Virus record (IMG/VR): IMGVR_UViG_3300045973_000059
Span: 1 to 40,620 of that record
From: a virus
Length of the DNA: 40,620 nucleotides
Reading direction: 5' to 3' (one strand)
Positions 1 to 40,620 of this stretch are shown in pieces. The notes below the pieces were generated by a model. That model made no database searches, was not told where the DNA came from, and was given only the letters and a program-made list of their open reading frames with translations. Numbering within the stretch: the first letter of the stretch is position 1; every line of letters begins with the position of its first letter. The translations under genes were made by a program, and so were the position numbers.

Positions 1-102
1 AATCTGCGATGGGGCAAACCGAATAAGGGGTTCCCCACTTGGGTACTCAGCGAAATCGATGATCGTAATACCGCCACCATCACGATAGATGATATTGCTC
101 AT
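1..102 (-). CDS. Partial gene of unknown function (N-terminal 34 residues only)
   Basis: An ATG at 102 opens a frame that stays open to the window edge, so only the N-terminus is visible. It begins MSNIIYRDGGGITIIDFAE and continues with YPSGEPLIRF. The start follows the TAA of the upstream gene directly (TAAATG), which argues for translational coupling. The pattern of an aromatic or Pro residue followed by SGExxxR loosely recalls the N-terminal strand of ribose-phosphate pyrophosphokinases (FxxGExxVR), which some T4-like phages carry. That resemblance is weak over so short a stretch, so no function is assigned. Confidence 0.55.
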   Translation of the reverse strand, partial: MSNIIYRDGGGITIIDFAEYPSGEPLIRFAPSQI

Positions 103-471
103 TTAGGATACCGGAAGAGTTTCGTGGTCATTGGTCTTTTCCATAGTAGTCTGCCACTTCAGTCTACGCTCAAATTCACCCAACTTGATCTTCCACATCT
201 TCTTCACTTTTCGCTTGCGCGTATTCTTCACCATGGCTTTGAGGTTCTTCAGAATCTTCTCATCCTTTTCAAAGGAGATTTCCTGATTGAAGCCACTCTC
301 TCCATCGGCAAAATCAATCTCTACTGGCTCGTTGAAAATGTCACGGGCAAAGAGATTGATATCTTTCTTCTGGAAGAAGTACTTGTCAACGGCACGATAC
401 ACAAGAGCAGGGCTAAAAGCCAATACCACCAGCATCAGTACGATGATGGCATCAATAAAGGTCTTGAGCAT
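103..471 (-). CDS. Small membrane-anchored protein of unknown function
   Basis: A 122-residue protein with one clear hydrophobic segment at about residues 5-25, followed by a charged domain. The C-terminal half is strongly basic and Lys-rich (for example TRKRKVKKMWKIKLGEFERR). By topology it would be an N-terminally anchored inner-membrane protein with a soluble tail, but the orientation is not certain. Its ATG overlaps the stop of the upstream HTH gene by one base (TAATG), and its own stop abuts the next start, so it lies in a coupled run of early-type genes. I recognise no family. Small anchored proteins of this kind in phage early regions often act on the host envelope, which is only a contextual guess. 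Confidence 0.7.
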   Translation of the reverse strand: MLKTFIDAIIVLMLVVLAFSPALVYRAVDKYFFQKKDINLFARDIFNEPVEIDFADGESGFNQEISFEKDEKILKNLKAMVKNTRKRKVKKMWKIKLGEFERRLKWQTTMEKTNDHETLPVS

Positions 472-674
472 TAGCGAGTGTAGTAGTCGTTACGCTGGAA
501 CAGCTTGTAGACTACGGGAAGGCCGATGGTTCCGTGCGTCATGATAAGGTGACCCTTATCGCGCAATTCACACACTCTGGCCCTGAGGTTCGTGATCCCC
601 ATCTTCTGCGCTTCCGTAGAAGTAAGCGATCCATTTCCGTACAACCTCTGCATAATCTTCCTGTACTGAGTCAC
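471..674 (-). CDS. Small helix-turn-helix protein (HTH_39-like)
   Basis: I place the start at a GTG at 674 because a strong Shine-Dalgarno (GGAGG, four bases upstream) precedes it. Longer in-frame starts upstream lack one and would lie deeper inside the overlapping gene at 568-804. The 67-residue product begins VTQYRKIMQRLYG and continues SLTSTEAQKMGITNLRARV then CELRDKGHLI. This is the layout of the small phage winged-helix family PF14090: a helix, an S/T-x-x-E-A turn, a recognition helix with x-x-A-R-V/I-x-E-L-R, and a basic wing. It is probably a DNA-binding regulator. It overlaps the upstream gene by 107 bases in another frame, which is unusual. Its stop overlaps the next start. Confidence 0.6.
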   Translation of the reverse strand: MTQYRKIMQRLYGNGSLTSTEAQKMGITNLRARVCELRDKGHLIMTHGTIGLPVVYKLFQRNDYYTR

Positions 675-804
675 GTTTCCTCCTTGACAAAATTGTTTCT
701 TCACCTTCACGCTCAACCAATGCGAAAATTGCCCCATCACCATAGCACATATAGTCCAGAAACTCTTCCTGTTCTTCATCGCCTGTGCTACAGATTTCGG
801 TCAT
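568..804 (-). CDS. Small acidic protein of unknown function
   Basis: A 78-residue acidic protein starting at an ATG with GAGG about eight bases upstream. It is the first gene behind the promoter-like sequence at 832-860. The N-terminal half is rich in Asp and Glu (GDEEQEEFLDYMCYGDG) and the middle carries a basic patch (SRRKRDS). No family is recognised. Its 3' 107 bases are shared, in another frame, with the HTH gene at 471-674. The Shine-Dalgarno of that gene lies within this one, so both may be translated from one message. Either could be the minor partner. The good start region supports this one. Confidence 0.5.
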   Translation of the reverse strand: MTEICSTGDEEQEEFLDYMCYGDGAIFALVEREGEETILSRRKRDSVQEDYAEVVRKWIAYFYGSAEDGDHEPQGQSV

Positions 805-831
805 CGGTCTGCCCTCAGTTGTTATGTATAT

Positions 832-860
832 AAGCTAACTAGTGGAAACAGGTTTGTCAA
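832..860 (-). promoter_or_regulatory. Candidate sigma-70-type promoter
   Basis: The minus strand has a perfect -35 TTGACA (855-860). Seventeen bases later comes TAGCTT (832-837), a poor -10, and TATATA follows at once. The CCCCTTGACAA context matches the better promoters at 20868-20896 and 21547-21575. It sits immediately upstream of the 568-804 gene and overlaps the stop of the 857-1531 gene. It is weaker than the other two minus-strand examples. Confidence 0.4.
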
Positions 861-1531
861 GGGGTAATCAAACGGGGAGGGACAGAAACTTTTGGAAGCC
901 ACTTCCAAATCTTCTTGAGAAGCACCTTCTTCAAATCTGCCCAATCGGTATTTTTGAAAACCAACTTGTACTTATTGTAAAGGGATATATTGCGTTTGTC
1001 AAGAGTCTTGAACAACTCAACTGGACTTTCTTTCGGGTACTTGTACACCAACTCCATGGCAATGTTCTGGGCGAAGCAATCCACTTCTTCTCGTAGACTC
1101 AAATACTTAATGTTGTCCTTTCGCTTCTTCTGGACGTATGGTGAATAGAGAACGGGAATGTGTTTGGTGTAGAACGTCTTTCCAAACTTCTTGTATTGTG
1201 CCTTGTGAATCAACTCATGCTGAAGCGTTTGGCTGGTCAAAAAAATGACCCGATTGAGTAAGCGGGTGTTCAAAAGAATGCTCTTGCGACGATGATCTAG
1301 GTGAAAGACAATGTCGATCTTCTTCCCCTTTCGATAGTAGGAATAAGACCCAGAAATCTTCATAACCATCGTCTTCTTTAGTGTTTCACGTTTAATGACC
1401 GCTTTCGCATCGTACTGTCCAACGATATCATTCAACATTCGCTTAAAGTGGGACGTAGTCACCGTAGTTCCCCACGACTTGACCAACTCCGACTCCATAA
1501 TATTGGCGTCAATTGCTTTCGCCAAATGCAT
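857..1531 (-). CDS. Putative zinc metalloprotease (HELIH motif)
   Basis: A 224-residue basic protein. Residues 100-112 read SQTLQHELIHKAQ, which contains the gluzincin-type HExxH zinc site (HELIH, residues 105-109). A downstream REEVDCFA (147-154) offers Glu148 or Glu149 as a possible third ligand in the usual spacing range. No signal peptide is seen, so the protein should be cytoplasmic or virion-associated. It starts at an ATG with GGGGAG about eight bases upstream, and a T4-type late box (TATAAATA at 1557-1564) lies 26 bases before the start. That predicts late expression, unlike its replication-gene neighbours. Possible roles are virion maturation or cleavage of a host protein late in infection. 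The motif is seen directly, but protease activity is inferred. Confidence 0.6.
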   Translation of the reverse strand: MHLAKAIDANIMESELVKSWGTTVTTSHFKRMLNDIVGQYDAKAVIKRETLKKTMVMKISGSYSYYRKGKKIDIVFHLDHRRKSILLNTRLLNRVIFLTSQTLQHELIHKAQYKKFGKTFYTKHIPVLYSPYVQKKRKDNIKYLSLREEVDCFAQNIAMELVYKYPKESPVELFKTLDKRNISLYNKYKLVFKNTDWADLKKVLLKKIWKWLPKVSVPPRLITP

Positions 1532-1556
1532 AGGAGGCTCCCCGAAGGTTACCCCC

Positions 1557-1564
1557 TATTTATA
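1557..1564 (-). promoter_or_regulatory. T4-type late promoter box
   Basis: The minus strand carries the exact T4 late consensus TATAAATA between gene 41 and the metalloprotease gene, 26 bases before the ATG at 1531. Late promoters of this type are read by host RNA polymerase carrying gp55, whose gene is at 17890-18450. Confidence 0.75.
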
Positions 1565-1565
1565 C

Positions 1566-2960
1566 CTAACTCACTTTGATCCCTGAGAAATCTTTATCTC
1601 CATACTTGCTTGTCCCATCAGAGAGAACTATCTTTTTGGCATCATTGGCATGTGGGTCTGCCATAATGTCGCGTTGAGCATCCTGTTCAACATCGTACAG
1701 ACGTTGCTTATCCTCATCCAGACCGATAACGAAACGTTTGTTTTTCGTCATTCTCCTGTATCGATTCTTCAATTGCTTCAGGAGGATTTGACCTAGCCTG
1801 TCCAACTCATCTGTCCTGATAAGGGCAAGCTGAAGGTCAGCGATGGCTGGAAGGCTGATAGCTTCTGCCGTGTCTGTCATCGTTGGGTCAGAGGAATCAA
1901 TACCGCTACGGGTCAACTGTGCGCCTGACCACATGGCCACCTTCTGTTCCTTGGCCAGCCCTCTCAATTCCTTGGAGACTTCCTTCATGTACGAATTGGT
2001 GTTCTCAGAAGACTTCAAGTTTTGGCTGGCAACGATACCAATGTAATCCACGAATACCACATCAGCCGTAAAGTTCTGCTTCGTCTTCAACTCGCTCATC
2101 AAAGCACGGAAGTGACCAGCATGTGCGCCACCCGTTGGGAATTCCTTGATGATCAATCGTCCCTCAGACTTGCTCTTGATCTTCTCAATGCGGCTCATGA
2201 ACATGGACTTGGGTAACGTGGGTAGATCGTCTACCGCCACATTCATTAGGTTGGCATCGATACGTTCACAGATTTCCTCTTCACCCATTTCCAAGGTGAT
2301 GTACAGCACATTGTACCCCTGACTCTTGTAGGCGGCGGCAAGGTGACACATTACCATTGTCTTACCAACGTGAATACCAGCAATGATAAGGTTCAAGGTC
2401 TTACGCTTGACACCACCACGGGTAATAAGATTGAGCATAGCCAAGTCTGATTGGATGCGTGTCTCACTGTTGGTGTAGTACTCGTAACGAGCCTCTGCAT
2501 CATTGATGTAGTCATGACCCACACTGTTATCGAACCCCACTGCCAAAGCATCCTGAAGCAAGCTTGGAAGGGCATCCTTCTTCATCTTGGGGTCAAGTCC
2601 ATCGATGATCTTAATGGAACGCTTGACAGCATTGTAGACAGCCTTCTCCTTACAAAACTTCTCGGTTTCATCTACCAAGAAATCTAACGGAGTTTCAGTC
2701 TTTGTCTTACATTCTTCCAAGGTGGCAATGATTTCATTGTATTCTCCCTCCTTCAGGTTTGTCTCCTTCTGGACAAGAACCGTCAATGCCTCAACAGTCG
2801 GGGGAACATGATACTGATTTTCGAAATTGATAATGTGTTCAATGATCTTCTTGTCCCCAGAACTAGCAAAGTATTCCAAGTTCATGAAAGGAAGAACCTT
2901 CCGCATATACTTCTCATCATGCAACAAGTGAGTGATGATGAGCGTTTCCATACTAACCAT
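1566..2960 (-). CDS. 41: Replicative DNA helicase, T4 gp41 / DnaB family
   Basis: This 464-residue protein is the hexameric 5'-3' helicase of the phage primosome. Residues 1-160 form the DnaB-like N-terminal region. The RecA-like domain has Walker A GIHVGKT at 195-201, closely matching T4 gp41. It is followed by NVLYITLEMGEEEICERIDANL, which contains the conserved catalytic Glu region. Walker B is VVFVDYIG at 301-308, and the later KEQKVAMWSGAQLTRSG segment matches DnaB motif H3. Length is close to the T4 protein (475). The ATG overlaps the upstream stop (TAATG). A second ATG three codons in is possible. In T4 the helicase works with gp61 primase and gp59 loader, neither of which is in the window. 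Confidence 0.96.
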   Translation of the reverse strand: MVSMETLIITHLLHDEKYMRKVLPFMNLEYFASSGDKKIIEHIINFENQYHVPPTVEALTVLVQKETNLKEGEYNEIIATLEECKTKTETPLDFLVDETEKFCKEKAVYNAVKRSIKIIDGLDPKMKKDALPSLLQDALAVGFDNSVGHDYINDAEARYEYYTNSETRIQSDLAMLNLITRGGVKRKTLNLIIAGIHVGKTMVMCHLAAAYKSQGYNVLYITLEMGEEEICERIDANLMNVAVDDLPTLPKSMFMSRIEKIKSKSEGRLIIKEFPTGGAHAGHFRALMSELKTKQNFTADVVFVDYIGIVASQNLKSSENTNSYMKEVSKELRGLAKEQKVAMWSGAQLTRSGIDSSDPTMTDTAEAISLPAIADLQLALIRTDELDRLGQILLKQLKNRYRRMTKNKRFVIGLDEDKQRLYDVEQDAQRDIMADPHANDAKKIVLSDGTSKYGDKDFSGIKVS

Positions 2961-3403
2961 TAGTCAGTCTCCGATTTTTGAACGAACTCTTCAGGATGAA
3001 ACTCGTCTGGTACTGTGGTATCTAGTTCATCAAATACTTTCTCCGAAGGATCGTCCGTCACATCCTTGGAAATAGCATCTGCGGTCTGCACAAGAATTTC
3101 CCGAAGGATTTCCCATAGCACTGCCTCAAAGTCCTTCTGGATGACCTTGGGTAAGCGTGGAGGGGAATATAGCACATCGTAGTCGAAAGTCAAGTGGTAG
3201 GTATCATCTTCATCGTCAATGCCCTTGTTCTGGACTTTGGTGTAGGTAAACTCTACCCCCTTGAACTCCCCCGCATCAATTCGAATGAAGAAATTGGTGG
3301 TAATCCCTTTGGCCAAATGCTTCTCTGGGCCATGCACACTGTAGGCTGGCCCCTCGTACTTGTACTCCACCACTTCAATATCATCTGGCATCTTGTATGT
3401 CAT
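2960..3403 (-). CDS. Conserved-looking phage protein of unknown function
   Basis: A 147-residue acidic protein. I choose the ATG at 3403 (MTYKMPDDIEVVEYKYEGP) because GGGGGAG lies just upstream. The longer frame starting at 3442 has no such site and would overlap the previous gene further. The sequence alternates short beta-like strands (FFIRIDAGEFKGVEFTYTKV, TYHLTFDYDVLY) and ends in an acidic tail with DDPSEKVFDELDTTVPDE. No family is recognised. It lies between uvsX and 41 and overlaps both flanking genes slightly, so it is co-expressed with the recombination and helicase genes. A role as an accessory replication factor is possible but unsupported by motif. Confidence 0.75.
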   Translation of the reverse strand: MTYKMPDDIEVVEYKYEGPAYSVHGPEKHLAKGITTNFFIRIDAGEFKGVEFTYTKVQNKGIDDEDDTYHLTFDYDVLYSPPRLPKVIQKDFEAVLWEILREILVQTADAISKDVTDDPSEKVFDELDTTVPDEFHPEEFVQKSETD

Positions 3404-3680
3404 ATCTCCCCCATATTGTTCCTTCTTCATGATTATCCACAATTGTCAATTCATCGATTCTCTCACCACTAAAAACAGAAGGCCCATACCCCTCAAAATC
3501 AACTCTGAAAACAGAAATAACTACACCAGTATGGGGTTTCATAATTCCAAGTTTGGTTACCACACCAACCGTATTAGCTGGAATTGGCGTCATCAAAGTG
3601 AAATCACTCGGATCATATCTTGCTAAGATGAGATTATTTGTTACCTTGGTTCCTTCATGAAACACTCTTGACAGAGGCAT
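3381..3680 (-). CDS. Small protein of unknown function between uvsX and 41
   Basis: A 99-residue protein that looks mostly beta-stranded (GVVTKLGIMKPHTGVVISVF, then RVDFEGYGPSVFSGERIDEL). It starts at an ATG inside the 3' end of the preceding gene and overlaps the next gene by 23 bases. The coding sequence is visibly richer in A and T than uvsX and gene 41 on either side, which hints at later acquisition. No catalytic motif, signal peptide or membrane segment is visible. The compact beta pattern would suit a small OB-like or SH3-like fold, but that is a guess. Confidence 0.65.
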   Translation of the reverse strand: MPLSRVFHEGTKVTNNLILARYDPSDFTLMTPIPANTVGVVTKLGIMKPHTGVVISVFRVDFEGYGPSVFSGERIDELTIVDNHEEGTIWGRYDIQDAR

Positions 3681-3876
3681 CTTTTTCCTCCTGAATTTCT
3701 AACGGTTTCGTTGCAATCATGATGTTCCCTTCAACGTCAGGCTCTCCGGGTTCTTTGTTGTACTTGTCCTGAAAAGCCTTTGCCGCCACTTCGTTCTGAA
3801 AGATTACCGTGTCTTCAAGACGCCGATTCCACCCAAAGGAATCGGATTCAATAATCTGTACTTGGAACTTAGGCAT
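3655..3876 (-). CDS. Small protein of unknown function downstream of uvsX
   Basis: A 73-residue protein beginning MPKFQVQIIESDSFGWNRRL. Its pattern is a beta strand, then TVIFQNEVAAKAFQDKYNKE as a probable helix, then GNIMIATKPLEI. That is a small alpha/beta layout common among short T4-phage proteins of unknown role. Its start overlaps the end of uvsX by eight bases and its end overlaps the following gene by 26, so it is translationally linked to uvsX. No motif allows a functional call. Confidence 0.65.
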   Translation of the reverse strand: MPKFQVQIIESDSFGWNRRLEDTVIFQNEVAAKAFQDKYNKEPGEPDVEGNIMIATKPLEIQEEKDASVKSVS

Positions 3877-4927
3877 TTTTCATGTCCTCTTCAATTTCTT
3901 CATCAGTAATGTCTCTGATGATTTCACCCTTGGCAAGACGGAACTTGTTCTCAACGAAATCCACGAAACTCTGATTGTCCAAAATGGGAAGCCAAAAAGC
4001 GGCACTGTTGGTGTCTGCTTCACGGAAGCTCTTCCCTTCCTTTCCAGCCACCTGATACCAACCCTGCTTGGGCTTGATCACATGACCACTCTCCAAGGCC
4101 AACTCAAGCAAGCCCGACCACATGTTGATACCGCCATCAAAGGTTACCGCAATTTCCACCTTCAACTTCTCACGAACGAAGCGAGACTTCTCCACGTTGA
4201 TAACGAAGTTGTACCCCTCAATTTCCTTTGTAGCTTCGTTCTTCTCCTGATTACGACCAATAAAGAAGATATCATTTGCCCCGTAGTAGTATCCGGTTCC
4301 ACCACTCAAGATTTGCTTGCTGTACATTTCCAGCGTCTTGTAGGTATGTCCTGCGCTGATCATCGGAATGTCCTTCGCATTCAATTGCATGACAATCATA
4401 CGGAACAAGCTCTTGAGTTTCTTGGCACGTTGCATGTCTGCCTTGTCTTCTCCCTTCAACGCATCTTCAATTTCCTTCTTGGATGCCATGTTTCCAAAGG
4501 AGTCTACAAGCACAATCACATGATCTTCCGGTTTGATTTCCTGAAGCTGTGTCATGCAATCGTGAATCATTTCTTCAATGTTGAAGATTGGCGTATGAAT
4601 GACCTTCTCCATCGGAATACCAAAGGTCTTGAAATAGTCCTGAGGCGCACCAAACTCGGTATCATAGAAGAGGATGATTCCATCAGGATACTTGTCTAAG
4701 AAGGCTCGACCACACAGCATGAGGAATGCCGTCTTGAAGTGCTTGGACTCGCCAGCAAAGACCGTGTGGCCTCTGGTGATGCCACCCTTGAAAGACCCCG
4801 ACATAACCAAATTCACCACAGGAACCAACGTCGGAGCAAAATCCTTTTGCTTGAACATCTGCGAATCCGCAATCGTGTCTGTGTAATCACTTGTGCTATT
4901 CTTCAACAACCGTTCGATCAAACCCAT
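3869..4927 (-). CDS. uvsX: UvsX RecA-like recombinase
   Basis: This 352-residue protein is the strand-exchange recombinase of T4-type phages. It forms filaments on single-stranded DNA during recombination-dependent replication and repair. Walker A is the UvsX-type GESKHFKT (59-66; T4 has GPSKSFKS). LFYDTEFGAP follows at 86-95. Walker B and switch region VIVLVDSFGNMASKKEIEDA spans 137-156 and is nearly the T4 sequence. Further matches are AGHTYKTLEMYSKQILSGGT and NVEKSRFVREK. The C-terminus is acidic, as in UvsX and RecA. It lies two bases after gene 43, so it is in the polymerase operon. Its partner UvsY is encoded at 20401-20838. Confidence 0.97.
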   Translation of the reverse strand: MGLIERLLKNSTSDYTDTIADSQMFKQKDFAPTLVPVVNLVMSGSFKGGITRGHTVFAGESKHFKTAFLMLCGRAFLDKYPDGIILFYDTEFGAPQDYFKTFGIPMEKVIHTPIFNIEEMIHDCMTQLQEIKPEDHVIVLVDSFGNMASKKEIEDALKGEDKADMQRAKKLKSLFRMIVMQLNAKDIPMISAGHTYKTLEMYSKQILSGGTGYYYGANDIFFIGRNQEKNEATKEIEGYNFVINVEKSRFVREKLKVEIAVTFDGGINMWSGLLELALESGHVIKPKQGWYQVAGKEGKSFREADTNSAAFWLPILDNQSFVDFVENKFRLAKGEIIRDITDEEIEEDMKNA

Positions 4928-4928
4928 G

Positions 4929-7436
4929 TCAATCTCCTAGTAGAAAGTCTAATGTGGCCCGTGGCCGCGCATCCCAACCGATAACAGATAATGTAGAAGT
5001 AATTGGCCGTTCAAAAGTGTTTTCGAACATCTTCGGGTAGTCAATATACCGTTCCAATCCAAACTCCTTTGGCAAAGTTCCCACAAACCCGATGATGTTT
5101 TCCCCAATCGGATTGGGTTCTCGTAAGTACACAAACTTGATCTTGTCGCCACTTTGAATCTCTTCATAGCGATCCTGCAACCCCCTTTCCTTCACCAAGT
5201 AATTGAACATTAAGGCGGCACGAACATGGATGGGTGTTCCCTTCGCGTAGATATTGATTGCCCGCCCATACTTCTCAATGTCATTCACTCCCCGTGGAAA
5301 TGAAATCTGTTCCACAGACATTTGTTTGAATTCCTTCTCAAACTCCTTAATGAACTTCTGCAAGGTGATCTGATCCCCATTGAGGCAAATTCTCAACGCT
5401 TCCTTCAACTTCTTTCGAACCACTTCAGGAGTTGAACTTCGATTGGACTCCATGCCAGTAATCTTGATCTTGGGAGGATCATAGCGCACCCCCTCAGAAT
5501 CATAAACGTTCAAGACGTACTTTTTCTTGGCGGCTGTCCAGATACCCGTGTTGGCAATGACTTCCCGCTTGAAGAACATCTTCTTCTGGAAGGAGTTAGT
5601 ATCCTTGAAGATTTTGTCAGTGATCTTTCGGATGGCATCTTGCATCTTCTCTTCAACTACCTTATCTAACAACCCCACAATCTCTTCATTACTCTTTCCC
5701 GCAAAGTACTTCGTCACCATCGGCTCGAAAGTAATGTAACAACTGTCTGTGTCACTGTAGAACACATAGTCGTAACCTGTCGTTCCGATCAGTTTATTTA
5801 GGTAGTCATTAAGCCCATTTGCAACGCTTCGAATAACATATTGCCCTGTTTTTGTGACCGCTTCAGCAATGTTGGCGTCATAGAAACGGAAGTATTCATT
5901 AGCCAAGGCACCGTACAGAGAATTCAACTGAATCTTCTTGGCCATCTGAATGTTGTTGTACTTTGACATATCCTTAAGCAACTGCGGATCATGTGTTTTC
6001 TCGTAGAGCTTCTGGGCTTCGATATACTTCTTCTTGTAGTACACACGCTCAGAAAAAATCTTCTCAATGATTTGAGGGAAGATGCCCTTGAATTCCTTTG
6101 TGTACATCGTCCCGTTTGCCGCCAAGCACACATCATATTCCAACTCTGGAATATCACCCTTCAACATCTTGTCTACCGTAACGTCTGAGAGCATTCCCCG
6201 ATAGGTTTCAGGAGACATGTTCCACTGCATCATAACAGACGGATACTCCGAAGTGGCATCAAAATTGATGATCCAGTTGTATCGTGCTGGCTTTGGGAGT
6301 TTAACATACCCACCCTCAATCTGACGGACTACAAGATTCTTGGGACGTTGTGGTACCGCAATGTTTTTCTCCATCAAGAAGTCAGTGAGAATGCAATCCC
6401 AAAGTCGCACTGCATGGTACACATCCACATAGTTACAACGAGAGTCATACGCCATAGTAATGGCCATGTCAATCAAACCCATCTTCATTTCAAGCTCATC
6501 GACCAGCAATGTGTCAACAACATTGTACTCAACGAAAAGATTCCAATCCTTGGCGTAGAATTCCTTGTAGGTGTCGTAAGGATTCTCAAGCTTCTGCCTT
6601 CCCAACTCCTGCTTGGCAATGTAATCCAACTTGTAGCTTTCCTGTACATTGTAGGTACCAAACTTCTTGTACAAGTCTAGGTAATCCAAGCTGGCGATAC
6701 CCACGATATCATAGTTTTGGACTTCACGACTGTTGATGAAAATGATGCGTTCTCTTACATTTCTCCATGGAGAAATATCCAAGATTTCGTTTTCGTTGAG
6801 AATCTTGTTTCCACGGTTGATCAAGTATGGCAAGTCGAAGTTTTGACTGTTCCAACCAGTGACCACATCGGGAAAGTTGGTCACCCAATGGCGCAGGAAC
6901 GTTCGAAACATTTCCGGCTCGTCCCTGCAATAGACGTAAGTGTACTTTGCTGGATCGAAATGCCTGATAGTGGCCACATCAAATGGCTTGGTACCAAAGG
7001 TGATAGTTTCCTTGGATATCTTATCACGCAACGTAATCAAGAGAACCTTTTCATCAGCCTTGCGGGGGTCTGGAAATCCATTCTCAGACTCAACCTCAAT
7101 GTCCAGTGAGCATATCCGGATGGATGCTAGATCGAAATCTACTCCATTTGGGTACGTTTCTGAAATATACTGGTATGCAAAAGACGTATTCCCATAAATG
7201 GGAAAATCAGTTACATCCTCGTATTGCTTGACGAAATCCTTGGCTTCGTTAATATCACCCAACTTGATGGGTTCAATATTACGGCCCCTAAGGTTCTTGT
7301 ACTTGCTCTCTTTGGTACTGTTCACAAAGAGCGTCGGACGGAAGGGAACCTTGTCCTGAATGTGCCGACCATTTTCGATACTTCGCACAAGGAGATTTTT
7401 CCCGTGCTGAACAACACTGGTGTAGAACTTCTTCAT
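4929..7436 (-). CDS. 43: Family B DNA polymerase, T4 gp43
   Basis: An 835-residue replicative polymerase with proofreading exonuclease (T4 gp43 has 898). Exo I is LDIEVES (D112, E114), Exo II NSQNFDLP (196-203) and Exo III YNVVD (304-308). Polymerase motif A is NFDATSEYPSVMMQWNMSPE (391-410) with D393. Motif B is KKIQLNSLYGA (500-510) and motif C is YSDTDS (560-565). The AAKKKYVLNVYDSEG block also matches gp43. In motif A the residue that is Leu in T4 (SLYPS) is Glu here (SEYPS). The C-terminus TLDFLLGD is a plausible sliding-clamp contact. It is the first gene behind the sigma-70-type promoter at 7478-7506, and uvsX follows two bases after its stop. Confidence 0.98.
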   Translation of the reverse strand: MKKFYTSVVQHGKNLLVRSIENGRHIQDKVPFRPTLFVNSTKESKYKNLRGRNIEPIKLGDINEAKDFVKQYEDVTDFPIYGNTSFAYQYISETYPNGVDFDLASIRICSLDIEVESENGFPDPRKADEKVLLITLRDKISKETITFGTKPFDVATIRHFDPAKYTYVYCRDEPEMFRTFLRHWVTNFPDVVTGWNSQNFDLPYLINRGNKILNENEILDISPWRNVRERIIFINSREVQNYDIVGIASLDYLDLYKKFGTYNVQESYKLDYIAKQELGRQKLENPYDTYKEFYAKDWNLFVEYNVVDTLLVDELEMKMGLIDMAITMAYDSRCNYVDVYHAVRLWDCILTDFLMEKNIAVPQRPKNLVVRQIEGGYVKLPKPARYNWIINFDATSEYPSVMMQWNMSPETYRGMLSDVTVDKMLKGDIPELEYDVCLAANGTMYTKEFKGIFPQIIEKIFSERVYYKKKYIEAQKLYEKTHDPQLLKDMSKYNNIQMAKKIQLNSLYGALANEYFRFYDANIAEAVTKTGQYVIRSVANGLNDYLNKLIGTTGYDYVFYSDTDSCYITFEPMVTKYFAGKSNEEIVGLLDKVVEEKMQDAIRKITDKIFKDTNSFQKKMFFKREVIANTGIWTAAKKKYVLNVYDSEGVRYDPPKIKITGMESNRSSTPEVVRKKLKEALRICLNGDQITLQKFIKEFEKEFKQMSVEQISFPRGVNDIEKYGRAINIYAKGTPIHVRAALMFNYLVKERGLQDRYEEIQSGDKIKFVYLREPNPIGENIIGFVGTLPKEFGLERYIDYPKMFENTFERPITSTLSVIGWDARPRATLDFLLGD

Positions 7437-7477
7437 TCACTCGCCTCGGAGCTTGAATGTGATTACTGCCATGATGT

Positions 7478-7506
7478 AATGTAGGGCATTCCCCTACGTT
7501 TGTCAA
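7478..7506 (-). promoter_or_regulatory. Sigma-70-type promoter for the 43-uvsX-41 operon
   Basis: The minus strand has TTGACA (7501-7506), a 17-base spacer and TACATT (7478-7483), placed about 40 bases before the gene 43 ATG. The spacer and -10 contain an inverted repeat, GTAGGG (7481-7486) with CCCTAC (7492-7497), which could be an operator. This promoter lets the polymerase be transcribed by unmodified host RNA polymerase early in infection. Confidence 0.75.
7481..7497. repeat. Inverted repeat overlapping the gene 43 promoter
   Basis: Six-base arms GTAGGG and CCCTAC are separated by five bases and cover the promoter spacer and half of the -10 box. A related GTAGGG/CCCTA pair lies beside the uvsY promoter at about 20904-20921. 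A repressor site is a reasonable inference, but no cognate protein is identified. Confidence 0.4.
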
Positions 7507-7509
7507 CCC

Positions 7510-7893
7510 CTAAACCCAATCATACCCATGTTCTTTTGATCCAAAATGTGGATCAAATTTTCTGTAATCGACAGTAAGCTCTTCACCAATTTGAATATCT
7601 TTGAGAGCCACATCACCCCAATCACCAAGAAGACCACAATTTGGGTTATCTGAATGATTGAGAAATCTGTCATTATCAGAACACAAACAATACCATCCCC
7701 CACTGAACCACGAATATCTTTTGATGTATTCTTTGGCTATATCTGGTAACGCATCTACCAATTGAGTTGATATGTTTTGATCAACCCCCTCATGCCATTT
7801 CCACACAAGAGTACCCTTAGGAATAAACTCGTTGGCTAAAACACCAATTCCATGAATGGAGCTTTCACCCAATCGGGTTTTTACAAGAAGCAT
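7510..7893 (-). CDS. SET-domain protein (putative protein lysine methyltransferase)
   Basis: A 127-residue protein that is a minimal SET domain from end to end. SSIHGIGVLANEFIPKGTLV (11-30) matches the N-terminal SET signature, with its G-x-G AdoMet turn and the following strand. RFLNHSDNPNC (76-86) matches the RFINHS-x-x-PN motif that forms the pseudoknot and cofactor site. GEELTVDY (103-110) matches GEELTYDY with the catalytic-region Tyr110. No Cys-rich pre-SET region is present, and no post-SET CxCxxxxC. SET proteins transfer methyl groups from AdoMet to lysines in proteins. The target here could be a ribosomal, polymerase-associated or phage protein, none of which the sequence reveals. 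It is the last gene of the 20838-7510 run, ending at the gene 43 promoter. Confidence 0.85.
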   Translation of the reverse strand: MLLVKTRLGESSIHGIGVLANEFIPKGTLVWKWHEGVDQNISTQLVDALPDIAKEYIKRYSWFSGGWYCLCSDNDRFLNHSDNPNCGLLGDWGDVALKDIQIGEELTVDYRKFDPHFGSKEHGYDWV

Positions 7894-7895
7894 AT

Positions 7896-8099
7896 CTAAA
7901 CCCTCTGAATGCGCGGGATTCCCTTACGAGTTCCTTCACCGATAAGCTCATACTGATCAAAGTCTTCCTCTTTGATACGTTCAATCTTGAACTTCTTTGT
8001 TATCGTTTCGGTTGCTGGATCGAATTCTTCGTACCGACTGAAAACCACCGCGACAAAGGGTTCGAAGGGACGACCTTCGAACATTTCCTTTGTCAACAT
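7896..8099 (-). CDS. Small charged protein of unknown function
   Basis: A 67-residue protein, MLTKEMFEGRPFEPFVAVVF then SRYEEFDPATETITKKFKIE, ending in a basic IPRIQRV. It lies two bases upstream of the SET gene and three bases after the Sm-like gene, so all three are transcribed together. It has no membrane segment, cysteine cluster or recognised motif. A short adaptor or inhibitor protein would fit its size, but nothing in the sequence decides this. Confidence 0.65.
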   Translation of the reverse strand: MLTKEMFEGRPFEPFVAVVFSRYEEFDPATETITKKFKIERIKEEDFDQYELIGEGTRKGIPRIQRV

Positions 8100-8102
8100 G
8101 GG

Positions 8103-8414
8103 TTACTCTTGGATGAGTTGCTTGCGGTCTAGCTCAATCGTGGGGATGACCAATCCACTTCCAAACAAACGATTGTACTCGTTGTACAACTCGCGGCTTG
8201 GGCTAAAGATCAATACGATGGCACTCTTGGGAAAGTTGAATTCCTTCTTCTCCGCATAGGGCATCATGGGCATCAACGCCACATTGACCTGACCCTTGCC
8301 ATTGGGTTGCATGAAGATGTTCGCGGGAGTACCCAACGTGACACCGTTCTCATGCTCTGTTACATCAGCAATCACTTCTTCACCACTCGTCAAACGAACG
8401 CACTTTACAGCCAT
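8103..8414 (-). CDS. Sm-like (Hfq-type) phage protein
   Basis: A 103-residue protein. It opens VKCVRLTSGEEVIADVTEHE, the strand-turn-strand with SGE and IA that begins Sm folds (compare G-x-x-V-x-G-x-L). It continues GVTLGTPANIFMQPNG, ALMPMMPY, EFNFPKSAIVLIFSPSREL and NEYNRLFGSGLVIP. The pattern matches the Sm-like family of cyanophage origin that is widespread in marine T4-like phages. Members form ring oligomers, and RNA binding is suspected but unproven. A second, longer protein of the same layout is encoded at 18463-18942. The neighbours are small accessory genes inserted between regA and 43, which are adjacent in T4. Confidence 0.6.
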   Translation of the reverse strand: MAVKCVRLTSGEEVIADVTEHENGVTLGTPANIFMQPNGKGQVNVALMPMMPYAEKKEFNFPKSAIVLIFSPSRELYNEYNRLFGSGLVIPTIELDRKQLIQE

Positions 8415-8429
8415 GGTATCCTCACTCAG

Positions 8430-9041
8430 TTATGGAATTAGGTCTAGCTCTTTCAGGTAGGTTTCAACCTTCCCTCTATTTAGGATGTGTACATTTCCAT
8501 CTGACATGTCGATGGGAAGCATCCCTTTCTCATCTTTATAGCGATCATATATGTTCAGGTAAGGAATACCAAGTAATATACACCGCATCCAAATACCGTG
8601 ATTCAAGAAAAATGTATAGCGACTTCTATCTTTATCTGGCCCCATAATGCTGTAAATGGCAAATGCGGGGTCTTTGTCTACTTCTTCCTTTCGCTCATCG
8701 TACTGGATTGGCGGCACAACACTCATGATAGCAACATCGGTATTCAATGACATGATCTTATCCGTGTATCTCTCAACCAAATCAAGAATCACTTCATGTT
8801 CTTTTCGTCCCTTCTTATGAATCTGGTTGTAGACATGACACCTGATATCAATCTCACCAAGGGTAAATATCCACAACCCATCTTTCTTCAAAACACCCGT
8901 TTCTTGAAAGTACTTGAAGTGATTGTCACACTTTCCTGTTGCAAACGTGTGAATCGTTTCAGCACCAAGGCGAATCTGATTGGCCCATGGACACAATGTA
9001 CCACTATGCGAATCACCAATCGAATAGATGGGCCTGTGCAT
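8430..9041 (-). CDS. SGNH/GDSL-type hydrolase
   Basis: A 203-residue protein with the SGNH hydrolase layout. Block I is SIGDSHSGT (7-15), which gives nucleophile Ser11. LGEIDIRCH (61-69) occupies the block III position, where most members have GxND. MSDGNVHI (179-186) gives the block V pair Asp181 and His185. No signal peptide is seen, so it should act in the cytoplasm or be carried elsewhere by other proteins. SGNH enzymes deacylate esters, lipids or O-acetylated sugars, so surface polysaccharide modification is one option. The DNA is richer in A and T than the flanking replication genes. Its start overlaps the lipoprotein gene stop (TAATG). Confidence 0.75.
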   Translation of the reverse strand: MHRPIYSIGDSHSGTLCPWANQIRLGAETIHTFATGKCDNHFKYFQETGVLKKDGLWIFTLGEIDIRCHVYNQIHKKGRKEHEVILDLVERYTDKIMSLNTDVAIMSVVPPIQYDERKEEVDKDPAFAIYSIMGPDKDRSRYTFFLNHGIWMRCILLGIPYLNIYDRYKDEKGMLPIDMSDGNVHILNRGKVETYLKELDLIP

Positions 9042-9349
9042 TAGTGCTTCTTATGTGTCTCAGAGGGTCTTGGAGGGTCTGGGCGACGGTGTTCCTGCCG
9101 TGGCTCTGGGCGACGATGACGCTCCTGAATGGCCCGATTCAAGGCACTCTCAAAGCTGAACCTATGAGGGCGATACAACGGGTTGACATACTGCCAACGA
9201 GCATTGTAGTCGTAATCATAGCGCGACTGTGCTGAAGATTCATAGACATAGACCACCCGTACTTCCGTGCGGGGTTCTGTCTCAGGGGGAAGAATGCAAG
9301 CCCCCATGAGAGTGGCTAGACCTAACATCACCATCGTCTTTAGTTTCAT
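9041..9349 (-). CDS. Small predicted lipoprotein
   Basis: I place the start at the ATG at 9349 rather than the GTG at 9388, because this start makes an ATGA overlap with regA and gives a clean signal peptide. The 102-residue product begins MKLKTMVMLGLATLMGAC: a basic n-region, a hydrophobic core and a lipobox-like MGAC, with Cys18 the predicted lipidated residue. The mature part is rich in Arg, Pro and His (for example ERHRRPEPRQEHRRPDPPRP), Tyr-rich in the middle, and ends in HKKH. Phage lipoproteins made during infection often block superinfection or phage inactivation at the outer membrane (the T5 Llp principle). That role is inferred from architecture only. Confidence 0.7.
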   Translation of the reverse strand: MKLKTMVMLGLATLMGACILPPETEPRTEVRVVYVYESSAQSRYDYDYNARWQYVNPLYRPHRFSFESALNRAIQERHRRPEPRQEHRRPDPPRPSETHKKH

Positions 9350-9768
9350 TTCTTTTTCCCTATGGTATACTTCGTGACAAGGTTCCACTCACCCTTTTCT
9401 GAGAACGACAAAACCTTGATTTGTGACATTGGGGCCGCATCAGCACAAACGTCTTCGTTCACGATTTCCAGCAAACCCCAATCTTCTAGTAATCTAGCGA
9501 TGGCGTTGCGTCTTTGCAAGTCATTCCGCGACAAATCTGTGGACTTTCCATCAAGGGCAAATAGCTCCTTGAAGCCTACAATGAAGTACCGTCCCTGCTT
9601 ATGGAGAATGTGACAGCTTTGGTAAAGGGTATTGTCCTTTCGTGAGGCTACGCCAATGCGGGATAGGGTTTCACGAATCTTTAGGAAATCATCAGGCGTC
9701 TTGAGGAATACTTCTACGGGAGAATATTCAACGTCTGGGAAGTGTAGGTCAAAAAGGTCTTGTGACAT
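9346..9768 (-). CDS. regA: RegA translational repressor
   Basis: A 140-residue homologue of T4 RegA, which binds the start regions of early phage mRNAs and represses their translation. Diagnostic blocks are FLKTPDDFLKIRETLSRIGV, DNTLYQSCHILHKQGRYFIV, RRNAIARLLEDWGLLEIV and EWNLVTKYTIGKKK. All align with T4 RegA in order. I choose the ATG at 9768 over an in-frame GTG at 9780 because AGGTGGA lies at the right distance upstream. The gene starts one base after the gene 62 stop, which keeps the T4 order 44-62-regA. In T4 gene 43 follows immediately, whereas here five accessory genes intervene. The N-terminus has about 15 extra residues before the RegA core. Confidence 0.96.
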   Translation of the reverse strand: MSQDLFDLHFPDVEYSPVEVFLKTPDDFLKIRETLSRIGVASRKDNTLYQSCHILHKQGRYFIVGFKELFALDGKSTDLSRNDLQRRNAIARLLEDWGLLEIVNEDVCADAAPMSQIKVLSFSEKGEWNLVTKYTIGKKK

Positions 9769-9769
9769 G

Positions 9770-10219
9770 TCATGTTCCACCTGTGTTCAGTCTTTCTCTG
9801 ATATAGTCAAGTTGTTGGGCTGTCAGAACTCTGAGTGCTGAACGTGCCTTTTCAGTATTGTAACCATAATACTGTTTGACCATGTCCAAGTCCTCTGATT
9901 TCTCAGCCTTAACCCAAGGCGTAAAACGCTTCTTGGGTCTGATCGTATTTATAAGAAAGAGATTTTGCATCTTCTTACTCAAAAACGGACGGCTGTTCAT
10001 CTCATTGGCCTGAATAATGGTATCAGGGAACATACTTAATGCAAGATTGACCATATGTGGGTTGTACTGCTTCTCAGACCACCCATCCACAATAAGATTC
10101 TTGTGACTGTGCTGAATGTCCTTGACGAAGGCAAACAGGTCAATCGTCGGCCTTTTGGCTTCGGGTTCCTCTGCCTTCTTGGGTTCGACCTTGATCCCTA
10201 AAAGTTTAGCGAAGCTCAT
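9770..10219 (-). CDS. 62: Clamp loader small subunit, gp62
   Basis: A 149-residue protein that partners the gp44 ATPase in loading the gp45 sliding clamp. T4 gp62 is 187 residues and diverges quickly. This one matches the shorter marine T4-like form: WSEKQYNPHMVNLALSMFPD, then ANEMNSRPFLSKKMQNLFLI, then IRPKKRFTPWVKAEKSEDLD, then KQYYGYNTEKARSALRVL. Its position between 44 and regA supports the call. A leading segment with KKAEEPEAKRP is probably flexible. The start overlaps the previous stop (ATGA). The minus strand contains TATAAATA at 9946-9953 inside the gene, which is probably coincidental. Confidence 0.9.
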   Translation of the reverse strand: MSFAKLLGIKVEPKKAEEPEAKRPTIDLFAFVKDIQHSHKNLIVDGWSEKQYNPHMVNLALSMFPDTIIQANEMNSRPFLSKKMQNLFLINTIRPKKRFTPWVKAEKSEDLDMVKQYYGYNTEKARSALRVLTAQQLDYIRERLNTGGT

Positions 10220-10524
10220 TCATCGTTCCATTTCAAATTGATAAGCTTCAGAAACGCCTCACCCATAATCATATGGACTTCGATAGTCTTCTCTCTACCT
10301 TCTCCTTCCAGCTTACCAGCACAATCACAGAGAAGATTGTCAGTCACCCATTCTGCCCACAATCTTACCCCGTTCTCGGTTTGAAGCAACACGATGCTCT
10401 TCTGAGCATTCTCGTATGCTTCCCTCATGATCCGATGGATGACAGGCTGATCTTGACTCGTCAGATAACAACAACTGTTCTCCGCAAGATAATGCTGAAT
10501 GGTGTTGGATGCTGGATAATTCAT
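10216..10524 (-). CDS. Small protein of unknown function between 44 and 62
   Basis: A 102-residue, mainly helical-looking protein, with HRIMREAYENAQKSIVLLQT and VHMIMGEAFLKLINLKWNDE as likely helices. It contains five cysteines (CC at about 18-19, then CDC at about 66-68, in part VTDNLLCDCAGK). No motif with known function is visible. It is coupled to both neighbours by ATGA overlaps. It lies in a place where T4 has no gene, since 44 and 62 are adjacent there, so it is an insertion into the clamp-loader operon. Confidence 0.65.
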   Translation of the reverse strand: MNYPASNTIQHYLAENSCCYLTSQDQPVIHRIMREAYENAQKSIVLLQTENGVRLWAEWVTDNLLCDCAGKLEGEGREKTIEVHMIMGEAFLKLINLKWNDE

Positions 10525-10871
10525 TTCTTCTCCTGTATTCCTGTTCCGGGGTCTACAAATACCTTGAATCTATTTGGATCAAGATAAATGTTAGCTTTGA
10601 ATACATTGTTTTTTACATCTTCTGGATCGGTTGTCACTTCTACATCAAACCCGTTCTTATTGAATTTTGGAACATATGGACAATAGAAGTATCCCGGCTC
10701 CATAACCATCTTCCCCTTGAACCCCTTCTTCCAAAAGAAGATTTTGTGCCACAGCTTATCTGCAAAAACAATTCCAAACAAACGCGCAACAGTCCTAAAC
10801 CCAAATGGCACAACAATCTTTATGTGGGAATACCACTCTTTATTGATCTTCCCTTCCCCATATCTTGTCAT
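10521..10871 (-). CDS. Small protein sharing permuted motifs with the major capsid protein
   Basis: A 116-residue protein of unknown role. Its middle, GFKGKMVMEPGYFYCPYVP, aligns without gaps to GYKGKTPYDAGIFYCPYVP of the major capsid protein encoded at 21728-23035, with 13 of 19 residues identical. Its C-terminus NRFKVFVDPGTG resembles GRFKVFIDPYSA of the capsid. Its N-terminus MTRYGEGK resembles the capsid KTRYGMVS. In the capsid the order is RFKVFIDP, FYCPYVP, TRYG, and here the order is TRYG, FYCPYVP, RFKVFVDP. Codons in the shared stretch differ, so the relationship is old. The gene is coupled to gene 44 by an ATGA overlap and is AT-rich. It may be a capsid-derived regulator or an independent fold with convergent motifs. 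Confidence 0.6.
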   Translation of the reverse strand: MTRYGEGKINKEWYSHIKIVVPFGFRTVARLFGIVFADKLWHKIFFWKKGFKGKMVMEPGYFYCPYVPKFNKNGFDVEVTTDPEDVKNNVFKANIYLDPNRFKVFVDPGTGIQEKK

Positions 10872-11803
10872 TTGAAGTTACAGGTTGCCATGAACTCGGT
10901 GAGACATGCGGCTACATTCAGTTCCTTGTTTTCCACAAATGCCGCCTTGTACTGGTAGTCGTTCATCATGATCACCAGTTGTGGTACCTTATCAATGCTC
11001 TCATACACCGCATCGAAGAAGACCCCAAAAAAGGTATTATCCACCTGATTGCTGGCCACCCACTGGCGCATCTTGTTGAAGTCCTTCTCCTTCAGAACAT
11101 CAATCAGCGGCTTCAGGTTGGCGTCTATCATGGTACTCAGGATACCCACATCGATCTTCCCACCCACACCGTAAATCTGAAGGTGACCAAGGATAGCCCG
11201 ATAATCCGGAAAGAACTTCATGATTACCTTGACTAACACCTTCTCATCATAGGTGATATTCTCAGCCGTGAGTATTTCCTTGGTTCTCGCCATGAATCGT
11301 GCCGCCATCTTGGGACGATCTTCTTCAGGGATGTTGAAGTCAATGACAGGTGCGCGAGACAACAGGGCCGGAATCAACCCATTCTGGTTGTTGGTAGTGA
11401 AGATAAAGCGACAATTCTTGCTGAACTCTTCGATGAATGCCGTAAACGCTTTTTGCGTAGACGCCACATTCATCTTCTCAGCCTCGTCAATGATGGCCAC
11501 CTTGACACCACCATTGAACGATATAGTGCTGGCAAAGTTACGAAGCTTGGTACGCAACATGTCAATGCCATTGTCCTCAGAGCCATTGATGAAGATCATG
11601 TCACACCCCAACTCTTCACACAAGGCTCTGGCCACTGTGGTCTTTCCACTCCCCTTGGGGCCATGGAAGGTCATGTTGACAATCTCCCCCTTCTGCACGA
11701 ACCCATTGAAGGTGTCCAGCAGATGCTTGGGGAGGATACAGTCACTCACTTTTTGTGGACGATACTTTTCCACATATAGGAACTCATCATTATCAGTTTG
11801 CAT
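10868..11803 (-). CDS. 44: Clamp loader large subunit (AAA+ ATPase), gp44
   Basis: A 311-residue AAA+ ATPase that with gp62 opens and loads the gp45 clamp (T4 gp44 has 319 residues). It begins with the RFC-like box VEKYRPQKVSDCILP (11-25). Walker A is GPKGSGKT (48-55) and Walker B is VAIIDEAEKM (102-111). Sensor 1 is FIFTTNN, and SRAPVIDF takes the place of the arginine-finger SRC box, with Ala in the Cys position. The C-terminal collar domain follows. Its start overlaps the 45 stop (TAATG). The conserved order 45-44-62-regA identifies it beyond doubt. No missing key residue is seen. Confidence 0.97.
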   Translation of the reverse strand: MQTDNDEFLYVEKYRPQKVSDCILPKHLLDTFNGFVQKGEIVNMTFHGPKGSGKTTVARALCEELGCDMIFINGSEDNGIDMLRTKLRNFASTISFNGGVKVAIIDEAEKMNVASTQKAFTAFIEEFSKNCRFIFTTNNQNGLIPALLSRAPVIDFNIPEEDRPKMAARFMARTKEILTAENITYDEKVLVKVIMKFFPDYRAILGHLQIYGVGGKIDVGILSTMIDANLKPLIDVLKEKDFNKMRQWVASNQVDNTFFGVFFDAVYESIDKVPQLVIMMNDYQYKAAFVENKELNVAACLTEFMATCNFK

Positions 11804-12471
11804 TAGACAGTCGATTCAGGATCAGCCGCCAACCAGTACTCCAAGGGAGAGGTTGTCGAAGACAGGTGGATGAACTTCTTCCTGTTTAGCACCACATTGT
11901 AATCACTCGGGATTACCTTGAACACTTCAACCGGAATCCTCAGGTCAAACTCGTCTTCACACTCACCCAAATCAAGACGAAATGTGTCAGAGGGGCTATC
12001 AAAATTGTCAGACTTGGGGGTTCCAATGTACAGCGTGGCTACCTTATTCTCACCGACGAAGGAAAGCATGGGGGCTGAGAACACCGCCGCCGCCTTCATA
12101 ATCGTGGAAATATCACGGTCAGAAAAATGACAAGTCAAAAACTCACCACCTGTTGGACGCTTGACAGATGCTTCTTTGACCATGTTTCCATTGGAGTAGA
12201 TGTACTCCGCTTGCTGTTTTCCAAGCTTCAAGACAGCCTTGCGCTCCTGAAAATCCACATCACAATCACCCATCATGGTGAGGGTTCCAAGGAACTTGTG
12301 AAGATCATAGATCGCCACACGCACCGGAAACTCTTCAGCCACTTGTGCAATAGCACGGATAGAGGGAACCGTATCCTGAGTCGCCAGTGTGTTTCCCGGC
12401 TTAATCAGAATGCTCTGATTGATTGTGGCGAAATTCTTAAGGATAGAAATGGTTGCTGGACTGATCTTCAT
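11803..12471 (-). CDS. 45: Sliding clamp, gp45
   Basis: A 222-residue clamp (T4 gp45 has 228). It tethers the polymerase to DNA and, in T4, activates late transcription by contacting gp55 and gp33. The N-terminus, MKISPATISILKNFATINQS, is close to T4 gp45. VRVAIYDLHKFLGTLTMMGD also matches, as does FRLDLGECEDEFDLRIPVEV at the equivalent of the second domain. The gene lies between a DUF3310-like gene and 44. It overlaps the gene before it by four bases (ATGA) and gene 44 by one (TAATG). Trimeric assembly is known for the family. Confidence 0.95.
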   Translation of the reverse strand: MKISPATISILKNFATINQSILIKPGNTLATQDTVPSIRAIAQVAEEFPVRVAIYDLHKFLGTLTMMGDCDVDFQERKAVLKLGKQQAEYIYSNGNMVKEASVKRPTGGEFLTCHFSDRDISTIMKAAAVFSAPMLSFVGENKVATLYIGTPKSDNFDSPSDTFRLDLGECEDEFDLRIPVEVFKVIPSDYNVVLNRKKFIHLSSTTSPLEYWLAADPESTV

Positions 12472-12887
12472 TTGCTTGTCTCCTTAACGGCAATGTACTC
12501 ATCATGAACATACAGAAGCAAGATTGCATAGTGAATGATCTTCAGAATGTCCTTGCGGTTATACCCGTCCTTCTTGCCGTAGCGTTGGGCATACTTCATG
12601 ATACACCCCACGTTCATTCCAACCCCATGGCCATTATCGAAGATGAACTCCGATGCTTGAAACTTGCTCCGTGAGTAATGCTGACCATACGTTCCGTCGA
12701 TGTATGCCTTGATTTCTTCTAGCAACTCATCTTCATGAAACTTGTAGGGAATGCTTACATCTTCTCCACAATCGCACCGATTCAACCCACCACGACACCT
12801 ACAATCCTTTCCTGTTTTTGTTTGAAATTCTGGCGTCGGAACATCCCCACGCTCTTCATCCCGGTGATCAATGTGTCTTACGCTCAT
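12468..12887 (-). CDS. DUF3310-type protein (T7 gp1.7-like domain)
   Basis: A 139-residue protein. The C-terminal two-thirds carries the DUF3310 signature: EIKAYIDGTYGQHYSRSKFQ, then ASEFIFDNGHGVGMNVG, then IMKYAQRYGKKDGYNRKDIL, then KIIHYAILLLYVHDEY. This domain occurs in T7 gp1.7, reported as a nucleotide kinase, and in many phage proteins of unknown role. A preceding CRC (29-31) and CDC (38-40) cluster could bind a metal and is not part of the domain. Its position immediately upstream of the sliding clamp gene, with ATGA overlaps on both sides, would fit a role in nucleotide supply. The domain call is strong and the function is inferred. Confidence 0.75.
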   Translation of the reverse strand: MSVRHIDHRDEERGDVPTPEFQTKTGKDCRCRGGLNRCDCGEDVSIPYKFHEDELLEEIKAYIDGTYGQHYSRSKFQASEFIFDNGHGVGMNVGCIMKYAQRYGKKDGYNRKDILKIIHYAILLLYVHDEYIAVKETSK

Positions 12888-13537
12888 ACAGTTACCTCGT
12901 CACGATGTGTAATGAGAACTTTACGCGCCTTGCGCGGCTTCTTCACCTTCCGTTCTCCGTCCTTCACCAACTGTTCAGCTACCTTGACAATCTGGATGTT
13001 GCGCTTCTCAAGACGAGAAGCCACTTCCTCACTCGTCATATACAAGTCCTTACCATCCAGAACAATCTTGATTTCATCTTCCGCGAGAAATCCGGAATAC
13101 ACATCGCGGATCATCTTCTCTCCCCACTCACGAACATGAACAATGTGGTCGTACAACTCATGTCCCTTACCCTCAATCTTGTTCGAATAGTTGTGAAACA
13201 TGAAGATTGAATGGTTGGTAATCTCATGGTGTTTTGCCGCCATGAAGATGAGGGTGGCCGCACTCATACACAACCCCTCTACAGAGGCAATAACTGTTCC
13301 TTTTGTTTCCCCAATCACACGAAGAAACTGGATGGCTGTAAAGAGATTGCCACCTTCTGAATTGATGTGGATGTAGATTTCATCACGTTCTCCTGCATTA
13401 CGAATGGACTCAAAGGCGTCCACATAATCTTCTGGGTCTTTAATGTTTCCACACAGATAAATCTTATATGTCATCCCATTCGGCCTTCCCGCAATGAGTA
13501 TATTCCTCGACATTTCCATGAAGTCTTGTTCTTCCAT
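12884..13537 (-). CDS. ClpP-like serine protease
   Basis: I use the ATG at 13537 (217 residues). It has a GGGAGG site and lies two bases below the deformylase stop, whereas the in-frame GTG at 13552 lies inside the deformylase gene. The fold signature is clear: IYLCGNI, then EIYIHINSEGGNLFTAIQFL (53-72), then SVEGLCMSAATLIFMAA (85-101) with nucleophile Ser92, then SIFMFHNYS with His115. A later KDLYMTSEEVASRL corresponds to the DxxFM region that supplies the Asp. A basic C-terminal tail (VKKPRKARK) is extra. It may substitute for or modify host ClpP, or process phage proteins. The prohead protease role is already taken by gp21. Its neighbours are deformylase and replication genes. Confidence 0.88.
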   Translation of the reverse strand: MEEQDFMEMSRNILIAGRPNGMTYKIYLCGNIKDPEDYVDAFESIRNAGERDEIYIHINSEGGNLFTAIQFLRVIGETKGTVIASVEGLCMSAATLIFMAAKHHEITNHSIFMFHNYSNKIEGKGHELYDHIVHVREWGEKMIRDVYSGFLAEDEIKIVLDGKDLYMTSEEVASRLEKRNIQIVKVAEQLVKDGERKVKKPRKARKVLITHRDEVTV

Positions 13538-13538
13538 A

Positions 13539-14141
13539 TTATTTCCTCCCACGTTTCACTTTGGCTTTGGCCTTCTCATAACGCCGGATGCGCTTTTTCA
13601 CCTTATCCAACTCCCACCTCATCTTGAATTGTGACGCATGTTGTGTGAAAAGAATTCCTTCCATGTGGTCATACTCATGCAGGAAAATTCTTGCACCGAT
13701 CCCAGAAAAGTTGGAAACCACTGTCTCACCCTTGAAATCCTGATAAGAGGCGGCAACTTCGGCAGGACGCTTAAGCACCAAGGAGAACCCCGGAAGGGAA
13801 AGACACGCTTCCGTCATTGCCACCATTTCCTTGGATACTCCAATGATCTTGGGGTTGAACATGTGAAGGCGTGTTTCCTTCCCACCAAACACAAAGACCC
13901 GATAGGGTAACCCAATCTGGTTGGCCGAAAGACCAACCCCTCCTAGCTTCAACATCTTCTCATACATGCCGTTAGCTAGAGTTTCGGCATGTTCCCCATC
14001 AAGCGCAAAATCAAACTCAGGTGGGGGTGTGGTCATCCTATCATCATCGAAAGATAGTAGGGAGAGTGCATCGAAGTCAAGCCCCTCCACAGTAAAACGT
14101 GGGGGCATGACATAGGCACCTGTTGACGGGCCGCTTCTCAT
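13539..14141 (-). CDS. def: Peptide deformylase
   Basis: A 200-residue deformylase, which removes the formyl group from nascent N-terminal methionine. All three motifs are intact: GVGLSANQIG (68-77), EACLSLPG (111-118; metal ligand Cys113, with Ala where many have Gly), and HEYDHMEG (155-162; ligands His155 and His159, catalytic Glu156). The N-terminal 40 residues are longer than in bacterial enzymes, and the C-terminus is highly basic (KRIRRYEKAKAKVKRGRK), which might bind RNA or the ribosome. The ATG at 14141 has AGGTG upstream. Phage deformylases are known from marine T4-like phages, where they are thought to favour certain host or phage proteins. The adjacent ClpP-like gene suggests joint action on protein maturation or turnover. 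Confidence 0.95.
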   Translation of the reverse strand: MRSGPSTGAYVMPPRFTVEGLDFDALSLLSFDDDRMTTPPPEFDFALDGEHAETLANGMYEKMLKLGGVGLSANQIGLPYRVFVFGGKETRLHMFNPKIIGVSKEMVAMTEACLSLPGFSLVLKRPAEVAASYQDFKGETVVSNFSGIGARIFLHEYDHMEGILFTQHASQFKMRWELDKVKKRIRRYEKAKAKVKRGRK

Positions 14142-14145
14142 TGGT

Positions 14146-15861
14146 TCACCTATCCAGAATAGAGTAGTTGTTCTTCTTCACAAAATGCAAAACGTTGTTG
14201 AACTTGTCGGCCATGATATCTGGCTTGTGGGAAATGACCCAAACATTCGTTTCCTCTCCAATCACCTTCAACAAATTCACCACATAATCGGTGCCATCAG
14301 CATCCAAGCTACTGTCAAAAACTTCATCAAGGATCAGAAGATTGGTGCTGGTACTGTTCTTCATCTTGGCAATGGTGCGCCATGTAAAGACCAAGGCAAG
14401 GTCGATACGCTGTTTCTCACCCTGACTAAAGCTCTCGTAACTGAACTCATCCCTGTGCCGCGATTTAATGGTTTCGCTGAACTGTTCGTTCAATTCAAAC
14501 GATACAAAGAAATCCATGGCATGAAGATACTTGTTGACCATCTTGTTGATGGCTGGCAAGTACTGCTTGATGATTCGGGTCTTTACCCCACCATCCTTAA
14601 GCAATGCCACCGCCACATCGTGGTAGTCTTTCTCTTCCTTCAATGTAGCCTTCTGTTTGGTCATTGTCAAGACTTCAGACGCCATTTCTCGCAACTTTGC
14701 GGTTTCTGCCTCAATGTTGCCACCCTTCTTCTCCAACTCAGAACGTTCCGCAATGAAGCTGTCAATATGGCGTTTCTGGGTGTCAATATTTCCTTGCTGA
14801 TATGCAATCTGGTTGTTCCATTCTCTCACTTCCGCTTCCTTCTTGATTACTTCCTCAAGAATTACCGCATCATCTTTTGCTAAATTGACTTCAAGCATGA
14901 TATCATAATCAACCACATCAAGCATCTTCTCCCGTGAACCTACCTCGTCCTCGCAAAACTTATGGGAGATTCCTTGCTTACATGTGGGACAAGTATCATG
15001 TTTTTCATAGAACGCTATTTCTTTGGTGAGAACTTCTTTCTTCCGACCAAGCTCTGCCACCATTGCAATGTGCTTCGTATGACTAAGTCTAATAGCAGAA
15101 CTATCCCCAACAGAATCCAGAATAGTATCCCTAGTGACCATGTATTCTCTAATGTTTCCTTCTCGTCCCATAATTTCATCTTCGGCCACCTTGATTCTTT
15201 CTGTTAGTTCGTTGATGCGTTGTTTCCTATCAGCTTGCAAAGACTTGATGTACTTGTCTTGAAGTCTCGTCTTCTCCATGTTGACCTTCAGATTCCCCTC
15301 AACGTCTGTCAGGGTTTCCTTCAACACACTCACCTTCTCTTTGAGAAGGGTATTCATGACCGTGAAGATTCTGATATCCAGAATATCCTCAATGATTTCC
15401 CTGCGCGAGGCGGCAGGAAGCTTCATGAACGGGGTAAAGGAGGCAACACCCAAAATGACAATCTGGGTAAAGGACTTGAAGTTGAGCTTCAGAATGTTCT
15501 CTTCCAAATGCTTCTGATAATCCCGTGCCGCTGAATCTTGATCTATCATCACCCCATCTTGATAGATTTCAAAGATGGCGGGTTTGATACCACGAATAAT
15601 CTTGTATGCTTTCCTTCCAATGGTGAACTCAATCTCCACCACACAATTCTTCTGGTTGACGCTGTTTACCAACTGTGGCTTGTTGATATTACGAAAGGGT
15701 TTTCCGAATAGCACAAAGCACAAGGCATCCAACATCGTGGATTTGCCACTACCATTTTTTCCCACCACCAGCGTTGTGGGGTGAGCATCAAACTGAATGG
15801 TTGTAAAGGCATTACCAGAAGACAGGAAATTCTTGAATCTCAATGCTGAAAATTTGATCAC
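14146..15861 (-). CDS. 46: Recombination nuclease ATPase subunit, gp46 (Rad50/SbcC family)
   Basis: A 571-residue ABC-type ATPase that with gp47 forms the T4 Mre11-Rad50 complex, which resects DNA ends and degrades host DNA. Walker A is GKNGSGKS (34-41). Two coiled-coil arms flank the zinc hook CPTC (291-294). The ABC signature ESFSQGEKQRIDLA lies at 477-490, and Walker B with D-loop LLILDEVFDSSLDADG at 509-524. Length is close to T4 gp46 (560). The start is GTG directly after the gene 47 stop, with GGAG upstream. Gene order 47-46 is as in T4, but here 46 and 45 are separated by deformylase, ClpP-like and DUF3310 genes. Confidence 0.97.
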   Translation of the reverse strand: MIKFSALRFKNFLSSGNAFTTIQFDAHPTTLVVGKNGSGKSTMLDALCFVLFGKPFRNINKPQLVNSVNQKNCVVEIEFTIGRKAYKIIRGIKPAIFEIYQDGVMIDQDSAARDYQKHLEENILKLNFKSFTQIVILGVASFTPFMKLPAASRREIIEDILDIRIFTVMNTLLKEKVSVLKETLTDVEGNLKVNMEKTRLQDKYIKSLQADRKQRINELTERIKVAEDEIMGREGNIREYMVTRDTILDSVGDSSAIRLSHTKHIAMVAELGRKKEVLTKEIAFYEKHDTCPTCKQGISHKFCEDEVGSREKMLDVVDYDIMLEVNLAKDDAVILEEVIKKEAEVREWNNQIAYQQGNIDTQKRHIDSFIAERSELEKKGGNIEAETAKLREMASEVLTMTKQKATLKEEKDYHDVAVALLKDGGVKTRIIKQYLPAINKMVNKYLHAMDFFVSFELNEQFSETIKSRHRDEFSYESFSQGEKQRIDLALVFTWRTIAKMKNSTSTNLLILDEVFDSSLDADGTDYVVNLLKVIGEETNVWVISHKPDIMADKFNNVLHFVKKNNYSILDR

Positions 15862-16902
15862 TTACACGCTCTCCATATTCTGGGCTTCGATGTACAGGGC
15901 ATTCATCATAGTCTTCAGTCTCCCCTTCTCTACCTTGATATCTGCATCGTCAATGTAATCTGAGAGGATACTTTTGGTGTCTTCCAAATTGATGTTATCA
16001 TCAATGGCACTGTCTTCAAATTCGGTTAGGTCTTCAATAATCTTTAAGTCCAAAACGCCGACTGCATACAGTTTATCGACCAGTGCATCAAACGCCGCAT
16101 AGTCTGTTTTGTGAACCACCACAAGCTTGACAATTGTTCCCTTGTATGACTTGTAATCAAAAGTCTGTCCCACGCTGTCATCATAGTAGATTTTCCTGTG
16201 CATAACGTTGGGGTTCTGAATAAACTCTAGCTCTAGTGTCTCTGTGTCCAAGATATGAAATCCCTTGGGGTCTTCAAAATCATCCCACGTTTGTTCGTAG
16301 GGGCAACCCAGATAGTGAATCTTCCCCTTGTTGCTCTTATGATGGAAATGTCCGGTCAGGGTCAACTCAAACTTGTTGAAGATTGCGGGGTCAAGACCGT
16401 GTTCACACAACTGACTGTTGTTCATCTTGAATCCAACAATGTCGAAGTGGCCCATGCACACTGTAGCGTCAGTCTTCTTCAAAAACTCTTCAACTACCGC
16501 CATGTTGTCTTCCGTGATCCACGGGATCATGGCAATCTTTCTGTCGTTAATTTCAAACTCACAGGGGTTTTGAACCACATTGAAATTGTACTCCATCAAC
16601 AGAAGCATCAATGAATTGACTTTGTTGGTGTTCTTGTAATACACATCATGATTACCCGGAATGATCTTGAACCTGAAGTCTTCTACTGGATCAAGGAAGT
16701 ACTCTTTACAGTTGGCAAGCATCTGATAATTGACAAACTTTCGTCGGTCAAACAAATCTCCCAAATGAAAAACATAGGCAATCCCATGCTTTTTCAAGTA
16801 GGGAAAGAATTGTTCCGTGAAGAACAGACGCGCCGAATTATCAAACGCTTCCGATTCTCCACGAACCCCGAAGTGAGTATCCGTGACAATCGCAATCTTC
16901 AT
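15862..16902 (-). CDS. 47: Recombination nuclease subunit, gp47 (Mre11/SbcD family)
   Basis: A 346-residue metallophosphoesterase, the nuclease partner of gp46. The five phosphoesterase motifs are visible: IVTDTHFG (D8, H10), HLGDLFDRR (D49), IPGNHDVYY (N84, H85), CMGHFDIVG (H152) and LTGHFHHKS (H185, H187). These place the two metal ions. The C-terminal region after residue 230 caps the nuclease and contacts gp46. The ATG at 16902 overlaps the previous stop and has GGGAG upstream. T4 gp47 has 339 residues. Order 55, 47, 46 is as in T4, with two accessory genes between 55 and 47 here. Confidence 0.97.
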   Translation of the reverse strand: MKIAIVTDTHFGVRGESEAFDNSARLFFTEQFFPYLKKHGIAYVFHLGDLFDRRKFVNYQMLANCKEYFLDPVEDFRFKIIPGNHDVYYKNTNKVNSLMLLLMEYNFNVVQNPCEFEINDRKIAMIPWITEDNMAVVEEFLKKTDATVCMGHFDIVGFKMNNSQLCEHGLDPAIFNKFELTLTGHFHHKSNKGKIHYLGCPYEQTWDDFEDPKGFHILDTETLELEFIQNPNVMHRKIYYDDSVGQTFDYKSYKGTIVKLVVVHKTDYAAFDALVDKLYAVGVLDLKIIEDLTEFEDSAIDDNINLEDTKSILSDYIDDADIKVEKGRLKTMMNALYIEAQNMESV

Positions 16903-17363
16903 TACGCTACTCCCTGTCCATTAGCCTGATGTTCAGTAACGATAACCAAATCAACCCTGATTACACCATTTGTTTGCTGTTGTAGAACCTCGTTGAAATC
17001 AGTTTTGATCATCTGGGCGAATTCTGGCAACCCAACCCCAACCATCCAACGCAAGTCAGCCAATCCTTCAGTTTCCATAATGGCAATGACATTAGCGTAT
17101 GGGTCTTCTGTTGACACGATAACAGCATGATTGAAGGCTTCTTCCAAATACTCGTCCATCCAACCGCTACTATGTGCAATAAAGGATTCCAAGATACCCT
17201 TATCACAATATTTTTCCTTATCATCTACCTCTGCGGATAGCGTGATAGAAAACCCCAAGGAATGTCCGTGAAGGAATCGTGTCGCATCCGTAGCCCTGTG
17301 GTATCGATAAGCACACCGAAGACCAACGACCATCCCATAATCCTTGACGACTGATTTCTTCAT
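16902..17363 (-). CDS. 6-pyruvoyl-tetrahydropterin synthase / QueD-like protein lacking the catalytic cysteine
   Basis: The start is set at the ATG at 17363, three bases after the upstream stop. The longer frame would run through the exonuclease gene. The 153-residue product shows the PTPS/QueD zinc-site layout: CAYRYHRA followed by FLHGHSLGFSITLSAEVDD, which supplies the HxH pair and an upstream His. In QueD and PTPS a catalytic Cys lies four residues before HGH. Here that position is Thr (TRFLHGH). The usual Asp-His pair appears as Asn-His (FNHAVIV). A Glu in GLPEFAQMI may match the substrate-binding Glu. Family members act in folate, biopterin or queuosine (7-deazaguanine) synthesis. The altered residues suggest a different reaction or none. 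Confidence 0.7.
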   Translation of the reverse strand: MKKSVVKDYGMVVGLRCAYRYHRATDATRFLHGHSLGFSITLSAEVDDKEKYCDKGILESFIAHSSGWMDEYLEEAFNHAVIVSTEDPYANVIAIMETEGLADLRWMVGVGLPEFAQMIKTDFNEVLQQQTNGVIRVDLVIVTEHQANGQGVA

Positions 17364-17365
17364 GG

Positions 17366-17893
17366 TTAACTCTTGAGGATTTTGAGAAGATGATTCGTCT
17401 GGTGAATGGCATCGTCCAGAGCGTTGTGGTAGGTACCCTTGCGTTCGTCCTCTGGAAGCTTGACAATCTCCTTCATGGTACGATAGCATCGATCATGCCA
17501 GTACTTCCATGGACGAGTCAATCCAACCGCTTCATATGCATTGGCGATAATTACGTTGTCAAAGCTGGCTCCACAACCCCACGTTGGTAGTGAAGTTGTT
17601 CCATACCACATGGAGAACTTTCTGAGTGCCGCCGTAAGGGGGATGGCATCTTTGCGAAGGGAATCCATCACTTCGCGTGGCTGGCTGGCCCACCACTCTA
17701 CTGTGGCCGCACTAATCTCCAATCCAGCCGCCTTACACGAACGCGCATCAACAGTGCAATAGAACGTGTCCACAAGGGGGTTTGGAGCATCATCGTTGAG
17801 AGAAAACTTCACGGCTCCGATGGAAACGATGGCGGCATTTGATGCGGTACTCATTGTTTCTAAGTCCAACATCACGTTTAGCAGTCTACTCAT
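17366..17893 (-). CDS. dexA: DEDD 3'-5' exonuclease, DexA-like
   Basis: A 175-residue exonuclease of the DnaQ-like superfamily, nearest to T4 DexA in layout. Motif I is VMLDLETMSTASNAAIVSIG (7-26; D10, E12). Motif II is WGCGASFDNVIIANAYEA, with the catalytic Asp of FDN. Motif III is TYHNALDDAIHQTNHLL, with His and Asp of HNALDD. T4 DexA digests single-stranded DNA 3'-5'. It is shorter than T4 DexA (227 residues). The start overlaps the end of gene 55 (ATGA). It lies in the recombination cluster with 46 and 47, which fits a role in DNA degradation or end trimming. Confidence 0.85.
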   Translation of the reverse strand: MSRLLNVMLDLETMSTASNAAIVSIGAVKFSLNDDAPNPLVDTFYCTVDARSCKAAGLEISAATVEWWASQPREVMDSLRKDAIPLTAALRKFSMWYGTTSLPTWGCGASFDNVIIANAYEAVGLTRPWKYWHDRCYRTMKEIVKLPEDERKGTYHNALDDAIHQTNHLLKILKS

Positions 17894-18450
17894 AGCGATC
17901 CTCTCTTAGTTGTTTTGTTCATGTATTTGGGGCGTCTGACCATATCTGGGGACTTCTCTCGTTCTTCTGTCAACTCCACTGTTGCCAATGCTACCTGTCC
18001 CTTCAAGTAGTCGATATAGGGGGTTTCGTAATTACCCTCATCGTGGGCTTGTCTGATAATGTCATCAACACCCAATGTTTCGATGTATCGATACTTGGTG
18101 CTGAGTTGACGCTTTTCTTTTTGGATTCTGCGAACAAAAGCATACCACACAATCTGGCTAAAATATCCAAACGCATTTTTGTTCTTCGTCTTCTTTGGGT
18201 TGAAGTTGTTGACATAGATGAGGCAATTCTCAATCCCATCTGATATCATTTCATCTAGAAATGTATAGTTATTGAAGTTGGGTCTATACGACATGTTGGT
18301 TGCGATCTTTATGAAACAGTCACCAAGATATTCCGAAATCCGTGGTTCTTCTTCTTTCAGTCTCTTGGCCCGTCGAACGGCCACCCCATGCTTACACAAC
18401 TCATTATAGAACTTTTCGTTATCCAGATAATGGGTTCGTTCCTTTTTCAT
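17890..18450 (-). CDS. 55: Late transcription sigma factor, gp55
   Basis: A 186-residue homologue of T4 gp55 (185 residues), the small sigma-like protein that directs host RNA polymerase to TATAAATA late promoters. The central block IKIATNMSYRPNFNNYTFLD, then ISDGIENCLIYVNNFNP, then KNKNAFGYFSQIVWYAFVRR, then IQKEKRQLSTKYRYIE is the degenerate sigma region 2 that contacts core polymerase and the promoter. The C-terminus is basic (RRPKYMNKTTKRGSL) where T4 gp55 has the clamp-binding tail. The ATG has AAGGAG upstream. The presence of exact TATAAATA boxes before the structural genes in this window is independent support. Confidence 0.95.
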   Translation of the reverse strand: MKKERTHYLDNEKFYNELCKHGVAVRRAKRLKEEEPRISEYLGDCFIKIATNMSYRPNFNNYTFLDEMISDGIENCLIYVNNFNPKKTKNKNAFGYFSQIVWYAFVRRIQKEKRQLSTKYRYIETLGVDDIIRQAHDEGNYETPYIDYLKGQVALATVELTEEREKSPDMVRRPKYMNKTTKRGSL

Positions 18451-18462
18451 ACGGCTCCTTGG

Positions 18463-18942
18463 CTATTCATCTTCATCTATGTTGATAATGTGAACCTTAC
18501 GTCCACCATTGACTTGGGATAAAAGATGATAGATTGCCTTGTTCATTTTCTCCGCATCTTCTTCCTTCTCAATGATGTGTTCCGCGAGTCGGGTTTCGTT
18601 CAGGTATTCAATGTACTGTTTCTTCACCGCAGTCTTCATGTCACCAACAGTCAGTACGATATCAGATGGGATGACAAACTCTGCCGAATTACTCAACCCC
18701 ACCCATGGTCGAAGGTTGAACATTTCACCCACAACATTGTCATCTTTGGTCATCTGCTTTGATAAAATAGCTTGCACCGGATAATGCATAGTCATATGTG
18801 ATTCAGATGCAGAAGATGTGACGTTGCTACTCATACTACACAAAATCGCCTCACCTGTCTTCAGACGGACAACCTTGTAAAAAACATCTTCCTCTTCCCT
18901 AAAAGGGGACGGTGATGACTCTGTATTCGAACCCCTCTTCAT
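18463..18942 (-). CDS. Second Sm-like protein (paralogue of the 8103-8414 product)
   Basis: A 159-residue protein with the same order of elements as the Sm-like protein at 8103-8414. FYKVVRLKTGEAILCSM parallels VKCVRLTSGEEVIADV, NLRPWVGLSN parallels ALMPMMPY, and EFVIPSDIVLTVGDMKTAVK then QYIEYLNE parallels EFNFPKSAIVLIFSPSREL then YNEYNRLF. It has an extra C-terminal helical and acidic tail (EEDAEKMNKAIYHLLS, then INIDEDE). The annotated ATG lies 44 bases inside the end of uvsW with only a weak ribosome site. No other in-frame start lies between it and the domain. It sits directly upstream of gene 55. A role in RNA binding or in modulating transcription is possible but unproven. Confidence 0.65.
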   Translation of the reverse strand: MKRGSNTESSPSPFREEEDVFYKVVRLKTGEAILCSMSSNVTSSASESHMTMHYPVQAILSKQMTKDDNVVGEMFNLRPWVGLSNSAEFVIPSDIVLTVGDMKTAVKKQYIEYLNETRLAEHIIEKEEDAEKMNKAIYHLLSQVNGGRKVHIINIDEDE

Positions 18943-20404
18943 TATAGATTGTTATCCGTTCGGCTAAATGAAGAAGTGTGTGGTTTTGCCGTGACTTCCA
19001 TGATAGATCATCCCCTATGTCGAAGAGTGTGCATTGATCCTTGTCATCTCCAAGTCGTAGACCTCTTCCAATAGATTGGAGGTTTCTGATACGAGACTTG
19101 GTAGGTGATGCCAGAATAATGTTATGAAGGTTTCGGATGTTAACACCAGTTGAAAATACACCGGAACTAGCAACGATAATAGCATCTGTCTCCTTCTCCG
19201 TGATGGCCCTAATTTGTTCCCGCGCATCTGTATCAACCTTCCCATGAACAAAGAACACTTTACGGTCTTTCCTTGCACCAGCAGAAATCAAGTCGTACAG
19301 AAGTTTTCCGTGCTTCTCTACATAGGTGAATAGTAACAGGGTGTTACTAGTTTGGTCAAGGGCTAGATTGCGAATGAAGCGATTTCGTTGCTCATGTGCG
19401 TTCAAAAAATCTACTTCGTCCCTATACTTCTTCTTCGTTGTCTTCTTGGTGTTTGGATCGTAGTCCTTGAACGCCTTTCGCACATCGTCGGGATACTTGA
19501 TAACGATCACTGTGATCTTTAGCTTTGCCAACTGATTAGCGTCCATCAACTTTTTAGTGGTGGTCACTTTCATAACCGTTCCAAACAACCCTTCCAACAC
19601 TAGCTTGTTTGTCTGCAACCCATCCAACGTCCCTGTGGTTCCAATCTTGTACGGCGTGTAGATAGTACTCTCCATAATCTTCTTGAGAGAAGTCGCTTTG
19701 AATAGGTGCGCCTCATCCCCGTAGATCACATCAAACTGATGAAAAAACTTCGCTGGCATCGTGTACATGCTCTGCCAAGTGCTGATGAGTATCTTGGCGT
19801 CATACACCTTCTCTTGACCACTGTAGATTTTGTGAATGTCCTTAATATCAAATCCGTAGTCTGCAAAATCAGCAGTCATCTGCTCCACCAACGAAGTGGT
19901 GGGAACGATGATCAACTGTTTTCTTCCCTTGGCCATGTGCCATCGCATGATCAAATAAATGATCAACGACTTTCCACTAGCGGTTGGTGATAGCAGGAGG
20001 GTACGTCCCCTAACAATGGCTTGATGGGCGGCATCCAACTGGTAATCTCGCGCATCGACATTCTCACCCCTGAACACAATGTTGACATTCAGTGTTTCTA
20101 CAAAGGAGTAGAAATCGTCATAGCTCACATCATCAGCCGTCACATCCAAGTGATTCACCAACTCATACTCATTTCGTTCACACAGCGCATACAGCCGTGG
20201 CATCAAACCGATGTACAATTCACCTGTCCACATGTTGAAGAGGCGAATCTTTCCATCCCAGATACCCGCCTTCACCTTCGGGTTGAATCGGCTGTTGGGT
20301 ACCTCAAAGGTGAAGTGATCTGAAATTTCTTGGAGAACAAACGCCTCTGCCTGAATCTTCATGAACACATCATCTTTCTTTGTTACAACTACCTTTCCTA
20401 TCAT
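18899..20404 (-). CDS. uvsW: UvsW helicase (RecG-like)
   Basis: A 501-residue superfamily 2 helicase (T4 UvsW has 503) that unwinds R-loops and branched DNA and shuts off origin replication late in infection. An N-terminal domain of about 110 residues precedes RDYQLDAAH (119-127, Q motif). Motif I is SPTASGKS (139-146), motif II GDEAHLFK (229-236) and motif III GTTGTLDG. The C-terminal RecA domain holds FSTGVNIRNLHNIILASPTK, then QSIGRGLRLGDDKDQ with the two arginines of motif VI. The start overlaps the uvsY stop (ATGA), which preserves the T4 association of uvsY and uvsW. Confidence 0.97.
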   Translation of the reverse strand: MIGKVVVTKKDDVFMKIQAEAFVLQEISDHFTFEVPNSRFNPKVKAGIWDGKIRLFNMWTGELYIGLMPRLYALCERNEYELVNHLDVTADDVSYDDFYSFVETLNVNIVFRGENVDARDYQLDAAHQAIVRGRTLLLSPTASGKSLIIYLIMRWHMAKGRKQLIIVPTTSLVEQMTADFADYGFDIKDIHKIYSGQEKVYDAKILISTWQSMYTMPAKFFHQFDVIYGDEAHLFKATSLKKIMESTIYTPYKIGTTGTLDGLQTNKLVLEGLFGTVMKVTTTKKLMDANQLAKLKITVIVIKYPDDVRKAFKDYDPNTKKTTKKKYRDEVDFLNAHEQRNRFIRNLALDQTSNTLLLFTYVEKHGKLLYDLISAGARKDRKVFFVHGKVDTDAREQIRAITEKETDAIIVASSGVFSTGVNIRNLHNIILASPTKSRIRNLQSIGRGLRLGDDKDQCTLFDIGDDLSWKSRQNHTLLHLAERITIYNEEGFEYRVITVPF

Positions 20405-20838
20405 CCACCACTCTGGAACTTGACAAATTCAAACGCCGTCTTGATATCCCATCCTCGACTCTTGACAGATACCAAGATGGATTCCAAACAGTAGATCGTG
20501 TTCTTCAGGTAATCATACTTGTCCTGCAATTTGATCACCTCTTCATCACTGGCAATCAACTCTTCCAAGTCAGCTTTCATGGGGCGTTTCTTGAGGTATG
20601 GCATCCAACTCAATGCCTTCAACTCTTCCTCCGACAACTCTCCCAAATACCAACTTTTCTTATTACGTCGAAGGCGAAGATACTCACCCTCACAATTTCG
20701 CGCTTGCTTTTTGGTCTGCATCAACAAGTCCAAATACTTACCATGAAGCCGTGGCACATTGGCCGCTTCCCCACCCAAGTTCAACTCATTGATCAGGCAA
20801 TCTTTCTTCCATTCGTCCTGAATCTCTTGTAGCGTCAT
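20401..20838 (-). CDS. uvsY: UvsY recombination mediator
   Basis: A 145-residue protein (T4 UvsY has 137). UvsY loads UvsX onto gp32-coated single-stranded DNA. The N-terminus MTLQEIQDEWKKDCLINELN matches T4 MRLEDLQEELKKDVFIDSTK in pattern, and the C-terminal SRGWDIKTAFEFVKFQSGG matches the T4 SRGFAIKHIQDMRAFEAGK. Between them is a helical segment rich in Lys, Arg and Glu, as expected for the DNA-binding hexamer. It is the first gene behind the strong sigma-70-type promoter at 20868-20896 and is coupled to uvsW by an ATGA overlap. Confidence 0.9.
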   Translation of the reverse strand: MTLQEIQDEWKKDCLINELNLGGEAANVPRLHGKYLDLLMQTKKQARNCEGEYLRLRRNKKSWYLGELSEEELKALSWMPYLKKRPMKADLEELIASDEEVIKLQDKYDYLKNTIYCLESILVSVKSRGWDIKTAFEFVKFQSGG

Positions 20839-20867
20839 ACTGAATCCCTCTTCATGTTATACTGTGA

Positions 20868-20896
20868 ATAATACACCACAACAAGCCCCTTGTCAA
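20868..20896 (-). promoter_or_regulatory. Strong sigma-70-type promoter for the uvsY-to-replication operon
   Basis: TTGACA (20891-20896), a spacer of exactly 17 and TATTAT (20868-20873) make this the best consensus promoter for minus-strand genes in the window. It lies 30 bases before the uvsY ATG and probably drives the whole run down to 7510, since no terminator is visible between. The -35 box lies inside a perfect 15-base palindrome. Confidence 0.85.
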
Positions 20897-20900
20897 GGGG
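20886..20900. repeat. 15-base perfect palindrome over the uvsY promoter -35 box
   Basis: CCCCTTG and CAAGGGG flank a single central base and contain the -35 hexamer. Half or more of the same motif (CCCCTTGACAA) occurs at the -35 boxes at 855-860 and 21547-21552. It is a good candidate operator for a dimeric repressor, although part of the conservation is simply the TTGACA consensus. Confidence 0.5.
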
Positions 20901-20922
20901 TTCCCTACAAGTTTCTAGGGGT

Positions 20923-21513
20923 TTACCCTACAACGTCAAACGAGAAGTGACGGAATTTGAATTCGACGGTTGCTTGAAAATAATCTGGATTGTCTACCGT
21001 AGAGTCAAACTCTAGGGCCGACAGAGAGACAGGGAAGCAATCATAGTAGGTGAAGGTGGCAATGGGCATGTTGTTCGATCCCAAGACCAACAGGGTGGCA
21101 TCACTTAGCTGTGGGCCTTCCGTCTGGTGAGCCACTACAGGGAAGCGATATGCCTGACCCTCAATAAGGTCGATGAACTCCTGCCGTGTCTGGGGAAAGC
21201 CCAACCCGATCATCCAGTTGTACAGTTCGTAATAATCGCCCAACGTTTCCTGAATCATGAACTTCAGAGAAAGATTTCCGTATTCCAGCTTTTCACCCGG
21301 ATGAGGCATATCATAGAAAGGAGTGTGCTGTACTGCCACACCAAGGGTGATATCAGGGATATTGGCACTTTGGACGAAATACGTCACTTTAGGCAGTATT
21401 TGGATCAGAAATCTAAAGCCGTTGGGTCGTAAGAAGTTGATATCACTAGGGTTACGCTGATCCCACTGTAGCTCTGATATGTCTACTTTCTGTCTACTGG
21501 TATTTGTTCCCAT
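20923..21513 (-). CDS. Tail-tube-like structural protein
   Basis: A 196-residue protein resembling T4-type tube proteins (gp19 and the baseplate-proximal gp48/gp54 group). It has an N-terminal segment with NGFRFLIQILPKVTYFVQSA, then GEKLEYGNLSLKFMIQETLG, then YYELYNWMIGLGFP. It closes with LSALEFDSTVDNPDYFQATVEFKF, the layout by which tube proteins close their beta-barrel. The true gp19 is at 29682-30251, so this is a second tube-fold protein, perhaps a tail-tube initiator, terminator or baseplate protein. It follows the capsid gene, where T4 has gene 24, and a late box at 21630-21637 precedes it. AGGGA lies upstream of the ATG. Confidence 0.6.
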   Translation of the reverse strand: MGTNTSRQKVDISELQWDQRNPSDINFLRPNGFRFLIQILPKVTYFVQSANIPDITLGVAVQHTPFYDMPHPGEKLEYGNLSLKFMIQETLGDYYELYNWMIGLGFPQTRQEFIDLIEGQAYRFPVVAHQTEGPQLSDATLLVLGSNNMPIATFTYYDCFPVSLSALEFDSTVDNPDYFQATVEFKFRHFSFDVVG

Positions 21514-21546
21514 GAAAGTTCCCTGAAGAAAGTTTGCCGTACCCCC

Positions 21547-21575
21547 TTGACAAGATCAGAAAAGAGGGGTATACT
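21547..21575 (+). promoter_or_regulatory. Plus-strand sigma-70-type promoter with no gene behind it
   Basis: TTGACA (21547-21552), a spacer of exactly 17 and TATACT (21570-21575), preceded by CCCCC. The match is as good as the uvsY promoter, yet it points toward higher coordinates, against every gene in the window. Transcription would start near 21582 and enter the 3' side of the capsid gene unless stopped at the hairpin at 21663-21688. Confidence 0.65.
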
Positions 21576-21629
21576 ACTGTGTCCCCGTTGAATGACTCAC
21601 TAGATGGTTGAGGACAAGTAGTGCAAAGG

Positions 21630-21637
21630 TATTTATA
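21630..21637 (-). promoter_or_regulatory. T4-type late promoter box
   Basis: An exact TATAAATA on the minus strand lies between the capsid terminator and the tail-tube-like gene at 20923-21513. It is about 117 bases from that ATG, giving a leader of roughly 100 bases that overlaps the plus-strand promoter at 21547-21575. Confidence 0.7.
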
Positions 21638-21658
21638 GCTTCTCAATATACAGAACGG

Positions 21659-21688
21659 AAAAAGGGACACCCCAATCGGAGTGTCCCT
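21659..21688 (-). terminator. Rho-independent terminator after gene 23
   Basis: On the minus strand AGGGACAC and GTGTCCCT form an eight-base perfect stem around a ten-base loop. A run of five T follows (the last stem base plus four beyond it). It lies 40 bases past the capsid stop and separates the head operon from the late promoter of the next gene. Confidence 0.85.
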
Positions 21689-21727
21689 GTTTCGTGGTCT
21701 GTGTCTGAGCCAAGCCCACAGAGTTGA

Positions 21728-23035
21728 TTACATAAGGTTCGTAACCTTGACCTTACGGAAGTACTGGTTAGCACCAGCCGTGAATGTCATTGCATCAGGT
21801 GCGCCTGTCTGCAAACCGTTGGTTGTGACGAACGGGTTGCTGACCATTCCGTAACGAGTCTTGAAGCCAATCTTCGGCTGGAAGCTGTTCGGGTCAGTTG
21901 CGCGTACCATCTGAAGCGGAACGTATGGGCAGTAGAAGATACCAGCGTCATACGGGGTCTTGCCCTTGTAGCCGACAACGTAGAACTGTGAAGCGGCTGA
22001 AATGTTCGCGCTGTATGGGTCAATGAAGACCTTGAAGCGGCCATTCAACACACCAGCGAACGTGTTGCCAGTGTCATCGATTTCGAGGTTGTTGGTCAAG
22101 CCAGTTGCGTAATCCAACTTGCCAGCCATTGCCAACGCTGAACCAACGTCTGCCGACACGATGATAAAGTTACCCTTACCACGACGGGTTTGCTGGCCGA
22201 TAACGTTTGCATCTCGTTCGATCTGGAACATCAAGCCCTTGAAACGCTCAACACTCCAACGACCATTTGAGTCAACGTCAAGATTGAAGGTACCCGGAAC
22301 TGCGGTTGAAGCGGCACCGACCTTGGCGACCTTGTAGATGGTACGAACGACTTCACGATTGATTTCCGCAAGCATTTCCTGCGAAAGGATGTTGCTCAAC
22401 TCGCCTTCGGCGTCAGCACCGTGGACAGCCTTCAAGTCCTGTGCCAATTCGATGGTGTACTCACCCTTCAAGGCGCGAGACAAAGCGGTTACTGAAGTCT
22501 TTTCGATGCTGAAAGTCATTTCAGCAAAGACGCCACCAGCACCACCTGTTCCCAAAGCTTCGGCGTCAGCCGTTGGCATACCAGTACCAGTGGTGTACGG
22601 GTTACCGTCCACAGGGTTGGTTCCAACGTGTGTGCCTGTACCAGCGAAATCGGTATCAGCTTCGTTGAACAAAGCTTCAATACCAGTGTTGCTACGATCC
22701 GTACCATACTTGCTCTTCAGTGCGAAGATCAAACCTGTCGGGCCTGTCATGGGCTGTACGCCGCAAATGTCATAGGCCATCAAGTTTGGCAACGAACGAC
22801 GGACAAGCGAGATAAGAATAGGATCATACTTATCGATACCAGCCGTTGACGAAATGTTGTTAGCTGGCGCATCTTCTGAAAGCATCTGTTCCTGATTCTT
22901 AGCTTCGCGGAACTGATTCTCTAGTACGATGGTCGTAACGTCACGACGGTACTGACTTGTGATAGGCGCAAACTTGTCATTGGTAAGTACTGGCTCCCAA
23001 CGCTTGTCATAGCCTTTCTCTTCGATTAGATACAT
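21728..23035 (-). CDS. 23: Major capsid protein, gp23
   Basis: A 435-residue HK97-fold capsid protein of the T4 type (T4 gp23 has 521). Recognisable blocks are YDPILISLVRRSLPNLMAYD, CGVQPMTGPTGLIFALKSKY, NRFKVYIDPY-like GRFKVFIDPY, YKGKTPYDAGIFYCPYVPLQ, and PKIGFKTRYGMVSNPF near the C-terminus. The N-terminal 54 residues look like the delta-piece removed by gp21. MLSE followed by DAPANN (51-60) fits the L-x-E cleavage rule. The ATG has AAGGAG upstream and a CATAAATA late box at 23077-23084. A terminator follows the stop. No separate vertex protein gene (T4 gene 24) is next to it. Confidence 0.98.
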   Translation of the reverse strand: MYLIEEKGYDKRWEPVLTNDKFAPITSQYRRDVTTIVLENQFREAKNQEQMLSEDAPANNISSTAGIDKYDPILISLVRRSLPNLMAYDICGVQPMTGPTGLIFALKSKYGTDRSNTGIEALFNEADTDFAGTGTHVGTNPVDGNPYTTGTGMPTADAEALGTGGAGGVFAEMTFSIEKTSVTALSRALKGEYTIELAQDLKAVHGADAEGELSNILSQEMLAEINREVVRTIYKVAKVGAASTAVPGTFNLDVDSNGRWSVERFKGLMFQIERDANVIGQQTRRGKGNFIIVSADVGSALAMAGKLDYATGLTNNLEIDDTGNTFAGVLNGRFKVFIDPYSANISAASQFYVVGYKGKTPYDAGIFYCPYVPLQMVRATDPNSFQPKIGFKTRYGMVSNPFVTTNGLQTGAPDAMTFTAGANQYFRKVKVTNLM

Positions 23036-23076
23036 TTATTTCTCCTTTGTGATGAATTTACTTTTGAACACGTTAG

Positions 23077-23084
23077 TATTTATG
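23077..23084 (-). promoter_or_regulatory. T4-type late promoter box (CATAAATA) for gene 23
   Basis: CATAAATA, a known one-base variant of the late consensus, lies between the gene 22 stop and the capsid ATG, 42 bases upstream of the start. It would give the high, separate expression expected for the major capsid protein. Confidence 0.7.
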
Positions 23085-23097
23085 CATTCCAGAATTT

Positions 23098-24426
23098 CTA
23101 GAAACGCATCTTCCCACTAATCTTGGCATTAAGTGCCGCGATTTCTGGATCGAATGCTTCGGAGATATTAGGCTCTGAACCATCGACTTCCTCAATAACG
23201 TTCTGAACTGTCGAAGGTGTTCCGGAGAACAAGTTCTTCTTAACAATTTCAAGCTTTTCCGCAAACGACTTGTCATCCTCATAGGTCACTTCTTCGACCA
23301 ATGAATTAAACTTTTCAATCTGCGTCTTGGCCATGCCTTCCGTAACCTGTGTAACTACCAGATTGCGCTTCATGGCAAGCAACTCTTCGGCCAATTCAGT
23401 TGCGTCATTGATTACTTCATCGCGTTCAGCCTGAAGTGTGTCAATGGCTTCCTGCATTTCGCCTAATACATCGTACTTCTCATCTGGAACGTCGATGTAG
23501 TTTTCCACGAAACAGGTACGAAGACTCTTCATGAAGTTTTCAGCAATCTCTGTGCGGAGCATGTTGCTGACAGCAACTTCATTTGTCTTCACCCATTCTT
23601 CAGCCGCATAGCTCATATATTCATCGATCTTCTCGACCAATGCCATTTCCTTCTCAGCGATGATCTGCACTGCTTTTTCAGCAACGGCATCTTCGATCAA
23701 GGAAACTTCGTGGGCTACACGCGCTACAACAGCGGCTTCAAACAACGAAGCGGCCTTTGACTTGAACTCTTCAGACAAGTCAACATCTTCAGTGAACAAA
23801 TTGGCAACATCCTGCTCAAGTTCTTCCTTCTTCATCTTGGTGAACTTGGCCTTTTTGTCATCCTTATCTTTCTTGTCTTCATCGTCTTCATCATCGTCTT
23901 CATCATCGTCATCATCATCCTTCTTTTCCTTCTTATCACCCTTTTCAAACTTCTCTTCCAACTCAGTCTCTTCTTCCGTTGTCTCTACCAACTCTTCGTC
24001 GGTTTCTGTCTCTTCACCGCGCATGACATTGCCCTTTGAAGAAGACTTATTGATTTCAGAAGTAGGATCGGCAACTGTGGTATAACCCGGAGCCTTACCG
24101 ATTGGCCCCTTCATGGCAATACCAGCCTTCGGCAATGCCTTTTTGAATGCTGGCCCACCGGGGTTTTTTCCAAGGTCTACAATTGGAGCATCCTTAGAAC
24201 TACCCTGCTTGGCGGGGCCAGCTTCGAAGGCACCAACCTTTGGGCCTACACCGACACCAGACTCGCCCTGTCCCTTGCGAATGGTCTTTCCACCACCGCT
24301 TCCCTTTTCTAGAACCTGAACGTCAGGCTTCTTTGAAGAACCCTGCGCGGGAGCCTCTGACTCACGATTCTTACCGTAGCCGGGATATGCTTCCAGAAGG
24401 TCTTCCATCTTTTTCTTTAATGACAT
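23098..24426 (-). CDS. 22: Prohead core scaffold, gp22
   Basis: A 442-residue acidic scaffold protein, much longer than T4 gp22 (269). The C-terminal half matches gp22: DLSEEFKSKAASLFEAAVVA, then VEKIDEYMSYAAEEWVKTNE, then LRTEIAENFMKSLRTCFVEN, then YIDVPDEKYDVLGEMQ. The N-terminal 150 residues are a Gly-, Ala-, Lys- and Pro-rich low-complexity segment. It is followed by an extreme acidic run of Asp and Glu at about 168-190 (DDDDDDEDDDEDDEDKKDK). The family forms the temporary core of the prohead and is cut to small peptides by gp21. Order 20-21-22-23 and a late box upstream support the call. Confidence 0.93.
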   Translation of the reverse strand: MSLKKKMEDLLEAYPGYGKNRESEAPAQGSSKKPDVQVLEKGSGGGKTIRKGQGESGVGVGPKVGAFEAGPAKQGSSKDAPIVDLGKNPGGPAFKKALPKAGIAMKGPIGKAPGYTTVADPTSEINKSSSKGNVMRGEETETDEELVETTEEETELEEKFEKGDKKEKKDDDDDDEDDDEDDEDKKDKDDKKAKFTKMKKEELEQDVANLFTEDVDLSEEFKSKAASLFEAAVVARVAHEVSLIEDAVAEKAVQIIAEKEMALVEKIDEYMSYAAEEWVKTNEVAVSNMLRTEIAENFMKSLRTCFVENYIDVPDEKYDVLGEMQEAIDTLQAERDEVINDATELAEELLAMKRNLVVTQVTEGMAKTQIEKFNSLVEEVTYEDDKSFAEKLEIVKKNLFSGTPSTVQNVIEEVDGSEPNISEAFDPEIAALNAKISGKMRF

Positions 24427-24460
24427 GTATGCTCTCCTAAATTAGTGTGGCATGTTCTTG

Positions 24461-24468
24461 TATTTATA
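24461..24468 (-). promoter_or_regulatory. T4-type late promoter box for gene 22
   Basis: An exact TATAAATA on the minus strand lies 35 bases before the gene 22 ATG and just beyond the gene 21 stop. It allows scaffold to be transcribed separately from the protease. Confidence 0.75.
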
Positions 24469-24481
24469 CGACGGCGATTTT

Positions 24482-25144
24482 CTACTTCCCCTCTATGCTC
24501 TTCAAAAACTTCGATAAAGCGATCATTTTCACTTCGGCCAATTGCTGTTTTTTGGCCTTCATAATCATTTCTTTTACTTCTTCCTGCTCCTGCATTGTCC
24601 ACGAACCCTTCTTTACGTCGAAGAACCATTCTCTACCTTCCATAATTCCACGAACAAAGGCATCTGGGGCTGAAGGATCAGCGACGATATCAGCGGCAGT
24701 AGCCAGATAGAAGTCATTTTGAACTTCGTTGATTCCATCAGAGTTCATCTTCAAGGTTCCCAACCCACGGGATGAAACACCAAACTTGGCACCCTCATCA
24801 ATGAACGTCTTAACAATACGCCCCATAGGGGTATCCATAACCTTGGCTCGCCCAATGAAGTTGTTGCCGTCTTCCTTGAGAGATACAATCATATGAGAGA
24901 CACGATCCAAATTGATGGTGGGGCCATCCGGGTGTCCTAGTTCACCAAAGGCTCTCTTGGCATTCACATATTGTTCATTATAGAGAGCCACCTTTTCACG
25001 CAACATATCAGCGGGATAGAATCGCTTATTGCGATTGGGAATACCACCCTGAAGATAGATGCCTTCAATGAAGTAACTTTTGTCAGCACCCTTACCTTCG
25101 GTGATAACCTGTACTTCTTCATTAAGCTCTTGAATGATTTTCAT
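24482..25144 (-). CDS. 21: Prohead maturation protease, gp21
   Basis: A 220-residue serine protease (T4 gp21 has 212) that assembles in the prohead core and cleaves scaffold and capsid proteins. YFIEGIYLQGGIPNRNKRFY opens the domain. FGELGHPDGPTINLDRVSHM (66-85) holds the catalytic His71, and KFGVSSRGLGTL (120-131) holds the nucleophile Ser. The later APDAFVRGIMEGREWFFDV is also family-typical. The C-terminus KFLKSIEGK is likely the autocleavage tail. The start lies two bases after the preceding gene. No residue essential to the family looks missing. Confidence 0.96.
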   Translation of the reverse strand: MKIIQELNEEVQVITEGKGADKSYFIEGIYLQGGIPNRNKRFYPADMLREKVALYNEQYVNAKRAFGELGHPDGPTINLDRVSHMIVSLKEDGNNFIGRAKVMDTPMGRIVKTFIDEGAKFGVSSRGLGTLKMNSDGINEVQNDFYLATAADIVADPSAPDAFVRGIMEGREWFFDVKKGSWTMQEQEEVKEMIMKAKKQQLAEVKMIALSKFLKSIEGK

Positions 25145-25146
25145 CT

Positions 25147-25545
25147 TTATCCGTCCTGATCGTTGTTTCGGTGTTGCGTATTTCCATAGCCAGCTATCTT
25201 GACTAATTCAAGAATGACCCATCCCGGCTGTGCTAATGTTACGACAATATCAGAGCCATTTTCCTGTGAATCAGTATATCCGCTATAGATTTCTCCCCAA
25301 TGACCAAGGGCGGTATAAACCGTAATACTGTTTCTTACTACCGTAAATGCATCAGCGGTAGCTATTCCTGCTGTTCCCCAATGAATACCCATGATATCAA
25401 CCTTGGGATTCGTTGCGACTTCATGAATGCCAAAGAGCATATCTGTCGCCAGTGAAATCGTCTTATTTCCGGCTGGCCCAGACACCTTCACCACACAATG
25501 AATGGGTGTTTTCTTTAGGAATGTGATTGCTGTACTTTCTGCCAT
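25147..25545 (-). CDS. Putative virion protein between the 67/68 region and gene 21
   Basis: A 132-residue protein with repeated beta-strand pattern: HCVVKVSGPAGNKTISLATD, then NPKVDIMGIHWGTAGIATAD, then FTVVRNSITVYTALGHWGEI, ending DIVVTLAQPGWVILELVKI. A similar layout (valine-rich strands, a central GxxW, an xVxRN strand) is common in small structural proteins of marine T4-like phages. Position in the head operon directly upstream of gene 21, and late expression, suggest a head or virion component. The specific role is unknown. Confidence 0.6.
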   Translation of the reverse strand: MAESTAITFLKKTPIHCVVKVSGPAGNKTISLATDMLFGIHEVATNPKVDIMGIHWGTAGIATADAFTVVRNSITVYTALGHWGEIYSGYTDSQENGSDIVVTLAQPGWVILELVKIAGYGNTQHRNNDQDG

Positions 25546-25570
25546 GGGCTAGTCCTCTTGTCTCTGAATT

Positions 25571-26719
25571 TTAGTTGTCATTTTTCTTCCTATCCCCATA
25601 CAACGTCTTTCTTGCTTCTCGACGCTTTTGCAATGCTAGGCGTTTTTCGGCTTCTGGGTCTGGGGTTTTGGCTCTCTTGGCGATGATAGCCCGTGCTTCC
25701 TTGTACTTGGCGTATTTTTCACGGGTTTCATCATACTTTCTATGATACTCAGCATGTTTCAATGCCTTCTTTGCATGTTTCAATGCGCCTTCGTTATCAC
25801 CAATAGTGTGGTGAGCGATTGATTGTGATAGACGTTCCTTGTAAGCGGAATGCACGGTGTCCTTGGACAACTCCCCAAGCAATTCCCCCTTGAAATCATC
25901 GAAGCTTGCGGCCACCATACGCATACCAGCATTCATACCCGCTGGCATGATGGGAAGGTCTGTCTGAGCCACATCAGGACGCTTATCCTTCTTGGTTCCC
26001 TTGGCTGGCTTGACGGACTCGGAAACACCGTGACCAGAGGAATGAGGAATACCTGACTTTGACTCGCGCTCTTCTTTCTTTCCTTCCAGATTGCGCGTCT
26101 TGTTTCTCTCGCTACGATACTTGGTTTTGCGTTCCCACTTGGCGGCGGCTTTCGCCGTCAACGCCTTAGCTTCTGGAATAAAGGATTCGGCTGACTGTAA
26201 TGACCCATCGATACCTACCCGACGAATCTTGGATGCTTCAGCCTTTCCCTTGGACTTCTTGATGTACTGATAGGCGATTTCACCAGCACCCAACTTCTTG
26301 GCCTTAGGGTCTTTTTCCTTTGGGGCATTATCGATTTCTTCAGCGATTTTGCGAAGAGGATGATCCTTAATGAACGTCTTTCCATCATGCTTCAATGGAG
26401 GAAGCTTCTTCAACCCCGTCTTGACACTTCCACCACCACGGGCCACACCACTCTTGGTAAATCCTGTGGGTGGACGCCACATACTCTTTCCTTCCTCAAG
26501 AGGATCAAACTCACTCTTGAGATTCATCCACGGCGAACCGTATTTCTTGAGATACTTACTTGGAGGTAGACGCCTTCCGGATTTCTTATGGGCCTTCATT
26601 CTCGCCCCAAACTTTGCAGTGGCGCGAACGGCGATTTCATCCAATTCGATTGCCTCATCCCCCACCACATCACAAATAGAGTGGAGGAATTCTTGTAGGT
26701 CTTGAGCGAAGTTTTCCAT
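25571..26719 (-). CDS. Basic head-operon protein of unknown function
   Basis: A 382-residue, strongly basic, low-complexity protein. The N-terminal 45 residues may be ordered (FAQDLQEFLHSICDVVGDEA). The middle is rich in Lys, Gly and Pro. A helical segment near 300-345 has AHHTIGDNEGALKHAKKALK and HAEYHRKYDETREKYAKYKE, and the end is RREARKTLYGDRKKNDN. With the neighbour at 26721-28010 it fills the place of T4 genes 67 and 68 between portal and protease. By position and charge it could be a core or internal head protein that contacts DNA and is processed by gp21. I recognise no homologue. Confidence 0.7.
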   Translation of the reverse strand: MENFAQDLQEFLHSICDVVGDEAIELDEIAVRATAKFGARMKAHKKSGRRLPPSKYLKKYGSPWMNLKSEFDPLEEGKSMWRPPTGFTKSGVARGGGSVKTGLKKLPPLKHDGKTFIKDHPLRKIAEEIDNAPKEKDPKAKKLGAGEIAYQYIKKSKGKAEASKIRRVGIDGSLQSAESFIPEAKALTAKAAAKWERKTKYRSERNKTRNLEGKKEERESKSGIPHSSGHGVSESVKPAKGTKKDKRPDVAQTDLPIMPAGMNAGMRMVAASFDDFKGELLGELSKDTVHSAYKERLSQSIAHHTIGDNEGALKHAKKALKHAEYHRKYDETREKYAKYKEARAIIAKRAKTPDPEAEKRLALQKRREARKTLYGDRKKNDN

Positions 26720-26720
26720 G

Positions 26721-28010
26721 TTACTTCTTTTCCTTTTTGGTCTTTGGCTTCGGGGTCAGCAATGCAGAAGCCTTCTCAACGCGCTTCAATGCCTTATGCT
26801 CAAACCGCTTCTTCAAATCACCACGGCCAATGTGACCCGCTTCAGCGGCATTTCCCGCATTCTTGGCGATGCTCATAGGAAGGGCGGCGGCATAACGATC
26901 CTTGGCCCCCTTGCTGATTTCATCAATCTGTTCTTCCTCAATGACTTCTCCTTCCTCTTCTGTTTCTTCAGAAGCTACTTCTTCAACAGTTTCCTCTTCT
27001 GGTGCTTCGAACATGCCAGCGGCAAGCTCGTTGCGTAGACCGTCTAGAATGGAATCGATCTTTGCACCCATGACAGCATTGAAGACATGTTCCACTTCTG
27101 GGTCTTCAGTGGCAATGCCAGCGAGAATGGCCTGTGGGCCTTCCGCAAGAATATCTTCCTGCGTCATTTCCTGCTCTTCGGTATCTTCCATTTCTGTTTC
27201 CTCTGTGGTTTCTTCCTGCATCATCTTTCTCATACTTCCCTGAAACTTGGGTGGCTTGTAGGCGATAGGCTTTGAATGTTCTTTACCATTGGCCGCATCA
27301 TACAACGCCGATGACGCTTTGTTAATACCGTCAACAGACCCGCTAACATGAAAGATGACTTCCTTCTCATCGGGTAGCAATTCAACGCTGTGAATCTGAA
27401 CACCGTGCTTCTTCAGAATCTTTTCAGCATGTTGATCCATGAAGGCTTCATTACCACGGAATTCGTGGGTTGAGCCGTACTTGTATTCATTTACTTGAGT
27501 CATATCAGTTTCCTCGTTGTTTTGACTAAAATGTTGTCTTCCTACTCTTCGGTGGGCATTCTTATCATGTGCTATTCTTCCAAGGAGTTCCCTACCCGGA
27601 AAGCGAGCATTCAATCCCTGAAGTACGTCCTTTCCATATTTGAGAATGGTGGCATTCTTCTTGGCCTTGTTCTCTTTGTTACCCTCTTCAATCATTTTCT
27701 TTTCCTCTGACCAAAGTGAACCTAGCTTTGCGGCCTTTCGTAGTGTCATTCCTTGGAGCCGTGAATCTGGTTTCTTTGGCTTTGGGGGTTTGTTCTTTCG
27801 TTCTTCCTTCGCCTTCTTTGCTTCTTCCTTATGCTTTCTCTGCAAAGCGTCAGATGCATTTTGAATGCCTCTCCTGCGCTTTGATCTTTCTCGGTCTGTT
27901 CGTTCATCGTGCAAGTGATCTGGCATGTCCTTGTCAGGAATATCAGTCAACCGCGCCTCGTCCCGATACGCATGAATCTTTTCTCTACTGAGTTCCAGTA
28001 GGGTTTTCAT
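26721..28010 (-). CDS. Putative prohead core protein (67/68-like position)
   Basis: A 429-residue protein with three parts. The N-terminal 165 residues are basic (KEEAKKAKEERKNKPPKPKK). The middle is about 170-250 and looks alpha/beta (HGVQIHSVELLPDEKEVIFH, then VSGSVDGINKASSALYDA). An acidic Glu- and Thr-rich region at about 265-370 leads to EEEQIDEISKGAKDRYAAAL and a basic tail. The acidic part and its position after the portal gene resemble T4 gp67 and gp68. An in-frame ATG at 27503 (residue 170) has GAGG eight bases upstream and would yield a 260-residue form without the basic part. The stop lies one base before the next gene. Confidence 0.65.
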   Translation of the reverse strand: MKTLLELSREKIHAYRDEARLTDIPDKDMPDHLHDERTDRERSKRRRGIQNASDALQRKHKEEAKKAKEERKNKPPKPKKPDSRLQGMTLRKAAKLGSLWSEEKKMIEEGNKENKAKKNATILKYGKDVLQGLNARFPGRELLGRIAHDKNAHRRVGRQHFSQNNEETDMTQVNEYKYGSTHEFRGNEAFMDQHAEKILKKHGVQIHSVELLPDEKEVIFHVSGSVDGINKASSALYDAANGKEHSKPIAYKPPKFQGSMRKMMQEETTEETEMEDTEEQEMTQEDILAEGPQAILAGIATEDPEVEHVFNAVMGAKIDSILDGLRNELAAGMFEAPEEETVEEVASEETEEEGEVIEEEQIDEISKGAKDRYAAALPMSIAKNAGNAAEAGHIGRGDLKKRFEHKALKRVEKASALLTPKPKTKKEKK

Positions 28011-29656
28011 TACTTAGCTTTTCCTGCTGAAGAACCACCCGCTGGTGCTTTGGCCTTTGGCTTCTTTGGTGCTGTCTTTGAAGCCGCTGGACTTGGTGCA
28101 ACAGACTGCTTCAGAATTGGTGATAGAGGATCAAGACCCGGATTTCCACCACCCGGAATCATACCACCCATACCCATGGGGTTTGGTGGGTCTTTCTTGA
28201 TTCCCTTCTCAATCTCGGCAATCTCTTCATCAGTCATGTTAAGGACTTCCTTCATGCAATATTTCATGTCCACAAACAAACCCTGATATGGGGCAATTAA
28301 GCCCAATAGGTCAAACCGTGAACGAAGGATTTCCTGCTTCTTTGACTCTGCGTAGTAGGCATCCTGTGCAAAGTCGTATTGAATGTCGTATTGAATCTCT
28401 TCCCATTCTTGTTCTGTCATCACGTTGGTCAAAATCAACTGTGTGCAAAGAAGATCGTGGAAGAGGGTACTGAACTTGTTCTGCAATTTGTCAATGAACT
28501 TGACGAACTTCAATTCGTCGCGTGTGATTTCAGCGGCACGACCAAAGTTTAAGCCACCTTGTTGCTCTAGGCGTGACATAGGAACGTTCAACGACTGATA
28601 GAGCTTCTTCTGGAAGTAGATAACGTCTTCAATCTGTCCAAGGTTATCTCCACCCGGAAGCGTATCGATTTCTGTTCCCTTGCCACCCTCACGACGGGGC
28701 AACCAAAAGTCTTCCAACATGCTCATGTATTTCTTGTCATCACGGATTTCACCCGTGTTTGAATCATACACCAGCTTGTTGCGATACCTATTCATCTGAT
28801 CTTTGACGTACTGCTCGGCCTTGATCTTGGGCAAGTTACCTACGTCAATGTAGAAAATTCTACGTTCTGGGGCGCGAGCCAAACGGTAGATGACCAAAGC
28901 GTTTTCCATCATACGCAACTGGTTGGCTGGCTTGATGGCCTTGTGCATGTAGCTCAAGACCATGTTGTTATCTTGGTCGATCAATCCTGACGGGGCATAT
29001 GCAATGGAGTCAGGGGTGATTTTCAAACCTTGGGTGGTAATGGGGGTAGCGGAACCTCTGGTTGCGGCTACTCCGGACTGATTGTATACATAGTATTCTT
29101 CAGTCTTCTTGATGAAATCCACGCCTGTCTTCAGGTCTTTCTCTCTGTGAATTTCTCTGATCTTCTTGATTTTGCGGGGGTCAATGTAGCGAATGTCCTT
29201 CAACCCTTCCTTCTTATTTGCTACGTCAATCACTTTGTGAAAGTGAATACGCCCATCGATGTACCAACGTCGAAAGTAGTCTTGGGCGCGTTTGTCCAGC
29301 TTCATAAGCTTGCTGATCTTCTTGAATGCCTTCTCAATTTCCTTCTTGATGTTGTCAGACAACTCAACCTTCTTCAGGTTGATCGTCACGGGTGCATCAT
29401 TGTCTACGTTGGCAATCGCTTCATTGACGATATCTTCAATCGCCATATCAACGTCTGCCATAAGCGAAATATCCCGATACTTCTTGATGAGTTCCCCTTC
29501 GGTCTTTGCGGCACCGTCAAGGTCAAGATAAGTAGCGAAATGTCCACCAGCCCTAAATGTATCGTAGGCACCATCATCGGAAGGTGGCACGAAACTCTTT
29601 TCAGTTTGTGCGGGTTCCTCCCGATGGATAGTATACCCAAAAATGTCTAATGCCAT
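28010..29656 (-). CDS. 20: Portal vertex protein, gp20
   Basis: A 548-residue portal subunit (T4 gp20 has 524), the dodecameric ring through which DNA enters and leaves the head. Family blocks include LIKKYRDISLMADVDMAIED, then IVNEAIANVDNDAPVTINL, then RMMENALVIYRLARAPERRI, then FYIDVGNLPKIKAEQYVKDQ, then YKNTGE-like YDSNTGEIRDDKKYMSMLED, then FWLPRREGGKGTEIDTLPGG. The C-terminal 55 residues form a Gly-, Pro-, Ala- and Lys-rich tail (MGMGGMIPGGGNPGLDPL) not typical of T4. Its ATG overlaps nothing, and the stop overlaps the next ATG (TAATG). Confidence 0.97.
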   Translation of the reverse strand: MALDIFGYTIHREEPAQTEKSFVPPSDDGAYDTFRAGGHFATYLDLDGAAKTEGELIKKYRDISLMADVDMAIEDIVNEAIANVDNDAPVTINLKKVELSDNIKKEIEKAFKKISKLMKLDKRAQDYFRRWYIDGRIHFHKVIDVANKKEGLKDIRYIDPRKIKKIREIHREKDLKTGVDFIKKTEEYYVYNQSGVAATRGSATPITTQGLKITPDSIAYAPSGLIDQDNNMVLSYMHKAIKPANQLRMMENALVIYRLARAPERRIFYIDVGNLPKIKAEQYVKDQMNRYRNKLVYDSNTGEIRDDKKYMSMLEDFWLPRREGGKGTEIDTLPGGDNLGQIEDVIYFQKKLYQSLNVPMSRLEQQGGLNFGRAAEITRDELKFVKFIDKLQNKFSTLFHDLLCTQLILTNVMTEQEWEEIQYDIQYDFAQDAYYAESKKQEILRSRFDLLGLIAPYQGLFVDMKYCMKEVLNMTDEEIAEIEKGIKKDPPNPMGMGGMIPGGGNPGLDPLSPILKQSVAPSPAASKTAPKKPKAKAPAGGSSAGKAK

Positions 29657-29681
29657 GATATGTCCTAATTAAAGGGTGCGA

Positions 29682-30251
29682 TTAAATGCCCACGGCATTA
29701 TCGTTAGCTGGAATCACTGAAGCAAAGGATGGGTCAAGAATCTCAAACGCCTGATACTGGAACGTAACAGTGAATTCTGAGATAACATCGTTGGAGCCGT
29801 ATGACAAACCGACTTCTGACACCGTGATTGGAAATGCGCCGAAGAAGCCGTATGTCCGAATCGACTCGTTGTTTCTGTCCAACTGTTCCACTGAGAAGTC
29901 AACCATATACTTGGCTGGCAACGTGATACCACCGTTGTTCTCGCGGATATTCATCATGTTTGACCACTGTTCGAACTTGTTACGCAACGACATTTGTGTG
30001 TCGTTGATAACGGTAATCGTCCACGGATCAAACGTCCTTTCGCCAGCCAACTTCACTTCACGGCCACGATACTGTACAATCGTAGGATTGACGTTCGAAG
30101 CGGGAAGTGAGGCCGCTGTGACCAAGAAGTTGTCTGAATCCTTGTTAGGAATGGGTGACGGAAATGTAAGCCAAACCTTGAATTGGTTTGGACGCGCACC
30201 ACCCGCACCCAGACGGCTCTTGAAGTCGTTGATATTCATTAGCTCTGCCAT
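29682..30251 (-). CDS. 19: Tail tube protein, gp19
   Basis: A 189-residue tube subunit (T4 gp19 has 163). NINDFKSRLGAGGARPNQFK (5-24) is the typical start, followed by VWLTFPSP, then YRGREVKLAGERTFDPWTIT, then VINDTQMSLRNKFEQWSNMM. The late strands GAFPITVSEVGLSYGSNDVI and SEFTVTFQYQAFEILDP complete the barrel. Hexameric rings of this protein stack inside the gp18 sheath. It sits between 18 and 20 as in T4, with an AGGAG site before the ATG. Confidence 0.95.
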   Translation of the reverse strand: MAELMNINDFKSRLGAGGARPNQFKVWLTFPSPIPNKDSDNFLVTAASLPASNVNPTIVQYRGREVKLAGERTFDPWTITVINDTQMSLRNKFEQWSNMMNIRENNGGITLPAKYMVDFSVEQLDRNNESIRTYGFFGAFPITVSEVGLSYGSNDVISEFTVTFQYQAFEILDPSFASVIPANDNAVGI

Positions 30252-30276
30252 GTATGTTCTCCTTGAACGTTATTTG

Positions 30277-32190
30277 TTATGCACCCTGAACTTCAGTGAA
30301 CGACACGCCTGTGCGTGTTGCCACGAAATTCAGTGTGATGTAATTGATGGTTCGTGTTGGCTTGATGAAAATATCAGCGATGAATTCATTACGGTCAATC
30401 ACTTCACCTGTGTTGTTGGTTTCATTGCAGACAACCATAAAATCAGTAACACCGCGACGAGCCTTTACGTCACGAAGAAATGGTTCAACAATGTTACGGA
30501 AATACGAACGAGTGAAGGCATCGTTGAACTCAAACAACTGAGTTTCACCAGCAATTGCAATACTCTTCTCCAACACGATGAACAAGCGACGAACGTTGAT
30601 GTGGCTAAAGGCAGATGGCTTGCTCAACAGGGTCTTATCGCCCCATAGAACTGTACCCTGACCACGCTTGGTGATGACAGGATTGATACTGTTCTTATAC
30701 AGCGTGTCGCGCTGTGACTTGTTCGGGTTCCATGCCAACTTGGTAACGTTCTTGATCTGGCCACGGGTCAAACCACCCGGACTCCACCACGGATCATTGG
30801 TGTTGTCGGTACGGGCCATTAGACCAGCAACGTCAGGGTTGATAGCAATCCAGCGGTAGGTATCGTTATACTTGTCGTACTGATACTTCCAGTTACAGTC
30901 CATGATGCCATATGAGCTATTGGCATTGAATGCACCAGCAACGCGCTCTGCGACGATATCTTCAGCTTCGCTACCAGCGTTGTTATAGCATGAAGCAAGC
31001 GACGGAGAAACCGTTACCACGCAGTCCTTACGAACTTCGGCAACGTTTTCAATAACGTACTTACCAACTGCCAAAGTGTGCTGGCCTGTGAACAACAGGT
31101 TTACATCGATCAAATCGGCATCAAGGAACATGTCGTAACCTTCCTCAATGTCACCAGCGGCAGGAGAAGACCCATCCAAACCACCAGCCAACTTGCAACT
31201 CACTGCACCCAACAGAACCTTGAAGGTTGCTGAAGCAGATGAACCCCAATTGTCTGTGGCAGTGATCCAAGCGGTTGGAGCATCCATCCACCAAACATAG
31301 TCAGATGTGGCAAGCAAGTCCTTGTAGAAATTGGTTGCGCCATCAAACGTCTTGGCATCGGAAGCCTTTGAAGCACCGACGAACTTCTCAAGGATGGTTC
31401 CCGGTGTACCAGAGAACAAACCATCATGATCTTCCACAACCATGTGAACTTCGTCCAACGAACCACCAAACGTTGCTACATATTCGGAAGTTCCGGGTGC
31501 GCCGTCAAACTGATCATGGAATACCCAGAAAGCCTTACATCCAGCCTGAGTAGAAATAACCGTACCACCAGCCGTTGTGCAGTTGGCAGTTAGTGTTGCT
31601 GTGGTATCGCCACCGATTGCCAACACGGTACCGATCAAGGTTGTTCCGTTGTAGATTCGTGCGCCAACGTGCAACTCAGTCAAGAATTGAGAACCACCAG
31701 CACCAGTTACGGTTGCACTTCCGTCAGTTGTGGTAAGCGTCCCTGTCAAGGTCTTTTCGAAGGATGCGCTGTCAGCCATTGAAACGCGAAGGCTGTTACC
31801 GATCAAACCCGGATACTTGGCCGCAAACGGGCCATACGCATCAGCGTTATCGGTTGAGTAAGTGTCATCCCACACATTCTGGTTGTTGATTGCGACGGCT
31901 GTACCCGTTGATACAGCGTTCTTAGCGGTGTTGTCCACTACGCGAACCAGCTTCAAACTGTTGGCATAGCCAAGGAAGTTTGCGGCTGAGAAGAAGCTTG
32001 CATAAGTGTTGTTGTTGGGCTTGCCATAGAACCTGATAAGGTCAAGTTCTGAAGAAACGTCCTGTACATCCAGAACTGGCCCCCACTGGAAGTTACCAAC
32101 GAAGCCACCAATTGAGGTCGGCACCGAAGGAACTGTCGTGGTTAAGTCTTTTTCTACGACAAGGACGCCAGCAGAAAGTTGAAATGCCAT
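30277..32190 (-). CDS. 18: Contractile tail sheath protein, gp18
   Basis: A 637-residue sheath subunit (T4 gp18 has 659). The N-terminus SAGVLVVEKDLTTTVPSVPT, then SIGGFVGNFQWGPV, is diagnostic. So is the C-terminal core: VLWGDKTLLSKPSAFSHINV, then RRLFIVLEKSIAIAGETQLF, then FVATRTGVSFTEVQGA. An inserted beta-module at about 145-215 (GTLTTTDGSATVTGAGGSQF, then VGARIYNGTTLIGTVLAIGG) is a small domain also found in other phage structural proteins and probably faces outward. The ATG has AGGAG upstream, and a late box lies at 32314-32321. Confidence 0.96.
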   Translation of the reverse strand: MAFQLSAGVLVVEKDLTTTVPSVPTSIGGFVGNFQWGPVLDVQDVSSELDLIRFYGKPNNNTYASFFSAANFLGYANSLKLVRVVDNTAKNAVSTGTAVAINNQNVWDDTYSTDNADAYGPFAAKYPGLIGNSLRVSMADSASFEKTLTGTLTTTDGSATVTGAGGSQFLTELHVGARIYNGTTLIGTVLAIGGDTTATLTANCTTAGGTVISTQAGCKAFWVFHDQFDGAPGTSEYVATFGGSLDEVHMVVEDHDGLFSGTPGTILEKFVGASKASDAKTFDGATNFYKDLLATSDYVWWMDAPTAWITATDNWGSSASATFKVLLGAVSCKLAGGLDGSSPAAGDIEEGYDMFLDADLIDVNLLFTGQHTLAVGKYVIENVAEVRKDCVVTVSPSLASCYNNAGSEAEDIVAERVAGAFNANSSYGIMDCNWKYQYDKYNDTYRWIAINPDVAGLMARTDNTNDPWWSPGGLTRGQIKNVTKLAWNPNKSQRDTLYKNSINPVITKRGQGTVLWGDKTLLSKPSAFSHINVRRLFIVLEKSIAIAGETQLFEFNDAFTRSYFRNIVEPFLRDVKARRGVTDFMVVCNETNNTGEVIDRNEFIADIFIKPTRTINYITLNFVATRTGVSFTEVQGA

Positions 32191-32313
32191 GAGATTTGCT
32201 CCTATTTGAGATAATGAGTGTATTTACAATTCATTTTTCCGGATTCATCACACTATACATTATCATTCCCGTGGGAAAAACGAGGCTCTTGGATGAGGAA
32301 TTGTTGTACTCTG

Positions 32314-32321
32314 TATTTATA
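32314..32321 (-). promoter_or_regulatory. T4-type late promoter box upstream of gene 18
   Basis: An exact TATAAATA on the minus strand lies just past the terminase stop, 124 bases before the sheath ATG. The 32191-32329 gap holds this box, a ribosome site, and no reading frame of note. A small CCCGTGGG palindrome at about 32268 is too short to be called a terminator. Confidence 0.7.
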
Positions 32322-32329
32322 CTTTCCCG

Positions 32330-33991
32330 TTATTCGACTTTCCTCCACACATCCCCATCTTCTACGGTGAACTCATCACCCAAGCCATCATCAATGATAC
32401 CAAAGGGGGTCATTTCTTCTTCCATTTGGGCTATCTGTTCCTTATAGATTCTCTCACGAATGTTAATATCGGTCAAATCACTGAAGTACTGGTTTGTTGT
32501 TAACCATCCAAAGAGAACCAGCGACATGCACAAATCGTCTGTCTTCCCTTCATCAGCAGAATACAAGCCGTTCTTTTCTACAAATGTGGAGAATTCCTTT
32601 ATGATATCCGCATCGAAGATTTCCATCTTATGTTCTTCCAAGATACTCTTGATGGCGGCACATCCCTGACGCTTCACACTTTTTGTGGTACGAACCCCAA
32701 GAGTTGTTTGCTTGGAGAAACCGGGGCTGACGAACACTCTTCCCTTTTCGTTGACCGTGCTGATGATATTCTCGTATTCATACTCCTGATAAAGAATGTC
32801 AACAATCTGTCCACCCGCATCATTAATTTCCACCAAGATGTAGGCATCGTTGTAATCCTTGGCCACCTTATGAATAGCAGTCGGGTACAACATGGGGGCA
32901 ATGTCGTTCTTACGGTACTTTGCCGCCATCTGATATGGCACGTTGGTTACGTCTACCACGGTAAAGGCTGAGTAGTCTCCCCCAATGCCACGGCTGGTGT
33001 CAGCCGATAGAACATAGGTGTGACCCTTCTGAGGCTCTTCAAACACATCCAAGTCCATGCTGGTGTGCATAGGCTCCTGAGAAGACATGCGAGCCAAAGT
33101 TTCAGCGTTCAGCAAGGTGTTGCTTGACCCCAAGAAATCGCATGAGACTTCCTGTGCGTACTGAACAGGGCCAAGTTCGCGTAAGCGTTCCTTTGCCCAA
33201 GCCGCATCACGCCCCGGAATCTCGGTGTATGGAATGAACAACGGCACAAAGTCGTTCTTCTTGGTCTGGGCTTCGTTCCAGAACTTCCAGAAGTGATTGT
33301 ATCCCATGGGGGTTGAGGTCATGAGAATCTTCGTGGTTTTACCAGAAGAAATCGTTGGGAAAGCTGACGCGAAGAACTTTTCAGCTAGGTTGTTGGCAAT
33401 GATGGCCGCTTCGTCAATGTACAGCCAGTTGATGGCCTTACCACGGATACCGCTGGTTGTCGTTGCGGCGGCGAAAATCTTACTTCCGTTCTCAAGGATA
33501 ACCGTACCTTCATTCCACTTCTTGACACCATGTTGCATCCAGATAGGTAGGTTCTCATACATGGTCTTGTACTTGTCAATAACTTCGTAGGCACCGTCCT
33601 TCTTGTTAGCCAAGACAGCTACCGTCTTACGATCCTGAAATAGGGTGTACCACAGGATACAACCAGCCGCAACCACCGTCTTACCGTTCTGACGGGGTTC
33701 CATGATGATTACTTTACGGTTTCCAAGGATTAAGCGAACCTTCTTCTTCTGGCAATCATAGAGTTTGAAGTCTACCAAGCCATGATCCAATGAGACAATC
33801 TTGCAATAGTTCTCAATGAAATAGATAGGATCGTCCATGCACTTCATCATTTCCAGAGTTTCAAACTCTGTAAAGGTGTGCTTCTGACCGATCTGTTTGA
33901 GGTTTATGTTTCCATGGTAGGAAGAGTCATTTTCTACTTCTTCATAATCAACGACTTCCTCTTCCACAGGTGCTACGGGAGTTTCTGTCAT
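32330..33991 (-). CDS. 17: Terminase large subunit, gp17
   Basis: A 553-residue packaging motor (T4 gp17 has 610) combining an ATPase and a nuclease. In the ATPase, Walker A is EPRQNGKT (98-105), Walker B is LYIDEAA (190-196) and the coupling motif TSTPMGYNHFWKFW lies at 225-238. In the nuclease (RNase H fold) the first acidic residues are in LSADTSRGIGGDYSAF (D331 and D339), the second in VEINDAGG (E388, D391) and the third in DEGKTDDLCMS (D485/D486). It cuts and pumps DNA through the gp20 portal. The start overlaps the gene 16 stop (ATGA). Confidence 0.98.
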   Translation of the reverse strand: MTETPVAPVEEEVVDYEEVENDSSYHGNINLKQIGQKHTFTEFETLEMMKCMDDPIYFIENYCKIVSLDHGLVDFKLYDCQKKKVRLILGNRKVIIMEPRQNGKTVVAAGCILWYTLFQDRKTVAVLANKKDGAYEVIDKYKTMYENLPIWMQHGVKKWNEGTVILENGSKIFAAATTTSGIRGKAINWLYIDEAAIIANNLAEKFFASAFPTISSGKTTKILMTSTPMGYNHFWKFWNEAQTKKNDFVPLFIPYTEIPGRDAAWAKERLRELGPVQYAQEVSCDFLGSSNTLLNAETLARMSSQEPMHTSMDLDVFEEPQKGHTYVLSADTSRGIGGDYSAFTVVDVTNVPYQMAAKYRKNDIAPMLYPTAIHKVAKDYNDAYILVEINDAGGQIVDILYQEYEYENIISTVNEKGRVFVSPGFSKQTTLGVRTTKSVKRQGCAAIKSILEEHKMEIFDADIIKEFSTFVEKNGLYSADEGKTDDLCMSLVLFGWLTTNQYFSDLTDINIRERIYKEQIAQMEEEMTPFGIIDDGLGDEFTVEDGDVWRKVE

Positions 33992-34398
33992 TCAGACGGG
34001 GGTTGTTGAACCTCTTGAGAAGTTTTCCTCAACTCCTTCATGAAGTCCATAGTTGTTCCGGCAAAGAAGTTGTTTTGTGTCTTTGCCCCTTCAACGATCT
34101 TGACTTCCTTTTTACCAACATCCTTCTTGATCTTCTGAAGGAGTAGGAGGTCTTTGGAAGTGTCAGACACCGTCTTAATCATCTGGGCCAACACTTCATA
34201 GGCTCTGGCAGACTCTGAATTGGTGGCCAGATTCATTGCTTCATCTACTGCGGTGCGCCCCTTTTGAATCATATCTCGCAAAGCTTGACGAGACATTTCC
34301 TCATCACTGAGGACTTCAGGGGAAAGCACAGCTTCCGGCTCTATCACAGCGGGTAGAGTTGGAGCCACATCAAACTTTTCATCTAAGGTTTCAAACAT
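33988..34398 (-). CDS. 16: Terminase small subunit, gp16
   Basis: A 136-residue, mostly helical protein (T4 gp16 has 164). EEMSRQALRDMIQKGRTAVD, then EAMNLATNSESARAYEVLAQ, then MIKTVSDTSKDLLLLQKIKK form the coiled-coil core that in T4 builds the ring regulating gp17. The end, NNFFAGTTMDFMKELRKTSQ, matches the C-terminal motif common to T4-like small terminases. An N-terminal Pro- and Glu-rich stretch is variable. ATGA coupling to gene 17 supports the call. In T4 gene 15 lies directly upstream, whereas here the four-gene TPS cassette intervenes. Confidence 0.92.
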   Translation of the reverse strand: MFETLDEKFDVAPTLPAVIEPEAVLSPEVLSDEEMSRQALRDMIQKGRTAVDEAMNLATNSESARAYEVLAQMIKTVSDTSKDLLLLQKIKKDVGKKEVKIVEGAKTQNNFFAGTTMDFMKELRKTSQEVQQPPSE

Positions 34399-34409
34399 AT
34401 ATGTTCCAG

Positions 34410-35057
34410 TTAAACCGGGTGTCCTACTTTGATTGTAGAAAATACTGATCCCTGTGTATTTGAAAATTCAAGAGTATCTCTCTCGTAATTCAACCCCCCA
34501 TCGCTTCCCCCAGAAATCAAACCGCCGTTTCCACAAACAATCATAAATGCGGTATTTGGGGTGCCACCATCCATGTAACCAAGACGAACAACCGAATTTA
34601 TTGGAACAATACCAATAATTGTTTCAACAACCCCTGCGCCATTAAACCCACCCTGTAAAACCGAAAGTTGAACTTCTGATCCAGAAATAACTTCTGCCTT
34701 TGCGGTAGCAACTGAGGTATATGTATTATCAAAATTCTTTCCAGATACAACCAAAGATGCTCCTGTGCCCATTCCCCCGCCTATGAAAAAATCACCTTCA
34801 GCTAACAATGGTTGTCCATAATTGAAGACAGTTGAATCAAGAAGCCCTGCCTGATTTGTCACTAGTGTATCAGTTGGTACATTAGTAAACAAACTATTAC
34901 ACTCAGCAATAACTGAGGGGGTTGGTGAAGGAGTTGGTGAGGGGGTTGGGGGTGTATACCATCGCCCCTCAATAAACACATCAGGAGAGGAATTTCGTGA
35001 AGGAATTGCCGATGGACCTAAACGCGGCCCAACTGAACTTCGTGATGGTCTTTTCAT
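34410..35057 (-). CDS. TPS-linker paralog 1 with C-terminal beta domain
   Basis: A 215-residue protein, one of four consecutive paralogs. Its N-terminal tag MKRPSRSSVGPRLGPS, then DVFIEGRWYTPP, is shared with the other three (consensus M-K-x-P-S-R-S/T and D-V-F-V/I-D/E-G-x-W-Y). A short PTPSPTPSPTPS linker follows. Residues 50-215 form an unrecognised domain of beta strands and Gly-rich turns (FFIGGGMGTGASLVVSGKNF, then VVRLGYMDGGTPNTAFMIVC, then SGGSDGGLNYERDTLEFSN). It has no signal peptide. The architecture of docking peptide, stiff linker and display domain suggests a virion surface decoration or fibre-like protein. Late expression is inferred from the box at 35886-35893. Confidence 0.75.
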   Translation of the reverse strand: MKRPSRSSVGPRLGPSAIPSRNSSPDVFIEGRWYTPPTPSPTPSPTPSVIAECNSLFTNVPTDTLVTNQAGLLDSTVFNYGQPLLAEGDFFIGGGMGTGASLVVSGKNFDNTYTSVATAKAEVISGSEVQLSVLQGGFNGAGVVETIIGIVPINSVVRLGYMDGGTPNTAFMIVCGNGGLISGGSDGGLNYERDTLEFSNTQGSVFSTIKVGHPV

Positions 35058-35068
35058 TATTTTGTGGT

Positions 35069-35590
35069 TTAAACGTAATATGCAATATCATTATTTGCAT
35101 CAGTAACACTGTCTATTGATACAACCGCACCACCATCCCCAGACGGGGTTATCAAAACTTGTGATGCAAATTCTGAATCAACTTGATTTGAGAACGTGGC
35201 AGTTCCTTCAAATCCATCTTCGCACATCCAGTTTATTGTTTTACCCAACAGCGAAACAGTCCCATTATTGACCACAACCTGTACGGTAACTGGACCACTA
35301 ATGTAATTCTGTTGTGTTGGGCTTATATAGGTATATGTATAAATCCATGAAGGGACAACTGACGATGGGGTTGGTGTTGGGGTGGGGCTAATTAATGGTG
35401 TTGGAGAAGGACTCAACTCAATTAAAGATGATGTTGGTGTGGCCGAAGGAGTCACAGATGGTGTGTGGGACGGGGCCACAGGTTGATCCTTATACCACAC
35501 ACCATCAACAAATACATCATTAGTAATACGATTTGAAATTGTATTCGGCCCAACTCTTTGAAAAACAGAACTTCGTGAGGGCTGTTTCAT
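35069..35590 (-). CDS. TPS-linker paralog 2 with C-terminal beta domain
   Basis: A 173-residue member of the cassette. The N-terminal tag MKQPSRSSVFQRVGPNTISN and NDVFVDGVWYKDQPVAPSHT is closest to paralog 3, with which it shares QPVAPSHTPSVTPS exactly. The Thr-, Pro- and Ser-rich linker covers about 38-78 (HTPSVTPSATPTSS, then SPTPLISPTPTPTPSS). The remaining 95 residues look like one Ig-like beta sandwich: WIYTYTYISPTQQNYISGPV, then TVQVVVNNGTVSLLGKTINW, then GTATFSNQVDSEFASQVLIT. This domain is unrelated to that of paralog 1, so the tag and linker are kept while the terminal domain differs. Confidence 0.75.
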   Translation of the reverse strand: MKQPSRSSVFQRVGPNTISNRITNDVFVDGVWYKDQPVAPSHTPSVTPSATPTSSLIELSPSPTPLISPTPTPTPSSVVPSWIYTYTYISPTQQNYISGPVTVQVVVNNGTVSLLGKTINWMCEDGFEGTATFSNQVDSEFASQVLITPSGDGGAVVSIDSVTDANNDIAYYV

Positions 35591-35591
35591 G

Positions 35592-35855
35592 CTAGGTTGC
35601 CGATGGTGTTGGGGTCACCGATGGGGTGACTGATGGTGTTATTGATGGAGTCACTGTGACCGAAGGGGTTACTGATGGTGTTATTGATGGAGTCACTGTG
35701 ACCGAAGGGGTTACAGACGGAGTGTGGGACGGGGCCACTGGCTGATTTTTGTACCAGACACCTTCAACTAACACATCATTGGTTGAACGATTTGGGATTG
35801 GGTGGCCACTTGGTCGAACTGATGATGATTGACTGCGTGAGGGAAGCTTTGACAT
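35592..35855 (-). CDS. TPS-linker paralog 3 (tag and linker only)
   Basis: An 87-residue member with the tag MSKLPSRSQSSSVRPSG, then NDVLVEGVWYKNQPVAPSHT, and then only repeats ([20 protein letters not shown]) to the stop. No terminal domain is present. The DNA contains two perfect 42-base tandem copies (35631-35714), and the stop lies one base before paralog 2. It may be a naturally short form, or the remains of a gene whose display domain was lost. A good AGGAG precedes the ATG, and a late box lies 31 bases upstream, so it is probably expressed. Confidence 0.65.
   Translation of the reverse strand: MSKLPSRSQSSSVRPSGHPIPNRSTNDVLVEGVWYKNQPVAPSHTPSVTPSVTVTPSITPSVTPSVTVTPSITPSVTPSVTPTPSAT
35631..35714. 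repeat. Two perfect 42-base tandem copies
   Basis: The 42-base unit beginning TGATGGTGTTATTGATGGAG occurs at 35631-35672 and again, without change, at 35673-35714. It encodes 14 residues of the TPS linker of paralog 3. Perfect identity implies recent duplication. Confidence 0.9.
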
Positions 35856-35885
35856 TGAAACTCCTGAAGGTGTTGGTCTGTATTC

Positions 35886-35893
35886 TATTTATA
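35886..35893 (-). promoter_or_regulatory. T4-type late promoter box inside the paralog cassette
   Basis: An exact TATAAATA on the minus strand lies between paralogs 4 and 3, 31 bases before the paralog 3 ATG. It would express paralogs 3, 2 and 1 and the terminase genes with the late class. Confidence 0.75.
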
Positions 35894-35898
35894 TGGTG

Positions 35899-36102
35899 CT
35901 ATGTTGGTGTAACTGTTGGGGTTGGTGTCGGGGTTGGTGTAATAGAGGGGGTGATCGTTGATGACGGGGTCATAGTGGGTGTCATGGACGGATAGACGTA
36001 CCACTTACCATCTACAAACACATCACTATTGTTCACCTTTGGAAAGATCGTCTTTGGTGTTCCGATGTCAATTCGTGATGTTGTGCGAGAAGGTCTTTTC
36101 AT
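35899..36102 (-). CDS. TPS-linker paralog 4 (tag and linker only)
   Basis: A 67-residue member directly after gene 15, with the TAG of gene 15 overlapping its ATG by one base. The tag is MKRPSRTTSRIDIGTPKTIF, then NSDVFVDGKWYVYP. The rest is linker ([20 protein letters not shown], then TPTPTVTPT) with no terminal domain. In the 43 bases after its stop, the frame of the next gene reads PTPS-like codons just before that ATG. This suggests the short form arose from a longer repeat region. Same family inference as for the other members. Confidence 0.65.
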   Translation of the reverse strand: MKRPSRTTSRIDIGTPKTIFPKVNNSDVFVDGKWYVYPSMTPTMTPSSTITPSITPTPTPTPTVTPT

Positions 36103-36902
36103 TAGACTACTTCTCCGGAAAAGATATCATCAAACTCATGTACATAAGTGTAGTCGGATGAAGGATCAGCCCCATAGGGGTCAGTGGTAGTGGTAATGCG
36201 CTCACCACTCAATGTTCCATCAGGAACCATGCCAGCCACCAGTGCGTTGTCTGAGTAGATGCTGATGATGGTCTTTTTGATGGTGTTGGTGTCATCCACG
36301 AAGCCAAAGAAGTTCACTTTGACTGTAAATTGCAAATTGTAAATAACCTTGACACGCTCTTTGAAGTCACTTTCATAGTCGTTCTCAAGGGTGATCCCAT
36401 CCAGAACGAATTGTAGGTCACGCTGAACACCCAATTCAGGGATTTCAAATACCGTCACGTTGAAGTCGGGGTTGAACGTGGGAAGGATTTGTTCAATGAT
36501 TTGTAACCCATCGTCCTGATTCTTGGCATATACACTCATATCAATCTTCAAGTTATAAGGGGTGGAAATGAACCCTTGACGGATACTGCCGTCTTCCTTG
36601 ATAGCCTTGACTCGTTGGGTGACGGTTAGCTTTCGGCTTCCGTCATACTCCAACCCCGTGATTTCGAACCCGATTCGGGGAAGCACCACTTCGAACGCAG
36701 TACGACCTGTTTCCAAATCGGGAGCCGCCCCAATACGCGCCATAAACTTCTGCTTAGGGACGTATGATAACGGTACCTTAATCCGTTGAGCCAACTCATC
36801 ACTGGCATTGCGCCTGTCAATGTAGATACCATTGAACAGTGTGCCGAAGGCAATAATCGCCTTACGAATATGTTGGTGGTAAAACTGTTTGTTCTTGAAC
36901 AT
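36102..36902 (-). CDS. 15: Tail completion and sheath stabiliser protein, gp15
   Basis: A 266-residue homologue of T4 gp15 (272), which caps the tail tube and sheath and joins the tail to the neck. Matching blocks are FKNKQFYHQHIRKAIIAFGT, then LFNGIYIDRR, then IKVPLSYVPKQKFMARI, then VVLPRIGFEITGLEYDGSRK. IIEQILPTFNPDFNVTVFEI parallels the T4 IVEQILPYFQPHFNTTMYEQ. ERVKVIYNLQFTVKVNFFGF matches the later core. Order 13-14-15 is as in T4. The start lies three bases after the gene 14 stop. Confidence 0.93.
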   Translation of the reverse strand: MFKNKQFYHQHIRKAIIAFGTLFNGIYIDRRNASDELAQRIKVPLSYVPKQKFMARIGAAPDLETGRTAFEVVLPRIGFEITGLEYDGSRKLTVTQRVKAIKEDGSIRQGFISTPYNLKIDMSVYAKNQDDGLQIIEQILPTFNPDFNVTVFEIPELGVQRDLQFVLDGITLENDYESDFKERVKVIYNLQFTVKVNFFGFVDDTNTIKKTIISIYSDNALVAGMVPDGTLSGERITTTTDPYGADPSSDYTYVHEFDDIFSGEVV

Positions 36903-36905
36903 GGT

Positions 36906-37640
36906 CTAGAACTCTCCGAACGGATCGATAACCGAAAAATCTACGATATCTTGGGCCTTGGTTTCAAATGGAGTGGTGTCATCAAAAGAATCTTCCACCT
37001 GTGAGCTTGAAGCAAGAATGATTGGGGTTCCACTTTGTGAAAGGAATGCTCCCCCTGTCTGATTGAGGAACTGAAAGGCGAAAGTGTCTTGGGTCTTTTC
37101 AGCGGCCCTATTGTCCACTTCTTCAACACCTGTATCAATGTTTTCTGAGCTATAGCGGTACAACTCACACTGCAATGAGTAGACGTAGAACTTACCAATC
37201 TGGAAGAACGGGTCTAGATGATTGACATACTTGATTTCGAAGAACGCCTTGGTCTTGGGAAAGTACAGCAAGTCCCCTTCGGCTGGCCTCAAGGGAAGTT
37301 GCAAATCGTCCGTCTGGGATGCCACCGCATCTTCCCAACGCCGCTTGGATACCACAAAGGTGGCATTGTCCGTCACCTGAATACCAAACTTGCTCATCAA
37401 TTCCCCGTCACCTTCCCATCCCTGTACGTTGTTCATGTACATTTCAATGGGGTAGACTTGGGTAAACTGGTTCATGGGGTCTTCACCCAAGATATGATCT
37501 GGGTTGACGGATGTGCGGGGCATGTAGTAAATGTCATGTCCCTTGATTTGGATGGCTTCAATAATCAGGTCTTCCACCAACCGTTGTTCGTTGGTGGTTC
37601 CTATGTTGGTGCCAGCCTGAAAATAGAAGTTAGTAGCCAT
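36906..37640 (-). CDS. 14: Neck protein, gp14
   Basis: A 244-residue neck protein (T4 gp14 has 256) that with gp13 seals the filled head and receives the tail. Shared blocks are NEQRLVEDLIIEAIQIKGHD, then IYYMPRTSVNPDHILGEDPM, then FGIQVTDNATFVVSKRRWED, then RPAEGDLLYFPKTKAFFEIK, then YVNHLDPFFQIGKFYVYSLQ, in the T4 order. The end FDDTTPFETKAQDIVDF, then FGEF, resembles the T4 end. Its ATG overlaps the gene 13 stop (TAATG). Confidence 0.94.
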   Translation of the reverse strand: MATNFYFQAGTNIGTTNEQRLVEDLIIEAIQIKGHDIYYMPRTSVNPDHILGEDPMNQFTQVYPIEMYMNNVQGWEGDGELMSKFGIQVTDNATFVVSKRRWEDAVASQTDDLQLPLRPAEGDLLYFPKTKAFFEIKYVNHLDPFFQIGKFYVYSLQCELYRYSSENIDTGVEEVDNRAAEKTQDTFAFQFLNQTGGAFLSQSGTPIILASSSQVEDSFDDTTPFETKAQDIVDFSVIDPFGEF

Positions 37641-38677
37641 TAGCCGATTTCAAAGAATGGTGGCATTTCGTAACGACTCTGCATATCTTCCTCAATATGA
37701 CGAATCTCTTCCACAGCCTCATCGTAAATCTCTTTACCATTGAGGGTTACCCCACCCGGAAGCTGAATCTTGTCAAACTTCTTCATGTTGTTGCCCCACT
37801 GACGCTTGATGAGAGCCGTGGTGTATCTCTTGAGGAAGAGGTCGTTGTACACCTTGGTGTTCTGCTCTGGATCAAGGATGCGGTAAACCTCTGCCATAAT
37901 GTAGGTGTTGGGGGTCAGGGCTTCCGGCCAATTCATGTCAATGTGTAGCTGACTGTCTTTACGGCTGAAGCGGATACTGCGCTCTCCGGGGAGCATCATG
38001 TCAAGCAAGCTCAAGTGCTGTTTGACCTGTGCGTAATAGATAAGATCAGTACTCATGAGGTCATACATATCATTCAGACGGAACTGGTAGACAACGTCAA
38101 AGATGTTACGGGTGTTCATGCCAGCCGTTCCCGGCCCCAAAATGAAGATTCTTGTGATGCCAAGAACACCATCGGCAATCTCCAAATACTGCTTATCCCA
38201 ATTACCCAAAAAGAAAGCGTTGGTTGGAACAAGTTGGAGGGTGGCCCCTGAGACACTTCCGGTGATCACTTCCCCGTCCACAAAGGTTCCCTGCGTCTGT
38301 TTTAGCTGAATGACCGACTCGGAGAAGACTTGCTTGTTCAGGGTGTAATCCATGGTGAAATCTTTGCCATAGTACTTGGCGTATGCCCCTGAAGTCTGCC
38401 CCGTGAGAATTTCCCCCGGAGACAAAAGGTTGGCGTCTGGGGTGGTCAGGGTCAGCTTGGATGCCTCAATCATGGTCTTCAAGTACATACGTTCCGTACC
38501 ATCAAAATGGTATTCTTGGAAGTATTCAATGGCATCCTGAACCCTATCTTCCACCTGATCATCATCCAAGTTAATCTCAATTACAGGTGCGCCCAAACGC
38601 CGCAAGCAATAATCCTTCAATTGCTGGCGGGAAGACATGTGAATGGGGGTGGGTGTTACACTTGGAAATGGGGGCAT
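37640..38677 (-). CDS. 13: Neck protein, gp13
   Basis: A 345-residue neck protein (T4 gp13 has 309). The start region SRQQLKDYCLRRLGAPVIEI, then NLDDDQVEDRVQDAIEYFQE, then YHFDGTERMYL, matches T4 gp13, as do KRYTTALIKRQWGNNMKKFD and the end IQLPGGVTLNGKEIYDEAVE. An insertion at about residues 83-155 carries two copies of a short motif (GEILTGQTSGA and GEVITGSVSGA) typical of small phage beta-modules. This accounts for the extra length. A CATAAATA late box lies upstream. Confidence 0.93.
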   Translation of the reverse strand: MPPFPSVTPTPIHMSSRQQLKDYCLRRLGAPVIEINLDDDQVEDRVQDAIEYFQEYHFDGTERMYLKTMIEASKLTLTTPDANLLSPGEILTGQTSGAYAKYYGKDFTMDYTLNKQVFSESVIQLKQTQGTFVDGEVITGSVSGATLQLVPTNAFFLGNWDKQYLEIADGVLGITRIFILGPGTAGMNTRNIFDVVYQFRLNDMYDLMSTDLIYYAQVKQHLSLLDMMLPGERSIRFSRKDSQLHIDMNWPEALTPNTYIMAEVYRILDPEQNTKVYNDLFLKRYTTALIKRQWGNNMKKFDKIQLPGGVTLNGKEIYDEAVEEIRHIEEDMQSRYEMPPFFEIG

Positions 38678-38703
38678 GAAAATCCTTTAAAGGGGATATT
38701 ATC

Positions 38704-38711
38704 TATTTATG
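38704..38711 (-). promoter_or_regulatory. T4-type late promoter box (CATAAATA) for gene 13
   Basis: CATAAATA on the minus strand lies 27 bases before the gene 13 ATG, next to the stop of the AT-rich upstream gene. It would start the 13-14-15 late transcript. Confidence 0.65.
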
Positions 38712-38714
38712 AAA

Positions 38715-39389
38715 TTACACATCAGTAATATGGCCACTGATGGCAACTTGAATGGCATTTCCAGCACTTGCAATCATGGCTAGTTTTTCACCTTCTGTTG
38801 CATCTGTGGAACATGATAAATCATATTCGTTTAAAGCTGGAATGATAATATCTGTTCGAAGGCGAGGGTTGAGAAATGGGTCTATTCCAATAAGAAAAGA
38901 TATGGTTACTTCTTGATCTAATGTATTAATACATTGAAATCTCCTAACGTCGGCAATTTTTCCTGATTCTACAACATGATATACAATCTCACCTTCTGGA
39001 ACTTTCAAAACCGACAAATATACATAAATATTATCTTTAGAATCTATGGGATCAGCAATCAAAGCAATATGTTGACTTCCCCAAAATAAGAACGATTCTC
39101 CTTGTGGACCCGGAATATAGAGTTGATCAAGGGTTGTGGGAATTTCTGATGCTACAGTATCAGGAGAAATAATGGATACTGATAATTCTTTCATTTCATC
39201 GTTTGTAGGTTGATATTTTACAATAAGAGGAGAGTTATTTATTGTTTTTTCTAATATTAAAGAATCTTGTTTTTCTTGAAGAATATAGTCAACTGATGCT
39301 TGAATTTTTGGTGAAAGACTCCTTTTCATTATACTTGCAAGTACTGGATTCCATTCTGTCGTATTCTTCAATTGTATTGCTTTTGCCAT
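38715..39389 (-). CDS. AT-rich gene of unknown function, probably virion-associated
   Basis: I choose the ATG at 39389 (MAKAIQLKNTTEWNPVLASI) because GGAGA lies upstream. The longer frame begins with a low-complexity Ser- and Tyr-rich stretch and overlaps the repeat gene. The 224-residue product has an N-terminal helical part and then beta-rich sequence: TTLDQLYIPGPQGESFLFWG, then NIYVYLSVLKVPEGEIVYHV, then EVTISFLIGIDPFLNPRLRT. No family is recognised. The coding sequence is markedly AT-rich compared with genes 13 to 23, suggesting recent transfer. Its place between a repeat protein and the neck genes suggests a structural or surface role. Confidence 0.7.
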   Translation of the reverse strand: MAKAIQLKNTTEWNPVLASIMKRSLSPKIQASVDYILQEKQDSLILEKTINNSPLIVKYQPTNDEMKELSVSIISPDTVASEIPTTLDQLYIPGPQGESFLFWGSQHIALIADPIDSKDNIYVYLSVLKVPEGEIVYHVVESGKIADVRRFQCINTLDQEVTISFLIGIDPFLNPRLRTDIIIPALNEYDLSCSTDATEGEKLAMIASAGNAIQVAISGHITDV

Positions 39390-39417
39390 GATAATTCTCC
39401 ATGAGTAGTGTCTTCTA

Positions 39418-39425
39418 TATTTAGT
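39418..39425 (-). promoter_or_regulatory. Possible degenerate late promoter box
   Basis: ACTAAATA on the minus strand, six of eight matches to the late consensus, lies 29 bases before the ATG at 39389. The spacing fits the other late boxes, but the match is weak. Confidence 0.3.
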
Positions 39426-39430
39426 CAGAA

Positions 39431-40620
39431 TTACAAATGACTTGGAGTAGGAGTAATTGATGGTGTAACTGTAGGAAAAAATGAATGAAAGATTGCTATT
39501 TCGTTCCATTTTTTAATATTTCCAATTATAATTCCATTAATCATTTTAATAGAGGAAATATCAAGACCATTGATTGATTTTACAAATATTGTTGATGATG
39601 AAGGGGTAACAGATGGTGTTGGTGTGGCTTCAGGAGTTACAGATGGAGTTAATGTAATACTAGGTGTGACTGATGGGGTCAATGTAATGCTAGGTGTGAC
39701 TGATGATGTGATCGATGGGGTGATCGACAGAGTCGTTGATGGTGTTATTGACGGTGTCACCGATGGGGTCAAGGTAATACTAGGCGTGATTGACGGCGTG
39801 ATCGATGGAGTTACAGACGGTGTTAAGGTAATGCTAGGCGTGATTGACGGTGTGATTGACGGCGTCACCGATGGGGTCAAGGTAATGCTAGGCGTGACTG
39901 ATGGTGTCAAGGTAATGCTAGGAGTTATTGATGAAGTAATAGATGGTGTGATCGACGGTGTCATCGATGGGGTCAAGGTAATACTAGGCGTGACTGACGG
40001 CGTGATTGACGGTGTGATTGACGGCGTCACCGATGGGGTCAAGGTAATACTAGGCGTGACTGACGGCGTGATTGACGGTGTGATTGATGGTGTCAGCGTA
40101 ATTGATGGTGTTGCTCCCGGAGATTTAGAAGGTGTAATAGATGGTGTGATCGACGGCGTCACTGATGGGGTCAATGTAATGCTAGGTGTGACTGATGGTG
40201 TTAAGGTAATGCTAGGCGTGACTGACGGCGTGATCGACGGGGTCACTGATGGGGTCAAGGTAATACTAGGTGTGACTGACGGGGTGATTGACGGCGTGAT
40301 TGACGGCGTCACTGATGGGGTCAAGGTAATACTAGGTGTGACTGACGGAGTGATTGACGGTGTGATCGATGGCGTCACTGATGGAGTCAAGGTAATGCTA
40401 GGCGTGACTGACGGGGTGATCGACGGGGTCACTGACGGCGTCAAGGTAATGCTAGGCGTGACTGACGGTGTGATCGACGGGGTCACAGACGGAGTCAAGG
40501 TAATGCTAGGCGTGACTGACGGCGTGATCGACGGAGTCACTGACGGAGTCAAGGTAATGCTAGGAGTGATTGACGGAGTCACTGACGGAGTCAAGGTAAT
40601 GCTAGGAGTGATTGACGGCG
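39431..40620 (-). CDS. Giant Thr-Pro-Ser repeat protein (partial, N-terminus outside window)
   Basis: The frame is open from the window edge to a stop at 39431, giving at least 396 residues. About 340 of them are TPSV or TPSI tetrapeptides arranged in longer units that end in TL ([18 protein letters not shown]). The C-terminus leaves the repeat with [20 protein letters not shown] and [12 protein letters not shown], an ING/IK pattern seen at the ends of phage and bacterial surface proteins. It then returns to [13 protein letters not shown]. Such mucin-like chains are extended and rigid. A fibre, stalk or virion-surface role is likely, and the linkers of the four small paralogs at 34410-36102 are the same kind of sequence. 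The true start is not visible, and in-frame TTG codons within the repeats should not be taken as starts. Confidence 0.8.
39600..40620. repeat. Coding tandem repeat array (12-base subunits in 42-, 54- and 66-base units)
   Basis: The core TCAAGGTAATGCTAGG or a close variant recurs at 40201, 40255, 40321, 40387, 40441, 40495, 40549 and 40591. The spacings are 54, 66, 66, 54, 54, 54 and 42 bases. Each equals a whole number of 12-base TPSx codon blocks plus a 6-base TL block, so length changes preserve the frame. The array runs off the window edge. Confidence 0.95.

Follow-up and report, generated by a model that had tools for sequence, protein, structure and literature searches.

The stretch of DNA analysed here, a complete viral record of 40,620 bases that we refer to as the window, carries a near-consensus σ70 promoter (TTGACA-N17-TATACT, 21547-21575, plus strand) in the gap between the major capsid gene gp23 and a gene 3-like tail gene, where it faces the late promoter of gene 3 and the terminator of gp23. 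Comparison with related genomes indicates that this site is one member of a conserved and usually single-copy opposing promoter that is distributed across marine and freshwater T4-like phages. The element appears normally to lie just upstream of gp55, which encodes the late sigma factor, and in the window phage to have moved next to the capsid gene. We give roughly even chances to the explanation that it is an early promoter, used by the host polymerase, that makes an antisense RNA against the late gene block and interferes with late-gene expression. The features of the window that bear on this analysis are the following.

21547-21552, plus strand: -35 hexamer TTGACA of the opposing promoter, of which TTGAC is invariant in 12 aligned copies from the gp23-gp3 gap
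21570-21575, plus strand: -10 hexamer TATACT, placed after a 17-nt spacer
21576-21595, plus strand: start block ACTGTGTCCCCGTTGAATGA, present as a single copy in the window and with an imperfect dyad
21580-21582, plus strand: TGT at the predicted transcription start (+1 at about 21581-21582), invariant in the 12-copy alignment
21582-21692, plus strand: putative antisense RNA reaching to the shared hairpin, of predicted length (fold z = -2.45)
21630-21637, minus strand: late promoter TATAAATA of the gene 3-like tail protein, which the putative opposing transcript would cross head-on
21663-21688, minus strand: 11-bp terminator hairpin of gp23, possibly a bidirectional terminator
21728-23035, minus strand: gp23, major capsid protein (PHROG 138, E = 3e-150)
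20923-21513, minus strand: tail tube or gp3-like tail completion gene, downstream of gp23 (PHROG 45; the syntenic gene is annotated tail completion/gp3 in named phages)
20868-20896, minus strand: σ70 promoter of uvsY, TTGACA-17-TATTAT, with its -35 inside the palindrome CCCCTTGACAAGGGG (20900-20886)
18451-18462, no strand: 12-nt gap upstream of gp55 (17890-18450, minus strand), too short for the element found there in most relatives

All neighbours that could be identified by family (gp20, gp21, gp22, gp23, the tail tube/gp3-like gene, uvsY and uvsW), including the portal, protease, scaffold and capsid genes, are on the minus strand, in agreement with an earlier sequence-only reading that the promoter opposes the genes around it. 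As is the case for a cis-antisense promoter, the site reads against the minus-strand genes of its block and no supported plus-strand gene lies downstream.

The opposing promoter has the TTGACA/TATAAT-like hexamers, 16-18 nt apart, that define the σ70 class: it scores 11/12 with a 17-nt spacer, and on the plus strand its TATACT is followed by ACTGTGTCCCC. It is one of the two best matches between 15000 and 28000. The second site with 11/12 is the uvsY promoter (minus strand, 20896-20868), and the window phage therefore seems to use this promoter type. The -35 hexamer of the uvsY promoter falls within a perfect 15-bp palindrome, CCCCTTGACAAGGGG, at 20886-20900 of the window, and the window holds more CTTGACAAG-like sites than expected (29 versus 12.7, one mismatch allowed). 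The pattern TTGACA-N15..19-TATANT occurs nowhere else in the contig. A slightly looser σ70 pattern yields two sites in the window against 0.71 expected, and the addition of the TGT start leaves one site against 0.14. Judged alone, then, the window promoter is only mildly unlikely and not far from chance, and two comparable sites against 0.71 expected would be compatible with a σ70-like match that is accidental or a relic without function. Since a single site matches at near chance level, conservation becomes the deciding question.

The gap between gp23 and gp3 was compared across 145 IMG/VR loci gathered by these two genes. Nucleotide searches of named phages returned only a capsid-gene match (71%) with the gap region and no match with the element of a close relative, and the more distant relatives were therefore sought through proteins and sequence patterns. 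An opposing promoter is present in the gap of all nearest relatives with the same gene order (L001, L002/L083, L003, L007, L061 and L081), as well as in relatives found by pattern scan (L161, L163, L168, L187 and L208); in the nearest relatives it takes the form TTGACW, a spacer of exactly 17 nt, and TAWACT or TAAAAT. When the window and its relatives are aligned, all 12 copies contain the opposing σ70 promoter. Mean column identity in this alignment, in which the aligner shifts the -10 of two sequences by one base, is 54%, and the invariant positions include the TTGAC of the -35, single positions of the -10 region, and the TGT beyond. The conserved TGT (21580-21582) stands where a start about 7 nt beyond the -10 is expected and coincides with the start near 21582 that had been predicted. 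The earlier claim of a strong, near-consensus plus-strand promoter is thus upheld as a sequence feature at 21547-21575, as is its conservation in relatives with the same gene order, and on this comparison we consider its identity as a σ70 promoter very probable. More distant relatives have a shorter gp23-gp3 gap, from which the opposing promoter is absent.

Two other features of this gap were noted in the relatives. Most of the nearest ones have a second CTTGACA within the spacer, 11 nt after the -35 or about one helical turn, which is absent from the window copy; it is seen in L002, L003, L061, L081, L146, L172 and others. Inserts of 1.5-2.8 kb lie between gp23 and gp3 in L033, L049/L097, L126 and L136/L138, and the gap may be an insertion hot spot; an insert in L046 (2323-3861) appears, by eye, to code for an IscU/NifU-like iron-sulphur scaffold protein.

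A scan of IMG/VR with the doublet form of the pattern recovered 91 contigs, where only a few would be expected by chance (an estimate from pattern length rather than a computed value), and nearly all 91 carry a start block TATGTC or one resembling TATGTAG. In large contigs the doublet occupies the strand opposite to that of the other consensus promoters (10 versus 1 in G001, 9 versus 1 in G004, 7 versus 1 in G005 and 6 versus 1 in G006). G001 (150800-159400, L264) and G004 (108000-114500, L265) also contain a dense series of early promoters before small genes, of a very uniform extended form, cccTTGACAATTGGCA...TATACTGTATCCAtattgattgat. By synteny, many doublet copies are located just upstream of gp55 rather than gp23, and read away from it into an RNA-binding-like gene and uvsW. 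This wider group comprises cyanophages, pelagiphages, a methylophage and a Sinorhizobium phage. The opposing promoter of the gp55 gap is perfect (12/12) in HTVC008M, Mosig, S-CREM1 and phiN3 and scores 11/12 in Syn9, at 123697-123733 on the minus strand; Melnitz has a degenerate doublet.

Two gp55 scans gave 166 loci, representing 142 distinct upstream regions of 300 nt. Of these regions, 94% reach a best antisense score of at least 10/12 and 82% one of at least 11, percentages that measure conservation among regions related by descent and not independent trials; the corresponding values are 9.6% and 0.5% for random windows of the same loci and 9.1% and 0.8% for Markov shuffles. The sense promoter of gp55 itself is also near consensus (at least 11/12 in 87%) and frequently adjoins the opposing one back to back, Syn9 and S-CREM1 being examples. 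The hexamers, their spacing, the TGT and the orientation are thus conserved across many phage lineages and at several positions, which strongly disfavours an accidental or relic match; we regard that explanation as barely credible.

The place of the element differs between phages. Among loci that hold gp23, gp3, uvsY and gp55 and have a gp23-gp3 gap of less than 500 nt, the opposing promoter is found only at gp55 in 34 and only in the gp23-gp3 gap in five; no locus has both, and 14 have neither at threshold. Three of these 14 (L187, L208 and L210) carry an opposing promoter of score 9 in the gp23-gp3 gap, and in L189 the element is in the gap between gp3 and uvsY. The element thus keeps a constant direction, opposed to the late block, and changes location by up to about 3 kb. 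A role specific to the capsid message, as in the earlier suggestion that an antisense RNA could lower capsid mRNA, is unlikely because the place of the element changes: in most relatives the copy is about 3 kb away, upstream of gp55, and antisense to a small RNA-binding-like gene and uvsW. Second copies at other late genes likewise speak against it. Silencing of one particular gene is also unlikely, since the genes read against differ (gp23 and gp3 here, the RNA-binding-like gene and uvsW elsewhere). The observation exceeds the first claim with respect to the promoter and falls short of it with respect to regulation of the capsid gene.

The start region distinguishes the opposing promoter from the sense promoter of gp55. 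Of 104 distinct gp55-gap copies, 100 have a TGT 5-6 nt downstream of the -10, whereas none of 74 sense promoters of gp55 does; in the window the TGT is at offset 4, as in some other groups. The bases flanking the TGT in the gp55-gap set are complementary, and the arms differ between phages (for example AACGG-TGT-CCGTT, GGTCT-ATGT-AGACC, AGGC-ATGT-GCCT and AACTCT-GTA-AGGGTT). Across 63 distinct arm pairs the mean number of pairs is 4.97, compared with 3.98 in 500 permutations of the arms among sequences (sd 0.13, highest value 4.33), a test that replaced an initial count of hairpins since shuffled sequences often fold (69%). The dyad runs from directly after the -10 to about +8 and is centred on the predicted start; it is clear in most relatives and weak or imperfect in the window clade. 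A hairpin at the 5' end of the antisense RNA is ruled out by this span, because an RNA that began at +1 would be without one arm. The dyad could instead be a palindromic operator, or form a hairpin in the sense-strand transcript. A leaderless open reading frame from the conserved ATG of relatives was rejected by eye, as the reading frames differ and are very short.

Several genomes (G017, Syn9, S-CREM1, Melnitz, G006 and phiN3) contain a second start block with the same or nearly the same letters and a different spacer, except in phiN3, where the spacer too is nearly the same. In phiN3 the two start blocks are identical over 18 nt (24982-24999, plus strand, and 159527-159544, minus strand) and have nearly identical promoters, the second copy being situated in a gap of 648 nt that precedes a ribonucleotide reductase gene and also opposing genes. 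Other second copies are antisense, at the 3' end of gp4 in G006/L201 and in the gp5-gp25 gap in G005, or, in cyanophages and Melnitz, sense promoters that serve small genes. A universal second copy was rejected, as HTVC008M, Mosig, G001 and G004 have one copy each.

The shared letters within a genome suggest a shared factor that reads the sequence, since the same start block with a differing spacer is what a sequence-specific factor acting at both sites would give. Together with the covariation of the dyad arms between phages, the two-copy genomes would suit a start-centred operator for a phage DNA-binding protein, with regulated divergent transcription or autoregulation as the main function and the antisense RNA as a by-product. 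We consider this quite unlikely: HTVC008M, Mosig, G001 and G004 have a single copy, the gene beside the second copy varies, no candidate protein emerged, and the dyad is weak in the window clade.

The extent of the putative transcript was considered next to the hairpin shared with gp23. The sequence-only reading envisaged an RNA of about 110 bases. A hairpin with a T-run lies 100-130 nt downstream, in the opposing direction, in relatives of the window clade and could end an RNA of about 100-130 nt, so this part of the proposal is plausible for the clade; in the window itself the U-tract that follows the hairpin in the plus direction is poor (TGTTTCG), while it is good in relatives. A discrete short RNA is not general, however, as a terminator-like site follows within 250 nt in only 15 of 106 gp55-gap copies. 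For the same reason a discrete trans-acting small RNA of about 100-130 nt, ended by the shared hairpin, is improbable, even though the 5' 20 nt or so are conserved and duplicated elsewhere in some genomes: beyond about +30 the sequence is not conserved between positions, and a covariance-model search of 20800-22000 against Rfam gave no match up to E = 1.

Each of the 12 window-clade copies that were scored has an ATAAATA late box 28-54 nt past the opposing -10, so that early antisense transcription would cross the late promoter of gene 3 head-on. Such a crossing makes it more likely that, in this clade, the promoter acts ahead of late transcription, by transcriptional interference or antisense pairing. 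No late promoter is found within 60 nt in any of 111 gp55-gap copies, and the common denominator would thus be an antisense RNA into the late block.

The preferred explanation, an early antisense promoter directed against the late block, can be set out as follows. Unmodified host σ70 RNA polymerase would start at the conserved TGT early in infection and transcribe against the late genes, yielding antisense RNA; in the window phage this RNA would cross the late promoter of gene 3 and the intergenic sequence as far as the terminator hairpin of gp23, or farther. Most likely, this activity would hinder expression of the late block until gp55-dependent late transcription takes over, either by antisense pairing or by polymerase traffic over the late promoter and the 3' ends. 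The dyad at the start, which is weak in the window and clear in most relatives, probably allows a phage factor to switch the promoter off. Phages with the element probably all make such an RNA early in infection. The antisense second copies, at the gp4 3' end and in the gp5-gp25 gap, again point into late genes; the copies that drive a small gene in the sense direction in cyanophages and Melnitz count against this explanation.

Alternatively, the element could be a replication origin at which the opposing promoter supplies an R-loop with its primer RNA, in the manner of oriG and oriF of T4 (the latter near uvsY), with UvsW removing it late. The T4 origins consist of a promoter with a σ70-type -10 and an unwinding element, and UvsW unwinds their R-loops (PMC3016281). 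The element supplies the promoter part: it is of the host-polymerase type, is present once or twice per genome, is not tied to a gene product, and in its main copy is always near uvsW, uvsY or gp55; a single theta origin has also been predicted for Syn9 (PMC2984593). The gp55-gap copies, however, have neither an AT-rich unwinding element downstream (AT mostly 0.62-0.73 against a background of 0.66) nor a purine-rich RNA (purine mostly 0.31-0.47), the GC skew of Syn9 makes no clear turn at the element, and some of the second copies serve small genes as ordinary sense promoters. An origin is therefore unlikely.

In more general terms, the observations may describe a regulatory or replication element that T4-like phages of the Kyanoviridae type share across the lineage, usually as a single copy. 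In it a host-sigma promoter would be joined to a start-centred dyad that diverges in sequence and is read by a phage factor; with fixed orientation and shifting position, the element would act as an early/late switch or as the main origin. This broader formulation is possible but tentative. If the element is transcribed, abundant marine and freshwater phages would share an antisense step at the boundary between the late structural genes and the gp55-recombination block, a step invisible to gene annotation. It would bear on the timing of late transcription in phages without MotA and Asi, or on the site at which their replication starts. The element is short, precisely placed, and present in the cultured phages Syn9, S-CREM1, HTVC008M, Mosig, Melnitz and phiN3.

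A literature search of incomplete coverage found neither a description of the opposing element nor a Syn9 transcriptome paper. σ70-like motifs are known upstream of early genes in T4-like cyanophages (PMC2984593), and 31 early promoters have been predicted in Melnitz (PMC9004378). The opposing element shares hexamers, spacing and host polymerase with the early promoters of marine T4-like phages such as S-PM2 and Syn9 (PMC2984593). Ordinary early promoters, however, are upstream of genes on the coding strand, whereas the element faces genes and has a TGT block, found in 0/74 of the promoters of gp55 itself. It resembles T4 oriF and oriG in being a host-polymerase promoter near uvsY/uvsW whose protein product is not required (PMC3016281), and differs from them in having no AT-rich unwinding element; a conserved TGT or dyad at the start is not among the T4 origin features given in that source.

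Antisense transcription is reported for Kyanoviridae in PMC10976474, which cites Stazic et al. 2016 on antisense transcription that protects phage mRNA from RNase E. That case likewise gives antisense RNA a role in the fate of phage mRNA, and the account of it in PMC10976474 describes no conserved promoter element. According to the account in PMC2984593, the one confirmed antisense RNA in T4-like cyanophages is CfrI, near psbA (Millard et al. 2010, cited therein). CfrI of cyanophage S-PM2 is, like the RNA proposed here from sequence, an antisense RNA of a T4-like phage during infection. As described there, CfrI measures about 225 nt and maps to psbA and a homing endonuclease gene, whereas the opposing element is situated beside gp55 or gp23, shows conservation in many groups of phages, and has a promoter and start block of its own.
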